Assembly (NCBI RefSeq): GCF_000744815.1
Contig: NZ_JQMQ01000005.1
Location: forward strand, 4,038,055-4,102,054
Length of the DNA stretch: 64,000 nucleotides
Direction of reading: 5' to 3'
Origin: Phaeacidiphilus oryzae TH49
GTDB taxonomy: Bacteria; Actinomycetota; Actinomycetes; Streptomycetales; Streptomycetaceae
Both the position numbers and the translations under genes were made by a program. The notes under the pieces were generated by a model. The model was not told where the DNA came from, searched no databases, and saw only the letters and a program-made list of their open reading frames with translations. This document shows positions 1 through 64,000 of this stretch, piece by piece; position 1 is the stretch's first letter; the number at the start of each line of letters is the position of its first letter.

Positions 1-2
1 AG

Positions 3-671
3 ATCGTCCTGCTGCCCGGGGCGGACGCGCTGATCGCCCCGCAGTGGGTGCCGTGGAGCGAGCGGCTGCTCCCGGGCGACCTCGGCCCCGGCGACCTGCT
101 GCCCACCCCGGCCGACGACCCCCGTCTGGAACCGGGCTGGACCGGGAGCGACGAGGGGCGGCCGGCGCCCGCGGCCGGTTCCGCCGCGGCCACCGAGGAG
201 ACCAGCGCCGAGGCGTTCGTCCCCGAGGAGCTGGAGCTCAGCGAGAGCGCCCGCGGCACGGTCGCGGACGTCGCCTCGGAGCTCGGGCTCGGACGCCCCC
301 GGGTGCTCTCCCGGTACGGGCTGCATCTGGCCGCCGACCGCTGGGAGAAGGAGCACGGGCCGCACAGCCCGATGGCGCAGGCCGCGCCGGCCTCCTGCTC
401 CAGCTGCGGCTTCCTGATGCCGGTGGGCGGTGTGCTGGGGCAGGCCTTCGGGGTGTGCGCCAACGAGTACAGCCCGGCGGACGGGCGGGTCGTGTCGCTG
501 GGCTTCGGCTGCGGCGGGCACTCGGAGGCGGCGGTGATGCCGACGGCCCCGCAGCCCGCCGAGCCGATCCTGGACGAGCTGCGGGTGGATCCGATGGCGC
601 TGCGGGGCGGCGGAAACGGCGGCGGCTCGGTCGAGGCGGGCGCCCCGCCGGAGGAGCTGGGCCACTCCTGA
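3..671 (+). CDS. DUF3027 family protein, 5' end cut by the window
   Basis: The reading frame is open from the first bases of the window and ends at TGA 669-671, so only the C-terminal ~222 residues are present. The visible part has the PQWVPW..R..PGDLGPGDLLP block and a C-terminal part with CSSCGF and a second Cys/Gly-rich stretch (FGCGGHSE) that recall the actinobacterial DUF3027 family. The paired CxxC-like motifs could bind metal, but that is inference. Function is unknown. The large ATPase gene follows 112 bp downstream on the same strand. Confidence 0.7.
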   Translation: MVLLPGADALIAPQWVPWSERLLPGDLGPGDLLPTPADDPRLEPGWTGSDEGRPAPAAGSAAATEETSAEAFVPEELELSESARGTVADVASELGLGRPRVLSRYGLHLAADRWEKEHGPHSPMAQAAPASCSSCGFLMPVGGVLGQAFGVCANEYSPADGRVVSLGFGCGGHSEAAVMPTAPQPAEPILDELRVDPMALRGGGNGGGSVEAGAPPEELGHS

Positions 672-783
672 GGCCTTCGGCAAGGCGCTAGGCGCCGCCG
701 CGTTCGGGGCGGTGTGACGGGATCTGTCGCGGACACGGAAGAATGCGCGGGACCATAGGGGTCCGAGCAGGAGGCCGAGTCGA

Positions 784-3700
784 GTGGAACCGCGGATCGT
801 CGGAAGCCCGGAGAACGCCGTAGGCGCGGTCGGTGAGGCCGAGGACGTCTTCGACACGGGGGCCTTGCGGCACCGAGTCCTGGCGGCCTGGGCCGCCTCG
901 CCGGCGCGCTTCCGGGAGGATGCGAACGCCGAGGAGGAGCTGGCCCTCGGCGGCTACCGGGACCGCCTGGTGGTCGAGCTGGCCCAGAACGCGGCGGACG
1001 CGGCGGCCCGCGCCGGACGCCCCGGCCGGCTGCGGCTGACCCTCCGGGACGGGGTGCTGGCCGCGGCCAACTCGGGTGCCCCGCTGGACGGTTCCGGCGT
1101 CGAGTCGCTGTCCACGCTGCGGGCCTCGGCCAAGCGGGCCGGGGACGAGGGCACGGTCGGCCGGTTCGGCGTCGGCTTCTCCGCCGTCCTCGCGGTGAGC
1201 GACGAGCCGGCGGTGCTCAGCACCTCGGGCGGGGTGCGCTGGTCGATGGGCGAGGCCCGGGCCGCGATCGAGGGACTGGGCGACCGGACGCTGCTGGACG
1301 AGGTGCGCCGCCGGGACGGCCATGTGCCGCTGCTGCGGCTGCCGCTGCCGGCCGGCGGCACCCCGCCGGACGGCTACGACACCGTGGTGGTGCTGCCGCT
1401 GCGCGACGGCGCCGCCGGCGACCTGGCCCGCCGGCTGCTCCAGGAGGTAGACGACGCCCTGCTGCTGACGCTGCCTCAGCTGGACGAGGTGGTCGTCGAG
1501 ATCGACGACGGGCCGGTGCGGGTGCTGCGCCGGGAGTCCGCGGGGCCCGAGGGCGAGGGGCCGACCGAGGTGGCGGTCGCCGAGCAGGTCGGGGACGGTG
1601 AGCCGACCCGCAGCCGCTGGCAGGTGGTCGCCGACTCCGGCTCGCTGGAGTCCGGACTGCTCGCGGACCGGCCGGTGGAGGAGCGGCTGCGCCCCTGGTG
1701 GTCGGTGACCTGGGCGGTCCCGGTGGACGAGGCAGGGCGCCCGCGCAATCCCCGCACGCCCCCCGTGGTGCATGCGCCCACCCCGAGCGACGAGCCGCTG
1801 GGACTGCCCGCGCTGCTGATCGCGACGCTGCCGCTGGACTCCACCCGGCGCCATGTCGCCCGCGGGCCGCTGACCGACTTCGTCCTGGCCAGGGCCGCCG
1901 AGGCGTACGCCAGGCTGGTGCGGGAGCGCGGGCCGCGGGTGGACTCGCTCGACCTGGTGCCGGGCCCGCTGGGCAAGGGCGAGCTGGACGGGGCGCTGCG
2001 CGCCCAGGTGCTGGAGCGGCTCGCCGAGGTGCCGTTCCTGCCGGCCGCCGAGCCGGCCGGGCCCACCGAGGGCCCCGAGGGTCCCGAAGAGGACGGCGCG
2101 GAGGCGATCGGGCTGCGGCCCGGTGAGGCGGTGCTCCTCCAGGGCGCGGACCGGGAGCTGGTGGCCGCGGTGGCCAGCGTGCTGCCGGGGATGCTGCCGG
2201 CCGGCCTGGAGCGCCGCCCGGAGCTGCGCACCCTCGGCGTACGGCGGCTGCCGCTGGCCGAGGTGGTCGATCAGCTCTCCGGTCTGGACCGGCCGCCCTC
2301 CTGGTGGCGGCTGCTCTACGCGGCGCTGGCCGGGGCCGATCCGGAGCCGCTGGGCGCCCTCCCGGTGCCGCTGGCCGACGGGCGCACCGTGACCGGGCCG
2401 CGGCGGGTGCTGGTCCCGGCGACCGGAGCGGCCGCCGAGGCGGAGTGGGGCGCCGATCCGGCCGAGACCCCGCTCGCCGACGATCTGGCCCGGCTGGGGC
2501 TGCGGGTGGTGCACCCGGAGGCCGCCCACCCGCTGCTGGAGCGCCTCGGCGCCGGGGTGGCCGTCCCCGCCGGGGTGCTGGCCGCGCCCGAGCTGCGGTC
2601 CGCCGTGGAGCGCAGCCTGGAGATCGCCGAGGACGACCCGGAGCGGGCGGAGGAGCTGGCCGACGCCGTGCTCCGGGTGGTGCGCGCGGCCGGGGCGCGG
2701 CCCGGGGAGTACCCGTGGCTGGCCCGGCTGGCGCTCTCGGACGAGGAAGGCGAGCCGGCCCCGGCCGGTGAACTGGTGCTGCCGGACAGCCCGTGGGGCG
2801 CGGTGGTGGACGAGGAGGACGCCGCTTTCGTCGGCGAGGAGTGGGTGGAGCGCTGGGGCGGCGAGGTGCTGGCCGCCGCGGGCGTCGCCGCCGCGCCGGT
2901 GCTGGTGCGGGCCGCCGAGGCGGTCCTGGACCCGGACGACCTGGAGCGTCTCGACCCGACCGCCGAGCCGGACCGGGCCGCCGGCGGCGAGCCCACCGGG
3001 CTGATCGACGAGTCCCCGGACGGCCTCGCCGAGTGGGCCGAGGAGGTGCTGGACACCCTGGAGGCGCGGGGCGACGGCCTCGGCGGCGCGGGCGGGCCGG
3101 AGGGGGTCGAGGTGCCGCCGGTCGCCGTCGAGCTGGCGGCCGTGCGCGACCTCGACCTGGTGGCCGAGGAGGCCTGGCCTGAGGCGCTGGCCATGCTGGC
3201 CGTCCCGCCGCTGCGGTACGCGGTGACCGAGCCGGTGGTGCTGCGGCTGCCGGACGGCGGGAGCACCAGCGTCCGGCCGTACACCGCCTGGTGGCTGCGG
3301 GACCACCCGGTGCTGGACGGGCGGCGCCCCGCGGGCCTGCGCGCGGCCGGCTCCGACCCGCTGCTGCGCGGCCTCTACGAGGAGGCCGGCACCCCGCTGG
3401 ACGAGGAGTTCCTCCACGCCCTCGGGGTGCGCACCTCGCTGGCCGCGCTGCTGGCCGAGCCGTTCGGCGCGGACGAGCTGCTGGAGCGGCTGGCCGACCC
3501 GCAGAGCGTCGTCACCCACCGGCAGCTGCACGGCCTGTACTCGGCGCTGGCGCAGGTGGACGCGATGGCGATCGGCGGGGAGCCGGCCCAGGTGCGGGCG
3601 CTGCCGGCCGCCGGGGACGGCGAGCCGCGGCGGGCCGAGGGCACCGCCGTGGTGGACGCCGAGCTCGCGGTGATCGCGGACGCCCCGGACCTGATGCAGC

Positions 3701-4101
3701 TGCTGGACGGGGTGCCGGTGCTGCCGGTCGCCCCCGTACTGGCCGGGGCGCTGGCCGAGCGGCTGCGGGTGCCGCTGGCCAGCGAGGTGGCCGGCGGGCG
3801 GGTGCTGACCGAGGGCGACCGCCGGCCGGTGCCGCCCGCGGTCCGCGCGCTGCTGCCGGAGAACTGCCCCGGGGAGTACGAGGAGCACGAGGAGCTGCTG
3901 GTCGTGGGGGTGGACGGCGGGGAGGCCCCGGTGGACTGGCGGTGGGACGGCGAGGAGCTGCACGCCGCCACCCCGGAGGGGCTCGCGGCCGGGCTGGCCT
4001 GGGCCTCCGGCCAGTGGGTCCGCCGCTTCGAGCTGCTCACCGCGATCGGCGACCCGGGGCGGTCCGAGGAGTTGGTCGCCGAACGGGATTTCGAGGGGTG
4101 A
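784..4101 (+). CDS. Sacsin/Hsp90-type GHKL ATPase-domain protein
   Basis: 1105 residues from GTG 784, preceded by AGGAGG at 769-774. The N-terminal ~200 residues form a GHKL ATP-binding domain: an N-box (ELAQNAADAA, about 65-74) with the Mg-coordinating Asn, and a glycine-rich lid (GRFGVGFSAVL, about 126-136). This is the form seen in the sacsin N-terminal repeat and Hsp90. The remaining ~900 residues are Leu/Ala/Glu-rich with no motif I recognise. Actinobacterial homologues are usually annotated as sacsin N-terminal ATP-binding-like proteins. A chaperone-like or nucleic-acid role is inferred from the ATPase fold only. A convergent cold-shock gene follows, separated by a shared hairpin. Confidence 0.75.
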   Translation: MEPRIVGSPENAVGAVGEAEDVFDTGALRHRVLAAWAASPARFREDANAEEELALGGYRDRLVVELAQNAADAAARAGRPGRLRLTLRDGVLAAANSGAPLDGSGVESLSTLRASAKRAGDEGTVGRFGVGFSAVLAVSDEPAVLSTSGGVRWSMGEARAAIEGLGDRTLLDEVRRRDGHVPLLRLPLPAGGTPPDGYDTVVVLPLRDGAAGDLARRLLQEVDDALLLTLPQLDEVVVEIDDGPVRVLRRESAGPEGEGPTEVAVAEQVGDGEPTRSRWQVVADSGSLESGLLADRPVEERLRPWWSVTWAVPVDEAGRPRNPRTPPVVHAPTPSDEPLGLPALLIATLPLDSTRRHVARGPLTDFVLARAAEAYARLVRERGPRVDSLDLVPGPLGKGELDGALRAQVLERLAEVPFLPAAEPAGPTEGPEGPEEDGAEAIGLRPGEAVLLQGADRELVAAVASVLPGMLPAGLERRPELRTLGVRRLPLAEVVDQLSGLDRPPSWWRLLYAALAGADPEPLGALPVPLADGRTVTGPRRVLVPATGAAAEAEWGADPAETPLADDLARLGLRVVHPEAAHPLLERLGAGVAVPAGVLAAPELRSAVERSLEIAEDDPERAEELADAVLRVVRAAGARPGEYPWLARLALSDEEGEPAPAGELVLPDSPWGAVVDEEDAAFVGEEWVERWGGEVLAAAGVAAAPVLVRAAEAVLDPDDLERLDPTAEPDRAAGGEPTGLIDESPDGLAEWAEEVLDTLEARGDGLGGAGGPEGVEVPPVAVELAAVRDLDLVAEEAWPEALAMLAVPPLRYAVTEPVVLRLPDGGSTSVRPYTAWWLRDHPVLDGRRPAGLRAAGSDPLLRGLYEEAGTPLDEEFLHALGVRTSLAALLAEPFGADELLERLADPQSVVTHRQLHGLYSALAQVDAMAIGGEPAQVRALPAAGDGEPRRAEGTAVVDAELAVIADAPDLMQLLDGVPVLPVAPVLAGALAERLRVPLASEVAGGRVLTEGDRRPVPPAVRALLPENCPGEYEEHEELLVVGVDGGEAPVDWRWDGEELHAATPEGLAAGLAWASGQWVRRFELLTAIGDPGRSEELVAERDFEG

Positions 4102-4110
4102 GGAGAAGGC

Positions 4111-4144
4111 AGGGGGCCCGCCGGACGAGTCCGGCGGGCCCCCT
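4111..4144. terminator. Bidirectional terminator hairpin
   Basis: A perfect 15-bp stem (AGGGGGCCCGCCGGA and its complement) with loop CGAG lies between two convergent genes whose stops are 10 bp and 30 bp away. There is no long T-run, as is usual in high-GC actinobacteria. It can serve both the ATPase gene and the cold-shock gene. Confidence 0.8.
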
Positions 4145-4173
4145 TGGGGTGATCACTCAGTGGAGGTGAGGAA

Positions 4174-4377
4174 TCAGACGGCGGTGACGTTCTCCGCCTG
4201 CGGGCCCTTGGGGCCCTGGGTCACGTCGAACTCGACGGTCTGGTTCTCCTCCAGCGAACGGAACCCGTTCGCATTGATGGCGGAGTAGTGGACGAAGACG
4301 TCGGGGCCGCCGCCGTCCTGGGCGATGAAGCCGAAGCCCTTCTCGGCGTTGAACCACTTGACGGTTCCGGTCGCCAT
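4174..4377 (-). CDS. Cold-shock domain protein (CspA family)
   Basis: 67 residues, a typical single cold-shock domain. RNP1 (KGFGFI, 13-18) and RNP2 (VFVHY, 27-31) are intact, so it should bind single-stranded RNA and DNA as an RNA chaperone. The start is the ATG at 4377 ([10 protein letters not shown]), with AAGGAGA 6 nt upstream. An in-frame ATG 12 codons earlier would add non-family residues. The upstream gap is long enough for the extended 5' leader common in csp mRNAs. Confidence 0.95.
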
Positions 4378-5624
<1,247 letters not shown>

Positions 5625-5628
5625 GGCG

Positions 5629-5648
5629 GCGGCCGGGTCACCGGCCGC
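5629..5648 (+). terminator. Hairpin after mqnA
   Basis: A perfect 8-bp stem GCGGCCGG/CCGGCCGC with loop GTCA begins 4 nt after the mqnA stop. It may end mqnA transcription or attenuate read-through into mqnC. Confidence 0.5.
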
Positions 5649-5793
5649 GATGCCGCAGTCCGCGCCCGGCGGCGGGCCGGTGCCCGCCCCCGGGCCGGGC
5701 GGCGGCCTGCCCGAGACCGGCGGACCGGCTGGCGTAGGCTGGCTCGGTCGATTCGACACGTCCGACGCAGTGCAGGAGAAGGGATCGATCGCC

Positions 5794-6987
5794 GTGGTGA
5801 ACGCCGAGACCGCCGAAGCTCTGGATATCGCATTCGCCGGTGGCAGGCTCTCCCCCGAGCAGGCGCTCGACCTGTACCGCAACGCGCCGCTCCACTCGCT
5901 GGGGCGGGCGGCGGACGCCGCGCGCCGGCGCCGGTACGCGGGGACCGAGCACATCGCCACCTACATCATCGAGCGGAACATCAACTACACGAACGTCTGC
6001 GTGACGGCGTGCAAGTTCTGCGCGTTCTACGCCCCGCCGAAGAGCGAGAAGGGCTGGTCGCGGGATCTGGACGAGATCCTGCGCCGCTGCGGCGAGACGG
6101 TGGAGCTCGGCGGGACGCAGATCATGTTCCAGGGCGGCCACCACCCGGACTACGGCGTCGAGTACTACGAGCGGGCCTTCTCGGCCATCAAGGCCGCGTA
6201 CCCGCAGCTGGTGATCCACTCGCTGGGGGCCTCCGAGGTCGAGCACATGGCGAAGGTCTCGGGAGTGACCATCGAGGAGGCGATCCGGCGGATCCACGCC
6301 GCCGGGCTCGACTCGTTCGCCGGCGCCGGGGCCGAGCTGCTGCCCGCCCGGGCGCGCAACGCCATCGCCCCGCTCAAGGAGTCCGGCGAGCGCTGGCTGG
6401 AGATCATGGAGACCGCCCACAACCTGGGCGTCGAGTCCACCTCCACCATGCTGATGGGCACCGGCGAGACCAACGCCGAGCGGATCGAGCACCTGCGGAT
6501 GATCCGCGAGGTGCAGGACCGGACCGGCGGCTTCCGCGCCTTCATCCCGTACACCTACCAGCCGGAGAACAACCATCTGAAGGGGCAGACGCAGGCCACC
6601 CTCTTCGAGTACCTGCGGATGATCGCCATCGCCCGGCTGTTCCTGGACAACGTGGCGCACATCCAGGGTTCCTGGCTGACCGTCGGCAAGGAGATCGGCC
6701 AGCTGTCGCTCCACTACGGCGCGGACGACCTGGGCTCGGTGATGCTGGAGGAGAACGTGGTCTCCTCGGCCGGCGCCAAGCACCGCTCCAACCTGCTGGA
6801 GCTGATCCACCTGATCCGCGCGGCGGGACGGGTGCCGGCGCAGCGGGCGACCACCTACGAGCACCTGGCGGTGCACGAGGACCCGGCGAACGACCCGGTG
6901 GACACCCGGGTGAGCTCGCACATCGCCTCCACGGCGATCGAGGGCGGGACCGCCCACCCCGAGCTGCAGATCGTCGCCACGAGCTGA
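5794..6987 (+). CDS. mqnC: Cyclic dehypoxanthinyl futalosine synthase MqnC
   Basis: A 397-residue radical-SAM enzyme that cyclises dehypoxanthinyl futalosine. The CxxxCxxC cluster is C69, C73 and C76 (CVTACKFC). The preceding YIIERNINYTNVC and the later MFQGGHHPDYG are typical of MqnC and of its relatives MqnE and FbiC. GTG 5794 is preferred because AGGAGAAGGG lies upstream and the family N-terminus begins here. The same frame stays open further upstream only because GC-rich DNA lacks stops. TAGGCT at 5735-5740 is a possible -10. An octamer repeat array follows the stop. Confidence 0.93.
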   Translation: MVNAETAEALDIAFAGGRLSPEQALDLYRNAPLHSLGRAADAARRRRYAGTEHIATYIIERNINYTNVCVTACKFCAFYAPPKSEKGWSRDLDEILRRCGETVELGGTQIMFQGGHHPDYGVEYYERAFSAIKAAYPQLVIHSLGASEVEHMAKVSGVTIEEAIRRIHAAGLDSFAGAGAELLPARARNAIAPLKESGERWLEIMETAHNLGVESTSTMLMGTGETNAERIEHLRMIREVQDRTGGFRAFIPYTYQPENNHLKGQTQATLFEYLRMIAIARLFLDNVAHIQGSWLTVGKEIGQLSLHYGADDLGSVMLEENVVSSAGAKHRSNLLELIHLIRAAGRVPAQRATTYEHLAVHEDPANDPVDTRVSSHIASTAIEGGTAHPELQIVATS

Positions 6988-7019
6988 CGAGCCGACGACC
7001 TGACGACCTGACGAGCTGA
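6980..7019. repeat. Five tandem octamers
   Basis: Five consecutive 8-bp units: CGAGCTGA, CGAGCCGA, CGACCTGA, CGACCTGA, CGAGCTGA. They span the mqnC stop codon region and end at the start of the next gene. Units differ at two positions only. Confidence 0.85.
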
Positions 7020-7022
7020 CTG

Positions 7023-7469
7023 ATGCTCACCTTGCATACGGTGGCGGGGAGTTCCGGGGAGCCGGAGTCCGCCGTCCTCGTCGAGGGCGGGCGGATCGCC
7101 GCGCTCGGGACGGCCGCCGAGCTGCAAGCCGGCAACCCCGGCGCCCGGGTGCGCGAGTGGCCGGCCGGCGCCCGGCTGGCCGCCGGGCGGCTGTGGACCG
7201 GGCCGCTGCCGGACGCGCCCAGCCCGCGCGAGCGGGTCTACGCGGCGCTGCGGCTCGGCGCGACGGCGCTGCTGGGCGCCGAACTGGCGGGCGAGCCCGG
7301 CGGGGACGAGCTGCGGGCGGCCGCGCGGCGCAGCGGCGTACCGGTGCTGGACGGGCCGCGGGAGCCGCGGCTGGCCGTCGGCGAGCGGGCGGACCTCGTC
7401 GTCCTCGACGCCGGCGGCGGGTGCGTGGCCACGGTCGTGGGCGGGAAGCTTGTGCACAGGAGACGCTGA
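7023..7469 (+). CDS. Amidohydrolase-like protein lacking the catalytic barrel
   Basis: 148 residues from ATG 7023. The N-terminal part (VLVEGGRIAALGTAAEL) and the C-terminal part (LAVGERADLVVLDAGG...TVVGGKLVHRR) resemble the two halves of the composite beta-sandwich of amidohydrolases such as imidazolonepropionase. The TIM barrel with its HxH motif and metal ligands is missing. Hydrolysis therefore looks impossible. Streptomyces homologues are annotated as imidazolonepropionase-like domain proteins (from memory). The place between mqnC and menG suggests a link to menaquinone, where the deaminating step uses true amidohydrolases, but that is inference. The start abuts the octamer repeats, with no clear RBS. 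Confidence 0.6.
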   Translation: MLTLHTVAGSSGEPESAVLVEGGRIAALGTAAELQAGNPGARVREWPAGARLAAGRLWTGPLPDAPSPRERVYAALRLGATALLGAELAGEPGGDELRAAARRSGVPVLDGPREPRLAVGERADLVVLDAGGGCVATVVGGKLVHRRR

Positions 7470-7555
7470 CCTCTAGCATCTCGCTGACTCAGCGGGCGGC
7501 CCCTCCCGCCCGTCCCCCGGCTACCCTCCGCCCCTCACCGGGCGGCTCAACCCCC

Positions 7556-8068
7556 ATGTCTGCTTCAGCTTCAGCTTCAGCGATGACTGTCATGCCGCAT
7601 ACGCGATCGTCCGCCGCGTCCCGGCTGCGCTGGTACGTCCTCGCGGTGCTCAGCGCCGCCGTCGCGCTCGGGACCGGCTGTTTCGGCGCCTGGCAGGTGG
7701 CCCAGGCGCACAGCATCGACCGGGCGCCGATCCGGGTCGAGGGAACGGTGGTCCGCATCCCCACCGGCGTCGCCACCTACAACCAGGTCGACTACACCGT
7801 GCACGGCCGCCGGGAGGAGGCGGCGAACCTCGCGCTGCCCTCCGGGGCCGGGGTGGGCGACCCGGTGTGCCTGGAGGTCTCGTCCGGGGACCCGACCGCG
7901 GCCCGGCCCTGCGGGCAGCAGTACCCGCAGGCGGCGGGGGTGTCGCTGGCCCGGGTGCTGGGGCCGGTGGGCGCGCTGGTCGCGGTCTTCGCCCTGCTGA
8001 GGGTGCGTCAGCTGCGACGCGCGCTGCGCGCGGCGGGGGCGCGCCCCGGACGCAGGCGCCGCAGGTGA
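7556..8068 (+). CDS. Two-helix membrane protein, unknown function
   Basis: About 170 residues from ATG 7556; ATG 7583 is an alternative, and neither has a clear RBS. Two hydrophobic segments, WYVLAVLSAAVALGTGCFGA near the N-terminus and LARVLGPVGALVAVFALLRV near the C-terminus, flank an extracytoplasmic region of ~80 residues with two cysteines (VCLEV...RPCGQQ). The architecture resembles DUF3592-type proteins. The tail is Arg-rich. It ends 3 nt before the menG ORF, so it is probably co-transcribed with it. Function not recognised. Confidence 0.6.
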   Translation: MSASASASAMTVMPHTRSSAASRLRWYVLAVLSAAVALGTGCFGAWQVAQAHSIDRAPIRVEGTVVRIPTGVATYNQVDYTVHGRREEAANLALPSGAGVGDPVCLEVSSGDPTAARPCGQQYPQAAGVSLARVLGPVGALVAVFALLRVRQLRRALRAAGARPGRRRRR

Positions 8069-8071
8069 ACA

Positions 8072-8776
8072 ATGGGGGGCGTGACCCGAGCCTCCCTGGA
8101 CAAGCAGCCGCGTGAAGTCGCCGAGATGTTCGACGGCGTGGCGGCCAAGTACGACCTGACCAATGATGTGCTGGCGCTGGGACAGACGCGGTACTGGCGG
8201 CGGGCGGTCGCCCGCGCGGTGGACGCCAGGCCCGGCGACCGGGTGCTGGACCTGGCGGCCGGGACCGGGACCTCCTCGCTGCCGTTCCTGGCGGCGGGGG
8301 CGACGGTGGTGCCGTGCGACTTCTCGCTGGGGATGCTGCGGGAGGGGAAGCGGCGGCATCCGCAGCTGGCGCTGACCGCGGGGGACGCGACCCGGCTGCC
8401 GTTCGCGGACGGGGTGTTCGACGCGGTGACCATCTCCTTCGGGCTGCGGAACGTGTCCGGGACGGAGCGGGCGCTGGAGGAGATGCTGCGGGTCACCCGG
8501 CCGGGCGGGCGCGTCGTCATCTGCGAGTTCTCGCAGCCGGTGTGGGGGCCGTTCCGGACGGTGTACTCCGAGTACCTGATGCGGGCGCTGCCGGGGATCG
8601 CCACCCGGGTGTCGTCCAATCCGGACGCCTATGTGTACCTCGCCGAGTCGATCCGGGAGTGGCCGGGGCAGGCGGAGCTGGCTTCGCTGCTGCAGGGGGC
8701 CGGCTGGCGGGACGTCGCCTGGCGCAATCTGACCGGCGGCGTGGTCGCTCTCCACCGGGGGTTCCGCCCCGAGTAG
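8072..8776 (+). CDS. menG: Demethylmenaquinone methyltransferase MenG/UbiE
   Basis: A 234-residue class I SAM methyltransferase that methylates demethylmenaquinone, the last step of menaquinone synthesis. Motif I is [13 protein letters not shown] (about 58-70). The UbiE signatures [15 protein letters not shown] and ISFGLRNV are present. Family N-termini usually begin [10 protein letters not shown], which would put the start at GTG 8081; ATG 8072 adds three residues and I cannot separate the two. It closes the mqnA-mqnC-menG group and is followed by a hairpin. Confidence 0.92.
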
Positions 8777-8784
8777 TTCTCGCC

Positions 8785-8818
8785 CCGGCCCCGCCCTTTC
8801 GCCGTTTCCCGGGGCCGG
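8785..8818 (+). terminator. Terminator hairpin after menG
   Basis: A 9-bp perfect stem CCGGCCCCG/CGGGGCCGG with a 16-nt loop starts 8 nt after the menG stop. Confidence 0.55.
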
Positions 8819-8860
8819 CGCCCCGGGCCCCCATCCGCTGCCGGGTGCGGCGCCGTGGTC

Positions 8861-8890
8861 GGCTGGGCGCGCAGTTCCCCGCGCCCCTGA
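8861..8890 (+). repeat. Dispersed stem-loop repeat, copy A
   Basis: Contains the complement of GGCGCGGGGAACTGCGCGCC. The element forms a 7-bp stem (GGGCGCG/CGCGCCC) with an 8-nt loop. It lies between convergent menG and lipase genes. Five more copies occur in the window at 15639, 18556, 27918, 46889 and 46990. Confidence 0.85.
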
Positions 8891-8979
8891 GGTGCGCCTG
8901 CGGCGCTGCCTCCGGGACGCGGGGCTGGCCGCGCCCCCGAGGTGCGCCTGCGGCGCTGCCTCCGGGGCGCGGGGCTGGG
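8891..8979. repeat. Direct repeat, two copies with 50-bp period
   Basis: The 39-bp blocks at 8891-8929 and 8941-8979 differ at one base (A/G at position 27 of the block). The array begins directly at the right end of repeat copy A and ends 1 bp before the lipase stop codon. Confidence 0.85.
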
Positions 8980-8980
8980 G

Positions 8981-9943
8981 TCAGCCCAGGGGCCCGGTGA
9001 CCGGGAGGACCACCTCGCAGGGGACGGGGACGGGGTGGGCGGGGTCCAGCGCGTTGAGGACGTCTGCCATCGCGATGGGGTCGGCGGCGATCTCCAGGTG
9101 GTCGCTCCCGTCGAGGCCGCACTGGTTCTGGACGGTGATGTCGTGGACGTTCGGGGCCGCGGGGAGGAAGGCGTTGGTGTAGGGGGTGACGACCTCGTCG
9201 TCCTTGGTGGCGATGACGGTGTAGTCGACGCCGGGCACCGTCTCCCCGCCCGCGTTGAGGCCGGTCAGGAACGGCGAGCCGGCCTCCTGCTGGACGCAGG
9301 CCGCGCAGGCCTGGACGAGGAACCGGTTGGCCGGCTCCAGCAGGCCCCACTGCGAGGCCAGCGCCGTGATCCCGTCCAGCGTGGTGCCGTTGTTGCTGGG
9401 AGCCAGGCCGACCAGCTTGTCGACCTTCGCCGCGCCGCCCAGGTTCTTGAGGTAGTAGCGGGGCATCATCCCGCCCTGGGAGTGGCCGACCAGATCGACC
9501 TTGCTCGCGCCGGTCGCGGAGAGCACCTGGTCGGTGAAGGCGGCGAGTTCGCCGGCACTGGCGGCGATGTCCCCGGTGGCGGTGATCGGGGAGCCGGCGA
9601 ACGGGCTGCCGTAGTCGAAGGCGAAGACGCAGTACCCGTGGTTCGCCAGCAGCGGTGCCGCCGCGCCCCAGTTGTCGTGCATGTTGGCGAAGGTGCCGTT
9701 CACCAGGACGACCGGCTCGGGGTGGGCGGCGCTGGGCTTGCAGCCCCAGTCGTTCGCGCCCGGCGGCGGGGTGTCCGGGGTGAGGAACCCCACCAGCGCG
9801 CCCGTCGCGAAGTCGTAGTCCACCGGGTAGGAGCTCGCCGCGGTGTCGGCGTGGGCGGGAAGCTGGCTGAGGGCGCCCATCGCGACCGCGACCGCCGCCG
9901 CGAGCGGGATTCTGATCGCTCGTCGAACTGTCCTTCGTGCCAT
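8981..9943 (-). CDS. Secreted triacylglycerol lipase / esterase
   Basis: 320 residues. An Arg-rich N-terminus and a hydrophobic core ending LPAHA (about residue 32) form a Sec-type signal peptide. The alpha/beta-hydrolase core has the nucleophile elbow GHSQGG (153-158, Ser155). Likely Asp and His partners lie in TKDDEVVTPY and SDHLEI. Cys residues could form disulfides outside the cell. It resembles the Streptomyces lipase family near EstA/LipA. ATG 9943 has GGGAGG 9 nt upstream. The same frame stays open far upstream, but that is the antisense of the PucR gene. It is divergent from that regulator, which may control it. Confidence 0.88.
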   Translation of the reverse strand: MARRTVRRAIRIPLAAAVAVAMGALSQLPAHADTAASSYPVDYDFATGALVGFLTPDTPPPGANDWGCKPSAAHPEPVVLVNGTFANMHDNWGAAAPLLANHGYCVFAFDYGSPFAGSPITATGDIAASAGELAAFTDQVLSATGASKVDLVGHSQGGMMPRYYLKNLGGAAKVDKLVGLAPSNNGTTLDGITALASQWGLLEPANRFLVQACAACVQQEAGSPFLTGLNAGGETVPGVDYTVIATKDDEVVTPYTNAFLPAAPNVHDITVQNQCGLDGSDHLEIAADPIAMADVLNALDPAHPVPVPCEVVLPVTGPLG

Positions 9944-10142
9944 GGCCTTTGCCTCCCGGGTGGGGGAAGTGGGGGGAAGTCGGGCAATCGACTGGGCCCG
10001 GACGTTAGGGGGCGGCGGGTGCGGCGGCAATGCGCAGGGCCGGGATTCCCTGAAGTGTGTGCGCGGATGCGCGCGTTCGGCCGAACCGGGAGTCGTGTTC
10101 CTGTCACCCGGATGAGCTGTGGCTGACCTGCCGTCAGAAGTG

Positions 10143-10171
10143 TTGACCCGTCGGTAACCCAGGCTCATACT
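10143..10171 (+). promoter_or_regulatory. Promoter of the PucR-type regulator
   Basis: TTGACC (10143-10148), 17-bp spacer, CATACT (10166-10171): a good sigma-70 class (HrdB-like) promoter. The predicted start near 10178 gives a leader of ~24 nt containing GGGAGG before ATG 10202. Confidence 0.7.
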
Positions 10172-10201
10172 CCGGTGCTGATCCCCGGGAGGCCGGCCGC
10201 C

Positions 10202-11404
10202 ATGGAGATACCCGAATTGCCCCGCGCGCTGGGGCCGGAGCTGAGAAAGGCGCAGAGCTCGATCGCGGGCGAAGTCATTCGGGAGATCCGCTCCCAGGTC
10301 CCGGAATTCTCCCGCCCGCTGGCCGGGAAATTCGGCGCCGCTCTGCAGAGCGGGGTGGAGACCGCACTGGCCGAGTTCGCCGACCTGGTCGAGGGCGCCC
10401 CCGTCCAGCAGGCCGGCGGGATGCGGGTCTACCGGGCCCTGGGGCGCGCCCAGTTGGTGGAGGGCCGCAGCCTGGACGCGCTGCAGGCGGCGTACCGGCT
10501 GGGCGCCCGGGTGGCCTGGCGGCGGTACGCGGAGCTGGCCCGCGACCTCGGGGCGGACACCGAGCAGCTGGTACGGCTGGCCGAGGCGGTCTTCGCCCAC
10601 ATCGACGGGATCGCCGCCCACTCCGTGCAGGGGTACGCCCTGGCCCAGGCGGACGAGGCGGGGACGCTGGGCCGGCGCCGGCACCGGCTGCTGGAGCTGC
10701 TGCTCGCCCGGGCGCCCCGGGCCGCCGTCGAGGAGGCCGCGACGGCGGTGGACTGGCCGCTGCCGGAGCGGGTGGCCTGCGTCGCCCTCGGCGGTCCCGG
10801 GGAGGGCGAGGACCTGCGGAGCTGGCCGGCGCTGCCGGTCGCGGTGCTGGCCGACCTGGACGGCGTCGAACGCTGCCTGCTGGTACCGGATCCGGCGCTG
10901 TTCCTCCGCGGACGGCAGGTGCGGAGCGCGCTGCGCGGACGCGGGGCGGTGATCGGCCCCGACGTCCCGCTGGCGGACGCCGGGGACTCGCTGCGCTGGG
11001 CCAGGGCGCTCCGCGCCCGCCTGCGGGAGCGCGGGCTGCTCCGGGCCGAGCCGGTGGACTGCGGAGGCCGGCTGCCGGAGCTGCTGATGCTGGCCGATCC
11101 TGCCCTGGTGCGGGTGATGACGGAGCGTCGGCTGGCCCCGCTGCGCGGGCTCACCGCCAAGCAGCGGCAGCGGCTGTCCGCCACGCTGCTGGCCTGGTTG
11201 CAGTGCGGTGGCGGCGGGGCGCCCGCGGTGGCGGCCCGGCTGGGCATCCATCCGCAGACCGCGAGGCAGCGGCTGCGGCAGGCGCGCGGGCTCTTCGGCG
11301 CGGAACTGGAGGACCCGGACGCCCGTTTCGAACTGGAGGTCGCCCTGCGCGCGGAGCTGCGCGGCGGGGCTGTCCGGGCGGTTCGGGGGCGGTCCGTAGA
11401 CTGA
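10202..11404 (+). CDS. PucR-family C-terminal HTH regulator
   Basis: 400 residues from ATG 10202, with GGGAGG upstream. Residues about 324-366 hold the PucR-type helix-turn-helix (LAWLQCGGGGAPAVAARLGI, then HPQTARQRLRQ). The long helical N-terminal region (ALQAAYRLGARVAWRRYAEL) matches the RsbRD-like sensor module common in actinobacterial PucR proteins. The central part is a GGDEF-like degenerate linker. It is a cytoplasmic DNA-binding regulator, divergent from a secreted lipase with a 258-bp shared upstream region. Control of the lipase is inferred from position. Confidence 0.85.
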   Translation: MEIPELPRALGPELRKAQSSIAGEVIREIRSQVPEFSRPLAGKFGAALQSGVETALAEFADLVEGAPVQQAGGMRVYRALGRAQLVEGRSLDALQAAYRLGARVAWRRYAELARDLGADTEQLVRLAEAVFAHIDGIAAHSVQGYALAQADEAGTLGRRRHRLLELLLARAPRAAVEEAATAVDWPLPERVACVALGGPGEGEDLRSWPALPVAVLADLDGVERCLLVPDPALFLRGRQVRSALRGRGAVIGPDVPLADAGDSLRWARALRARLRERGLLRAEPVDCGGRLPELLMLADPALVRVMTERRLAPLRGLTAKQRQRLSATLLAWLQCGGGGAPAVAARLGIHPQTARQRLRQARGLFGAELEDPDARFELEVALRAELRGGAVRAVRGRSVD

Positions 11405-11498
11405 CCTCGGCCACCCGCCGCCCACGGGGGTGCCCCGGCACCGCTGAGGCGTGGGGGAGGAACGGCCGGTCCGAGCAGAGCGAGAGCAGGAGCCCCAG

Positions 11499-12812
11499 GT
11501 GACGCAGACCGCAGCGGCCAGTGCGGAGAACGGTACGGTCCCGGTGGAAGCCGAGGCCGATGTGATCGTGGTGGGCGCCGGTCCTGCCGGCTCGACCACC
11601 GCGTACCACCTGGCCCGTTCCGGGCTCAACGTGCTGCTGCTGGAGAAGAGCAGCTTCCCCCGGGAGAAGGTCTGCGGCGACGGCCTCACCCCGCGCGCGG
11701 TCAAGCAGCTGGTGGACATGGGGATCGACATCTCCGAGGAGGCCGGCTGGCTGCGCAACCGCGGCCTGCGGATCGTCGGCGGGGGCGTGCGGCTGGAGCT
11801 GGACTGGCCGGACCTGGCGGCCTACCCGGACTACGGCCTGGTGCGGAAGCGCGCCGACTTCGACCAGCTGCTGGCCCGCCAGGCGGAGAAGGCCGGCGCC
11901 CGGCTGGTCGAGCTGTGCAACGTCAACGGCCCGGTGCTGGACGAGCGTTCGGGCCGGATCACCGGGGTCACCGCCAAGCTGGGCGAGGACAAGCGGCCGG
12001 TGTCCTTCCGGGCGCCGCTGGTGATCGCGGCGGACGGCAACTCGACCCGGCTCTCCCTCTCCATGGGCCTCCACCGGGACGAGTCGCGGCCGATGGGCGT
12101 CGCCTACCGGACGTACTTCAACTCCCCGCGGGACCGGGACGACTACCTGGAGTCCTGGCTGGAGCTGTGGGACCGGCGGGGGAGCGAGCCGAAGCTGCTG
12201 CCCGGCTACGGCTGGATCTTCGGGATGGGCGACGGGACCTCCAACGTCGGCCTCGGACTGCTCAACACCACCAAGGCCTTCGGCGACATCGACTACCGCG
12301 AGCTGCTGAAGGTGTGGTGCGCGGGGATGCCGGAGGAGTGGGGGTACACCCCGGAGAACATGACCGAGCCGATCCGGGGCGCGGCCCTGCCGATGGCCTT
12401 CAACCGGAAGCCGCACTACACCCGCGGGCTGATGCTGGTCGGCGACGCGGGCGGGATGGTCAACCCGTTCAACGGGGAGGGCATCGCGTACGCGATGGAG
12501 TCCGGGCAGATCGCGGCGGGCGTCGTGGTGCAGGCGATGGCGCGGCGCTCGGAGGTCGGCCGGGAGCGGGCCCTCGAGGCGTACCCGCAGGTGCTGAAGG
12601 AGACCTACGGCGGCTACTACTCGCTGGGCCGCGGGTTCGTGAAGCTGATCGGCAACCCGCGGGTGATGCGGCTGGCGACCGAGCGGGGGCTCACCCACCC
12701 GTATCTGATGAGGTTCGTCCTCAAGATGCTGGCGAACCTGACCGACCCGCAGGGCGGGGACGCGATGGACCGCATCATCAACGGCCTGGCCAAGGTCGCC
12801 CCGCGGGCGTAG
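11499..12812 (+). CDS. Geranylgeranyl reductase family FAD protein (candidate MenJ-like menaquinone tail reductase)
   Basis: 437 residues from GTG 11499, with AGGAG 6 nt upstream. The N-terminal Rossmann motif VVGAGPAG (24-31) binds FAD. The motif KVCGDGLTPRAVKQL and the second FAD motif GDAGGMVNPFNGEGI (from 315) are typical of the geranylgeranyl reductase family. Mycobacterial MenJ belongs to this family and saturates one isoprene of menaquinone (established). The location between menG and the nuo operon, with a polyprenyl synthase downstream, makes a menaquinone substrate likely here, but that is inference. An upstream in-frame GTG at 11451 is possible but has no RBS. The stop codon sits in a terminator loop. 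Confidence 0.82.
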   Translation: MTQTAAASAENGTVPVEAEADVIVVGAGPAGSTTAYHLARSGLNVLLLEKSSFPREKVCGDGLTPRAVKQLVDMGIDISEEAGWLRNRGLRIVGGGVRLELDWPDLAAYPDYGLVRKRADFDQLLARQAEKAGARLVELCNVNGPVLDERSGRITGVTAKLGEDKRPVSFRAPLVIAADGNSTRLSLSMGLHRDESRPMGVAYRTYFNSPRDRDDYLESWLELWDRRGSEPKLLPGYGWIFGMGDGTSNVGLGLLNTTKAFGDIDYRELLKVWCAGMPEEWGYTPENMTEPIRGAALPMAFNRKPHYTRGLMLVGDAGGMVNPFNGEGIAYAMESGQIAAGVVVQAMARRSEVGRERALEAYPQVLKETYGGYYSLGRGFVKLIGNPRVMRLATERGLTHPYLMRFVLKMLANLTDPQGGDAMDRIINGLAKVAPRA

Positions 12813-12822
12813 CGCCCGCGGG
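12800..12822. terminator. Terminator hairpin with the stop codon as its loop
   Basis: A perfect 10-bp stem CCCGCGGGCG/CGCCCGCGGG encloses only the three bases TAG (12810-12812), the stop codon of the reductase gene. The convergent propeller gene ends at 12844, so the hairpin can act in both directions. Confidence 0.7.
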
Positions 12823-12843
12823 ACGACGGGGTGGGCGCGGCGG

Positions 12844-14184
12844 TCAGTGCTGGACGGTCACCGTCGCCGTCGACTGCGCCGCGGCCAGGTGCTCGTCGCC
12901 GGCGTAGGACACCTGGTAGCTGACGGTGCCGGTGTCCGGGGGCGTGTCGGTGAGGCTGAAGCTGCCGTCCGCGGCCGTGGTGACGGCGGGGAGGGCCACG
13001 CCGTCCCGGGTGACCGTGAGGGTCTGGCCGCCGGTGTACGGGCTGGGGCCGCCGAGGGACCCGGTGATGGTGAGGGCGCGCTTGGGCTTGGCCGTCGCCG
13101 GGGGGAAGAGGTTGACGCTCGACGCCGTCTGCGCCGGGTCGGAGACCACGTGGAGGGTCGGGTTGTTCCCGTAGACGTCGGTGGTGACGCCGAACAGCTC
13201 GGTGTTGTCCGGGGTGACCGCCAGGCCGGCCGGGGCCAGGTCGGTGTCGAGCTGCAGCGGGTACGAGCGGACCGCCGAGCTGTAGCCGCCGGGGGCGAAG
13301 ACGTAGACCGAGTCGCCGTAGTAGTCGTCGGAGCCGCCGTAGACCGTGCCGTCGGCGGCGATCGCCACCGCGTCCGGGTAGGTGGCGTCGGTGTACTGGC
13401 CGTCCGCGCTGAGGTCGGCGACTTTCCACGCCTGGTGGGCGTAGGGCGCCCCGCAGGCGGTGATCACGTCCTTGCCGTCCGGGGTGATCGCCAGGTCGCG
13501 GAGGTTGCTGCTGACGTCCGGGGTGTCCAGCTGGGTCTGCGGCTTCAGCACCCGCACCGTGGCGCCGGAGACGTCGTAGCTGGCCAGCGAGGCGGGGCTG
13601 ACGCCGGACCAGCCGGCGACCAGTTCGCCGTTCGGGCCGCCGGCCAGCAGCGGGGCGTCGTACCAGGAGTCGCCGGTGGCCCTGAGGGTCACGGCAGCCG
13701 GGCCGGCCGCCGGGTCGATGGAGCCGATGCCGCCGCTGCCGGCCGCCGAGCCGTTGTAGGAGAACCAGACCTTGCCGCCGCTGACCGCCACGGACTCCGG
13801 GTCGTAGCCGGCGCCGGTGGCGTAGCGGGCGGTCTCGGTGAGGTCGGCGGTGCTGATCGCGGAGACCGCGTCGGTGCCGCCGAGGCCGGCGTAGACGGTG
13901 CCGCCGTCGGCGGAGAGGGCGAGGCCGTTCGCGTCGGTCTCGTTCGGGATGGTGGCCACGGTCTGGCCGGTGTAGTCGGTGACCAGGATGTCGGTGCTGC
14001 CCGAGCCGCCGCTGACGAAGAGGTGCCGGTGGACCGGGTCCACCAGGAGGTGCGAGTAGTGCGCGATCGGCAGCGCGACTGCCGTGGTCGCCGCGCCGGC
14101 CTGGGCGGCGGGGAGGGCGACCGTGGAAGCGATCCCGGCCGCGACGGCTATCGCGGCGGCAAGAGAGATCTGCTTACTGCGCAT
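12844..14184 (-). CDS. Secreted beta-propeller protein with C-terminal Ig-like domain
   Basis: 446 residues. The signal peptide ([20 protein letters not shown], processed near AQAGA) sends it outside the cell. Residues ~35-345 contain repeated blade-like units (DGGTVYAGLGG, ADGTVYGGSDD, PDNTELFGVTTD), as in WD40/YVTN-type propellers. Residues ~360-446 are a bacterial Ig-like repeat (TVTRDGVALPAVTTAADGSF). ATG 14184 has AGGAG 6 nt upstream. No catalytic motif is seen, so a binding or surface role is likely. Similar secreted proteins are common in Streptomyces; function unknown. Confidence 0.75.
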   Translation of the reverse strand: MRSKQISLAAAIAVAAGIASTVALPAAQAGAATTAVALPIAHYSHLLVDPVHRHLFVSGGSGSTDILVTDYTGQTVATIPNETDANGLALSADGGTVYAGLGGTDAVSAISTADLTETARYATGAGYDPESVAVSGGKVWFSYNGSAAGSGGIGSIDPAAGPAAVTLRATGDSWYDAPLLAGGPNGELVAGWSGVSPASLASYDVSGATVRVLKPQTQLDTPDVSSNLRDLAITPDGKDVITACGAPYAHQAWKVADLSADGQYTDATYPDAVAIAADGTVYGGSDDYYGDSVYVFAPGGYSSAVRSYPLQLDTDLAPAGLAVTPDNTELFGVTTDVYGNNPTLHVVSDPAQTASSVNLFPPATAKPKRALTITGSLGGPSPYTGGQTLTVTRDGVALPAVTTAADGSFSLTDTPPDTGTVSYQVSYAGDEHLAAAQSTATVTVQH

Positions 14185-14484
14185 GGAACTCCTGTCTCGA
14201 TGCGGTGAGTTGCCGACCTGATCTTGGGCGGCGGGTGTAGTAAAGCGCACAGCACTGACACAGGGGCACGCGGAGTAGCCGGGGCCGGCGTCAACTCCCG
14301 TACGCGCGACTCACTCCGACGATCAGTCTGCGCATTATCACGAGAGATGCTCGGTGTCCAAACTTGTGATGGATGCTCATAAGTGCTAGTCAGACGGCCT
14401 GTTGGGGGACGCCGGGGTCGCATGTGCAACTGCTTGTGAACGAGTGCACGCGATCAGTGCACCATGCTTGTCCGGATCGACCGG

Positions 14485-14499
14485 TTGACTCAGCGTCAG
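14485..14499. promoter_or_regulatory. BldD-box match upstream of nuoA
   Basis: TTGACTCAGCGTCAG fits every fixed position of the published BldD consensus NTNACNC(A/T)GNGTNAN. It lies ~75 bp upstream of the candidate nuoA -10. Binding is not shown here. Confidence 0.5.
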
Positions 14500-14581
14500 G
14501 TGGCCTAGATCACAATGCTGAGGGGAACCGCCGTGTCGCAGATCACAGGTCGGCGGGCGTAGCATGGCGCCGTTCCAGGGA

Positions 14582-14599
14582 TTGTGAACTGCCTCACAA
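14582..14599. promoter_or_regulatory. Rex-like redox operator before nuoA
   Basis: TTGTGAACTGCCTCACAA has a perfect left half-site TTGTGAAC and a right half ending TCACAA, against the Rex operator TTGTGAAC-N2-GTTCACAA. It ends 15 nt before the nuoA ATG. That places it downstream of the candidate -10 (14560-14565), where a bound repressor would block transcription. Rex senses NADH/NAD+ in Streptomyces, which suits an NADH dehydrogenase operon. Confidence 0.7.
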
Positions 14600-14614
14600 G
14601 GGACGGGAATCGGG

Positions 14615-14974
14615 ATGAACGTCTACGCACCCATCCTGGTGCTGGGCGCGATCGCAGCAGCGTTCGCGGTCGGCTCCATCGTGATGGCCTCGCTCACCGG
14701 ACCCAAGCGCTACAACCGGGCGAAGCTCGACGCGTACGAGTGCGGGATCGAGCCGACCCCGCAGCCGGAGGGGGGCGGACGCTTCCCGATCAAGTACTAC
14801 CTGACGGCGATGCTCTTCATCGTCTTCGACATCGAGATCGTCTTCCTCTACCCGTGGGCGGTCAGCTTCGACTCGCTGGGGATCTTCGGCCTGGTCGAGA
14901 TGGTGCTCTTCATCCTCACGGTCTTCGTCGCCTACGCGTACGTGTGGCGGCGCGGCGGCCTGGAGTGGGACTGA
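14615..14974 (+). CDS. nuoA: NADH-quinone oxidoreductase subunit A
   Basis: 119 residues with three membrane helices, the usual NuoA length. The conserved loop KRYNRAKLDAYECGIEP carries the Asp/Glu/Cys cluster near the quinone channel. It is the first gene of a complete 14-gene complex I operon. ATG 14615 follows GGGACGGGAATCGGG. Confidence 0.95.
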   Translation: MNVYAPILVLGAIAAAFAVGSIVMASLTGPKRYNRAKLDAYECGIEPTPQPEGGGRFPIKYYLTAMLFIVFDIEIVFLYPWAVSFDSLGIFGLVEMVLFILTVFVAYAYVWRRGGLEWD

Positions 14975-15023
14975 CGACGGCTGCGCGACGCGGCGACGGA
15001 CCGACACGAGGGAGTGACGGGCA

Positions 15024-15578
15024 ATGGGCATTGAGGAGAAGCTGCCCAGCGGCTTTCTGCTCACCACCGTGGAACAGGCCGCCGGGTGGGTCCGGAAGAG
15101 TTCGCTCTTCCCGGCCACCTTCGGGCTGGCCTGCTGCGCGATCGAGATGATGACCACCGGGGCCGGGCGCTACGACCTGGCCCGGTTCGGCATGGAGGTG
15201 TTCCGCGGCTCTCCGCGGCAGGCCGATCTGATGATCGTGGCGGGCCGGGTGAGCCAGAAGATGGCGCCCGTGGTCCGCCAGGTCTACGACCAGATGGCGA
15301 ACCCGAAGTGGGTCATCTCCATGGGCGTCTGCGCCAGTTCGGGCGGGATGTTCAACAACTACGCGATCGTGCAGGGCGTCGACCACATCATCCCGGTCGA
15401 CATCTATCTGCCGGGCTGCCCCCCGCGGCCGGAGATGCTGATGGACGCGATCCTCAAGCTCCACCAGCAGATCCAGCAGACGAAGCTCGGCGTGAACCGG
15501 GCGCGCGCGGACGAGGAGCTGGAGCGCGAGGCGCTGGCGGCCACGCCGACGATCGACCAGCGGGGGCTGCTGCGGTGA
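15024..15578 (+). CDS. nuoB: NADH-quinone oxidoreductase subunit B
   Basis: 184 residues, full length. The ligands of terminal cluster N2 are present: the tandem Cys pair C37-C38 (GLACCAIE), C103 (MGVCASSGG) and C132 (LPGCPP). N2 passes electrons to menaquinone. The stop overlaps a GTG (GTGA) that opens a 45-codon frame running to nuoC. Confidence 0.96.
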
Positions 15579-15712
15579 GGATGCGAATCGCGGCACGGGC
15601 GGCAACTGCGGATACGTCGGCGGGTGCGGGGAGCAGGTGGCTGGGCGCGCGGTTCCCCGCGCCCCGGTTGCGCTGCCCGTCTGCCCGACTGGGCTGGAAG
15701 GTGGTCGGCTGA
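15575..15712 (+). CDS. Possible 45-codon bridging ORF between nuoB and nuoC
   Basis: GTG 15575 overlaps the nuoB stop (GTGA). The frame ends at TGA 15710-15712, which overlaps the nuoC ATG (TGATG). It contains the dispersed repeat and would translate it as WLGARFPAP. It has no homology I recognise. Its plausible role is only to carry ribosomes across the gap, which is inference; it may simply be non-coding. Confidence 0.25.
15639..15668 (+). repeat. Dispersed stem-loop repeat, copy B (nuoB-nuoC gap)
   Basis: Same orientation as copy A, with the central A replaced by G. It lies in the 133-bp gap between nuoB and nuoC. Confidence 0.85.
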
Positions 15713-16428
15713 TGAGTGAGCCGCAGAACGGGCAGGTGCCCGCATCGCGGGAAGAGGGCGCCGGGGAGCCCGAGGTGATCGGCGTCCGCAGAGGGATGTT
15801 CGGGGCCAGGGACGGCGGGGACACCTCCGGCTACGGGGGGCTGGTCCAGCCGATCGTGCTGCCCGGGGCCTCCAGCCGGCCGTACGGCGGGTGGTTCGAC
15901 GAGGTCGCGGACGAGCTGGAGGGGGCTCTGGAGGAGCAGGGGCTCGATCCGGAGCAGGTGGTCGAGAAGACCGTCGTCGACCGGGGCGAACTCACCTTCC
16001 ACGTCAGGCGCCAGGACCTGGTCGCGGTCTGCCGGACGCTGCGGGACGACGCCGCGCTGCGCTTCGAGCTCTGCACCGGGGTCAGCGGCGTCCACTACCC
16101 CGGCGACACCGGCCGCGAGCTCCACGCCGTCTACCACCTGCGGTCGATCACCCACAACCGGCTGATCCGGGTGGAGACCTCGGCCCCCGACGCCGACCCG
16201 CACATCCCCTCGACGGTCGCGGTGTACCCCACCAACGACTGGCACGAGCGGGAGACCTACGACTTCTTCGGGATCGTCTTCGACGGCCACCCCGCGCTGA
16301 TGCGGATCATGATGCCGGACGACTGGCTGGGCCATCCGCAGCGCAAGGACTATCCGCTCGGCGGCATCCCCGTCGAGTACAAGGGCGCCCAGATCCCGGC
16401 TCCCGACCAGCGGAGGTCGTACAGCTGA
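15712..16428 (+). CDS. nuoC: NADH-quinone oxidoreductase subunit C
   Basis: 238 residues. The 30-kDa subunit signature appears as [20 protein letters not shown], followed by RKDYPLGG. It forms the peripheral arm with NuoD, with which it is not fused here. Start ATG 15712 overlaps the TGA of the bridging frame. The N-terminal ~45 residues are a variable extension. Confidence 0.95.
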
Positions 16429-17795
16429 TGAGCGATCAGAACACCGTCCACGCAACCGGTTACGCCGAGGCGCCCGGCCGCGAGACCACCGAGGGCCGGG
16501 TCTTCACCGTCACCGGCGGCGACTGGGACGAGATCGTCACCGCCGCCGCCAAGGCGGACGACGAGCGGATCGTCGTCAACATGGGCCCGCAGCACCCCTC
16601 CACCCACGGGGTGCTCCGGCTGATCCTGGAGATCGACGGCGAGACGGTCACCGAGGCCCGCTGCGGAATCGGTTATCTCCACACCGGCATCGAGAAGAAC
16701 ATCGAGTGGCGGAACTGGGTGCAGGGCACCACCTTCGTCACGCGGATGGACTACCTCACCCCCTTCTTCAACGAGACGGCCTACTGCCTCGCGGTGGAGA
16801 AGCTGCTCGGCATCGAGGACGACATCCCGGAGCGGGCCGACATCGTCCGGGTGATGATGATGGAGCTCAACCGGATCTCCTCGCACCTGGTCTGCCTGGC
16901 CACCGGCGGCATGGAGCTGGGCTCCACCACGCTGATGATCTACGGCTTCCGGGACCGCGAGGTCATCCTCGACATGTTCGAGCTGGTCACCGGCCTGCGG
17001 ATGAACCACGCGTACATCCGGCCGGGCGGGCTCGCGCAGGATCTGCCGCCGGGGGCGGTGGACCAGATCCGCGAGGGCGTGAAGCTGCTGCGCTCGCGCC
17101 TGTCCGAGTACGACGCGCTGGCCACCAACAACCCGGTCTTCAAGGCCCGGTTGTGCGACGTCGGGTACCTGGACCTGGCCGGCTGCATGGCGCTCGGCGT
17201 CACCGGGCCGATCCTCCGCTCCACCGGCCTGCCGCACGACCTGCGGAAGTCCCAGCCGTACTGCGGCTACGAGGACTACGACTTCGAGGTGTGCACCGCC
17301 GACACCGCCGACTCCTACGGCCGCTTCCTGATCCGGATCCACGAGATCGCGGAGTCACTGCGGATCGTCGACCAGTGCCTGGACCGGCTGGCCGGCACCT
17401 CGGGGAACGGCGGGGGCCCGGTGATGGTCTCCGACAAGAAGATCGCCTGGCCGGCCCAACTCTCCGTCGGACCCGACGGGATGGGCAACTCGCTGGACCA
17501 CATCAAGAAGATCATGGGCACCTCGATGGAGGCGCTCATCCACCACTTCAAGCTGGTGACCGAGGGCTTCCGGGTGCCGCCCGGGCAGGCCTATGTGGCC
17601 GTCGAGTCGCCCAAGGGCGAGCTCGGCGTCCACGCCGTCAGTGACGGCGGCACTCGGCCGTACCGGGTGCACTTCCGGGATCCCAGCTTCACCAATCTGC
17701 AGTCGATGGCGGTGATGTGCGAGGGCGGCCAGGTCGCGGACGTCATCGTCGCCGTGGCCGGGATCGACCCGGTGATGGGAGGAGTCGACCGGTGA
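16428..17795 (+). CDS. nuoD: NADH-quinone oxidoreductase subunit D
   Basis: 455 residues, the 49-kDa subunit. [21 protein letters not shown] and the [NiFe]-hydrogenase-like C-terminus (DPVMGGVDR) are present. With NuoB it forms the quinone-binding pocket. ATG 16428 overlaps the nuoC stop (TGATG). The frame stays open upstream within nuoC but is not coding there. Confidence 0.96.
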
Positions 17796-18640
17796 CGGCA
17801 AGCGAAGCCCGGCCTGGGGCGGTGCCGGTGGCCCTCGGGCTGCCGGAGGGGCCCGCCCCCGAGTACCCGGCGGACGTACGGGCCCGCCTCGACCCCGACG
17901 CCGAAGAGCTGATCTCCCGCTACCCGCAGTCCCGTTCGGCGCTGCTGCCGCTGCTCCACCTGGTGCAGGCGGAGGAGGGCTACGTCTCCGCGAGCGGGAT
18001 GCGGTACTGCGCGGACAAGCTGGGGCTGACCACGGCCGAGGTGCGGGCGGTCGCCACCTTCTACACCATGTACCGGCGCAGGCCGGCCGGGCGGCACCAC
18101 ATCGGGGTGTGCACCAACACCCTCTGCGCGGTGCTGGGCGGCGACGAGATCTTCGCGGACCTCCAGGAGCACCTGGGGATCGGCAACAACGAGACGACCG
18201 AGGACGGCTCGCTGTCCATCGAGCACATCGAGTGCAACGCCGCCTGCGACTACGCGCCGGTGGTGATGGTCGACTGGGAGTTCTTCGACAACCAGACGCC
18301 GGAGAGCGTCCGGGAGCTGGCGGACCGGCTGCGGGCGGGCGAGGAGGTCTCCCCCACCCGGGGCGCGCGGCTGTGCGGCTTCCGCGAGACCTCGCGGGTG
18401 CTGGCCGGGTTCCCCGATCCGCGGCCGGAGGCCGTGCACGAGGGTGGCGCGGCCGGGGACCCCAGCCTCGTGGGGTTGCGGCTGGCGAAGGGCGAGGCCT
18501 TGCCGGGCGCACGGGTGATCAGCCCCCGCCAGGATCCGGCGGAGCCGGATACATCAGGGGCGCGGGGAACTGCGCGCCCAGCCACAAGCGAAGCCGCACC
18601 CGCCGACCGCGAATCACTTGAAGGTGGTGGCGCGGAATGA
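17792..18640 (+). CDS. nuoE: NADH-quinone oxidoreductase subunit E, with a repeat-derived tail
   Basis: 282 residues from GTG 17792, which overlaps the nuoD stop. The thioredoxin-like 2Fe-2S domain holds the N1a ligands C107, C112, C148 and C152 (CxxxxC and CxxxC). The conserved domain ends near residue 200. A long tail follows, longer than the ~165-residue E. coli protein. Residues about 255-265 ([11 protein letters not shown]) are encoded by dispersed repeat copy C, so part of the tail is recent and probably dispensable. The stop overlaps the nuoF ATG (ATGA). Confidence 0.95.
18556..18583 (-). repeat. Dispersed stem-loop repeat, copy C (inside the nuoE tail)
   Basis: Reads GGCGCGGGGAACTGCGCGCC on the plus strand and is translated in-frame as GARGTARPA in the NuoE tail. 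Confidence 0.88.
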
Positions 18641-20028
18641 CCGCGACCGAACCGGAGAAGCTGCTTTCGCCCGTGCTCTCCGCGAGCTGGGCCGAGCCGC
18701 GCCCCTACACGCTGGAGACCTACCGCGCCTACGACGGGTACAAAGGCCTCCACGCCGCCCTGCGGATGGACCCGGACGAGGTCATCGCGCTGGTCAAGGA
18801 CGCCGGCCTGCGCGGCCGCGGCGGCGCCGGCTTCCCGACCGGGATGAAGTGGCAGTTCATCCCGCAGGGCGACGGCAAGCCGCACTACCTGGTCGTCAAC
18901 GCCGACGAGTCGGAGCCCGGGACCTGCAAGGACATCCCGCTGCTCTACGCCAACCCGCACGCGCTGATCGAGGGGATGGTGATCGCCTCCTACGCGATCC
19001 GCTGCCACAAGGCTTTCATCTACCTCCGCGGCGAGACCGTCCCGGTCCTCCGCCGGCTGCACTCGGCGGTCGCCGAGGCGTACGCCGCCGGATACCTCGG
19101 CAAGGACGTCCTCGGCTCCGGCTTCGACCTGGACATCACCGTCCACGCCGGCGCCGGGGCGTACATCTGCGGTGAGGAGACGGCGCTCCTCGACTCGCTC
19201 GAAGGCCGCCGCGGCCAGCCGCGCCTGCGGCCGCCGTTCCCGGCCGTGGCCGGGCTCTACGCCTGCCCGACCGTGGTGAACAACGTCGAGTCGATCGCCT
19301 CGGTGCCGGCCATCCTCCACCGGGGCAAGGACTGGTTCCGCACCCTGGGCTCGGAGAAGTCGCCCGGCTTCACCCTCTACTCGCTCTCCGGGCACGTCGC
19401 CAACCCCGGCCAGTACGAGGCCCCGCTCGGCATCACCCTCCGCCAGCTCCTGGACATCAGCGGCGGGATCCGGCCGGGCCACCGGCTCAAGTTCTGGACC
19501 CCCGGCGGCTCCTCCACCCCGATGTTCACCGACGAGCACCTCGACGTCCCGCTGGACTACGAGGGGGTCGGCGCCGCCGGCTCGATGCTCGGCACCAAGG
19601 CGCTGCAGTGCTTCGACGAGACCACCTGCGTGGTCCGCGCGGTCACCCGCTGGATCGAGTTCTACGCCCACGAGTCCTGCGGCAAGTGCACCCCCTGCCG
19701 CGAGGGCACCTACTGGGTGGTCCAGCTGCTGCGCGGGATCGAGGCCGGCAAGGGCGCCCTGGACGACCTCGACAAGCTCGACGACCTCGCCGAGAACATC
19801 AACGGCAAGTCCTTCTGCGCCCTCGGCGACGGCGCCGCGGCCTGCCTGGCCTCCTCGCTGAAGCACTTCCGCGCCGAGTACGAGGAGCACGTCAACGGCG
19901 GCCGCTGCCCCTTCGACCCGGCGGCCACCACCGTCTGGGCCGACCGCCGCCCCTCCGGAGGGTCCGCCGCCGGCGGAGCCTCCGCAACCGACCCGTCCAC
20001 CGCCCAGGAGAAGGGGGTGCTCGCGTAG
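18637..20028 (+). CDS. nuoF: NADH-quinone oxidoreductase subunit F
   Basis: 463 residues, the NADH-oxidising subunit. The NADH/FMN site GRGGAGFPTGMKW lies at 60-72. The N3 4Fe-4S ligands are C348, C351, C354 (SCGKCTPC) and C394. ATG 18637 overlaps the nuoE stop. A Gly/Ala/Ser-rich tail follows residue ~440. Confidence 0.96.
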   Translation: MTATEPEKLLSPVLSASWAEPRPYTLETYRAYDGYKGLHAALRMDPDEVIALVKDAGLRGRGGAGFPTGMKWQFIPQGDGKPHYLVVNADESEPGTCKDIPLLYANPHALIEGMVIASYAIRCHKAFIYLRGETVPVLRRLHSAVAEAYAAGYLGKDVLGSGFDLDITVHAGAGAYICGEETALLDSLEGRRGQPRLRPPFPAVAGLYACPTVVNNVESIASVPAILHRGKDWFRTLGSEKSPGFTLYSLSGHVANPGQYEAPLGITLRQLLDISGGIRPGHRLKFWTPGGSSTPMFTDEHLDVPLDYEGVGAAGSMLGTKALQCFDETTCVVRAVTRWIEFYAHESCGKCTPCREGTYWVVQLLRGIEAGKGALDDLDKLDDLAENINGKSFCALGDGAAACLASSLKHFRAEYEEHVNGGRCPFDPAATTVWADRRPSGGSAAGGASATDPSTAQEKGVLA

Positions 20029-22566
20029 ATGACCGTCACCACGAACGCTCCCGGTGCCGGGGCGGAGGCCCCGCCGCCGACCGAGCTGGTCACCGTCACC
20101 ATCGACGACGTACCCGTGCAGGTGCCCAAGGGCACGCTGATCATTCGAGCCGCGGAGCGGATCGGGGTGCAGGTGCCCCGGTTCTGCGACCATCCGCTGC
20201 TCGACCCGGCCGGCGCCTGCCGCCAGTGCATCGTCGAGGTGGAGGGCCAGCGCAAGCCGGTGGCCTCCTGCACGATGGCCGTCGCGGACGGCATGGTGGT
20301 GCGCACCCAGATCAGCTCGCCGGTGGCCGCCTCGGCCCAGCGCGGGGTGATGGAGCTGCTGCTGATCAACCACCCGCTGGACTGCCCGGTCTGCGACAAG
20401 GGCGGCGAGTGCCCGCTGCAGAACCAGGCGATGTCCAGCGGGCGGGCGGACTCCCGGTTCGAGGGGACCAAGCGGACCTTCGCCAAGCCGCTGCCGCTCT
20501 CCAGCCAGGTGCTGCTGGACCGCGAGCGCTGCGTGCAGTGCGCGCGCTGCACCCGGTTCAGCGAGCAGATCGCCGGCGACCCGTTCATCGAGCTGGTCGA
20601 GCGCGGGGCGCAGGAGCAGGTCGGGATCGGCGAGGGCGAGGCCTTCCGCTCCTACTTCTCCGGCAACACTATCCAGATCTGCCCGGTGGGCGCGCTGACC
20701 TCGAAGGCGTACCGGTTCCGCTCCCGGCCGTTCGACCTCTCCTCCTCGCCGGGGGTGTGCGAGCACTGCGCCTCCGGCTGCGCGATCCGCACCGACCACC
20801 GGCGCGGGAAGACGCTGCGCCGGATGGCCTTCGACGACCCCTCGGTCAACGAGGAGTGGAACTGCGACAAGGGCCGCTTCGCCTTCCGCTACGCCCAGCA
20901 GCCGGACCGGATCCGCACTCCCCTGGTGCGGGACGAGGAGTCCGGAGAGCTGCGCCCGGCCTCCTGGCCGGAGGCGCTGGAGGTGGCGGCCCGCGGCCTG
21001 ACCCGGGGCCAGGACGGCCGCCCGGCCAAGGCAGGGGTGCTGCTGGGCGGCCGGGCCACGGTCGAGGACGCCTACGCCTACGCCAAGTTCGCCCGTACCG
21101 TGCTCGGCACCAACGACGTGGACTTCCGCGCCCGGGCGCACAGCGCGGAGGAGGCGGACTTCCTGGGCTCGGCGGTCGCCGGCCGGGGGATCGACCTGGA
21201 CGGCAACGGCGTCGCCTACGCCGACCTGGAGGCCGCGCCCAGCGTGCTGCTGGCCGGGTTCGAGCCGGAGGACGAGTCGCCGATCGTCTTCCTGCGGCTG
21301 CGGAAGGCGGTCCGCAAGCGCGGTCTCAGGGTCTTCTCGATCGCCACCCACGCCTCCCGCGGCCTGGCCAAGCTGAGCGGCCGGCTGCTGCCCGCCGCCC
21401 CCGGCACCGAGACCGAGTGGCTGGACGCCCTCGGCGACCAGGACGCCGGCGCCTCCCTCACCGGCCCCGGCGGGGCGGCCGACGCGGCCGCGGCGCTGGC
21501 CGAGCCGGGATCCGTGATCCTGGTCGGCGAGCGGCTGGCCGCCGTACCGGGCGCCTACTCCTCGGTCTGCCGGCTGGCCAGGGCCACCGGCGCCCGGCTG
21601 GCCTGGGTGCCGCGCCGGGCGGGCGAGCGCGGGGCCGTCGAGGCCGGCGCGCTGCCCGGGCTGCTGCCCGGCGGGCGTCCGGTCACCGACCCGGTGGCTC
21701 GCGAACGCACGGCCGCCGTATGGGGGTTGGCCGACTCGGACGCCCTCCCCGCCCGCTACGGGCGGGACACCGGCGGCATCCTCACCGCCGCCGCCAACGG
21801 AGACCTGGACGCCCTGCTGGTGGGCGCGGTCGACCCGGCGGACCTGCAGGACCCGGTCGCCGCCGACACCGCGCTGGACCGGATCGGCTTCCTGGTCAGC
21901 CTGGAGCTGAGGCCCTCCGCGGTCACCGAGCGCGCCGACGTGGTGCTCCCGGTGGCCGCCGCCTCGGAGAAGGCCGGGACCTTCCTGGACTGGGAGGGCC
22001 GGGTGCGGATGTTCGAGCCCGCGATCCGCCCGGACCAGATGACCTCCCGCCAACTCCCGGCCGACCTCCGGGTCCTCCACATGCTGGCGGACGCCGCCGG
22101 GGTGCCGCTGGGGCTGCCCGACGTCACCGCGGCCCGCCGCGAGCTGGACTCCTTCGGCCGCTGGACCGGGGAGCGGGTGGACGCGCCGGCCGAGACCGCG
22201 CGGCCGCTGCCCCGGCCGGCCGCCGGCGAGGCGGTGCTCGGCGGCTGGCGGCAGCTGCTGGACAACGGCTCGCTCCAGGACGGCGATCCGGCCCTGGCCG
22301 GCACCCGCCACCCGGCCGTCGCCCGGCTGTCGCCGGCCACGGCGGCCGAGATCGGCGTGGCCGACGGGGCGCCGCTGGCGGTCTCCGGGCCGGCGGGCTC
22401 GGTGACCCTGCCGCTGTCCATCACCCTGGAGCTCCCGGACCGGGTGGTGTGGGTGCCCCTCAACTCGACTCCGGGCGGAGTCGCCCGGGCGCTGGGCGCG
22501 GTCCCCGGCCGGGTGGTCGGCCTGGCACCCGGCCAGGCGCACGGCGCTGACCCGGAGGAGGACTGA
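20029..22566 (+). CDS. nuoG: NADH-quinone oxidoreductase subunit G
   Basis: 845 residues. The N-terminal 2Fe-2S ferredoxin domain (C53, C64, C67, C81: N1b) is followed by a His-Cys3 4Fe-4S site ([14 protein letters not shown]), a second 4Fe-4S set (RCVQCARC...CPVGAL) and CEHCASGC...NCDKGRF, which matches the extra N7-type cluster. The C-terminal two-thirds is the molybdopterin-oxidoreductase fold without a cofactor. ATG directly follows the nuoF TAG stop. It wires NuoEF to NuoI. Confidence 0.96.
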
Positions 22567-23969
22567 TGCTGGCTCAGATCGCTCTCGCCGCCCCGCACGG
22601 CGCGGCCCTGCTCGCCGCCGAGGACCTCTCCGTCTTCGGCCGCGACCCCTGGTGGCTGGTGCTGCTGAAGGCGGTGTTCTGCTTCGCCTTCCTGGTCGTC
22701 ACCGTGCTCTTCGCGATCGTGTGGGAGCGCAAGGTGGTGGCCTGGATGCAGCTGCGCATCGGGCCCAACCGGCACGGCCCCTGGGGCCTCCTGCAGAGCC
22801 TCGCGGACGGGGTGAAGCTGGCCCTCAAGGAGGACCTGGTGGTCACCGCCTCCGACAAGGTGGTGTTCGTCCTCGCCCCGATCCTCTCCGCGATCCCGGC
22901 CTTCATGGCCTTCGCGGTGATCCCGTTCGGCCCGGCGGACCACGAGATCTCGATCTTCGGCACCCGCACCTTCATGCAGCTCACCGATCTGCCGGTGGCC
23001 ATGCTCTACCTGCTGGCCGTGGCCTCGATCGGGATCTACGGGATCGTGCTGGCCGGCTGGTCCTCCGGGTCCACCTATCCGCTGCTCGGCGGGCTGCGCT
23101 CGTCGGCGCAGATGATCTCCTACGAGATCGCCATGGGCCTCTCCTTCGCCTCGGTCTTCGTCTACTCCGGGTCGATGTCCACCTCGTCGATCGTGGCGGC
23201 GCAGCACAACCTCTGGTTCGTCTGCATGCTGCCGGTCAGCTTCGTGGTCTACCTGATCTCGATGGTCGGCGAGACCAACCGGGCGCCCTTCGACCTCCCG
23301 GAGGCCGAGGGCGAGCTGGTCGGCGGCTTCAACACCGAGTACTCCTCGCTGAAGTTCGCGATGTTCATGCTCGCCGAGTACATCAACATGGTCACCGTCT
23401 CGGCGATCCTCTCCACCCTCTTCCTCGGCGGCTGGCGGGCCCCCTGGCCGATCACCGCCTTCTGGACCGGGGCCAACCACGGCTGGTGGCCGCTGCTCTG
23501 GATCGTCGTCAAGATCCAGATCCTCCTCTTCTTCTTCATCTGGCTGCGCGGCACCCTGCCCCGGCTCCGCTACGACCAGTTCATGAAGCTGGGCTGGAAG
23601 GTGCTGATCCCGGTCTCGCTGGTGTGGCTGCTGCTGGTGGCCACCGTCCGGGCGCTGCGCAACGAGGGCTACCACGGCGGTCAGGTGGTGCTGTACGTCG
23701 GCGGGGCGGTGGTGGTCCTGCTGCTCCTCTCGGTCCTCGTCGACATGATGCGGAAGAGGCCGGAGGCACCGGAGCCCGCGCCGGCCGGCGGCGAGTTCAC
23801 CGATGTGACGGCCGGGGGGTACCCGGTGCCGCCGATGCCGGGGCAGACCCTCCCGCCGGTGCCGAGGCGGCGTCGCCGCCAGCACCTCGCCGAGCCGGCG
23901 GCGGACGTCATCCCCAGCGGAGCCACGGGCACGAGCGCGGCCACGGGCAAGGGAGCCGACAGTGAGTGA
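22566..23969 (+). CDS. nuoH: NADH-quinone oxidoreductase subunit H
   Basis: 467 residues with about eight membrane helices. The family motifs [20 protein letters not shown] and [20 protein letters not shown] are present; they form the quinone tunnel and the first proton path. ATG 22566 overlaps the nuoG stop. The C-terminal ~70 residues are a Pro-rich cytoplasmic tail, common in Streptomyces NuoH. Confidence 0.96.
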
Positions 23970-24675
23970 CAAGAACCCCGAGCAGTCCGGGAACCTCGAA
24001 CGGCGCTCCGGCGGAGGCGAGTTGGCCGAGCGCGGCGCGGCCGGCGGAGGCGCTGGGCACGAGTCCGGCCGCAGCCTCCTCGGCCCGGCCGCCGGCTTCG
24101 GCGTCACCTTCCGGGCGATGTTCAAGCGCCGGCTGACCGAGCAGTACCCCGAGGAGAAGAAGCCCACCGCCCCCCGCTTCCACGGCCGCCACCAGCTCAA
24201 CCGGCATCCGGACGGCCTGGAGAAGTGCATCGGCTGCGAGCTCTGCGCCTGGGCCTGCCCCGCCGACGCGATCTACGTGGAGGGCGCGGACAACACCGAC
24301 GAGGAGCGCTACTCGCCCGGCGAGCGCTACGGCCGCGTCTACCAGATCAACTACGCCCGTTGCATCCTCTGCGGACTCTGCATCGAGGCCTGCCCGACCC
24401 GGGCGCTGACCATGACCAACGAGTACGAGCTGGCGGACTCCTCCCGGTCCTCGCTGATCTACACCAAGGAGCAGCTGCTGGCCGGGCTGACCGAGGGGAT
24501 GGTCGACAGCCCGCACGCGATCTACCCGGGCACCGACGAGGGCGACTACTACCGCGGCGAGGTCACCGAGGCCGCGCCCGGCACCGTCCGCCAGATCGCC
24601 TACTCCAAGGGCGAGTCCGCCCCGGAGGCCGCCTCCGAGGAAGCCACCCCCGAGGAAGAGGAGGCGAAGGCATGA
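23962..24675 (+). CDS. nuoI: NADH-quinone oxidoreductase subunit I
   Basis: 237 residues from GTG 23962, overlapping nuoH by 8 bp. The two 4Fe-4S ferredoxin motifs [12 protein letters not shown] (89-100) and [12 protein letters not shown] (134-145) carry N6a and N6b. The Gly/Glu-rich N-terminus and the acidic tail are variable extensions. Confidence 0.96.
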
Positions 24676-25592
24676 TCGCGTCCGCGGCGCCGCTCACCGG
24701 CGCCACCTCCACCGGCGAGGCGGTGCAGTTCTGGGTCCTGGCGGTGCTCGCCGTCGGCGGGGCGCTGGGAATGCTGCTCTGCCGCAAGGCCGTCCACTCC
24801 GCCCTCTGCCTGGCCGCCACCATGCTGGCCCTGGCGCTCTGCTACTTCGCGCAGGGCGCGGCCTTCCTCGGCGCGGTGCAGATCGTCGTCTACACCGGCG
24901 CCATCATGATGCTCTTCCTCTTCGTGGTGATGCTGGTCGGCGTCTCCTCGGCGGACAGCGTCAAGGAGGTGCTGAAGGGCCAGCGCTGGGCGGCCGTCCT
25001 GTGCGGGATCGGCTTCGGCGTGCTGCTGATGGCCGGGATCGCCAACGCCCGGCTGCGCACCTTCACCGGCCTCGCCGCCGCCAACGGCAACGGCGGCAAC
25101 GTCCGCGGGCTGGCCCGGCTGATCTTCACCCAGTACGTCTGGGCCTTCGAGGTCACCGGCGCCCTGCTGATCACCGCCGCGGTCGGCGCCATGGTGCTGA
25201 CCCACCGCGAGGCCACCACGGTCCGCCGCAGCCAGCGCGAACTCGCGGAGCAGCGGGTCAGGCTGGGGCAGCAGATCACCCCGCTGCCGGCCCCCGGCGT
25301 CTACGCCCGGCACAACGCGGTGGACGTCCCCGGCCTGCTGCCGGACGGCACCCCGTCCGAGCTCTCGGTCAACCAGACGCTGCGGGCCCGCGGCCAGGTC
25401 CGCGAGGTGGGCCGCGAACTCCAGGCCAAGATCGTCGAGTTGGAGGCCGGCACCAGCCGCTACCTGGGCCGCAGGACCCCCAAGCAGCGGCGGAACGGCG
25501 ATGTCGTACCCCAGCAGCCGAAGCAGGTGACGGGCACCGAGAACAGCGGGAGCCCGGCCACGGCCGGTGCCGAGGGTGAGGAGGAGTCATGA
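24672..25592 (+). CDS. nuoJ: NADH-quinone oxidoreductase subunit J
   Basis: 306 residues from ATG 24672, overlapping the nuoI stop (ATGA). Five membrane helices occupy the first ~180 residues, with [19 protein letters not shown] typical of NuoJ. The ~120-residue hydrophilic tail is an actinobacterial extension of unknown role. The frame stays open upstream within nuoI but is not coding there. Confidence 0.94.
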
Positions 25593-25888
25593 ACCCGGCG
25601 AACTATCTCTACCTCTCCGCGCTGCTCTTCACCATCGGCGCGGCGGGAGTGCTGATCAGGCGGAACGCGATCGTGCTGTTCATGTGCGTGGAGCTGATGC
25701 TCAACGCCTCGAACCTGGCGCTGGTCACCTTCTCCCGGCTGCACGGCAACCTGGACGGCCAGATCATCGCCTTCTTCACCATGGTCGTCGCGGCGGCCGA
25801 GGTGGTCGTGGGCCTGGCCATCATCGTCGCCGTCTTCCGCACCCGCCACTCGGCCTCGGTCGACGACACCAACCTGATGAAGCTGTAG
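25589..25888 (+). CDS. nuoK: NADH-quinone oxidoreductase subunit K
   Basis: 99 residues with three helices, the usual size. Conserved membrane Glu residues appear in [14 protein letters not shown] and [11 protein letters not shown] and take part in proton transfer. ATG 25589 overlaps the nuoJ stop. Confidence 0.96.
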
Positions 25889-25909
25889 AGCGGCGGAGGC
25901 TGACTGATC

Positions 25910-27862
25910 GTGGATGATCTGATCCCTGTACTGGTCGCGGTGCCGCTGCTGGGGGCGGCGGTACTGCTCCTCGGCGGCCGCCGCCTCGATCGCGGCGGGC
26001 ACTGGCTGGGCGTGCTCGCCTCCACCGCCTCCTTCGTCATCGGCCTGGTGCTCTTCGCCCGGCTCCTCGGTGAGCCGGCGGACGCCCGGACGCACCTGGT
26101 CACCGTCTTCACCTGGGTTCCGGTGGAGCAGTTCCAGGCCCAGGCCGGCTTCCAGCTCGACCAGCTGTCGATGACCTTCGTCCTGCTGATCACCGGGGTG
26201 GGCTCGCTGATCCACCTCTACTCGGTCGGCTATATGGCGCACGACGAGCGCCGGCGGCGGTTCTTCGGCTACCTCAACCTCTTCCTGGCGGCCATGCTGC
26301 TGCTGGTGCTGGCCGACAACTACCTGCTGCTGTACGTGGGCTGGGAGGGCGTGGGCCTCGCCTCGTACCTGCTGATCGGGTTCTGGCAGCACAAGCCGAC
26401 CGCGGCCACCGCGGCCAAGAAGGCCTTCCTGGTCAACCGGGTCGGCGACGTCGGCCTGTCGATCGCGATCATGCTGATGTTCACCACCTTCGGCACCTTC
26501 GCCTTCGGCCCGGTGCTCGCCCACGCGGGCGACGCGAGCCAGGCCAAGCTGACCGGGATCGGGCTGATGCTGCTGCTGGCCGCCTGCGGAAAGTCCGCCC
26601 AGGTGCCGCTGCAGTCCTGGCTGGGCGACGCGATGGAGGGCCCGACCCCGGTCTCCGCCCTCATCCACGCGGCGACCATGGTGACCGCGGGCGTCTATCT
26701 GATCACCCGCTCCGGGGCGATCTTCGACCTGGCGCCGACGGCCCGGCTGGCCGTGGTGGTGGTCGGCGCGGTCACCCTGCTCTTCGGTGCGATCGTCGGT
26801 TGCGCCAAGGACGACATCAAGAAGTCGCTGGCCGGCTCGACCATGTCGCAGATCGGCTACATGATCCTGGCCGCCGGGCTCGGCCCGATCGGCTACGTCT
26901 TCGCGATCATGCACCTGGTCACCCACGGCTTCTTCAAGGCCGGGCTCTTCCTCGGCGCCGGATCGGTCATGCACGGCATGAACGACGAGGTGGACATGCG
27001 CCACTACGGCGGGCTGCGGAAGCACATGCCGATCACCTTCGTCACCTTCGGCCTCGGCTACCTGGCGATCATCGGCTTCCCCGGGCTCTCCGGCTTCTGG
27101 ACCAAGGACAAGATCATCGAGTCGGCCTTCGGCCAGGGCGGCACCGAGGGCTGGATCCTCGGCGGAGCGGCCCTGCTGGGCGCCGGCATCACCGCGTTCT
27201 ACATGACCCGGATGATGCTGATGACCTTCTTCGGCAAGCCGCGCTGGCAGCCCTCGCCCGCGCCGGACGCGCCCAGCGCCGAGCCGGCCGCCTCCCCGGA
27301 GGCGGCGGGGGACAGCGGCGACCGGATGCCGCATCCCCACGAGTCGCCGGCCGTGATGTGGGTACCGATGGCGATCCTGGCCGTCGGATCGGTCTTCGCG
27401 GGTGGGCTCTTCAGCATCAACTCCGCCTTCGTGAAGTGGCTGGAGCCGGTCACCGGGCACCAGGAGGGCCACCCGCCGCTGAGCCCGATCGTCATCTCCG
27501 TGCTGACCTTCATCCTGCTGGTGGCCGGCGCCGGCATCGCCTGGGCGATGTACGCCCGGCGCGAGGTCCCGGCGGTCGCGCCGGTCGGCTCCGCGCTGAC
27601 CCGGGCCGCCCGCAAGGACCTCCTCCAGGACGACTTCAACCACGCGGCCTTCGTCCGCCCGGGGGAGTACCTGACCCGGAGCCTCGTCTACCTGGACAAC
27701 AAGGGACTGGACGGGTTCGTCAACGGGCTCGCGGCGTTCGTCGGAGGCGCGTCGTCCCGCATCCGGCGGGTGCAGACGGGCTATGTCCGCTCCTACGCCC
27801 TGTCCATGTTCGGCGGAGCCGCGGTCCTCGTGGCCGCCACTCTCCTGATGAGGTCGGTGTGA
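25910..27862 (+). CDS. nuoL: NADH-quinone oxidoreductase subunit L
   Basis: 650 residues, the distal antiporter-like proton pump with the lateral helix. [17 protein letters not shown] and [19 protein letters not shown] are the family core. GTG 25910 has GGAGG 10 nt upstream after a 21-bp gap. A hydrophilic loop rich in Pro/Ala/Glu (about 445-475) interrupts the C-terminal half. Its stop overlaps an ATG (TGATG) that opens the second bridging frame. Confidence 0.96.
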
Positions 27863-28020
27863 TGCCCGCCATGACGCTGAGTCACCTTTCCGACGGCGCC
27901 CCGCCGCCCACCCACCCGGGGGCGCGGGGAACCGCGCGCCCAGCCATCCACCGAGTCGCACGCACAGCGGACCTGTCCCGGAGTTCCGGACAGGCGCGGG
28001 GACAGGAGCGGAGCTCGTGA
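27862..28020 (+). CDS. Possible 52-codon bridging ORF between nuoL and nuoM
   Basis: ATG 27862 overlaps the nuoL stop (TGATG). The TGA 28018-28020 overlaps the nuoM GTG (GTGA). The frame translates repeat copy D as GARGTARPA. It ends in an Arg/Ser/Gln-rich stretch over an inverted repeat (27971-27993). No homology is recognised. A role in translational coupling is inference. Confidence 0.25.
   Translation: MPAMTLSHLSDGAPPPTHPGARGTARPAIHRVARTADLSRSSGQARGQERSS
27918..27945 (-). repeat. Dispersed stem-loop repeat, copy D (nuoL-nuoM gap)
   Basis: Same orientation as copy C, with ACC for ACT in the loop region. It lies in the 154-bp gap between nuoL and nuoM. An imperfect inverted repeat CCTGTCC/GGACAGG follows at 27971-27993. 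Confidence 0.85.
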
Positions 28021-29660
28021 GTTTTCCCTTGCTGACGCTCAGTTGGGCGGTGCCGGCCGCCGGCGCCATCGTCACCGCCGCGCTGCCCGCGGCGACCACC
28101 GAGGCCCGGCGGAACACCGCGCGCTGGACGGCGCTGGCGTTCTCCGCGGTGACCCTGGTGCTCGCCGCGGTCGCCGCGGCCCGCTTCACCCCCGGCGGAA
28201 CGCGTTTCCAGCTCACCGAACACCACTCCTGGATCAGCGACTTCGGCATCGGCTACAGCCTGGGAGTGGACGGCATCGCCGTCGCCCTGGTCCTGCTGAC
28301 CGCCGTCCTGGTCCCGGTGGTGATGATCGCCGCCTGGCACGACGCGGACCCCCAGGCGCCGGTCGCGGAGAACACCTTCGAGAACCGCCGCCGCACCCAG
28401 GGCTTCTTCGCCCTGATCCTCGCCGTCGAGGCGATGGTGCTGCTGAGCTTCGAGTCCACGGACGTGTTCCTCTTCTACGTCCTCTTCGAGGCCATGCTGA
28501 TCCCGATGTACTTCCTGATCGGCGGCTTCGGCGACCGCACCCAGGGCGAGGACGCCCGCCAACGCTCGTACGCGGCGGTCAAGTTCCTCCTCTACAACCT
28601 CGTCGGCGGGCTGGTCATGCTGGCCGCGGTGATCGGCCTCTACGTGATCACCGCCCAGCAGCACATCGGCACCGGCGGCGCGGCCGGCAGCTTCGACCTG
28701 CCGACCCTCACCCACGCGCTGAGCACCGGGCGGCTGCACCTCTCCGGCACCGCCGAGAAGGCGGTCTTCCTCGGCTTCATGTTCGCCTTCGCCGTGAAGG
28801 CGCCGCTGTGGCCCTTCCACACCTGGCTGCCGAACGCGATGGGCGAGGCCACCCCCGCCATCGCGGTGCTGATCACGGCGGTGGTGGACAAGGTCGGCAC
28901 CTTCGCGATGCTCCGCTACTGCCTGGAGCTCTTCCCCGGGGCGTCCAAGACCTTCGCCCCGGTGATCATGGTCCTGGCGCTCATCGGCATCGTCTACGGA
29001 GCCCTCCTCGCGGTGGGGCAGAAGGACATCAAGCGCCTGGTCGCGTACGTCTCCCTCTCCCACTTCGGCTTCATCATCCTGGGCATCTTCGCGATGACCA
29101 GCCAGGCCCAGTCCGGCGCCGCCCTCTACATGGTCAACCACGGGGTGGCCACCGCGGCCCTGCTGCTGATCGCCGGCTTCCTGATGAGCCGTCGGGGCTC
29201 GCGCTACATCGCCGACTTCGGCGGGGTACAGAAGGTCGCGCCGATCCTCGCCGGGACCTTCCTGGTCGCCGGTCTGGCGACGCTCTCGCTGCCGGGCCTC
29301 GGCCCCTTCGTCTCCGAGTTCCTGGTCCTGGTCGGCACCTTCGAGCGCTACCCGGTGCTCGGCGTGATCGCCACCGTCGGCATCGTGCTGGCCGCCCTCT
29401 ACGTCCTGGTGCTCTACCAGCGGACGATGACCGGTCCGGTCAAGGAGGGCGTGGCCGGGATGAAGGACCTCAAGGCGCGCGAACTCGTGGTGGTCACCCC
29501 GCTGATCGCGCTGCTGCTGGTGCTCGGCTTCTACCCGAAGCCGATCGCGGACATGATCAACCCGGCGGTCCGCGCCACCCTCTCCGACGTCCACCAGACC
29601 GATCCGGCGATCCAGCACCCTGTTACCGCCGCGAAGATCAACGGAGGTGACCAGAAGTGA
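28017..29660 (+). CDS. nuoM: NADH-quinone oxidoreductase subunit M
   Basis: 547 residues, the second antiporter-like proton pump. LFEAMLIPMYFLIGGFG and PFHTWLPNAMGEATPAIAVL contain the conserved Glu and the P-loop-like helix. GTG 28017 (MSFPLL) has GGAGCGGAG upstream and overlaps the stop of the bridging frame. Confidence 0.96.
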   Translation: MSFPLLTLSWAVPAAGAIVTAALPAATTEARRNTARWTALAFSAVTLVLAAVAAARFTPGGTRFQLTEHHSWISDFGIGYSLGVDGIAVALVLLTAVLVPVVMIAAWHDADPQAPVAENTFENRRRTQGFFALILAVEAMVLLSFESTDVFLFYVLFEAMLIPMYFLIGGFGDRTQGEDARQRSYAAVKFLLYNLVGGLVMLAAVIGLYVITAQQHIGTGGAAGSFDLPTLTHALSTGRLHLSGTAEKAVFLGFMFAFAVKAPLWPFHTWLPNAMGEATPAIAVLITAVVDKVGTFAMLRYCLELFPGASKTFAPVIMVLALIGIVYGALLAVGQKDIKRLVAYVSLSHFGFIILGIFAMTSQAQSGAALYMVNHGVATAALLLIAGFLMSRRGSRYIADFGGVQKVAPILAGTFLVAGLATLSLPGLGPFVSEFLVLVGTFERYPVLGVIATVGIVLAALYVLVLYQRTMTGPVKEGVAGMKDLKARELVVVTPLIALLLVLGFYPKPIADMINPAVRATLSDVHQTDPAIQHPVTAAKINGGDQK

Positions 29661-31312
29661 GCCCCATCCCTGTCGATCTGTGGACCCTCGCCGCCGGTTC
29701 GTCCGGCACGAGCGCCGCCATCCCGGCCCCGCACATCGAGTACGCCCAGCTCTCCCCGATGCTGGTGGTCTTCGGCGCGGCGCTGGTCGGCGTCCTCGCC
29801 GAGGCCTTCGTACCGCGCCGGGCCCGGTACGCCACCCAGGTCGGGATCGCCCTCCTCGGGCTGGCGCTCTCCTTCGTCGCGGTCATCGTCCTGGCGACTC
29901 AGGGCTACGCCGGCAGCAAGGCGCACCTGGCCGCGATGGGCGCGGTCGCGGTGGACGGCCCCTCGCTCTTCCTCCAGGGCACGATCCTGCTGATCTCGGT
30001 GGTCGCGGTGCTGCAGTTCGCCGAGCGGCGTCTCGAGCCCCGCGGGCCCGGTGACCGGCCGCAGGACGCCTTCGCCCCGCAGGCCGCCGCGGTCCCCGGC
30101 TCGGACGCCGAGAAGGCGGCCGTCCGGGCGGGCTTCGAGACCACCGAGATCTATCCGCTGGTCCTCTTCTCGGTCGGCGGGATGCTGCTCTTCCCGGCCG
30201 CCTCCGACCTGCTGACCATGTTCATCGCGCTGGAGGTCTTCTCCCTCCCGCTCTACCTGATGTGCGCGCTGGCCCGGCGCCGCCGGGTGCTCAGCCAGGA
30301 GGCGGCGGTCAAGTACTTCCTCCTCGGCGCGTTCTCCTCGGCCTTCTTCCTCTTCGGCCTGGCCCTCCTCTACGGCTACGCGGGGACGGTCTCGCTGGGC
30401 GGGATCGCGGACGTGGTCTCCGGCAACGCCCAGATGACCCCGGCGCTGGCCAACACCACGGGGAACGACGCCCTGCTGCTGATCGGCGTGGCGATGCTCG
30501 GCGTCGGCCTCTTCTTCAAGGTCGGCGCGGTGCCGTTCCACTCCTGGACCCCGGACGTCTACCAGGGCGCGCCCACCCCCGTCACCGGCTTCATGGCCGC
30601 CGCGACCAAGGTGGCCGCCTTCGGCGCGCTGCTGCGCCTGGTCTACGTCGCCTTCCCCGGGCTCACCTGGGACTGGCGGCCGGTGATGTGGGGCGTGGCG
30701 ATCCTCACCATGGTGGCCGGCGCGATCATCGCGGTCACCCAGACCGATGTGAAGCGACTGCTGGCCTACTCCTCCATCGCCCACGCCGGCTTCATCCTCA
30801 CCGGCGTGATCGCGGTGAACGGCAAGGGCCTCTCCTCGGTCCTGTTCTACCTGGCCGCGTACGGCTTCGTGACCCTCGGCGCCTTCGCCGTGGTCACCCT
30901 GGTCCGGGACGCGGGCGGGGAGGCCACCCACCTCTCCCGCTGGGCCGGGCTCGGCCGGCGCTCGCCGCTGGTCGCCGCGGTCTTCGCGCTCTTCCTGCTG
31001 GCCTTCGCGGGCATCCCGCTGACCTCCGGTTTCTCCGGGAAGTTCGCGGTCTTCCAGGCGGCGGCCAGCGGGGGAGCGGTGCCGCTGGTGATCATCGGTG
31101 TGCTCTCCTCGGCGGTGGCGGCGTTCTTCTACATCCGGGTCATCGTGCTGATGTTCTTCTCCGACCCGCGGCCGGACGGGCCGACGGTGGCCGTGCCGAG
31201 CGCGTTCACCGGGGTGGCGATCGGGCTGGGCGCGATCGTGACGGTGGTGCTCGGCATCGCTCCGCAGTACTTCCTCCACCTCGCCGACCAGGCCGGGGTG
31301 TTCGTCCGCTGA
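29657..31312 (+). CDS. nuoN: NADH-quinone oxidoreductase subunit N
   Basis: 551 residues, the third antiporter-like pump. FIALEVFSLPLYLMCAL and PFHSWTPDVYQGAPTPVTGF are diagnostic. GTG 29657 overlaps the nuoM stop (GTGA) behind GGAGGTGA. It is the last nuo gene. Confidence 0.96.
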   Translation: MSPIPVDLWTLAAGSSGTSAAIPAPHIEYAQLSPMLVVFGAALVGVLAEAFVPRRARYATQVGIALLGLALSFVAVIVLATQGYAGSKAHLAAMGAVAVDGPSLFLQGTILLISVVAVLQFAERRLEPRGPGDRPQDAFAPQAAAVPGSDAEKAAVRAGFETTEIYPLVLFSVGGMLLFPAASDLLTMFIALEVFSLPLYLMCALARRRRVLSQEAAVKYFLLGAFSSAFFLFGLALLYGYAGTVSLGGIADVVSGNAQMTPALANTTGNDALLLIGVAMLGVGLFFKVGAVPFHSWTPDVYQGAPTPVTGFMAAATKVAAFGALLRLVYVAFPGLTWDWRPVMWGVAILTMVAGAIIAVTQTDVKRLLAYSSIAHAGFILTGVIAVNGKGLSSVLFYLAAYGFVTLGAFAVVTLVRDAGGEATHLSRWAGLGRRSPLVAAVFALFLLAFAGIPLTSGFSGKFAVFQAAASGGAVPLVIIGVLSSAVAAFFYIRVIVLMFFSDPRPDGPTVAVPSAFTGVAIGLGAIVTVVLGIAPQYFLHLADQAGVFVR

Positions 31313-31483
31313 CCAGGAGTCCGATGGATCGCCGGGAGGTGTTCGGTCGGCGGCGGGCCGGTTCCCCAGCGGGTGCCGGCCGGCCGCCGATCGGTCGTCG
31401 ATCGCTCGCCGATGGGCGGTGGCAGCAGGTCAGACACCCTTCCGGCGGGGACGGGCAGAGACGGAGATCCACATCAGAACCGA

Positions 31484-31489
31484 TACCCT
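31484..31489 (+). promoter_or_regulatory. Candidate -10 of the polyprenyl synthase gene
   Basis: TACCCT in the 252-bp gap after nuoN. The -35 is poor. It would give a leader of about 70 nt ending in AGGAGG (31552-31557). The gap also holds a 58-codon Arg-rich frame that I do not accept as a gene. Confidence 0.35.
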
Positions 31490-31564
31490 GCCTGTGGTGA
31501 AGACGCGGCGGACGACCCGGATGTTCGGGCGCTGCCCGATCGAGCAGCGACAGGAGGCGTCCTC

Positions 31565-32575
31565 GTGGCGGTCGTGAGGCCTTTCGGCCTGGGCGTGCAG
31601 GACGAGAGCTTGGAATCGGACATCAAGCTCGGGATGTCCGCCGTCGAGCAGTCGCTGCTGGAGGCGACCAAGAGCGACACCCCGTTCATCACGGAGGCCG
31701 CCCAGCACCTGCTGGAGGCCGGCGGCAAGCGGTTCCGCCCGCTGGTGGTGCTGCTCGCCTCCCAGTTCGGCGACCCCAACGCGCCGGGCGTCGTCCCGGC
31801 GGGCTGCGTCGTCGAGCTCACCCATGTCGCCACCCTCTACCACGACGACGTGATGGACGAGGCCGATCTGCGGCGGGGGGCCCCGAGCGCCAACGCCCGC
31901 TGGGACAACTCGCTCGCGATCCTCACCGGTGACTTCCTCTTCTCCCGGGCCTCGCAGATCGTCTCCGGGCTCGGCCCGGAGGCGGTGCGGATCCAGGCCG
32001 AGGCCTTCGAACGGCTGGTCACCGGCCAGATCCTGGAGACGGCCGGCGCGCAGCCGGGGGACGACCCGGTCCAGCACTACCTGGAGGTGCTCGGCGGGAA
32101 GACCTCCTCGCTGGTCGCCGCCGCCGGGCACCTGGGCGCGCTGATGGCCGGGGCCGACCCGTGGGTCGTGGAGATACTGACCCAGTACGGGGAGCGGATC
32201 GGGCTGGCCTTCCAGCTCGCCGACGACATTCTGGACATCACCAGCGAGAGCAGCGAGTCCGGGAAGACGCCCGGGACGGACCTGCGCGAGGGCGTCCCGA
32301 CGCTGCCGGTGCTGCGGCTGCGCGAGATGTCCCCCGACCCGGCGGTGCCCGGGGACCTCCGCCTCCGCGAGCTCCTCGACACCGGTGTCGAGTCCGACGA
32401 GGACCTCGCCGAGGCGCTGACGCTGCTGCGCGCGCATCCCGCGCTGCGGGTCGCCCGAGAGGACACCCTCCGCTATGCGGAGGAGGCCCGCAGCCTTCTC
32501 GCCCCGCTGCCGGAGTGCCCGGCGAAGCAGGCGCTGGAGCGCCTCTGCGACACGGTCGCCCTCCGCACGATGTAG
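31565..32575 (+). CDS. Long-chain trans-polyprenyl diphosphate synthase
   Basis: 336 residues from GTG 31565, with AGGAGG 7 nt upstream. The two aspartate-rich motifs bind Mg and the diphosphates: FARM DDVMDEADLRR (from 94) and SARM DDILD (220-224). The residue five places before FARM is Ala (TLYHDD context), the small side chain that permits long products. It most likely makes the C40-C45 menaquinone side chain, given complex I and menaquinone genes nearby. Cytoplasmic. The same frame runs open ~190 nt upstream without a better start. Confidence 0.88.
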   Translation: MAVVRPFGLGVQDESLESDIKLGMSAVEQSLLEATKSDTPFITEAAQHLLEAGGKRFRPLVVLLASQFGDPNAPGVVPAGCVVELTHVATLYHDDVMDEADLRRGAPSANARWDNSLAILTGDFLFSRASQIVSGLGPEAVRIQAEAFERLVTGQILETAGAQPGDDPVQHYLEVLGGKTSSLVAAAGHLGALMAGADPWVVEILTQYGERIGLAFQLADDILDITSESSESGKTPGTDLREGVPTLPVLRLREMSPDPAVPGDLRLRELLDTGVESDEDLAEALTLLRAHPALRVAREDTLRYAEEARSLLAPLPECPAKQALERLCDTVALRTM

Positions 32576-32641
32576 CAGCCCGGGCGGCGCGCCCCTTGCT
32601 TCGCCCTTCGGCTTCATCCGGGGTCCGGGGCTGGGGACAAG

Positions 32642-32654
32642 TAATCTATGGCCC
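32642..32654 (+). promoter_or_regulatory. Leaderless-type promoter of the response regulator
   Basis: TAATCT (32642-32647) ends 7 nt before ATG 32655, with no Shine-Dalgarno. This places transcription start at or next to the ATG. Confidence 0.5.
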
Positions 32655-33305
32655 ATGACGCGTGTGGTGATCGCCGAGGACTCCGTGCTGTTGCGGGAAG
32701 GGCTCACCCGGCTGCTCACGGATCGGGGGTTCGAGGTCGTCGGAGCGGTGGGGGACGGTGACGCGCTGATCGACGCCGTCGCCGAGCACCTGCCGGACGT
32801 GGTCGTCGCGGACGTGCGGATGCCGCCGACCCACACCGACGAGGGCGTCCGCGCCTGCGTGGCCCTCCGCGGCAGCCATCCCACCGTAGGCACCCTCGTC
32901 CTCTCGCAGTACGTCGAGGAGCGATACGCGTCCGAACTCCTCTCCGGCTCGGCCGGGGGCGGCGTCGGATACCTCCTCAAGGACCGCGTGGCCGACGTCC
33001 GGGAGTTCGCCGAGGCCGTGGAGCGGGTGGCCACCGGCGGCACCGCGCTGGACCCCGAGGTCGTCGCCCAGCTCCTCGGCCGCAGCCGGAAGCGGGACGT
33101 CCTCGCCGATCTGACGCCCCGTGAGCGCGAGGTACTGTCCCTGATGGCGGAGGGCCGCACCAACGGCGCGATCGCCAAGCAGCTCGTGGTCTCCGACGGG
33201 GCGGTGGAGAAGCACGTCAGCAACATCTTCATGAAGCTCGGCCTGGGCCAGAGCGCCGAGGACCACCGCAGGGTGCTCGCCGTCCTCGCCTTCATCAACG
33301 GGTGA
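32655..33305 (+). CDS. NarL/LuxR-type response regulator, orphan
   Basis: 216 residues. The receiver domain has the acidic pair E8/D9, the phospho-acceptor D53 (VVVADVRMPP) and the Lys in YLLKDR. The C-terminal LuxR HTH begins LTPREREVLSLMAEGRTNGA. No histidine kinase lies nearby, so the partner is elsewhere. It sits between the polyprenyl synthase and korA on the same strand, but has its own -10. Confidence 0.88.
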   Translation: MTRVVIAEDSVLLREGLTRLLTDRGFEVVGAVGDGDALIDAVAEHLPDVVVADVRMPPTHTDEGVRACVALRGSHPTVGTLVLSQYVEERYASELLSGSAGGGVGYLLKDRVADVREFAEAVERVATGGTALDPEVVAQLLGRSRKRDVLADLTPREREVLSLMAEGRTNGAIAKQLVVSDGAVEKHVSNIFMKLGLGQSAEDHRRVLAVLAFING

Positions 33306-33369
33306 CACCGGTGGCCTAAACCCCGCTCGGCACCGCAGTAATCAGCCGTACGTCACAAGGGGCCTCCCG

Positions 33370-33397
33370 GCTGAGGCGAGCCTCAGCGGCATAGGAT
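33370..33397 (+). promoter_or_regulatory. korA promoter region with palindrome
   Basis: TAGGAT (33392-33397) is a good -10. A perfect inverted repeat GCTGAGG-CGAG-CCTCAGC (33370-33387) covers the -35 position, which otherwise lacks TTGAC. That layout suggests a regulator-dependent or repressed promoter. The leader to korA is ~75 nt. Confidence 0.4.
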
Positions 33398-33477
33398 GCG
33401 GATGGTGGGCCATTGTGCGGACGGGGCACCGGGCCGCGCGCCGCTGATGGTCCTGCGCCGAGGGAGGTCCAGCAAAA

Positions 33478-35422
33478 GTGACCAGCCAGGTCGAGCAGAC
33501 GGAGGCGACCGCCGAGGACGCGGCGGCGCCGACCCGAGGGGCGGGGGCGACCACGGCCGCGGGCAAGGCCAAAGAGGTGCGTCGTCTGGACCGGGTGATC
33601 ATCCGGTTCGCGGGGGACTCCGGTGACGGCATGCAGCTCACCGGTGACCGGTTCACATCGGAGACGGCGTCGTTCGGCAACGACCTGTCGACCCTCCCCA
33701 ACTTCCCGGCCGAGATCCGGGCCCCAGCCGGCACCCTCCCGGGCGTGTCGTCGTTCCAGCTGCACTTCGCCGACCACGACATCCTGACCCCGGGGGACGC
33801 CCCCCACGTGCTGGTGGCGATGAACCCGGCCGCCCTCAAGGCGAACCTGCCGGACCTGCCGTCCGGCGCCGAGATCATCGTGAACACCGACGAGTTCACC
33901 AAGCGCGCGCTGTCCAAGGTCGGCTACGGCGCCGACCCGCTGGGCGACGGCTCGCTGGACGGCTACCGGCTGCACAAGGTGCCGCTGACCACCCTGACCG
34001 TCGAGGCGCTGAAGGACTCGGGCCTGGCCCGCAAGGACGCCGAGCGGGCCAAGAACATGTTCGCGCTGGGCCTGCTGTCCTGGATGTACAACCGGCCGAC
34101 CGAGGGCACGGAGTCCTTCCTGCGGCAGAAGTTCGCCAAGAAGACCGACATCGCCGAGGCCAACGTCCGGGCGTTCCAGGCGGGTTGGAACTTCGGCGAG
34201 ACCACGGAGGACTTCGCGGTCTCGTACGAGGTGGAGCCGGCCAAGGAGGCCTTCCCGGCCGGCACCTACCGCAACATCTCCGGCAACGTGGCCCTGGCCT
34301 ACGGCCTGATCGCGGCCTCCCAGCGCTCGGGGCTGCCGCTGTACCTCGGCTCGTACCCGATCACCCCGGCCTCGGACGTGCTCCACGAGCTGTCCAAGCA
34401 CAAGAACTTCGGGGTGCGGACCTTCCAGGCGGAGGACGAGATCGCCGGGATCGGGGCCGCGCTGGGCGCGGCCTTCGGCGGTTCCCTGGCCGTGACGACG
34501 ACCTCGGGGCCCGGTGTGGCGCTGAAGTCGGAGACCATCGGGCTGGCCGTGTCGCTCGAGCTGCCGCTGCTGGTGGTGGACATCCAGCGCGGCGGCCCCT
34601 CGACGGGCCTGCCGACCAAGACCGAGCAGGCGGACCTGCTGCAGGCGATGTTCGGGCGCAACGGCGAGGCGCCGGTGCCGATCGTCGCCCCGGCGACGCC
34701 CGCCGAGTGCTTCTCGGCGGCGCTGGAGGCCGCGCGGATCGCCCTGACCTACCGGACGCCGGTCTTCCTCCTGTCGGACGGGTACCTGGCGAACGGCTCG
34801 GAGCCGTGGCGGATCCCTGACGTGGCGTCACTTCCCGACCTCGGCGTGGAGTTCGCGACCGAGCCGAACCGCGAGGACGGCTCGTTCTGGCCGTATCTGC
34901 GCGACGAGGAGACGCTGGCCCGTCCGTGGGCGGTGCCCGGCACGCCGGGACTCGAGCACCGGATCGGCGGTATCGAGAAGCAGGACGGCACCGGGAACAT
35001 CTCCTACGACCCGGACAACCACGAGAGGATGGTCCGGCTCCGGCAGGCCAAGGTGGACGGCATCGCGAAGACGGTGAAGCCGATCGCGGTCGATGATCCG
35101 AGCGAGGACGCCAGGCTTCTGGTGCTGGGCTGGGGCTCGACCTACGGGCCGATCGCGGCGGCGGTGCGCCGGGTGCGGGACGCCGGCGGCCGGGTGGCCC
35201 AGGCGCACCTGCGGCACCTCAACCCGTTCCCGGCCAACCTCGGCGAGCTGCTGAAGTCCTATGACCGGGTGCTGGTCCCGGAGATGAACATGGGTCAGCT
35301 GGCGCTGCTGATCCGCGGCAGGTACCTGGTGGACGCGCGCTCCTTCACCCAGGTGCGCGGTCTGCCGTTCAAGGCCGAGCAGCTCGCCGACGCGATCAAG
35401 GCAGAACTCGAGGAGACCGACC

Positions 35423-35430
<8 letters not shown>
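33478..35430 (+). CDS. korA: 2-oxoglutarate:ferredoxin oxidoreductase alpha subunit (gamma-alpha fusion)
   Basis: 650 residues from GTG 33478, with GAGGGAGG upstream. Residues ~38-220 form the gamma domain (RFAGDSGDGMQLTGDRF); ~245-650 form the pyrimidine-binding alpha part (LGSYPITPASDVLHELSKH). With KorB it oxidises 2-oxoglutarate to succinyl-CoA and reduces ferredoxin, replacing or supplementing the NAD-linked dehydrogenase. The fusion layout is standard in actinobacteria. Confidence 0.94.
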
Positions 35431-36598
<1,168 letters not shown>

Positions 36599-36624
36599 CC
36601 ACCGGTCGTACGCCGATCGACGTA

Positions 36625-36659
36625 CTGCGGCGCCGCGGGGGAGACCCGCGGCGCCGCAG
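36625..36659 (+). terminator. Terminator of korAB
   Basis: A perfect 15-bp stem (CTGCGGCGCCGCGGG and its complement) with loop GGAGA, 26 nt after the korB stop. Confidence 0.85.
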
Positions 36660-36853
36660 GCGTCTCCGGACCGCACTCCTTGCGCCGATCAGGCGTTAAG
36701 GAGTCGTTAGAAACGTTAAAGCGACAGCAAATCTGTCCGAATTGTCGCATTGTCAGAGGGTATCCATGCTCGGGTGTCCTCCGCGTCCGCGTCCGCGGGC
36801 CCGGAGGACCGCTCAAGCCCGACCCTCCAGACGCCGAATCGGACCCCGTAGCC

Positions 36854-38896
36854 ATGGCACGTCGCACTGAAGGCCCCGCCGCCCCGGACGCCCCCTCGCA
36901 ACCGGAGACGCCCCCGGGCGGACGGGCCCCCGGCGGCGCCACCGCGCACGCGGCGGAGAACCTTCCGGAGTCCCTCGGCTACCGGATCAAGAAGCGGCTG
37001 CTCGGCCGGCCCCTGGTGACCGAGCAGCTGGGCGAGGAGAAGCTCTCCAACCCGATCGCCCTCGGCGTCCTCGCCTCCGACTGCATCTCCTCCTCCGCGT
37101 ACGGCTCGGAGCAGATGCTCACCATCCTGGTGCCGGTGATCGGGATGTCGGCGTTCAGCATGCTGATGCCGGTCACCTTCGTCATCCTCGCGGTGCTGTT
37201 CGTCCTCACCCTGTCCTACCGGCAGGTCGTGATGGTCTACACCCGGGCCGGCGGCTCGTACGTGGTCGCCAGGGACAACTTCGGGCCGAACGTGGCCCAG
37301 GTCGCCGCGGTGGCGCTGCTGATCGACTACATCGTCACGGTGGCGGTGCAGACCGCCGCCGGAACGGACGCCATCGCCTCGCTGGTGCACCTCCTGGGCA
37401 ACGGCTACACCGGTTTCGACCGGTACAAGCTGGCGTTGTCCGTGGTGATCGTGCTGGTGCTGTGCTGGGGCAATCTGCGCGGGATCCGGGAGGCCGGCCG
37501 GGCCTTCGCCATGCCCGCGTACCTCTTCATGGGGGCGATGGCGCTGGTCTTCGCGGTCTCCGCGATCCGGCTGGCGATGGGCGACCTGCCGCACGCCGAC
37601 GTCCACGCGGCGGGCGCGATGACGCTCGGCGGCCACGGCGGCACCGGGGTGCTGATGGGGGCCTCGGTCTTCATCGTGCTCAAGTCCTTCGCCAACGGCG
37701 GTTCCTCGCTGACCGGTCTGGAGGCGATCTCCAACGGCGTCAGTGCCTTCCGCAGCCCGCAGGGGGTGAACGCCCGGAAGACGCTGGTGGCGATGAGCTG
37801 CATCCTCGGCGTGCTGGTGCTCGGCGTCTCCACACTGGCCTTCATCACCCACGCCATCCCGTACAACTCCGGCAACCCGACGGTGATCTCGCAGGAGGCC
37901 AGCCTGGCCTTCGGCGGCGGCTGGCTCGGGCAGGCCGGACTGGTCTTCGTCCAGCTGGCCACCGCGCTGATCCTCTACACCGGCGCCAACACCTCCTTCA
38001 ACGGCTTCCCGTTCCTGGCCAGCTTCGTCGCCGAGGACTCCTTCCTGCCAAGGCAGCTGACCAAGCGCGGCCACCGGCTGGCGTTCTCGGCCGGCATCAC
38101 CGTCCTCACCGTGATCGCGCTGGGGCTGCTGATCGGCACCGACGGGCGGCTGGACAAGCTGGTCGCGATGTACGCGATCGGCGTCTTCACCGGCTTCTTC
38201 ATGGCCGGCATCGGGATGTTCAAGCACTTCTGGACGCGGCGGGAGGCCCGGCGCCGGACGGCCGGGCTGATCGTCAACGGGCTGGCCGCGCTCGCCTCCG
38301 CGGCGGTGGTGATCATCTTCGCGATCACCAAGTTCACCGAGGGCGCCTGGATGGTCGTGGTGATCTTCCCGATCGGCGTCTACTCGCTGATCCGGGTCAA
38401 CCGCCGCTATCGCGAGGAGGCCGAGGCGCTGGCCGCCGCGCCCGCCGACGCCACCCGGCCGACCGCCCGCAAGCAGCTGATGTTCGTCCTGGTCGACCGG
38501 GTCGACCTGGCCGTCCTCAAGGCCATCCGGTACGCCCGCTCGCTGCGGCCGGCCGAGCTGCGGGCGGTGCACTTCATGGTGGACAGCAGGGAGGCCGAGC
38601 GGCTGGGCGCGCACTGGGACGAGGCGGAGGTGGGCGACCTGCCGCTGGAGATCGTCCAGTGCCCGGACCGCCGGATCACCCGCGCCCTGCTGGAGTACAT
38701 CGCGCGGGCCGCGGACACCCCGGGGGCGCAGGTGACCCTGCTGATCCCGGAGCGGACCTACTCGCCGATCCTCGGCCGGCTGCTGCACCGCAGGACTCCG
38801 GACCACATCGCCCGGGCCGTCGGCAAGCTGCCGAACGTGGTCGCCACCATCGTGCCGTTCGACGTGGTGCTGCCGAGGCGTCCGGCCAAGGACTGA
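36854..38896 (+). CDS. KimA-like APC-superfamily potassium transporter
   Basis: 680 residues. About twelve membrane helices are followed by a ~160-residue cytoplasmic C-terminal domain. The N-terminal block LGEEKLSNPIALGVLASDCI and then SSSAYGSEQMLTIL closely follows Bacillus KimA (YdaO), a high-affinity K+/H+ symporter of the KUP superfamily. AGGSYVVARDNFGP and YIVTVAVQTAAGTDAI support the family. Such proteins dimerise through the C-terminal domain and are inhibited by c-di-AMP in Bacillus. ATG 36854 lacks a Shine-Dalgarno and the N-terminal ~40 residues are low-complexity, so the start is uncertain. An amino-acid permease remains possible. Confidence 0.78.
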   Translation: MARRTEGPAAPDAPSQPETPPGGRAPGGATAHAAENLPESLGYRIKKRLLGRPLVTEQLGEEKLSNPIALGVLASDCISSSAYGSEQMLTILVPVIGMSAFSMLMPVTFVILAVLFVLTLSYRQVVMVYTRAGGSYVVARDNFGPNVAQVAAVALLIDYIVTVAVQTAAGTDAIASLVHLLGNGYTGFDRYKLALSVVIVLVLCWGNLRGIREAGRAFAMPAYLFMGAMALVFAVSAIRLAMGDLPHADVHAAGAMTLGGHGGTGVLMGASVFIVLKSFANGGSSLTGLEAISNGVSAFRSPQGVNARKTLVAMSCILGVLVLGVSTLAFITHAIPYNSGNPTVISQEASLAFGGGWLGQAGLVFVQLATALILYTGANTSFNGFPFLASFVAEDSFLPRQLTKRGHRLAFSAGITVLTVIALGLLIGTDGRLDKLVAMYAIGVFTGFFMAGIGMFKHFWTRREARRRTAGLIVNGLAALASAAVVIIFAITKFTEGAWMVVVIFPIGVYSLIRVNRRYREEAEALAAAPADATRPTARKQLMFVLVDRVDLAVLKAIRYARSLRPAELRAVHFMVDSREAERLGAHWDEAEVGDLPLEIVQCPDRRITRALLEYIARAADTPGAQVTLLIPERTYSPILGRLLHRRTPDHIARAVGKLPNVVATIVPFDVVLPRRPAKD

Positions 38897-38920
38897 CCTG
38901 GCCTGAGCGCGTCAGGAGTA

Positions 38921-38949
38921 TTGACAGCCCTCTCGCCGTGCGGTTGTGT
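38921..38949 (+). promoter_or_regulatory. Promoter of the DeoR-type gene
   Basis: TTGACA (38921-38926), 17-bp spacer, TTGTGT (38944-38949). The TTG is in frame with the regulator and could be mistaken for a start codon. Confidence 0.5.
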
Positions 38950-38965
38950 GCGGAACCGTTTGGGG

Positions 38966-39793
38966 GTGGGGAATTTGCTCGCCAGAAGGCGCCAATCCGC
39001 GATCCTCGCGGAGATCCGCACGATCGGCAGTGTGCGCGTGGCCGAGCTCTCCGCCCGCTACCGGGTCTCGGAGATGACGATCCGCCGGGACCTGGCGGCG
39101 CTCGCCCGGCAGGGGCTGGTGGAGAAGGTGCACGGCGGCGCGCTCCTCTCCGGTTCGGGGACCGGGGCCGGGCGGGCGGTCGAGCCCGGCTTCGAGGCCA
39201 AGTCCTCCTGGGCGCCGGCCGCCAAGGAGGAGATCGCGCGGGCCGCCGCGGCGCTCGCCGTCCCCGGCAGCGCGGTCGCGCTCTCCGCGGGCACCACCAC
39301 CCGGGCGCTGGCCCGCCACCTGGCGGGGGTGCCGCGGCTCACCGTGGTGACCAACTCGGTGCGGGTCGCCGAGGCGCTGGAGGAGGAGGCCGGCCGTCGT
39401 CCGGAGGGGGACGGGGCGACGGTGGTCCTCACCGGCGGTGTCCGGACCCCGTCGGACGCACTGGTCGGCCCGATCGCCGAACTGGCCCTCCACGAGCTGC
39501 ACGTCGACCTCCTCTTCACCGGCTGCCACGGGATCGACCCGTCGGCCGGCCTGACCACCCCCAACCTCGCCGAGGCGGAGACCAACCGGGCGCTGGTCGG
39601 CTGCGCCGGGCGGGTGGTGGCGGTGGCCGACCACAGCAAGTGGGGTGTGGTGAGCCTCAGCTCGTTCGTGTCGCTGTCCGGCGTGGACACCCTGGTCACC
39701 GACGCGGACCTGGCGGAGCCGGCGCGCCGCGCGGCGCGCGACCACGTCCGCCGGCTGATCGTCGCCGACGCGGACCCGGCCCGTGGGGGCTGA
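38966..39793 (+). CDS. DeoR-family transcriptional repressor
   Basis: About 275 residues from GTG 38966; TTG 38975, behind GGGGTGGGG, is an equally good start. The N-terminal winged HTH (VRVAELSARYRVSEMTIRRD) is followed by the DeoR sugar-phosphate sensor domain (SAGTTTRALARHL, TGCHGIDPSAGLTTPN, VADHSKWG). Such repressors usually respond to a phosphorylated sugar. The convergent neighbour is a sugar-binding lipoprotein, so carbohydrate control is likely; the exact ligand is unknown. Confidence 0.88.
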   Translation: MGNLLARRRQSAILAEIRTIGSVRVAELSARYRVSEMTIRRDLAALARQGLVEKVHGGALLSGSGTGAGRAVEPGFEAKSSWAPAAKEEIARAAAALAVPGSAVALSAGTTTRALARHLAGVPRLTVVTNSVRVAEALEEEAGRRPEGDGATVVLTGGVRTPSDALVGPIAELALHELHVDLLFTGCHGIDPSAGLTTPNLAEAETNRALVGCAGRVVAVADHSKWGVVSLSSFVSLSGVDTLVTDADLAEPARRAARDHVRRLIVADADPARGG

Positions 39794-39796
39794 CGC

Positions 39797-39813
39797 CGCC
39801 CCGGCGCGGGGCG
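39797..39813. terminator. Short bidirectional hairpin
   Basis: CGCCCC-GGCGC-GGGGCG lies in the 24-bp gap between the convergent DeoR and solute-binding-protein genes. Confidence 0.5.
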
Positions 39814-39817
39814 ACCG

Positions 39818-41128
39818 TCAGTCGGTGAAGGCGTACTTCTTCCCGGCGGCTGCCAGCGCCTCCTGGAAGGAGGACTGCTGGCGGGTCTTCAGGAAGGCCG
39901 TCACCGCGGTGTCGATCGCGGAGTTCCAGTCGTTGGTGACCAGCGTGCCGTGGGTGACCGAGCCGACCAGCCGGGTCGACTTGGCCCGCCACAGGTCCAG
40001 CGACCACTTCTGGTACTCGTCGTAGAGCGTCCGCTCGGTGGAGTCGACGCTCGCCCGGGGCGGGATCGCGCCCTTCACGGTGTCGAAGTCGTCCTGGCCG
40101 CGCCGGCTGCCGCACTCCTTGAGCCAGGCGACCGCCGCGTCCCGGTTCTTGGCGCCCTTGGGCAGGGTGAAGCAGTCCGCCTCGAACTCGAAGACGCCCT
40201 CGGTGCCGGGCACCGGCGCCCAGTTGTAGTCCTTGCGCGGGGTCAGGTAGAGCGAGCCGGCCTTGAGGTTGGCCTCCGCCCAGTCGCCCATGATCTGGTA
40301 GCAGGCCTTGCCCTGGCCGAGCTTCTGGGTGGCCTGGTCCCAGGTGAGGCTGCCGTCCAGCGAGCTGCAGTACGGCAGCAGTTCGGCGAAGTAGGAGATG
40401 GCCTGCTTGACCCCGCTGGAGCCGAAGTTCCCGCCCGGCTTCCACAGCGCGGTGTACTGGTCCGGCCCGAGGACGCTCAGCAGCAGCGTCTCGAACGCGT
40501 GCTTGAACGACCATTCCTCGGAGGTGGCCAGCGGGATGATGCCGCCGCCGGACCGCTGGACGGTCTTCAGGTTGTCCAGGAATTCCCGGATCGTGGTGGG
40601 CGAGCTGGATATGCCGAGATGGTCGCAGATCTTCTGGTTCGACCACAGCATGTTGATGTGGTGGATATCCACCGGAACCGCATAGTACGACCCGCCCTTG
40701 CGGATCATCGGCAGCAGCTGGGGGTTGAAGGTCTTCTCCCAGCCCTCCTGGTGGTAGAGGAAGTCCACCGGCTCCAGCTGGCCGGCCTCGACATAGCCGT
40801 GGAGGGCGCCGCCGATCTGCCCCTGGAAGGTGTCCGGCGGGCTGCCCGCCTGCAGACGGCGGGCCAGCTCGGCCTTGGCCGCGGTGCCGGCGCCGCCGGC
40901 CACCGCCCGGTTGACGAACCTGACCGTCGGGTTGTTCAGCGAGAAGTCGGCGACCAGGGCGTTCAGCGCGTCCTTCTCGCCGCCCGCCGTCCACCAGGAG
41001 AAGACCTCAAGCTGCCCGCTGGGCGTGCCGGACGACGAGGCGCCGCCGCCGCTGCCGCAGGCGGCCAGCGCGGCCGCCGCCGCGGAGAGCCCGCTGGCGG
41101 CGAGAAAGGCCCGGCGAGTGATGGGCAT
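39818..41128 (-). CDS. ABC transporter solute-binding lipoprotein (sugar type), orphan
   Basis: 436 residues. The signal peptide begins ITRRAFLAASGLSAAAAALA, with a twin Arg, and ends in the lipobox LAAC (Cys24), so it is an exported lipoprotein. The rest is the type 1 extracellular solute-binding fold of carbohydrate ABC systems (LEVFSWWTAGGEKDALNAL, WEKTFNPQLLPMIRKGGSYY). No permease or ATPase gene is adjacent, so it must share a transporter encoded elsewhere or act as a sensor. ATG 41128 has GGGGGAG upstream. Confidence 0.88.
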   Translation of the reverse strand: MPITRRAFLAASGLSAAAAALAACGSGGGASSSGTPSGQLEVFSWWTAGGEKDALNALVADFSLNNPTVRFVNRAVAGGAGTAAKAELARRLQAGSPPDTFQGQIGGALHGYVEAGQLEPVDFLYHQEGWEKTFNPQLLPMIRKGGSYYAVPVDIHHINMLWSNQKICDHLGISSSPTTIREFLDNLKTVQRSGGGIIPLATSEEWSFKHAFETLLLSVLGPDQYTALWKPGGNFGSSGVKQAISYFAELLPYCSSLDGSLTWDQATQKLGQGKACYQIMGDWAEANLKAGSLYLTPRKDYNWAPVPGTEGVFEFEADCFTLPKGAKNRDAAVAWLKECGSRRGQDDFDTVKGAIPPRASVDSTERTLYDEYQKWSLDLWRAKSTRLVGSVTHGTLVTNDWNSAIDTAVTAFLKTRQQSSFQEALAAAGKKYAFTD

Positions 41129-41314
41129 GGTGAGACGACTCCCCCGTGGGTCAGCGGTGCCGGATTGGCTTTATCTGACAGGTCGGGACCGTGGTGCGTC
41201 AAGTTCATTGGAAATACGCGGCCTTGGGGGAGCGGAGGCTCCTGGGGATTTACCCCACAGTCACCAGGGGACTGCGGAACGCTGTGGTTCGTGATCGACC
41301 AATCGCATTGGGGC

Positions 41315-41331
41315 CACCACGCTGCGTGGTG
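41315..41331. promoter_or_regulatory. 17-bp palindrome, candidate operator
   Basis: CACCACGCTGCGTGGTG is a perfect inverted repeat around a central T, ~190 bp upstream of the lipoprotein start. LacI-type operators often have this size. The cognate regulator is unknown. Confidence 0.4.
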
Positions 41332-41409
41332 TCATCGCTGGTCAGAATACGCGCGATGCGGGCGGCCGTACGCCGTGCCCTTTTGTGCGGAAGGTGCGGA
41401 AACCATGAC

Positions 41410-41436
41410 GCCCGCCGCACCGGAGGTGCGACGGGC
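41410..41436 (-). terminator. Terminator hairpin after the LolA-like gene
   Basis: A 12-position stem (GCCCGCCGCACC with GGTGCGACGGGC) has one mismatch and a GGA loop. It lies ~110 bp downstream of the LolA-like stop on the minus strand. Confidence 0.45.
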
Positions 41437-41544
41437 AATCATGATCGTGTCCGATCAGTCTGCCGATTCGGGCCCCGCGAAACGGTGGCCGCTTCCTGCC
41501 CCCCAGTGGCCGCCAGCGGAAGCGCGGGGTCCGAATCGGGCGGT

Positions 41545-42837
41545 TCAGTGACCGGCGTCATGCTCCAGGACGGTCGGCGTGACGGCTCCCGCGTAGACCG
41601 TGCCGTTGTCGGCGATCAGCACGTTGACCACCCGGGTGGAGAAGAGCGTCCCACCGGGGACGGACTTGCCGAGGCTCTTCAGCGAGCCCAGCCCGCCGAG
41701 CGCGGACGGGGCCGAGGACGAACCCGTGTGGGCGGAGCCGGACTTCGCGGCCTTCGGAGCGGTGAACTCCACCACCGTGGTCCAGCCCGAGCCGATCGTC
41801 CTCTCGGAGCCCCCGGAGAGCCCGGGCAGCCCGGCCGCGCCCGAGCCGGCGGCGCCGGGGCGCCCCGGCACGCCCTTGAGGTGGAGGGCCTTCTTCTGGC
41901 CCGGGGTCAGCGCGCCCTTGTGGTTCGGCTGCACGCCGGCCGAGGCGTCGTGGGTGACCACCTTGGCGCCCTTCGGCGGGGCGTAGTCGAAGGCGGCCGC
42001 CGCCGGGGTGCCGAAGTCGACCGTGGTGAAGCGGACGTCGACGATCGGGTCCCCGCCGTCCGTCGAGTCGGCCTGCACCTGCAGCGGGGTGAAGGTGGCC
42101 GCGTCCACCGCGATCCGCACCTCGCTGACCGTGGAGCCGGCGCCCTTGGGCTTCAGCACCAGCTGGTACGCGTTCCGCCCGGCCACCCGGGTCGCCCCGG
42201 CGACGGACACGTCGGTCGTCGGGCCCAGCTGCCGCAGCGCCTTGTCGGCCGCCTGCTGGGGGGTCATGCCGGCCAGGCCGGCCGCCGTCCGGTCGGCGGG
42301 GTCGCTCTTGGTGCTGAGACCGGTGAGGTGGGTGGCGGTGTTCTTCGCGCCGTCGTACACCCAGGCCTGGGAGCCGTTGCGGACCAGCACCTCCTGCCCG
42401 CCGGGGAGGTCGGGGGCGACCAGCTTCGCCCGGTGCGCCGGGCCGTCCACTGCCACCTGGAAGGTGTGGGTGCCGGAGAGCAGCGCGGTCATCGCGGCCC
42501 GCGGGGAGAGCCCGCCGCCGCTGCCGGAGGCCGCGGAGCTGGGCAGCTGGTCCAGGATCTGGGCCGGAACGCCCAGGTCGCTGCTGCTCTGCACGGTGCC
42601 GCTGAGCGTCTGCTGCTTCGCCGCCATGACCTTGGCCACCAGCTGCTGCGGCGTCAGGGTCGGCAGGGACGGGCTGGCGGACGCGGCGAGCGCGGGCACC
42701 AGGCCCACCCCCACGATGCCGACCGCGGCGACGCCCGCGGGCAGCAGCACCTGGCGCGAGCGCCAGCGCGGCGTACGCCGTCTCGCGGGCGGCCGGCTGT
42801 CGGGGGATGACGGTGTGTCTGTTCCGAAGACGGACAT
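41545..42837 (-). CDS. Exported LolA-like protein (DUF2092-type)
   Basis: 430 residues. Basic N-terminus, then a single hydrophobic segment (VLLPAGVAAVGIVGVGLVPA) acting as a signal or anchor. The body has repeated LolA/LppX-like strand patterns (LTPQQLVAKVMAAKQQTLSG, NGSQAWVYDGAKNTATHL, VAGRNAYQLVLKPKG). In other actinobacteria this fold binds lipids or lipoproteins; the ligand here is unknown. A Gly/Pro/Ser-rich linker lies at ~305-375. ATG 42837 has GGAGG 11 nt upstream. It is divergent from fbiC. Confidence 0.75.
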   Translation of the reverse strand: MSVFGTDTPSSPDSRPPARRRTPRWRSRQVLLPAGVAAVGIVGVGLVPALAASASPSLPTLTPQQLVAKVMAAKQQTLSGTVQSSSDLGVPAQILDQLPSSAASGSGGGLSPRAAMTALLSGTHTFQVAVDGPAHRAKLVAPDLPGGQEVLVRNGSQAWVYDGAKNTATHLTGLSTKSDPADRTAAGLAGMTPQQAADKALRQLGPTTDVSVAGATRVAGRNAYQLVLKPKGAGSTVSEVRIAVDAATFTPLQVQADSTDGGDPIVDVRFTTVDFGTPAAAAFDYAPPKGAKVVTHDASAGVQPNHKGALTPGQKKALHLKGVPGRPGAAGSGAAGLPGLSGGSERTIGSGWTTVVEFTAPKAAKSGSAHTGSSSAPSALGGLGSLKSLGKSVPGGTLFSTRVVNVLIADNGTVYAGAVTPTVLEHDAGH

Positions 42838-43011
42838 GGTGGGCCGTACCTCCGCGGTGAGCTTGCTTCCTTGCCTCGTACATCCATTGAAGCCCCGTCA
42901 GCGTGGTCCGGCATCGCCCCGTGGAAGCATTCCCGACTACGCCCCTGGGCGCATGCCTCCCGGCCTGCGGGAGGGGGTGTCCCCTAGGGGGCGTCCCGGG
43001 CCGCGGTGGGG

Positions 43012-43042
43012 TTGATCACCCCGTGTGGGCGCAGCGTACGCT
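43012..43042 (+). promoter_or_regulatory. Leaderless-type promoter of fbiC
   Basis: TTGATC (43012-43017), 19-bp spacer, TACGCT (43037-43042), then 7 nt to ATG 43050 with no Shine-Dalgarno. Just upstream are CCTCCCG/CGGGAGG (42956-42974) and the palindrome CCCCTAGGGG (42981-42990). Confidence 0.55.
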
Positions 43043-43049
43043 GCCGGGT

Positions 43050-45677
43050 ATGTCGGCAAACCAGCAGAGTGCGCCCAGCACGCCGCCCACCGAGAACGCC
43101 ATGCGACGCGCCCTCCGCCGGGCCCGGGACGGGGTGTCCGTGGACACCGCCGAGGCCGCCGTGCTGCTCCAGGCGCGCGGCGAGGACCTCCGGGACCTCT
43201 GCGCCACCGCGGCCCGGATCCGCGACGCCGGACTGGAGGCGGCCGGCCGGCCGGGTGTCGTCACCTACTCGCGCAAGGTCTTCATCCCGCTGACCCGCCT
43301 CTGCCGGGACCGCTGCCACTACTGCACCTTCGTCACCGTCCCCGGGAAGCTCCGCAAGGAGGGCTCGCGGACGGAGGGCCTCTTCCTCTCCCCGGACGAG
43401 GTGCTGGAGATCGCCCGCCAGGGCGCCGAACTCGGCTGCAAGGAGGCCCTGTTCACGCTCGGCGACAAGCCCGAGGACCGCTGGCCGGAAGCCCGCGAGT
43501 GGCTGGACGCGCACGGCTACGACGACACCCTGGCCTACGTCCGCGCGATGTCCATCCGGGTGCTTGAGGAGACCGGGCTGCTGCCGCACCTCAACCCCGG
43601 GGTGCTCGGCTGGACCGACTTCCAGCGGCTCAAGCCGGTCGCCCCCTCCATGGGGATGATGCTGGAGACCACCGCCGCCCGGCTGTGGTCCGAGCCCGGC
43701 GGCCCCCACCACGGCTCCCCGGACAAGGACCCCGCCGTCCGGCTGCGGGTGCTGGAGGACGCCGGACGCTCCAACGTCCCCTTCACCTCCGGGATCCTGA
43801 TCGGGATCGGCGAGACCTACGAGGAGCGCGCGGACTCGCTCTTCGCGCTGCGCCGGGTCGCCCGGCAGTACCACGGCCTCCAGGAGGTCATCGTCCAGAA
43901 CTTCCGCGCCAAGCCGGACACGGCGATGCGCGGGATGCCGGACGCCGAGCTGGAGGAGCTGGCCGCGGCGATCGCCGTCGCCCGCGTCGTCCTCGGCCCC
44001 GCCGCCCGCATCCAGGCCCCGCCGAACCTGGTCGACGGCGAGTACGCGCTGATGGTGGGCGCGGGGATCGACGACTGGGGCGGGGTCTCCCCGCTCACCC
44101 CCGACCACGTCAACCCCGAGCGCCCGTGGCCGCAGATCGAGCAGCTCGCCGAGCGCACCGCCGAGTCCGGCTTCGAGCTGCGCGAACGGCTCACCGTCTA
44201 CCCCGAGTTCGTCCGCCGCGGCGAGCCCTGGCTGGACCCCCGGGTGCTCCGGCACGTCAGCGCGCTGGCCGACCCGGAGACCGGGCTCGCCCTGGAGGGC
44301 GCCCGCCCGCGGGGCCTGCCCTGGCAGGAGCCCGAGGACGGCCTCGCCGAGGCCTTCGGCCGCACCGACCTCCACCGCACCATCGACACCGAGGGCCGCA
44401 CCGCCGACCGCCGGGACGACTTCGACGAGGTCTACGGCGACTGGGAGTCGCTGCGCGAGGACGCCCAGCGGACCTCCGCCCCCGAGCGGATCGGCGGCGA
44501 CCTCCGCGAGGCGCTGTCCGTCGCCGCTGACGACCCGACGAAGCTGACGGACGATCAGGCGCTGGCCCTGCTGCACGCCGACGGCCCGGCCCTGGACGCT
44601 CTGTGCTCCATCGCCGACGACGTCCGCAAGTCCGCGGTCGGGGACACCGTGACGTACATCGTCACCCGGAACATCAACTTCACCAACGTCTGCTACACCG
44701 GCTGCCGCTTCTGCGCCTTCGCGCAGCGCCGCACCGACGCCGACGCCTACACCCTCTCCATGGAGCAGATCGCCGACCGGGCCCAGCAGGCCTGGGAGGT
44801 GGGCGCGGTGGAGGTCTGCATGCAGGGCGGCATCCACCCGGACCTGCCCGGCACGGCGTACTTCGACATCGCCCGCGCGGTGAAGGAGCGGGTCCCGGGG
44901 ATGCACGTCCACGCCTTCTCGCCGATGGAGGTGGTGAACGGCGCCACCCGCACCGGCCTCTCCATCCGCGACTGGCTGCAGCGGGCCAAGGAGTCCGGCC
45001 TCGACACCATCCCGGGCACGGCCGCCGAGATCCTGGACGACGAGGTCCGCTGGGTGCTCACCAAGGGCAAGCTGCCCGCCGACACCTGGGTCGAGGTCGT
45101 CTCCACCGCCCACGAGCTGGGCATCCGCTCCTCCTCGACGATGATGTACGGCCACGTCGACCAGCCCAGGCACTGGCTCGGCCACCTCCGCCTCCTCGCC
45201 GGGATGCAGGAGCGCTCGCTCGAATCCACCGAGGGCGGTGGCTTCACCGAGTTCGTCACCCTGCCCTTCGTCCACACCAACGCCCCGGTGTACCTGGCCG
45301 GGCTGGCCCGCTCCGGCCCGTCCATGCGGGACAACCGCGCGGTGACCGCGATGGCCCGGCTGCTCCTCCACCCGTACATCCCCAACATCCAGACCAGCTG
45401 GGTGAAGCTGGGCGAGGCCGGCGCCGCCGAGATGCTCCGCAGCGGCGCCAACGACCTCGGCGGAACGCTGATGGAGGAGACCATCTCCCGGATGGCCGGC
45501 TCCTCCTACGGCAGCTACAAGTCCATCCGCGACCTGGAGGCGATCGCCGAGGCGGCCGGCCGGCCGATCGCCCCGCGCACCACCCTCTACGGGCCGGTCC
45601 CGGAGGAGCGCGTCGCGGCCGCCCGCGCCTCGGACGGCCACCTTCCCGAGCTGCTCCCGGTGCTCGACGCACCCTGA
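43050..45677 (+). CDS. fbiC: 7,8-didemethyl-8-hydroxy-5-deazariboflavin (FO) synthase FbiC
   Basis: 875 residues. Two radical-SAM domains are fused: a CofG-like half with C85, C89, C92 (CRDRCHYC) and a CofH-like half with C548, C552, C555 (CYTGCRFC). Together they join tyrosine and 5-amino-6-ribitylaminouracil into FO, the chromophore of coenzyme F420. The fusion is the normal actinobacterial form. The frame is open ~150 nt upstream without a better start. The second half is related to MqnC in this window. Confidence 0.95.
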
Positions 45678-45744
45678 CCGGTCTGATCGTCGGAACGATA
45701 CCCTTCACGGGACGCGACAGAACGCCTACCGGAGGTGCCCACCC

Positions 45745-46851
45745 GTGATGCAGCTGTGGTCCCGCGCCCAGCAGCAGGACTTCCGCAGCCGGGTCCGCGG
45801 TTGCCTGCTCGGCGGGGCGATCGGCGACGCCCTGGGCGCGGGGGTGGAGTTCGCCGCCCTCGCCGACATCCGCGCGAAGCACGGGCCGCGCGGAGTCGAG
45901 GACTTCGTCCGCTCCTACGGGCGGGTCGGCGCCATCACGGACGACACCCAGATGACCCTCTTCACCGTCGAGGGCCTGATCCGGGCGCACGTCCGCCGGG
46001 ACACCGGGGGCTGGCACCCGCCGACCGACCTCCACCGGGCGTACCGGCGCTGGGAGCAGACCCAGCGCGAGTGGGGTCCGGACGAGCGCCGCGAGGAGCA
46101 GGGCTGGCTGGCCCGCCAGGAGTGGTTGTACGCCCAGCGCGCGCCCGGCAACGCGTGCCTGACCGGCCTGGCCGACGACGTCATGGGCACCCTGGAGAAG
46201 CCGAAGAACCCCGGCTCCAAGGGCTGCGGGACGGTGATGCGCTCGGCGCCGTTCGGGCTGCTCGCGGGGTGGGAGCCGGCCCTGGTCTTCCAGATCGCCA
46301 TCGAGGCGGCGGTGCTGACCCACGGTCATCCGACCGGCTACCTCTCCGCGGCCGCCTTCGCGGTGATCGTCCACACGGTGGTGCGCGGCGGCACGCTGGA
46401 GGACGGCGTGCAGACCGCGCTGCGGATGCTGGCCGAGCGGCCGGATCACGAGGAGACGACCAGGGCGCTGGAGCGCGCGCTGGAGGAGGTCCGGGCCGGG
46501 GAGCCGTCCGCGGAGCGGGTGGAGCGGCTGGGCCAGGGCTGGATCGCCGAGGAGGCGCTGTCCATCGGCGTCTACTGCGCGCTGGTCGCCGAGGACGTGC
46601 GCAGCGGGCTGCTGCTGGCCGTCAACCACTCCGGGGACAGCGACTCCACCGGCTCCGTCTGCGGCAACCTCCTCGGCGCGGTGCACGGCGAGACCGCTCT
46701 GCCCGGTGAGTGGCTGGCCCAGCTGGAGGGCCGCGAGACCATCTCCGTCCTCGCGGACGACTTCGCCATGGAGATGACCCACGGCCCCGAACTCCACGGC
46801 CCCCGCCGCCCCCCCAACGCCTGGACCAAGCGCTACCCACCTACGGTCTGA
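45745..46851 (+). CDS. ADP-ribosylglycohydrolase (DraG/ARH family)
   Basis: 368 residues from GTG 45745 (ATG follows directly), with GGAGG upstream. An all-helical Mg-dependent hydrolase that removes ADP-ribose from proteins or other substrates. The family metal motifs are intact: GCLLGGAIGDALGA (about 19-32), TDDTQMT (65-71) and HSGDSDSTGS (295-304). No partner transferase is adjacent; the substrate is unknown. It is 67 bp downstream of fbiC and may be co-transcribed. Confidence 0.9.
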   Translation: MMQLWSRAQQQDFRSRVRGCLLGGAIGDALGAGVEFAALADIRAKHGPRGVEDFVRSYGRVGAITDDTQMTLFTVEGLIRAHVRRDTGGWHPPTDLHRAYRRWEQTQREWGPDERREEQGWLARQEWLYAQRAPGNACLTGLADDVMGTLEKPKNPGSKGCGTVMRSAPFGLLAGWEPALVFQIAIEAAVLTHGHPTGYLSAAAFAVIVHTVVRGGTLEDGVQTALRMLAERPDHEETTRALERALEEVRAGEPSAERVERLGQGWIAEEALSIGVYCALVAEDVRSGLLLAVNHSGDSDSTGSVCGNLLGAVHGETALPGEWLAQLEGRETISVLADDFAMEMTHGPELHGPRRPPNAWTKRYPPTV

Positions 46852-46888
46852 GCCCCGGGCCCCGAGCGCAGCGCCGCAGGGCAAATCC

Positions 46889-46916
46889 AGGGGCGCGGGG
46901 AACTGCGCGCCCAGCC
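46889..46916 (-). repeat. Dispersed stem-loop repeat, copy E
   Basis: Plus-strand GGCGCGGGGAACTGCGCGCC form, inside the left arm of the 46874-47032 inverted pair. Confidence 0.88.
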
Positions 46917-46989
46917 CACTACGGCGCCGCACCCGGCAACGGCACTCGTGTTGCAACCCGAACTCCGTTGCCGTTTGCCGACCGTAAGT

Positions 46990-47019
46990 GGCTGGGCGCG
47001 CAGTTCCCCGCGCCCCTGG
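46990..47019 (+). repeat. Dispersed stem-loop repeat, copy F
   Basis: The reverse orientation of copy E, inside the right arm of the same inverted pair. Confidence 0.88.
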
Positions 47020-47054
47020 ATTTGCCCTGCGGGCTCCATCCCGGGGCAGAGAAA

Positions 47055-48482
47055 TCAGCTCGGCACGCGCTCGCTCGCGCCCCCGCGGAGCGACAGCTCG
47101 ATCTGCTCCAGGGAGCGGCCCTTCGTCTCCGGGACCAGCCACCGCGTCAGGAAGAACAGCACGGCGTTGATCCCCGCGAAGACCCACATGCTGGGCCCCA
47201 GCCCCAGATGGTTCTTGTCGGACATGATCGGGAAGACGGCGGTGATCAGCCCCGTCGAGGCCCACAGCACCACCGCGCCGGTCCCCATCCCCGCCCCCCG
47301 CACCTTCAGCGGGAAGATCTCCGCCATCATCACCCACACCACCGCGCCCCACCCCAGCTCGTACCCGGCCAGATACAGCACCAGCAGGATCAGGGTGAGC
47401 GAGCCCAACGCCCCCTTGCTGTGGACGTCCTGCACCACGAACCCGGTGAGCAGCAGCGTCAGCACCATCACCACGTTGCCGATCAGCAGCAGCGGCTTCC
47501 GCCCCCACCGGTCGACGACGAAGACCACCCACGCGGTGAAGACGAACTTGGTGATCCCCAGGATGACCGCCGAGAACAGCGCGGTCGAGGTGGTGAAGCC
47601 GAGGGTGACCAGCATCGTCGGGAAGTAGGCGTTGATCGCGTTGACGCCGCTGAACTGCTGGCCGATCGCCAGCAGCAGGGCCACGAACAGCATCGGCCGC
47701 ACCCACCGCGCGGCGAGGTCCCGGACCCGTCCGAGGGCCCCCTCCCGGTCGAGCCGGATGACCTCCCGGATCTCGGCGACCTCCCGGTCGACCTCCCCGG
47801 CACCGCTGCCGTGGGTGGCCGCGAGCACCGCCCGGGCCTCCTCCTCACGGCCCAGGTTCAGCAGCCAGCGGGGGGTCTCCGGAAGGAAGTTCATGCCGAT
47901 CAGCAGCACGGTCGCCGGCACGATGGCGCCGAAGAACATCCACCGCCAGCTGCCGCTCCCGGTCGGCGCCAGCCAGTAGTCGACCAGGAAGGCGATCAGG
48001 ATGCCGAGGACGATGAAGATCTGGTTGAGCGCGGACATCGCCCCGCGGATCCGCATCGGCGCCAGCTCGCTCAGATACGTCGGCACGGTCGCGGACGAGA
48101 AGCCGATGCCGATGCCGAGGAGGAAGCGGAAGGCGGTCAGCGTCCCGAAGTTCGGCGCGAGCGAGCAGGCGACGGTGCCGAGGATGACGATGCCGGCCGC
48201 GACCATGATGGAGCGCTTCCGCCCGATCGCGTTGTTCAGCCGGGTGGCGAGTCCGGCGCCGACCATCGCGCCGACCGAGAGCGAGGCCGTGAGCACGCCC
48301 TTCTCGAACCCGCTGAGGTTCCAGCTCTTGGCGATCAGTACCAGGACGCCTGAGATCACCCCCAGGTCGTAGCCGAACAGGATGCCGCCGAGGGCACCGA
48401 AGAAGTAGAGGGTGAAGCGGTTGATCCGGCGCGGTGGGTGCGGCGCCGACGCCTCGGAGGACGAGGATCTGGTCTCGGTCAT
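47055..48482 (-). CDS. Sugar/H+ symporter, MFS sugar-porter family (paralogue 1)
   Basis: 475 residues with twelve membrane helices. Sugar-porter signatures: FGYDLGVISG in helix 1, GRKRSIM, PETPRWLL after helix 6, VVDRWGRKPLL and PETKGRSLEQIE at the C-terminus. It should import a hexose or pentose with a proton. ATG 48482 has GAAGGGG upstream. It is the second of two tandem paralogues; the pair share most motifs but have separate control regions. Substrate not predictable. Confidence 0.9.
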   Translation of the reverse strand: MTETRSSSSEASAPHPPRRINRFTLYFFGALGGILFGYDLGVISGVLVLIAKSWNLSGFEKGVLTASLSVGAMVGAGLATRLNNAIGRKRSIMVAAGIVILGTVACSLAPNFGTLTAFRFLLGIGIGFSSATVPTYLSELAPMRIRGAMSALNQIFIVLGILIAFLVDYWLAPTGSGSWRWMFFGAIVPATVLLIGMNFLPETPRWLLNLGREEEARAVLAATHGSGAGEVDREVAEIREVIRLDREGALGRVRDLAARWVRPMLFVALLLAIGQQFSGVNAINAYFPTMLVTLGFTTSTALFSAVILGITKFVFTAWVVFVVDRWGRKPLLLIGNVVMVLTLLLTGFVVQDVHSKGALGSLTLILLVLYLAGYELGWGAVVWVMMAEIFPLKVRGAGMGTGAVVLWASTGLITAVFPIMSDKNHLGLGPSMWVFAGINAVLFFLTRWLVPETKGRSLEQIELSLRGGASERVPS

Positions 48483-48600
48483 ACCGGACGGCCCCTTCTG
48501 CTTCCGGATGGGCGGTCGGGTCGGTCGGGTCGATAGCGCGCTTCGCTGGGATCCGCGTCGTCCGCTGTCCGGTGGAGCCTTGTCTGGTGTGAGTGAAGCG

Positions 48601-48640
48601 CGCGAACCGCGCCCGGTCAATACTCCGGACGCGGTTCGCG
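48601..48640 (-). terminator. Hairpin between the two sugar porters
   Basis: An 11-bp perfect stem CGCGAACCGCG/CGCGGTTCGCG continues inward after one mismatch by four more pairs (8-nt loop). It follows the upstream porter gene. TTGACC (complement of 48615-48620) in its loop region may also be the -35 of the downstream porter. Confidence 0.65.
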
Positions 48641-48679
48641 GTTGTGGACGACGGCCGGCTGATGAACCGTCAAATTCCT

Positions 48680-50083
48680 TTACGCGGTGCGGAGATCGGT
48701 CTCGATCTGCTCCAGCGAGCGGCCCTTGGTCTCCGGGACCAGCTTCCAGACCAGCACCAGCAGCACCAGGTTGACCGCGGCGAAGATCCACATCGAGTGG
48801 CCGAGGCCGAGGTTCTTCGGGTCGGACATGATCGGGAAGATGTAGGTGATGAGGCCGGTCGAGGCCCACAGCACCACCGAGCAGAGGCCGGTGCCGACCC
48901 CGCGCAGCTTGAGCGGGAAGACCTCCGACATCATCAGCCAGACGATGGCGCCCCAGCCCAGCTCGTAACCGGCCAGGTAGACGGTGAGAAGGACCAGGGT
49001 GGAGAAGCCCAGGGCGGTCTGGCCGTGGACGTCGAGCACCACCAGGCCGGTGACGAAGAGGGTCAGCGTCATCACCGCGGAGCCGATCAGCAGCAGCGGC
49101 TTCCGCCCCCACCGGTCGACGACGAAGACCACCCAGGCGGTGAAGGCCAGCTTGGTGACGCCCAGGATCACGCCGGAGAGGAGCGCGGCGTTGGTGGAGA
49201 AGCCCAGCGAGGTGAGCATCGTCGGGAAGTACGCGTTGATCGTGTTGACGCCGCAGAACTGCTGGCCGATGGCGAGGAGGATGCCGACGAAGAGCATCGG
49301 ACGGACCCAGCGGCCGGTCAGCAGCTCGCGGAGGGTCCCGGAGTCCTTGATCTGCTCGGCCCGGATGACCTCGTGGATCGCCCCCGCGGCCTGCTCGATG
49401 TCGTCCTCGGGGCCGTGGGTGGCCGCCAGCACCGCGCGGCCCTCGTCCTCCCGCCCGGCCTGGAAGAGCCAGCGGGGCGTCTCCGGCAGCCGGGTGAGGC
49501 CGATCAGCAGCACCACGGCGGGGACCAGCGCCCCGGCCAGCATCCAGCGCCAGGCGTTGTCGCCCGCGTTGGCCAGGAAGTAGTCGACCAGGAAGGCGAT
49601 CAGGATGCCGGTGCAGATGAAGATCTGGTTGAGCGAGCCCATCGCGCCGCGGATGCGGGCCGGGGCGAGCTCGGTGAGGTAGGTCGGCACGGTGGCCGAG
49701 GAGAAGCCGACGCCCACGCCGATCACGAAGCGGAAGACCGCCAGCAGCGCCCAGTTGCCCGAGACGCAGGCCAGCACGGTGCCGACGATGACGACCACGC
49801 CGGCCACCATGATGGTGCGGCGGCGGCCGATCCGGGTGTTGAGCCGCCCGGCCAGCGCGGCGCCGAGCATCGCGCCGATCGAGATGGTGGCGGTGATCAG
49901 CCCCTTCTCGTTGTCGGTCATGTCCCAGTTCTTGACCAGCATGACCAGGACGCCGGAGATCACTCCGAGGTCGTACCCGAAGAGGATGCCGCCGAGGGCG
50001 CCGAAGAAGTAGAGGGTGCCCTTGTTGATCGTGCGGGTGGCGACGGGTGTTGGGGAACCCGTCGTGGTGGGTGTTGTCGCCAT
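48680..50083 (-). CDS. Sugar/H+ symporter, MFS sugar-porter family (paralogue 2)
   Basis: 467 residues, twelve helices. It has the same signatures as its neighbour (FGYDLGVISG, GRRRTIM, PETPRWLF, VVDRWGRKPLL, PETKGRSLEQIE). The two are clearly the product of a tandem duplication. ATG 50083 has GAGG 8 nt upstream, behind a well-formed promoter. Confidence 0.9.
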   Translation of the reverse strand: MATTPTTTGSPTPVATRTINKGTLYFFGALGGILFGYDLGVISGVLVMLVKNWDMTDNEKGLITATISIGAMLGAALAGRLNTRIGRRRTIMVAGVVVIVGTVLACVSGNWALLAVFRFVIGVGVGFSSATVPTYLTELAPARIRGAMGSLNQIFICTGILIAFLVDYFLANAGDNAWRWMLAGALVPAVVLLIGLTRLPETPRWLFQAGREDEGRAVLAATHGPEDDIEQAAGAIHEVIRAEQIKDSGTLRELLTGRWVRPMLFVGILLAIGQQFCGVNTINAYFPTMLTSLGFSTNAALLSGVILGVTKLAFTAWVVFVVDRWGRKPLLLIGSAVMTLTLFVTGLVVLDVHGQTALGFSTLVLLTVYLAGYELGWGAIVWLMMSEVFPLKLRGVGTGLCSVVLWASTGLITYIFPIMSDPKNLGLGHSMWIFAAVNLVLLVLVWKLVPETKGRSLEQIETDLRTA

Positions 50084-50406
50084 GCGTTCCGCCTCGTGTC
50101 CGGAGGTTGGGGGTCTGTTCGCTCCGCAGGACCCGTCCTTCCGGAGATCGAGTGGTGGCGATCAAACCCGGTCATGCCGCACCGGTCAACCCCTCCAATT
50201 GCGGGGGATTGACCCTTTTTGCTGCCCAACTTCCGTTCACAGGACTGAATGTAAGTCTGTATCAGGAACGATTTTACTTTCCCTTGACTCTCCTGGCGAT
50301 TGCTTGAAACAACTGACCGCCCCCACGATGGGCGCACGCTTCGTAAGGATCCCGTCCTCCGCCACGCCCAGGAGGTGCCGCAACCGCAGAGCCCGCGACC
50401 GCAGAG
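50084..50406. other. Upstream region of the sugar porters
   Basis: 323 bp without a gene, from the porter start to the stop of the SDR gene. It holds the porter promoter (50161-50189). Bases ~50205-50330 are markedly AT-richer than the surroundings, with several T-runs and a second TTGACC on the plus strand. This could be an upstream activator region. Confidence 0.5.
50161..50189 (-). promoter_or_regulatory. Promoter of sugar-porter paralogue 2
   Basis: On the minus strand: TTGACC (50189-50184), 17-bp spacer, TTTGAT (50166-50161). The leader is ~70 nt. The TTGACCGG(T/G)...GCGG context resembles that upstream of paralogue 1. Confidence 0.6.
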
Positions 50407-51225
50407 TCAGCGCATGAACTCGCCGGCGTTCACCAGCAGCTGCTGCCCGGTGATCGCCCGCGCCCGATCGGAGGCGAAGAAGAGCGCCGCCTCCGCCACG
50501 TCGTCGTCGCCGGCCGGCTCCGGCAGGGCCATTCGCTTGGCCAGCCGGGCCTTCACGGTCTCCTCCGGCACCCCCTCGCGCGCCGCCGAGCCCCGGACGA
50601 ATCCGGCCACCGCCGGGCCCCACATCCAGCCCGGCTGCACCGAGTTGACCCGGATCCGGTCCGGCCCGACCTCGCGGGCCAGCGAGTACATGGCCGAGGT
50701 GAGCGCCCCCTTGGAGGCGGCGTACGCGGCCTGCCGCACCTCGTTCGGCGCGGCCACCGAGGACTGGGTGCCGATCCACACCACCGAGCCGCCCCCGCGC
50801 CGCCGCATCGAGGGCAGGCAGGCCCGGGTGACCCGCAGGGTCCCGTAGAGGTTGACCTCGAGCACCCCGCGCCAGTCCGCGAACTCCGGGTCCGCCTCGT
50901 CCAGTCCGCCGAAGACCCGGTCCTGCGCGGCCACCTGCACCAGGGCGTCCACCCCGCCGAAGCGCTCCTCGCAGAGCGCCGCCAGTCGCGCGCAGTCCTC
51001 CCCGTCGGTGATGTCGGCCGCCCGGTGGGCGACCCGCTGCCGGCCGCCGGGGGCGGCCTTCTCGGCCTCCTGCGCGGCCTCCTCGGCGATCTCCGCCAGC
51101 GCCTCCGCGCTCCGCGCGGCCAGCACCACGCGGGCGCCGTCCCGCGCCGCGCCCAGCGCCACCCGGCGCCCCAGGCCCGCGCCCACCCCGGTCACCAGTA
51201 CGGTCTTGCCCTCAAGCGGCAGCAT
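50407..51225 (-). CDS. Short-chain dehydrogenase/reductase
   Basis: 272 residues from ATG 51225. The classical SDR fold: cofactor motif TGVGAGLG (12-19), catalytic Ser in WIGTQSSV, YAASKGA (Tyr-x3-Lys), and a C-terminal GQQLLVNAG. Likely NAD(P)-dependent oxidation or reduction of an alcohol or ketone; substrate unknown. TACCCT ends 7 nt before the ATG, so it may be leaderless. It is divergent from an EthD-like gene, with a palindrome between them. Confidence 0.88.
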   Translation of the reverse strand: MLPLEGKTVLVTGVGAGLGRRVALGAARDGARVVLAARSAEALAEIAEEAAQEAEKAAPGGRQRVAHRAADITDGEDCARLAALCEERFGGVDALVQVAAQDRVFGGLDEADPEFADWRGVLEVNLYGTLRVTRACLPSMRRRGGGSVVWIGTQSSVAAPNEVRQAAYAASKGALTSAMYSLAREVGPDRIRVNSVQPGWMWGPAVAGFVRGSAAREGVPEETVKARLAKRMALPEPAGDDDVAEAALFFASDRARAITGQQLLVNAGEFMR

Positions 51226-51232
51226 GCGCGCC

Positions 51233-51238
51233 AGGGTA
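51233..51238 (-). promoter_or_regulatory. -10 box of the SDR gene
   Basis: TACCCT on the minus strand, 7 nt upstream of the ATG, with no Shine-Dalgarno: leaderless arrangement. Confidence 0.45.
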
Positions 51239-51278
51239 GGACGGCGGGCCGTGCATGGCCATGGCCACGGCAAGGTTT

Positions 51279-51293
51279 CTGACGTACCGTCAG
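51279..51293. promoter_or_regulatory. Palindromic operator between divergent genes
   Basis: CTGACG-TAC-CGTCAG is a perfect 6-bp inverted repeat of the TetR-operator kind. It contains TACCGT (51285-51290), a candidate -10 that lies 6 nt before ATG 51297. A bound repressor would cover that promoter. Confidence 0.55.
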
Positions 51294-51296
51294 CTC

Positions 51297-52232
51297 ATGG
51301 CAGAGGGCGAGGAAACCGAGGTACCAGAAGAGTCCCAGGCGAGGCCGCGAAGCGCTCCCCGCGACACCGCCGCCGATGCCGCCACCGACGCCGGGGCCGA
51401 AGACGCCGGCCTGCATGCCGCGCTGGCCGCCCGCGGCCCCTACGGCACCACCGTCGGCAGCGCGCTGATCACCATGGTCGAGCCGCATCCGGGCCATGAG
51501 CACGCCTACAACCGCTGGTACGAGGACGACCACTTCATCGCCGGCGCGATGGCCATGCCGCACATGTTCGCCGGGCGCCGCTGGGTGGCCACCCGCGAAC
51601 TCCAGCTGCTGCGCTACCCCGAGAAGTCGGCGATCGCCCAGCCGATCACCGCGGGCTGCTACCTCTCCACCTACTGGCTCACGCCCGGCCGCTACCCCGA
51701 CCACATCCGCTGGTCGGTGGAGATCAACAAGCGGCTGAACCGCGACGGGCGGGTCTACCAGGACCGCACCCATGTCTTCACCGCGTTCCAGGAGCACGTG
51801 GCCACCGCCTACCGGGACGGCGCCGCCGGACCGCGCGACTTCCACGCCCTCGACCACCCCTACCAGGGCCTGGTCGTCGAGGTGATCGACACCGACACCG
51901 CCGAGCAGTCGGCGGCCGCCTACGACTGGCTGATGTCCCGCGGCCTGCCCCGCCGGCTGCCGCGCGGCGGCCCGGCCGCGATGTGCGTCCTCTTCCGCCC
52001 GATGCCGCTGCCGGCCGGCCGGATGTCGTACGTCAAGGAGGTGGAGGGGCTCGACACTCGGCTGACCCTGCTCTGGTTCCTCGATCTGCCGCCCCAGGAC
52101 TGCTGGTCCGCGGCCTTCACCGGACTGGACGAGGAGACCGCAGGCGCCGTCCCGGGTGCGCGGGTCGAGCTGGTCGCCCCGTTCCTGCCGACCGTCCCCG
52201 GCACCGACCGCTACGTCGACCAGCTGCGCTGA
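51297..52232 (+). CDS. EthD-like dimeric alpha/beta-barrel protein
   Basis: 311 residues from ATG 51297; ATG 51255 upstream is possible but would place the operator inside the gene. Residues ~50-110 (LITMVEPHPGHEHAYNRWYE and DDHFIAGAMA) match the NRWYExxHF pattern of EthD/dimeric ferredoxin-like domains. The C-terminal third (LTLLWFLDLPPQDCWSAAFT) may be a second such domain. No enzyme assignment is possible. Pairing with a divergent SDR and a shared operator suggests catabolism of a non-sugar organic substrate. Confidence 0.6.
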   Translation: MAEGEETEVPEESQARPRSAPRDTAADAATDAGAEDAGLHAALAARGPYGTTVGSALITMVEPHPGHEHAYNRWYEDDHFIAGAMAMPHMFAGRRWVATRELQLLRYPEKSAIAQPITAGCYLSTYWLTPGRYPDHIRWSVEINKRLNRDGRVYQDRTHVFTAFQEHVATAYRDGAAGPRDFHALDHPYQGLVVEVIDTDTAEQSAAAYDWLMSRGLPRRLPRGGPAAMCVLFRPMPLPAGRMSYVKEVEGLDTRLTLLWFLDLPPQDCWSAAFTGLDEETAGAVPGARVELVAPFLPTVPGTDRYVDQLR

Positions 52233-52291
52233 AGCCGCCATCGGGGCGGGATACGGATTTTTTCGCAGTGGTGGATCGCGGTGTGCGGGGA

Positions 52292-52328
52292 CCCCGTCCG
52301 GTACGTCGGGGGTTCGTACCCGACGGGG
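52292..52328. terminator. Bidirectional terminator
   Basis: The stem CCCCGTC/GACGGGG continues after one mismatch with six more pairs (GGTACG/CGTACC) around a 9-nt loop. It lies between convergent EthD-like and DUF397 genes. A T6 run (52257-52262) precedes it. Confidence 0.7.
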
Positions 52329-52357
52329 CCTGCCGGCCCGGGCGCCGTACGAGGGCC

Positions 52358-52567
52358 TCAGCCCTCGAAGGCGCCCGAGCCGGCGGCGGTCACGAACGCG
52401 TTCCAGGCCTCGGCGGAGAAGCGGAGGGCCGGGCCGTCGGGGTCCTTCGAGTCCCGCACGGCGATCGAGGCGGAGTCCGGTACGGCGACCTCGACGCAGT
52501 TGCCGTTGGCACCGCTGTGGCTGGACTTGCGCCACTCCAGCCGAGTGGGGACGGTCTGGTCGTTCAT
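52358..52567 (-). CDS. DUF397 protein
   Basis: 69 residues. WRKSSHSGANGNCVEVAV and VRDSKDPDGPALRFSAEAW are the complete DUF397 signature. The family is found almost only in actinobacteria, nearly always beside an XRE regulator; some pairs act as toxin-antitoxin-like or developmental switches. ATG 52567 overlaps the regulator's stop (ATGA). Confidence 0.95.
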   Translation of the reverse strand: MNDQTVPTRLEWRKSSHSGANGNCVEVAVPDSASIAVRDSKDPDGPALRFSAEAWNAFVTAAGSGAFEG

Positions 52568-53421
52568 TGCGCGTGCTCCTTCGCAATCTTCCCTATCACC
52601 ACTCGGGAGTCGGCGGGACTGAGCGCCGTGGCCCGGAGGTGTTCGTAAAGCCCGGTATACCGGCGTACGTCCGACTCCTTCTCCAGGTAGAGATCGCTTG
52701 TCACTCCTTCGAGGTAAACCACCGCAGTATCTGCTGACTCGGGGAACTCGAGGATGGAGAATGCGCCCGACATGCCCGGGTGGGCACCGGCGCTGAAGCC
52801 GATCACCTGAAGATTCACATGTGGCAACTCGCAGAAGGCGGCGAGCTGTTCGAGCTGCTGGCGCATCACCTCGGGGCTGCCGACGATCCGGCGGAGCGCC
52901 GCCTCGTCGATGACCGCCCAGAACTCCACGGGGTTGTCCCCGGTGACGCGCTCCTGGCGGCGCATCCGCACCTCGGCCCGCCGCTCGACGGCCTCCGCGT
53001 CCCGGTCCGGCTGGATGCCGGCGATGGCGGCGCGGGCGTAGTCCCGGGTCTGCAGCAGCCCCGGGATGAGCAGCGACTCATAGGTCCGGATCGAGGCGGC
53101 CTCGTCCTCGAGTCCGATGTAGACGCTGTACGGGAGGTCGCCGAAGGCGTGCCACCAGCCGCGCTGCCGCGACTCGCGGGCCATCGCCATCAGGCCCTCG
53201 ATCATCGTCTCGTCGGTCACCCCGTAGACGCCGCAGAGATCGCGCACATCGCGCTGGCTGATCGAGCGCCGCCCGTTCTCCAGTCGGCTGATCTTGGACT
53301 GGGAGACCAGGAGTTGGGCCGCGACCTCCTCCGCCGTGAGTCCGCGGGCCTCACGCAGCCTGCGGAGCTCGGAGCCCAGTCGCCGGCGCCGAACTGTCGG
53401 GTTGATGCTGGCGGACGACAC
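52564..53421 (-). CDS. XRE-family regulator with DUF5753 domain
   Basis: 285 residues from GTG 53421, with GGAGGT 5 nt upstream; an ATG at 53472 has no RBS. The N-terminal HTH (LREARGLTAEEVAAQLLVSQ, SKISRLENGRR) is followed by the DUF5753 ligand-sensor-like domain (SLLIPGLLQTRDYARA, VIDEAALRRIVGS). It is translationally coupled to the DUF397 gene. S. coelicolor has many such pairs; most have no known ligand. Confidence 0.93.
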   Translation of the reverse strand: MSSASINPTVRRRRLGSELRRLREARGLTAEEVAAQLLVSQSKISRLENGRRSISQRDVRDLCGVYGVTDETMIEGLMAMARESRQRGWWHAFGDLPYSVYIGLEDEAASIRTYESLLIPGLLQTRDYARAAIAGIQPDRDAEAVERRAEVRMRRQERVTGDNPVEFWAVIDEAALRRIVGSPEVMRQQLEQLAAFCELPHVNLQVIGFSAGAHPGMSGAFSILEFPESADTAVVYLEGVTSDLYLEKESDVRRYTGLYEHLRATALSPADSRVVIGKIAKEHAQ

Positions 53422-53834
53422 ATCGACCTCCGACCGCCGAAATTGGTTGGTATTTCTTCCGCTAGGCAGCATGCCATCGGGCGGAGGGCGTGTGGGAGGG
53501 ATTTACCCAGCTCATCGCCGAGAAGAGCGGTAATGCGCACGGGACCTGCCGATCTTCGGTGCCAATTCGTCCCGATAGGCGCACCTGTGCCCAGGTTTGA
53601 CGTTTACTCAGCGGGCGTGAGCCCTGGGCGCGCGTAACGATCTCACGCGCCCCCGGGGCGAACCGCCTCCGGGCATGGCTCAGCGCCGTGCGGCGACTGC
53701 GACGCCGCACGGCGCTCGACCACTCGGCCGGCCGACCGGGCCGTCGGCCACCGGCCATCGACCGGCGGCCGCCGACGGGCGACGGCCGGGGCCGATGACC
53801 GGCGGCCGGCGGGTACCGGCCGCCGTCCCGCGCG
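53422..53834. other. Upstream region of the XRE gene and low-complexity GC tract
   Basis: 413 bp without a gene. The part near the XRE start is AT-richer and should contain its promoter. From ~53690 to 53890 the sequence is almost wholly GGCC/CCGG/GCCG words, running into the 3' end of the GPP34 gene. GCGCGTAACGATCTCACGCGC at 53628 is an imperfect inverted repeat. Confidence 0.5.
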
Positions 53835-53890
53835 CTACCGGACGGCCGCCCGGGCCATCCCGCGCGCGGCCGGGACCGCGGCGGGCCGCC
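53690..53890. repeat. Low-complexity GGCC/CCGG-rich tract
   Basis: Repeated CCGGCGGCCG, GGCCGTCGGCC and GACCGGCGGCC words give many overlapping inverted repeats. The tract covers the terminal Ala/Arg-rich codons of the GPP34 gene. Confidence 0.6.
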
Positions 53891-54560
53891 GGCCCGTGCT
53901 CGCCGACCGCGCGGCCGTACCGCGCGACTGCGTGGCCGGGATGCCGTTCTGCACGTCCATGACGGCGTGGGCGACCATTCCGCCCATCGGGTCGTACCGG
54001 ATCAGGTCACGCAGGCGTGACCGACACGACCGTCCCTCGTTACCCGGGTACAAGTGCTTACCCAGCCCGACCGCGTGCGCCAGCGAAGCCAGCGCGGCCG
54101 TGCGGGGGTCCGGGGGTACCCCGGTCCTGATCGCGGCGTCCAGGCGCTCCTTGATCGCCTGGTTCGTGGACTCCTCCGACGCCTGGTACCGGGTCGTCGG
54201 GAGCACTCCGCACACCTGTCCGGGAACCGCGCGCACCATTCCGCACCTCTCAAGGTGTGCAAGGTACGTCTGGCGAAGCCCCAAGCGGGGCCCGCCGATC
54301 CAGGACACCGCGCGTACCGGGCTGCCGCGCCTGCGCAGCAGTTCGAGCGCGTGGTCCAGGGTCGGGTCTCCGGTCGGTCGCGGCATGACCACGGCGATTC
54401 GGTCACCGTTCGGAACTATCCGTCCGGCCAGGGCCAGCTCTACGAGCTGGGCCCCGGCGAGTCCGAGGTCGAGGGTCTGCGGCTGCGCCGTGGTGCCCGT
54501 GGCCGGGTCCAGTGCGAGCAACAACAGTTCCTCGGGAATTGTTCTGCGGCTCCTGCCCAT
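53835..54560 (-). CDS. GPP34 (GOLPH3-like) family protein
   Basis: 241 residues from ATG 54560, with GGGAGG 5 nt upstream. The opening TIPEELLLLALDPATG and LDLGLAGAQLVELALAGRI are the GPP34 signature. The eukaryotic relative GOLPH3 binds phosphatidylinositol-4-phosphate on Golgi membranes; the bacterial function is unknown, with a membrane-lipid role possible. The last ~35 residues are low-complexity Ala/Arg. The frame is open upstream to 54857, but without family sequence. Confidence 0.85.
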   Translation of the reverse strand: MGRSRRTIPEELLLLALDPATGTTAQPQTLDLGLAGAQLVELALAGRIVPNGDRIAVVMPRPTGDPTLDHALELLRRRGSPVRAVSWIGGPRLGLRQTYLAHLERCGMVRAVPGQVCGVLPTTRYQASEESTNQAIKERLDAAIRTGVPPDPRTAALASLAHAVGLGKHLYPGNEGRSCRSRLRDLIRYDPMGGMVAHAVMDVQNGIPATQSRGTAARSASTGRRPAAVPAARGMARAAVR

Positions 54561-54989
54561 CCAAGCCTCCCCGCGTGGATGGCAAACAGAGTGACGCCTC
54601 TCACACCCTGCTGTCGAGAGTGCCTTGGGATGGATGGCTGTTTGTGATCTCGGGAACCACCCCGCGAGCTCGAACGTCTGGCTCAGCAGCGGGCGCTGGA
54701 AGCTAGGACTCGCGAGGGCTCCGCAAGGCTTCCGCGGACGAATCGGGGTGCGATCGCGCGCAAAGCGTGAAGCCCTGTCGTTCCTTGCGCCGCTTCGGGG
54801 AGATTTCCGCCGGATCGGGGGATTCATAGGATTTCGGGGGAAACTGCGGGGTAACAACGGGGTTTACCCCGGTTCGTCGTTCAGCTGGAACGTACGGACC
54901 GGGGCTTCGGCGGTGTTGGTAGCGGAATGCGCGCCTCCGGTAGACGATCATGGATGCGTTCCGGTCATGCGCGCGAGGAGGTTGGGTAC
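54561..54989. other. Divergent intergenic region, GPP34 / carboxypeptidase
   Basis: 429 bp. TAGGAT (54827-54832) is a possible rightward -10 with a weak -35 (TTTCCG, 17-bp spacer). Runs of GGGG recur every ~15-20 bp from 54796 to 54870, ending in CGGGG-TTTA-CCCCG. I see no gene. Confidence 0.45.
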
Positions 54990-57694
54990 GTGGGCGGCGA
55001 GTCCCGGAGCAAGGTCCGGACGACCGACGGGGACGCAGAGGAGGTCACGGTCGCGGCGGAGAGCGCGGAGAGCGGCGCGGAACGCGCGCCCGATCCGACC
55101 CTCCACCTGCGCGCGCAGCCCGCGGCCGGGCCGCGGGACGCCGAGGCGGAACCCGACCCGAAGCCCGCGCCGAAGCCGGGCCACCAGCGCGAGGCGGCGG
55201 CCCCGGACGAGCCGGACGGCCCGCCCGCCGCCGAGCACCCCTCTGACGCGCCCTCCCCGGCCGCTCCCCAGGCGGACCGCCCGACGACGGCGTTCCGCCC
55301 GCCGAAGCCCGTTCCCGACGCGAAGGCCCCGACGGGGCCCGATGCGAAGGCCCTCACGGGGCCCGACACCCCCGCCGAGGCGCCGACGGACCGGCCGACC
55401 GCGGTGTTCCGCGCGCCCAAGGACCAGTCGGCCGCGAAGACACCGGCCACGTCGGCCACGCAGGCTCCAGCCGAGGACGAGGCCGAGCCGGATGTGCCCG
55501 GCGGCAGCCAGGCGGACAAACCGACCAGGGCACTCCGCGCCCCCGACGCTGAGTCGCAGGCCGACGCCGCGACCGGGCCGAAGGGGGATCGGCCGACGGC
55601 GGTGTTCCGCGCGCCCAAGGACGGCTCTGCCGCGCAGGCCGAGACCGAGGCCGGCGACAAGCCGGACGCGCCTGCCGAGGCGAAGCCGGATCGGCCGACC
55701 GCGGTGTTTCGGGCACCCAAGGGCGGGTCGGACGCGAAGGCCCCGGCGCCTGCCGAAGCCGAAGCCCCCGACGACGCGAAGGCCCCGGCGGCTACCGAAG
55801 CCGAGGCCCCGGCCGCGCCGAAGGAGCGGGACCGGCCGACTACGGCGTCCCGCGCCAAGGGGGAGTCCGGCGCGAAGGGGTCGGCCGACGCCGAAACGGG
55901 ATCGAAGGCCACCCCGGCCGAGCCGAAGGGCGCCCGCCCGACCACGCCGCCGCCCGGCGGCAAGGACGAGTCGGACACCCCGGCCGAGCCGAAGGCGGAC
56001 CGGCCGACGACCGTGCTGCCCGGCGGCAAGGCCAAGAGCCAGGACGACGCAGACGCTGACACCGCGTCGAAGGCGGACCCGCCGACGACTGTGCTGCCCA
56101 GCGGCAAGGGGAAAACGGAGCCCCCGTCCCCGTCGAAGGCGGACCCGCCGACGACCGTGCTGCCCAGCGGCAAGGGCAAGACCGAAGCCGACGCAGACGC
56201 CTCCGGGAGCGCAGCCGCCAAGCCGGCCGCCAGCGCCAAGCCCGCCGCAGGCGCCAGCGCCAGCGCCGCCGCCCCGCCGGCGGCATCCCGCCGCGGCCCG
56301 CCGCGCCGCCCGCCGCCGCGGCGAAGCTGCCGACGCCGCAGCCGTCGCCCCCCGCGCCGCCCGCGCCCCCGAAGCCGCCCGCGCCGCCGTTCACGTCGCC
56401 GGAGAGCACCTCCGAGGCCATGCAGGTGCTCGCCTCGCTCTCCGGACGTCCGATGACGCCCCTGCGCCAGCTGGCCAGACGGCTCAAGATCTGGGGCTCC
56501 CTGGTCGTCCTGCTGCTGGTCGTCTTCACGGTCGTGCAGTTCGTCCGCCCGCTCCCGGATCCGGCGCTGAAGCTGACCGCCGCCTCCAGCTACGCCTTCG
56601 GCGGCACCGCGCCGGCCATGCCGTGGCCGTCCGCCGGCCAGGCCGCCGTCGAGGTCGAGGGCCTCGGCAGCCTGGGCCGCAGCGGCCCGAAGGGCACCGA
56701 GGTGCCGATCGCCAGCGTCACCAAGGTGATGACCGCGTACCTGATCCTCCGCGACCACCCGCTCAAGCCCGGCGAGAAGGGCCCGACCCTGTCCGTGGAC
56801 GCCCAGGCCGCCAGCGACTACTCGACCGGCAGCGCCGAGGGCGAGTCGGTGGTCAAGGTGACGAACCGTCAGAAGATCAGCGAGTACCAGGCGCTGCAGA
56901 TGCTGCTGATCCCGTCGGCGAACAACATCGCCCGCCTCCTCGGCCGCTGGGACGCCGGCTCGGACCCGGCCTTCGTGCAGAAGATGCAGGCCACGGCCAA
57001 GCAGCTCGGCATGGACGACACCACCTACACCGACCCGTCCGGCCTCACCCCGACCACCAAGAGCACCGCCGACGACCAGCTGAAGCTGGCCCGCATGGTC
57101 TGGCAGAACGCGGTCTTCCGGGAGATCGTCGGCACCGGCTCGTTCACCCCGCCCGGCGACGGCGTGATGTACAACAACAACGCGGTGCTCTACCAGGACG
57201 GCATCGTCGGTATGAAGACCGGCTCGTCCTCGGCCGCGCTCGGCTGCCTGATGTTCGCCGCCGAGTACAAGATCGGCGGCCAGACCCGGACCGTCCTCGG
57301 CGTGACCCTCGGCCAGCCGGCGACCTCCTCGGCCTCGATCCTCACCAACGCGCTCAACGCCTCCAAGGACCTGGTGGTGGCGACCGAGAAGTCGCTGGAG
57401 TCGCACGACCTGGTGAAGAAGGGCGAGGTCGTCGGCTACGTGGACGACGGCATGGGCGGCCACACGCCGCTCGTCGCCACCAAGGACTCGACGGTCACCG
57501 GCTGGGGCGGCCTCTCCGTCCAGCTCGGCATGACGCCGAGCGCCGCCGACGGCAAGGTCCCGCACACGGCGAAGGCCGGCGACCAGGTCGGCTACCTGAC
57601 GATCGGTTCCGGCACCGGCGAGACGAAGATCCCGGTGGCCCTCCAGTCCGACCTCAAGCAGCCCTCCCTGGGCGCCCGCTGGGCCCACATCTGA
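54990..57694 (+). pseudogene. D-Ala-D-Ala carboxypeptidase (peptidase S11) with long repeat tail, apparent frameshift
   Basis: GTG 54990 (GAGGAGG 8 nt upstream) starts a ~425-residue hydrophilic region with ten copies of a DRPTTV(L/F)-type motif. Near 56262-56300 the sensible reading shifts from this frame to the one that starts one base earlier. The shifted frame gives Pro-rich linker, LARRLKIWG, one membrane helix and the S11 domain. Catalytic motifs are intact: SVTK (Ser-x2-Lys), SAN and KTG. The enzyme trims peptidoglycan stem peptides outside the membrane, so the tail is cytoplasmic. One base appears lost in a GC-rich tract; this may be a sequencing error, a real mutation or a programmed shift. 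ATG 56420 could restart a membrane-anchored short form. Confidence 0.8.
55270..56175 (+). repeat. Ten degenerate DRPTT repeats in the carboxypeptidase tail
   Basis: The 13-residue cores recur about every 25-40 residues: [23 protein letters not shown] (three), [43 protein letters not shown] and [11 protein letters not shown] (two). The spacers are Ala/Glu/Asp/Pro-rich. Confidence 0.85.
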
Positions 57695-57951
57695 GCCTGC
57701 GCGACTCGGCTCGGCTCGACCCGCGTCCCGGGGTGCCTCGCGCGCCCCGGGGCGCGGGCGTGCCCCGCGTCCTCCCGCGCGGCGCGGCCGCGTCCTCCGC
57801 GTCCCCGCCGCCGCGCGCGAAAGGCCGATTCGGGATGCGTGCCGCACGGGGGCCCGGCAGGGTGGTGACGACTTCGCCCGCAGGCCGCTCGCGCTCGCAC
57901 ACGCCCTCGTCTCGCCCCCGCGCGCGTCCACCGCTCCGAGGAGGTGGCCCC
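57695..57951. other. GC-rich gap before the phosphatase gene
   Basis: 257 bp. A perfect 16-bp palindrome CGCGCCCCGGGGCGCG lies at 57741-57756. The frame of the phosphatase stays open through the gap, but the translation is Arg-rich low complexity without family similarity. No promoter is clear. Confidence 0.4.
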
Positions 57952-58551
57952 CTGACCCCCCGCATCATCGCCGTCCGCCACGGTGAGACCGAATGGTCCG
58001 CCGCCGGCCGGCACACCGGCCGCACCGACGTCCCGCTCAACGAGAGCGGCCGCCGCGCCGCCCGCCTCCTCGGCGAGCGCCTCCACCGCGAGCCGTGGAA
58101 CGGCTTCCCCGGCGCCCGGGTCCGCACCAGCCCGCTCGGCCGCGCCCGCGAGACCTGCGAGCTGGCCGGCTTCGGCGATCGCGCCGAGACCTGGGACCGC
58201 CTGGTGGAGTGGGACTACGGCGACTACGAGGGGATCACCTCCCCGGAGATCCGCGAGTCCCGTCCAGGCTGGGTGCTCTGGCGGGACGGCGTGCCGAACG
58301 GCGAGACCTCCTTCCAGGTGGCCAACCGCTGCGACGAGGTGATCGCCTGGGCCAAGGAGGTCGACGGCGACTGCCTGGTCTTCGCCCACGGCCACTTCCT
58401 CCGCACCCTGGCCGCCCGCTGGCGCCATCTGGACCCCCTGCGCGGAATGGGCCTCAGCCTCTACCCGTCGGCCCTCTCCGTCCTCGGCCACGAGTACGGC
58501 GACCCGGCGCTCACCCTCTGGAACGACACCGCCCACCTCGAACCCTGGTGA
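57952..58551 (+). CDS. Histidine phosphatase superfamily protein, CTG start
   Basis: 199 residues. RHGETEWS (from residue 9) carries the catalytic His; the second His is in FAHGHFLR and the conserved Glu is in [10 protein letters not shown]. The branch resembles phosphoglycerate-mutase-like acid phosphatases. No ATG, GTG or TTG lies in frame between GGAGG (57940-57944) and the catalytic motif. CTG 57952, 7 nt after GGAGG, is the only start at the right place. ATG 57835 upstream would add ~39 Arg-rich residues. Confidence 0.85.
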
Positions 58552-58607
58552 CGGGGGCGGGGCCGGCTGTCCCGTCCTGCTCTGACATCCCGTCGTCGCT
58601 AGCGAAC

Positions 58608-58622
58608 TAGGATGCTAGCATC
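58608..58622 (+). promoter_or_regulatory. Promoter/operator of the RHH-VOC operon
   Basis: TAGGAT (58608-58613) is a good -10. It overlaps the perfect 12-bp palindrome GATGCTAGCATC (58611-58622), and GCTAGC recurs at 58598-58603. A ribbon-helix-helix protein encoded 7 nt downstream could bind this site. CTGACA (58582-58587) is a possible -35, with a long 20-bp spacer. Confidence 0.55.
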
Positions 58623-58628
58623 GGCTTC

Positions 58629-58802
58629 GTGGCCGACGAGAAACCCACAGCGTCCAAGGCGAAGGACGAGGTCAAGCAGTTCAACGTCTATCTGCCGGTC
58701 GACCTGATCAAGCAGGTCAAACACCACGCCGTCGAGGAGGGCAGGTCGCTCTCCTCGATCGTCGCCGACGCGCTGCGCAGCTACCTCGCAGAGGAGTCCT
58801 GA
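58629..58802 (+). CDS. Small ribbon-helix-helix (CopG/Arc-type) protein
   Basis: 57 residues from GTG 58629. After a Lys-rich arm the sequence [20 protein letters not shown] and then [18 protein letters not shown] is a complete ribbon-helix-helix: one beta strand and two helices. Such proteins are dimeric repressors or antitoxins. The stop is one base before the VOC ATG, so the two are one operon. The RHH probably represses its own promoter through the overlapping palindrome (inference). Confidence 0.88.
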
Positions 58803-58803
58803 G

Positions 58804-59157
58804 ATGAGCAAGCCCACCGACGGAATCGAGGCGGTCTTCTTCGAGACCCACAACTGGGGCCGCGCGGCCCGCTTCTTCCAGTCCCTCGGCTACGAGCTGG
58901 AGTTCGACACCGGACACAACTCGGGCCAGCTGCGCAACGGCGAGTCCGGGCCGTACGTCTTCGTCGCCGAGATCCCCGAGGACCGCGAGCCCGGCGTCCG
59001 CCTGGTGCTCACCACCGAGGACGAGGCGAGCTTCCGGCCCGGCCCGGACGTCGAACTGGTCACCCCCTTCGAGGACACTCACTACGGCACCCGCGAAGCC
59101 GTCGTCCGCGACCCCGACGGCCGCCTGTGGACGGTCCAGGCCCGCAAACCGGCCTGA
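58804..59157 (+). CDS. VOC-superfamily (glyoxalase/bleomycin-resistance fold) protein
   Basis: 117 residues. IEAVFFETHNWGRAARFFQS and then LGYELEF open the fold, and AVVRDPDGRLWTVQARKP closes it; both are typical of VOC proteins. A metal set is plausible (His in FFETHNW, Glu near the end), but no enzyme type can be assigned. It could be a dioxygenase-like, lyase or drug-binding protein. Tight coupling to the RHH gene suggests it is the regulated output, or a sensor or toxin partner. Confidence 0.85.
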   Translation: MSKPTDGIEAVFFETHNWGRAARFFQSLGYELEFDTGHNSGQLRNGESGPYVFVAEIPEDREPGVRLVLTTEDEASFRPGPDVELVTPFEDTHYGTREAVVRDPDGRLWTVQARKPA

Positions 59158-59434
59158 GCCGGCCTTGCGCGGGCCTGAGCCGCCCTGGGCCGCCCTGGGC
59201 CGGGGACTCCGCCGGGGGCCCGGCAAAGGGGGCGCGGGGGCGCTGAGAGCGCCCCCTGTTCCCGATCCGCCCGGCGGGCTTGTGGACGGGCCTGAGCCGC
59301 CACGCGCCCTAGCTTCCGCCGGGGTCCCGCGGCGGGGCGCAGAGGCGCCTCGGGCGCGCCCCCAGCGCGTTCCCGGCCCGCCCTGCCCCGTTCGGCTCCG
59401 CCAGCGGCGTGAGCGCGAGGCCGGGCCTGAGCCG
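59151..59434. repeat. Four dispersed copies of GGCCTGAGCCG
   Basis: Exact 11-mers at 59151, 59172, 59289 and 59424; the first contains the VOC stop codon. GCCGCCCTGG is also tandemly repeated at ~59180-59200. Confidence 0.75.
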
Positions 59435-59596
59435 GCCCCGCGGCTTCGCCTCCGCCCGCCCGATCGCTTGCCTGCCTGCCCGTCCCGTTCAGCGCGCCCT
59501 GACCCCCCTGCCGCGCACTGCCCACGCGGCCACGCGCCCACGCGCACCCACCCACCCCCACGCGCCCACCGCCCACCGCCCACGGAGGTCCGCCCC
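59158..59596. other. 439-bp intergenic region before the methyltransferase
   Basis: It holds the terminator at 59236, the GGCCTGAGCCG copies and, at 59521-59583, a C-rich tract of CCCACGCG/CCCACC words ending at the GGAGG of the next gene. No gene or clear promoter is seen. Confidence 0.5.
59236..59256 (+). terminator. Terminator of the RHH-VOC operon
   Basis: GGGGGCGC-TGAGA-GCGCCCCC: a perfect 8-bp stem with a 5-nt loop, ~80 nt after the VOC stop. Confidence 0.6.
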
Positions 59597-60481
59597 ATGC
59601 CCGTCCACGACGCCGCCTCTGCCGAGGTCGTTCCCGCCCCCGACCACACCGCCGTGCGGGTCGCCCTCTGGCGTGCCCTCCACCTCACCGAGGACGCCGA
59701 ACCGCATGTCCTCGAGGACGAGCTCGGCCTGCGCATCGCCGACCCCGCGCCCGGCTGGCGCGAGCGCCCCGACATGGACCCGGCCGGCACCGCCGGCTTC
59801 CGCGCCCATGTCGTCGCCCGCGCCCGCTTCATCGAGGAACTGGTCACCGAGCAGGCCGAAACCGCCGGCGTCGACCAGTACATCCTGCTCGGCGCCGGGC
59901 TGGACACCTTCGCCCAGCGGAACCCCGAACTCGCCGCCCGCATGGACGTGTTCGAGATCGACCAGCCCGCCCCGCAGGCCTGGAAGCGGGCCCGGCTGGA
60001 GGAGCTCGGGCTCGGCGTGCCGGAGCGGCTGCACCTGGTTCCGGTCGACTTCGAGGCCGACGCCGACTCCTGGTGGGACCGCCTGCTCGCGTCCGGCTTC
60101 GACCCCGCCCGCCCGGCCGTGGTCGCCTCCACCGGCGTGACCATGTACCTCAGCAAGGCCGCCAACGCGGCCACCCTCCACCGGTTGGCGACCGGACTGG
60201 CCCCCGGTTCCACAGCCGCCGTCACCTTCCAGCTGACCATCGACCTCCTTGACCCGGCCGACCGCCCCGGCCGGGAGTTCGCCGAGCGCGGCGCGCGCCG
60301 CTCGGGCACGCCGTTCGTCAGCTTCTACACCCCCGAGGAGATGCTGAGCGCCGCCCGCTCCGCCGGCTTCGTGGCGGCCCGGCACGTCTCCGGTGGAGAC
60401 CTCGCCGCCCGCTGGTTCGCCGATCGCGCCGACGGCCTCCGCCCGTCCACCGGCGAGGACTTCCTCGTCGCCACCACCTGA
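59597..60481 (+). CDS. SAM-dependent methyltransferase (TIGR00027 / leucine carboxyl methyltransferase family)
   Basis: 294 residues from ATG 59597, with GGAGG 9 nt upstream. YILLGAGLDTFAQR is the SAM motif I typical of this actinobacterial O-methyltransferase family; FEIDQPAPQAWKR and STGVTMYL follow. The substrate is unknown; relatives act on carboxyl or hydroxyl groups in secondary metabolism. The frame is open upstream to 59165, but without family sequence. Confidence 0.88.
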   Translation: MPVHDAASAEVVPAPDHTAVRVALWRALHLTEDAEPHVLEDELGLRIADPAPGWRERPDMDPAGTAGFRAHVVARARFIEELVTEQAETAGVDQYILLGAGLDTFAQRNPELAARMDVFEIDQPAPQAWKRARLEELGLGVPERLHLVPVDFEADADSWWDRLLASGFDPARPAVVASTGVTMYLSKAANAATLHRLATGLAPGSTAAVTFQLTIDLLDPADRPGREFAERGARRSGTPFVSFYTPEEMLSAARSAGFVAARHVSGGDLAARWFADRADGLRPSTGEDFLVATT

Positions 60482-60553
60482 GCCCCGCCTGCCCCTCAGA
60501 TCCTCTTCCACCCCCTTCCCGCCTCCCCGCCTCCCGCCCCTCCCGGCACTGGC

Positions 60554-60653
60554 GTCTCCGCGGTGGCGGAATGCCTACGCCCGCCGGCGTACGCGCCGAC
60601 GCCGCCCGGTTTGCCACCGCGGAGACCGGCAAGTCGCCTCGCTGTGGCATTCC
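60554..60653 (+). ncRNA. Structured leader with A-B-A'-B' pairing (candidate cis-regulatory RNA)
   Basis: Arm A (60554-60567, GTCTCCGCGGTGGC) pairs perfectly with A' (60613-60626). B (GGAATGCC, 60568-60575), in the loop of that stem, is complementary to B' (GGCATTCC, 60646-60653) beyond it. CGGCG-TACG-CGCCG (60585-60598) is an inner hairpin. This order allows an H-type pseudoknot or two exclusive states. The structure ends ~8 nt before the RBS of the membrane protein gene. Function is not shown. Confidence 0.4.
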
Positions 60654-60674
60654 TTGACCCGCGGGAGGCGGATC

Positions 60675-61421
60675 ATGACCACCGGTTTGATCATCGGCAT
60701 CGTTCTGGCGGTGCTCGTCGTCCTGGCCATCGCGGCTGTCGCGTTCTCACGCGGCCCGCAGGCCCGCCGCCGAAGGCTGCAGCGGCGCTTCGGACCCGAG
60801 TACGACCGGGCGGTGGCCCGGCACGGCGGAGACGCCGGTGCCGGCGAGCGCGAACTCGACGAGCTGCTCCACCGGTACGGCAGCCGGCGGCGTCCGCCGA
60901 TCCCCGCCGAGCGCGCCGAGTGGTTCCGGACCCAATGGGCCGAGGCGCAGGCGGAGTTCGTGGACGAGCCCCGCGCCGCTCTCACCCGGGCCGAGCACCT
61001 GCTCGACGACGCCCTGCGCGAGCGAGGCTTCCCGCTGGAGGACGGGACGGAGCGGACGGCCACGGCGCTGGCCGCGGCCCACGACCCCGGCCTGGCGGAG
61101 CGGTACCGCGCCGGCCACGGCCTGGACGGCACAGCGCCCGCGGCCGACACCACCGGTACGACCGATACCACCGGTACGACCGACACCGAGCAGGCCCGCG
61201 AGACACTGCTGGACACCCGGCGCCTCTTCGAGACCGTGCTTGGCGCTGATGGCGACAGCGAGCGCCAGCAGCACGCCCCCGTGCGCCGCCGCCTGGTCGG
61301 CGCGCTCGCCGGCCGGGGTGGCGAGAGCGACGGTGCCGCCCACGGCCAGGCCGACGTCCACGCCGACACACCCACTCACGCCCGCAACGTCGACCCCGAT
61401 GCGGAAGGAGGCCGGTCATGA
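60675..61421 (+). CDS. Membrane-anchored helical protein, unknown function
   Basis: 248 residues from ATG 60675, with GGGAGG upstream. One N-terminal membrane helix (LIIGIVLAVLVVLAIAAVAF) is followed by a charged cytoplasmic or periplasmic region. The block RRLQRRFGPEYDRAVARHGG...RTQWAEAQAEFVDEPRAALT belongs to a widespread uncharacterised bacterial family. Residues ~155-175 are a Thr-Gly-Asp repeat. The last ~60 residues are His/Asp-rich. The stop overlaps the next gene's ATG (ATGA). Function not known. Confidence 0.75.
   Translation: MTTGLIIGIVLAVLVVLAIAAVAFSRGPQARRRRLQRRFGPEYDRAVARHGGDAGAGERELDELLHRYGSRRRPPIPAERAEWFRTQWAEAQAEFVDEPRAALTRAEHLLDDALRERGFPLEDGTERTATALAAAHDPGLAERYRAGHGLDGTAPAADTTGTTDTTGTTDTEQARETLLDTRRLFETVLGADGDSERQQHAPVRRRLVGALAGRGGESDGAAHGQADVHADTPTHARNVDPDAEGGRS
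61146..61187 (+). repeat. 18-bp tandem repeat, 2.3 copies
   Basis: Units of GACACCACCGGTACGACC (61146-61163, 61164-61181) encode the TTGTTD repeat of the membrane protein. Confidence 0.85.
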
Positions 61422-61990
61422 CGGAGCAGCAGCAGCCTGATCCGGCCCTGCGCAGGCGCTTTCCCGACAAGCTGATCCCGCAGCGCTCGTCCTCGGAGCG
61501 GACCGAGACCGAGGAGGAGGCCGCAGCAGCGAAAGCGGTCCCGGAGGAGGCACCCGCGACAGCGTCCGGCCGCGCCGCCGACGCGCCCGCTGCGGACGCA
61601 CCCGCCGCCACCGCTGCCACCGATGGCGCCCGAGGCGCCGACCCCGCCACTGCGGGCGCAACGACCGCCACGACCGCCCCTGCCAACGTCGGCACCGCCG
61701 CCGCCCCGCATCGACTCGACGGCCCCGCCGACGATGCCGAGGTCCGTGAGCAGTGGCAGCGGATCCTCGCCGAGTTCGTCGACGACCCGCGCGCGTCCGT
61801 CGTCCGCGCCGAGGAACTCCTCACCTCCGTCAAGGAGTTGGTCGAGCGCCAGCTCCAGGAGCGGCGGGACGCGCTGACCGCGGCCGCGCGCTCGTCGGAC
61901 AACGGCGGCGCGCCGAACACCGAGGACCAGCGCCTGGCCCTGGCCGAGGCCGGCCGCCTGATGCGCCGGCTCCTCACTCCGTCCGCCTGA
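61418..61990 (+). CDS. Soluble protein sharing a domain with its upstream neighbour
   Basis: 190 residues from ATG 61418, overlapping the previous stop. The first ~100 residues are disordered Ala/Thr/Glu-rich. Residues ~108-140 (REQWQRILAEFVDDPRASVV) closely resemble RTQWAEAQAEFVDEPRAALT of the upstream membrane protein. The pair probably arose by duplication of this module and may interact. No known function. Confidence 0.7.
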   Translation: MTEQQQPDPALRRRFPDKLIPQRSSSERTETEEEAAAAKAVPEEAPATASGRAADAPAADAPAATAATDGARGADPATAGATTATTAPANVGTAAAPHRLDGPADDAEVREQWQRILAEFVDDPRASVVRAEELLTSVKELVERQLQERRDALTAAARSSDNGGAPNTEDQRLALAEAGRLMRRLLTPSA

Positions 61991-62007
61991 CCCGCCTGAC
62001 CACCCCG

Positions 62008-62052
62008 CTCCCCTCCTCCCTGTGGCGGCCCCCGCCGCAAGGAGGAGGGGAG
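62008..62052. terminator. Bidirectional terminator
   Basis: A perfect 12-bp stem CTCCCCTCCTCC/GGAGGAGGGGAG, then after one mismatch ~8 more pairs. It lies between convergent genes (stops at 61990 and 62074). Confidence 0.85.
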
Positions 62053-62073
62053 TCGGCCGTCAGCCGGGGCTGA

Positions 62074-62955
62074 TCAACGGCCGCGCACAGTCGGCCCATC
62101 AGCCCCATCGCTCCCACCTGTCTCGTCGATCCAGTCGGTCGAGCCTGCGGACTCGGCCTGCGGCGCGATCTCGGCGAGGCGCTCGCGCAGGGCGGCGGTG
62201 ATGAACCGGTGGGCGTCGCTGCCGAGGACGAGCCGCAGTGGCGCCGGGGTCTGCGCGGCGCTCTCGATGATGCGGGCGGCCATCTTGGCCGGGTCGCCGA
62301 TCGACGGCCGGCTGCGGTCGCCCGCCCCACGGGTCATCGCGGCCGGGGTGCCGTCGTAGGCCGGCATCGGAGTGGCCGACCGGAGGCTGCCGAAGCGGAA
62401 CTCGGTTCGGGCGCCGCCGGGTTCGACGAGGGTGACCTCGATGCCGAACGGGGCGACCTCCTTGGCCAGCGACTCCATGAACCCCTCGATGCCCCACTTG
62501 CCGGCGTGGTACAGCGAGGCGCCGGGGTGGGTGGCCTGGCCGCCGTAGGTGGAGAGCTGGACGATCCGTCCGCCGCCCTGGGCCCGGAGGTGGGGGAGGG
62601 CGGCGCGAGCGACCTGGATCGATCCGGTCAGGTTGGTGGCGAGGACGTGGTCGATCTGCTCGTCGGTGAGCTCCTCGGCCGCGCCGAACAGGCCGTAGCC
62701 GGCGTTGTTGACGACCACGTCGATGCGGCCCAGGTCGGCGAAGGCGGAGTCGACGACCTCGCGCACCCTCGCGGTGTCGGTGACGTCGAGCCGGGCGACC
62801 CACAGCCGGTCGCCGTACCGCGCGGCGAGGTCGTCGACGGAGCCGGGGCGCCGGACGGTGCCGGCCACGCGGTGGCCGTCGGCGAGCAGCCGCTCGGTCA
62901 GCGCGCGGCCGAGGCCGCTGTTGACTCCGGTGATGAACCAGGTGGACTGCGACAT
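62074..62955 (-). CDS. Short-chain dehydrogenase/reductase, under the divergent regulator
   Basis: 293 residues from ATG 62955. Classical SDR: TGVNSGLG (9-16), NNAGYG, Ser in QLSTYGG, YHAGK (Tyr-x3-Lys). The branch resembles Streptomyces 'oxidoreductase' SDRs with a C-terminal extension. It is divergent from an MmyB-type XRE regulator across a palindromic operator, a common arrangement in which the regulator controls the SDR. Confidence 0.9.
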   Translation of the reverse strand: MSQSTWFITGVNSGLGRALTERLLADGHRVAGTVRRPGSVDDLAARYGDRLWVARLDVTDTARVREVVDSAFADLGRIDVVVNNAGYGLFGAAEELTDEQIDHVLATNLTGSIQVARAALPHLRAQGGGRIVQLSTYGGQATHPGASLYHAGKWGIEGFMESLAKEVAPFGIEVTLVEPGGARTEFRFGSLRSATPMPAYDGTPAAMTRGAGDRSRPSIGDPAKMAARIIESAAQTPAPLRLVLGSDAHRFITAALRERLAEIAPQAESAGSTDWIDETGGSDGADGPTVRGR

Positions 62956-63033
62956 GCGGGCTCGTTCCTCTCTCGGATCTCAGCTGGTCGACTCCAGGGT
63001 CGGCCGATCGCGGGAGGTGCGGGAGGTCCCTGG

Positions 63034-63061
63034 TGTCACTGCCAGTGACAGGGACAGTCAC
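63034..63061. promoter_or_regulatory. Operator between SDR and MmyB-type regulator
   Basis: TGTCACTGCCAGTGACA (63034-63050) is a perfect 17-bp palindrome. A third half-site GTCAC follows at 63057-63061. Such a cluster suits dimer binding by the divergent regulator. Confidence 0.65.
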
Positions 63062-63089
63062 GCGGAGGCCGCCCGGGCCGGACAGCGCC

Positions 63090-63095
63090 TACCGT
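63090..63095 (+). promoter_or_regulatory. -10 of the MmyB-type regulator, leaderless
   Basis: TACCGT ends 6 nt before ATG 63102, with no Shine-Dalgarno. Confidence 0.5.
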
Positions 63096-63101
63096 GGACG
63101 T

Positions 63102-63965
63102 ATGGCAGCGAGAGCGGCGGAAGCGGCAGGTGACGGCGGCAACGCCCTCGGTGCGTTCCTCCGCGCCAGGCGGGAGCTCGTCCGCCCGGAGGACGCCGGG
63201 ATCCCCGTCCGCGGGCTGCGGCGGGTGCCCGGCCTGCGGCGCGAGGAGGTGGCCATGCTGGCCGGCGTCAGCGCCCAGTACTACCTGCGGCTGGAGCAGG
63301 GCCGCGATCGGAACCCCTCGGTCCAGGTGCTGGAGGCCCTGGCCGGCGTCCTCCAGCTCGACGCCGAGTCCACCGGCTACCTCATGGAACTGGGCCGGCC
63401 GCGCACCCGACGGCGTGCGACCCGTCCCGCCGAGCGGGTGCCGGCGGGCACGCTGACGCTGCTGGACACGCTCAACGTCCCCGCCTTCGTCGTCAACCGG
63501 TACCGCGACGTGCTGGCCGCCAACCCCCTGGCGGTGGCGCTCTCGCCGCTGATGGCGCCCGGCACGAACCGCCTGATCGCCCTGTTCACCGACCCGCAGG
63601 CGGCCGTTTATCACCCCGACTGGGAGCAGAACACCGCCGGCGTCGTCGCCCAGCTGCGCGCCGAGGTCGGCACCGAGACCGACGACGCGCGCTTCCAGGC
63701 GCTGGTCGGCGAGCTCTCGCTGAAGAGCGAGCGCTTCCGGCGACTGTGGGCGCGCCACGACGTACGCCGTGGCGGCAGCGACACCGGCGTGATCCACCAC
63801 CCCCAGGTCGGCGACCTCGACCTGCGGCGGGAGAAGTACGCCGTGGTCGGCGCCGACGGACTGCTGCTGGTCGTCTACCACGCGGACCCGGGCACGGACT
63901 CCGCGGAGCGCCTGGCGCTGCTCGCCTCCCTGACGGCCGACGGGCAGCGCACGGGACCCCGATGA
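63102..63965 (+). CDS. XRE-family regulator with MmyB-like ligand-binding domain
   Basis: 287 residues from ATG 63102. The N-terminal HTH (LGAFLRARRELVRPEDAGIP, VPGLRREEVAMLAGVSAQYY, LRLEQGRDRNPS) is followed by the MmyB-like PAS-type domain (LDTLNVPAFVVNRYRDVLAA, NPLAVALSPL). Relatives in actinobacteria usually sit beside an SDR and sense a hydrophobic ligand. The protein probably binds the palindrome at 63034 and controls both genes. Confidence 0.93.
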   Translation: MAARAAEAAGDGGNALGAFLRARRELVRPEDAGIPVRGLRRVPGLRREEVAMLAGVSAQYYLRLEQGRDRNPSVQVLEALAGVLQLDAESTGYLMELGRPRTRRRATRPAERVPAGTLTLLDTLNVPAFVVNRYRDVLAANPLAVALSPLMAPGTNRLIALFTDPQAAVYHPDWEQNTAGVVAQLRAEVGTETDDARFQALVGELSLKSERFRRLWARHDVRRGGSDTGVIHHPQVGDLDLRREKYAVVGADGLLLVVYHADPGTDSAERLALLASLTADGQRTGPR

Positions 63966-64000
63966 CCCGCCGGCAGGCCGGACACCACCCCGCCCGATCG

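Follow-up and report, generated by a model that had tools for sequence, protein, structure and literature searches.

Repeated threonine motifs in the N-terminal tail of an SCO4439-type D,D-carboxypeptidase: candidate sites for kinases and FHA domains

Results

The locus and its relatives

The window (the whole 64,000-nt stretch of Phaeacidiphilus oryzae TH49 DNA that was analysed) contains a gene for an S11 D,D-carboxypeptidase with one membrane helix, preceded by a long open frame coding for an N-terminal tail and adjoined by a divergent gene of the GPP34 family (Table 1). The host genome measures 7.8 Mb, and the strain is the sole member of its genus among the 61 genomes compared. Judged from its domain order and synteny, the carboxypeptidase gene is the orthologue of S. 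coelicolor SCO4439. The order tail, helix, S11 domain, the divergent GPP34 gene (SCO4440 in S. coelicolor) and, in the relatives, a sigmaE-type promoter are common to the two loci, but in the window the tail and the enzyme lie in different frames. The nearest named relatives of the enzyme belong to Streptacidiphilus, Streptomyces and Actinacidiphila.

Table 1. Features of the carboxypeptidase locus (positions in the window)
Feature	Position	Strand	Basis or remark
XRE/DUF5753 regulator gene adjoining the GPP34 gene	52564..53472	-	Pfam search
GPP34 (GOLPH3-like) gene, SCO4440 orthologue, divergent	53835..54560	-	Pfam PF05719, 8.3e-53, 179.9 bits vs 29.1
Degenerate sigmaE-like promoter, GGTAAC...CGTC	54850..54878	+	Looser pattern only
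Ribosome-binding site GAGGAGG, 8 nt 5' of GTG	54975..54981	+	Read from sequence
N-terminal tail, GTG start, ~429 residues	54990..56280	+	Tail frame, GC3, start-site reading
Motif 1, DRPTTAFR	55275..55298	+	
Motif 2, DRPTAVFR	55389..55412	+	
Motif 3, DKPTRALR	55515..55538	+	
Motif 4, DRPTAVFR	55587..55610	+	
Motif 5, DRPTAVFR	55689..55712	+	
Motif 6, DRPTTASR	55830..55853	+	Degenerate, Ser at +3
Motif 7, ARPTTPPP	55932..55955	+	Degenerate
Motif 8, DRPTTVLP	55998..56021	+	Pro at +4
Motif 9, DPPTTVLP	56076..56099	+	Pro at +4
Motif 10, DPPTTVLP	56142..56165	+	Pro at +4
Switch from tail frame to S11 frame	56250..56310	+	Approximate
Conserved juxtamembrane segment, 30 residues, basic beside the membrane	56399..56488	+	
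Helix plus S11 D,D-carboxypeptidase	56420..57694	+	First ATG of the S11 frame at 56420
Single transmembrane helix, 19 residues	56489..56545	+	
SVTK	56714..56725	+	S11 active-site motif
SAN	56915..56923	+	S11 active-site motif
KTG	57215..57223	+	S11 active-site motif

The single membrane helix and the intact S11 domain announced in the earlier note were both found. The Pfam match of the S11 domain (E 6.6e-25, 88.4 bits vs a cut-off of 27.6) includes the three active-site motifs, residues S99, K102, S166, K266 and G268 are invariant across 30 homologues, and the AlphaFold2 model of the helix/S11 protein, built on a 30-sequence alignment, has a mean pLDDT of 90.7. A PBP5_C match at ~57398-57613 falls slightly below its cut-off. 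The best Foldseek matches of the fold include 3it9, 4k91 and 1nzo, and the nearest solved folds are those of PBP6 and PBP5. These data indicate an intact S11 domain, and carboxypeptidase activity is predicted for the enzyme of this organism. The fold is shared with the low-molecular-mass carboxypeptidases PBP5, PBP6 and DacB, but the window enzyme is anchored by an N-terminal helix that stands behind a tail; to our knowledge, none of these three carries a long cytoplasmic N-terminal tail. The His_Phos gene downstream of the enzyme adjoins it in TH49 only and was present in none of the relatives' loci listed.

According to the available part of PMC4751497, SCO4439 is a D,D-carboxypeptidase that takes part in spore wall maturation and whose activity has been shown. 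The same source describes its N-terminal part as poorly conserved, labels it "putative transcriptional regulator domain" (CDD PHA03307) and places it in the cytosol, and reports that the S. coelicolor mutant was complemented by a helix-plus-carboxypeptidase construct lacking the tail. With respect to the spore and germination phenotypes, the tail can therefore be dispensed with. The strings 'phosphorylat', 'repeat' and 'repetitive' do not occur in the main text of PMC4751497 on SCO4439. A literature search, which covered its sources in part, returned nothing on phosphorylation of the SCO4439 tail; the S. coelicolor phosphoproteome tables may list a site. SCO4439 is a sigmaE target partly controlled by sigmaE (available part of PMC6767563), and a strict sigmaE-type pattern, GGAAC[CT]-N15-17-CGTC[TG], precedes the tail in 37 of 43 relatives as against 0.07 expected from shuffles. 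The SCO4439-SCO4440 synteny is conserved in six model Streptomyces (PMC12402492).

The tail and the enzyme lie in different frames

In the earlier note positions 54990-57694 had been taken as one protein, in which a tail of about 425 residues precedes the helix and the S11 domain. An open frame of nearly that length is indeed present (Table 1), but it is not the frame of the helix and the enzyme. With 2705 nt the interval is not divisible by 3. Beyond ~56280 the tail frame becomes Arg/Pro-rich, its ORF running on to 56456; in the S11 frame, position 56420 is the first ATG, GTG or TTG. Third-position GC indicated that coding is continuous and that the frame changes between ~56160 and ~56310, with no gap. 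Because of this switch the end of the tail at 56280 is only approximate, and a single protein is not encoded by the sequence as written here.

In the relatives tail, helix and S11 domain normally form one long ORF. In 128 of the 136 genomes having the gene beside the GPP34 gene, the open frame reaches at least 680 residues. Inspection of the 8 shorter frames revealed a break within the tail in four, namely the window, G024 (L011), G168 and G145; those of G020 (L013), G026, G064 and G146 are short yet open. This check was limited to the 8 frames below 680 residues, and breaks elsewhere may have been missed. Breaks were also seen in two named assemblies, L058 and L076. Since the breaks sit in GC-rich, low-complexity DNA, sequence errors are their simplest cause, and since only 4 of 136 genomes, the window included, have a break within the tail, a sequence error or a recent indel is the most likely explanation of the window break.

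Alternatively, the break could be genuine in TH49. In that case the tail ORF would be decaying or yield a product of its own, and translation from ATG 56420 could still provide a short-tailed enzyme, with ~23 residues in the cytoplasm. The break is what the assembly contains, comparable breaks are present in two single-contig genomes (G024 and G145), the short form would resemble the homologues of Micromonosporaceae, and a helix-plus-carboxypeptidase form is functional in S. coelicolor (available part of PMC4751497). However, coding runs across the switch without a gap, the tail has no stop codon as far as the break, the GAGG preceding ATG 56420 is only 2 nt away, which is an unusual spacing, and the other breaks also fall in GC-rich low-complexity tail, where errors are probably frequent. 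A genuine break is not very likely.

Motif copies in the tail

The tail contains ten copies of (D/A)[RKP]PT[TAR] between 55275 and 56165. The ten DRPTT repeats of the earlier note are therefore real as a family of related copies, but only three read literally DRPTT; the others are DRPTA (three), DPPTT (two), DKPTR (one) and ARPTT (one). Their spacing, which had been called regular, is irregular, with gaps of 38, 42, 24, 34, 47, 34, 22, 26 and 22 residues between successive copies. Motifs 8-10 lie within a DNA-level tandem array with a unit of ~66 nt (tandem DNA repeats at 55990-56201). The stricter pattern D..T..[FL][RK] has 5 copies in the window tail; 200 shuffles of that tail gave 0.015 on average.

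Across the relatives the tail varies in length between ~200 and 630 residues and is of low complexity and mostly acidic, and the juxtamembrane segment is conserved. When the window tail was compared with Pfam at E 0.001, no family matched. AlphaFold2 gave it a pLDDT of 43.5; because the run was made without an alignment, this is weak evidence of disorder. In view of these two results the transcriptional-regulator reading, which goes back to the published CDD PHA03307 annotation (available part of PMC4751497), was rejected as extremely unlikely: the biased composition of the tail is something that a low-complexity model could match. The doubtful label can be replaced by a precise motif on a wall enzyme that is already under study in Streptomyces.

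Seven of the 15 short tails listed, all from Micromonosporaceae and ~30 residues long, hold one copy of M[FL]DSATT(T)QV[LI]. This suggests that a single site may be older than the long tail.

Enrichment and constraint of the motif

Seventy tails were collected, of which 67 were unique. The non-redundant set comprised 58 tails and was reduced to 55 by removing L104, L011 and L076, which are still included in the set of 67. Ten of the 70 tails had no recognised start motif and were taken from the start of the open frame. D..T..[FL][RK] occurs 99 times in the 67 unique tails as against 0.47 in shuffles, and is present in 40 of them and absent from 27. In the set of 55 there were 77 copies in 22,725 residues, compared with 2 in the 171 neighbouring ORFs (69,514 residues); the S11 parts contained 1 copy in 22,937 residues. 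Twenty-three listed tails without the strict motif were inspected: 20 fit a loose T..hydrophobic-[RKP] pattern and 3 fit nothing. The loose matches range from five [ED]PTMTLR copies (L025) to, as is often the case, a single EGTRxMP-type element near the membrane.

When all 1444 Thr residues of the 55 tails were considered, strong enrichment was found for F/L at +3 (159 vs 40.7 expected, z 18.8), R/K at +4 (247 vs 144, z 9.0) and R/K at -1 (z 7.7). Enrichment of an acid at -3 was weaker (329 vs 285, z 2.9). Pro at -1 was not enriched (163 vs 183), and acids at -1, -5 and -6 as well as Pro at +2 were depleted. Around the 1818 Ser residues F/L at +3 was depleted and R/K at +4 was not enriched. 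In the window tail alone the values were z 4.1 for an acid at -3, z 8.5 for F/L at +3 and z 3.1 for Pro at -1 (13 vs 6.0), and R/K at +4 was weak (7 vs 4.5, z 1.2). The Thr place of D..X..[FL][RK] (n=95) is occupied by Thr in 77 cases and by Leu in 14, and by Ser or Ala in none. Many of the Leu-for-Thr cases belong to an N-terminal DPRLAVFR-like copy.

Constraint was estimated as dN/dS by a leave-one-out procedure, with D-anchored octamers, T-anchored octamers and the rest of the tail as controls. A first version, in which the motif columns had been picked by conservation, was biased and was replaced by this one. Motif codons gave 0.30, compared with 0.62 for D-anchored octamers, 0.72 for T-anchored octamers and 0.66 for the rest of the tail, one clade supplying 4320 of the 4814 comparisons and the pairs not being independent. 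Stronger constraint on the motif was observed in three of four clades; in the fourth, which has four sequences, the motif value was 0.59 vs 0.50, 0.48 and 0.55. dS was also lower in the motifs (0.157 vs 0.198-0.318). On these sequence comparisons the repeated unit is a short linear motif, D-x-x-T-x-x-[F/L]-[R/K], which is kept at the protein level.

The tail might nevertheless be a low-constraint, low-complexity spacer whose repeats are products of DNA slippage and of little functional importance. This would fit its low conservation and variable length, the tandem DNA repeats at 55990-56201, the low pLDDT of the run without alignment, the 27 tails of 67 lacking the strict motif, the frame breaks in 4 of 136 genomes and the complementation obtained without it (available part of PMC4751497). 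A mere spacer is nonetheless fairly unlikely, as the same 8-residue motif occurs at differing places in the tails of several genera, far more often than in shuffles and neighbouring proteins, its Thr is kept and never exchanged for Ser, and it is more constrained than the control octamers in three of the four clades.

Resemblance to kinase and FHA sites

The tail motif was derived before it was compared with the published logo of PknA-dependent pThr sites of M. tuberculosis, which is acidic at -1 and from -3 to -6, has Leu/Val at +3 and Lys/Arg at +4, and shows Pro at both -1 and +2 (available part of PMC7164672). The tails match this logo at the acid at -3, the hydrophobic residue at +3 and the basic residue at +4, and the window copies also at Pro -1. 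They differ from it at -1, -5 and -6, where acids are depleted, and at +2, where Pro is. The logo comes from another family and carries no information on the window protein. PstP-regulated sites of M. smegmatis are biased towards pThr close to acids, close to termini and in membrane proteins (available part of PMC6554272). The suggestion in the earlier note that the repeats look like phosphorylation or FHA-binding sites can be upheld in part: acid at -3, F/L at +3, R/K at +4, a GarA-like core (see below) and the absence of Ser (0 of 95) agree with it, but the other features of the logo were not found, apart from Pro -1 in the window copies.

The phosphomotif of GarA is bound by GarA's own FHA domain. 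In GarA with pThr22 (PDB 2kfu) it reads ETTSVFR. The T-S-V-F-R core is identical in two tail copies (DRATSVFR occurs twice in the 55 tails), and the GarA/OdhI motif likewise has an acid before the Thr and lies in an N-terminal extension. It differs from the tail motif in that the acid is at -2, not at -3, and in that it occurs only once, the protein being a soluble regulator of metabolism. The related pattern (Dxx)T[AST]VF[RK] was found in 28 copies in 15 tails and in none of the 171 neighbouring ORFs. GarA of P. oryzae TH49 itself reads ETTSTISI and matches the tail motif only in part.

In the TH49 genome 22 kinase-domain matches exceeded the cut-off, and there were 9 FHA matches. The genome was scanned with two narrow DNA patterns. 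The first gave 4 matches in the tail gene and one other place (GC3 0.55), the second gave 2 matches in the tail gene and one match each in seven other places. Inspection of these eight places revealed no further protein in which the strict motif is repeated. In the juxtamembrane parts of 19 of the 22 kinases a weak, approximately twofold excess was seen (9 vs 4.1 and 20 vs 10.6), with some matches counted twice. One of the eight places is a kinase recognised by eye as PASTA-like (L124/L133), which has EPT..L repeats ahead of its helix; another kinase, L131, contains TEVLR and TEVMR.

A kinase/FHA reading of the tail motif is plausible. The SCO4439-type carboxypeptidase would have the topology of a type II membrane protein, with its S11 domain outside the cell, where it trims pentapeptide stems; one helix would hold the enzyme, and the low-complexity, mostly acidic tail would extend inside the cell. 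Each D-x-x-T-x-x-[F/L]-[R/K] copy would be a putative Thr site for PknA/PknB-type kinases and, when phosphorylated, a putative ligand for FHA domains. With its many copies the tail could thereby form a multivalent dock, open to tuning, through which the enzyme is positioned or regulated within the envelope-growth machinery. If the sites are phosphorylated, the carboxypeptidase would be a direct target of the kinase/FHA system. We favour this proposal, but hold it only tentatively. Counting against it are the complementation without the tail (available part of PMC4751497), the lack of the strict motif in 27 of 67 tails, the N-terminal copy with Leu in place of Thr, the mismatches to the PknA logo, the ETTSTISI of the TH49 GarA and the one clade in which dN/dS of the motif is not lower. 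The small number of other genomic matches, obtained with narrow patterns, is also unlike what a widely used site would give.

The GPP34 neighbour

In 136 of 140 genomes the enzyme and GPP34 genes are adjacent and divergent, and in the other 4 they lie on separate contigs; G097, which has both genes but no listed place for the enzyme, is not among the 140. In the 150 genomes of the family a GPP34 orthologue was detected in 143 (E 1e-50) and the tailed enzyme in 141 (E 1e-80), and the same 7 genomes, of two genera, lack both. The 2 discordant genomes, with GPP34 but without an enzyme match, are assemblies of 800 and 1260 contigs; in one of the two, G033, the enzyme match is slightly short of the threshold. 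GPP34 stands beside the enzyme in 43 of 43 tailed loci, compared with none of 34 untailed loci with at least 2 kb of upstream sequence. Forty-two of the tailed loci were recognised by script and L068, which the script had missed, by hand; L058, L076 and L097 were also assigned by hand, and L039, L071 and L094, with less than 2 kb upstream, were left out of the untailed count.

Eukaryotic GOLPH3 binds the cytosolic tails of type II Golgi residents (available part of PMC12494035). As in the pairing of GOLPH3/Vps74 with type II Golgi enzymes, a GPP34 protein is here encoded beside a type II membrane enzyme. The tail or the juxtamembrane segment could thus be a dock for the GPP34 protein (SCO4440), which would hold or sort the carboxypeptidase as GOLPH3 does Golgi enzymes. 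Besides the neighbourhood, the co-presence and the link to tailed loci, the conserved juxtamembrane segment is in keeping with such a dock, and so are the charges: GPP34 is basic (+13 in the window, median +9) and the tail mostly acidic (-17 in the window, median -36; 29 pairs). These charges are, however, the reverse of those in the eukaryotic case (available part of PMC12494035). Moreover, phylogeny confounds the co-presence, which concerns one family with 7 absences in two genera. A promoter region can also serve two divergent genes whose products do not bind each other. In G004 there is a tailed paralogue, L029, with no GPP34 gene in its 717 nt of upstream sequence, the one GPP34 match of G004 being on another contig. 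Docking of GPP34 is unlikely, though the co-inherited bacterial GOLPH3-like gene gains a concrete candidate partner.

In an alignment to 3kn1, neither the Trp nor the Arg of GLRG in human GOLPH3, both residues of the PI4P site, is kept in the window GPP34.

Returning to the favoured kinase/FHA dock, an extended version can be imagined in which a GarA-like array of pThr ligands, on the disordered cytoplasmic tail of a low-molecular-mass penicillin-binding protein, serves as a tether that is written by kinases and read by FHA domains, and that would connect envelope-stress and growth signalling to pentapeptide trimming with the help of a GOLPH3-like cytosolic partner. This combination is quite unlikely; if true, bacteria would have their own counterpart of the tail-adaptor principle described for Golgi enzymes. 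The XRE/DUF5753 gene next to GPP34 in the window is not peculiar to it, as such a gene lies upstream in 41 of 42 tailed loci.

Tail interruptions, short tails and related motifs

Interruption of the carboxypeptidase tail by a frame break was also seen in further assemblies, at the loci L011, L058, L076, L169 and L170, two of which (L011 and L169) come from single-contig genomes. The tract either attracts sequencing errors or is genuinely prone to indels. In the Micromonosporaceae homologues of the enzyme (L077, L078, L079, L082, L083, L084 and L088) the cytoplasmic tail consists of only ~30 residues directly ahead of the helix, and carries a single N-terminal copy of M[FL]DSATT(T)QV[LI]. Locus L053, recorded under the name Streptosporangium nondiastaticum, is of the Streptomyces type, with GPP34 and XRE genes as neighbours; the species name on this record is perhaps wrong.

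In the window organism's own genome, a PASTA-like kinase (L124/L133) contains DEPTAML, two copies of EPTSVL and SEPTT, all N-terminal to its helix and similar to the carboxypeptidase tail motif. The GarA homologue (L175) has a long N-terminal extension that includes ETTSTISI and, as judged by eye, a CxxC-type stretch resembling a zinc ribbon. In the window, a short ribbon-helix-helix-like reading immediately precedes a VOC-like ORF; both lie downstream of the His_Phos gene.

Locations of the features described
Feature	Location	Assignment
Ribbon-helix-helix-like reading and following VOC-like ORF	window 58620-59157	by eye
VOC-like ORF	window 58804-59157	by eye
PASTA-like kinase	G000:C5 ~5571000-5573727	by eye
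GarA homologue	L175:853-1731
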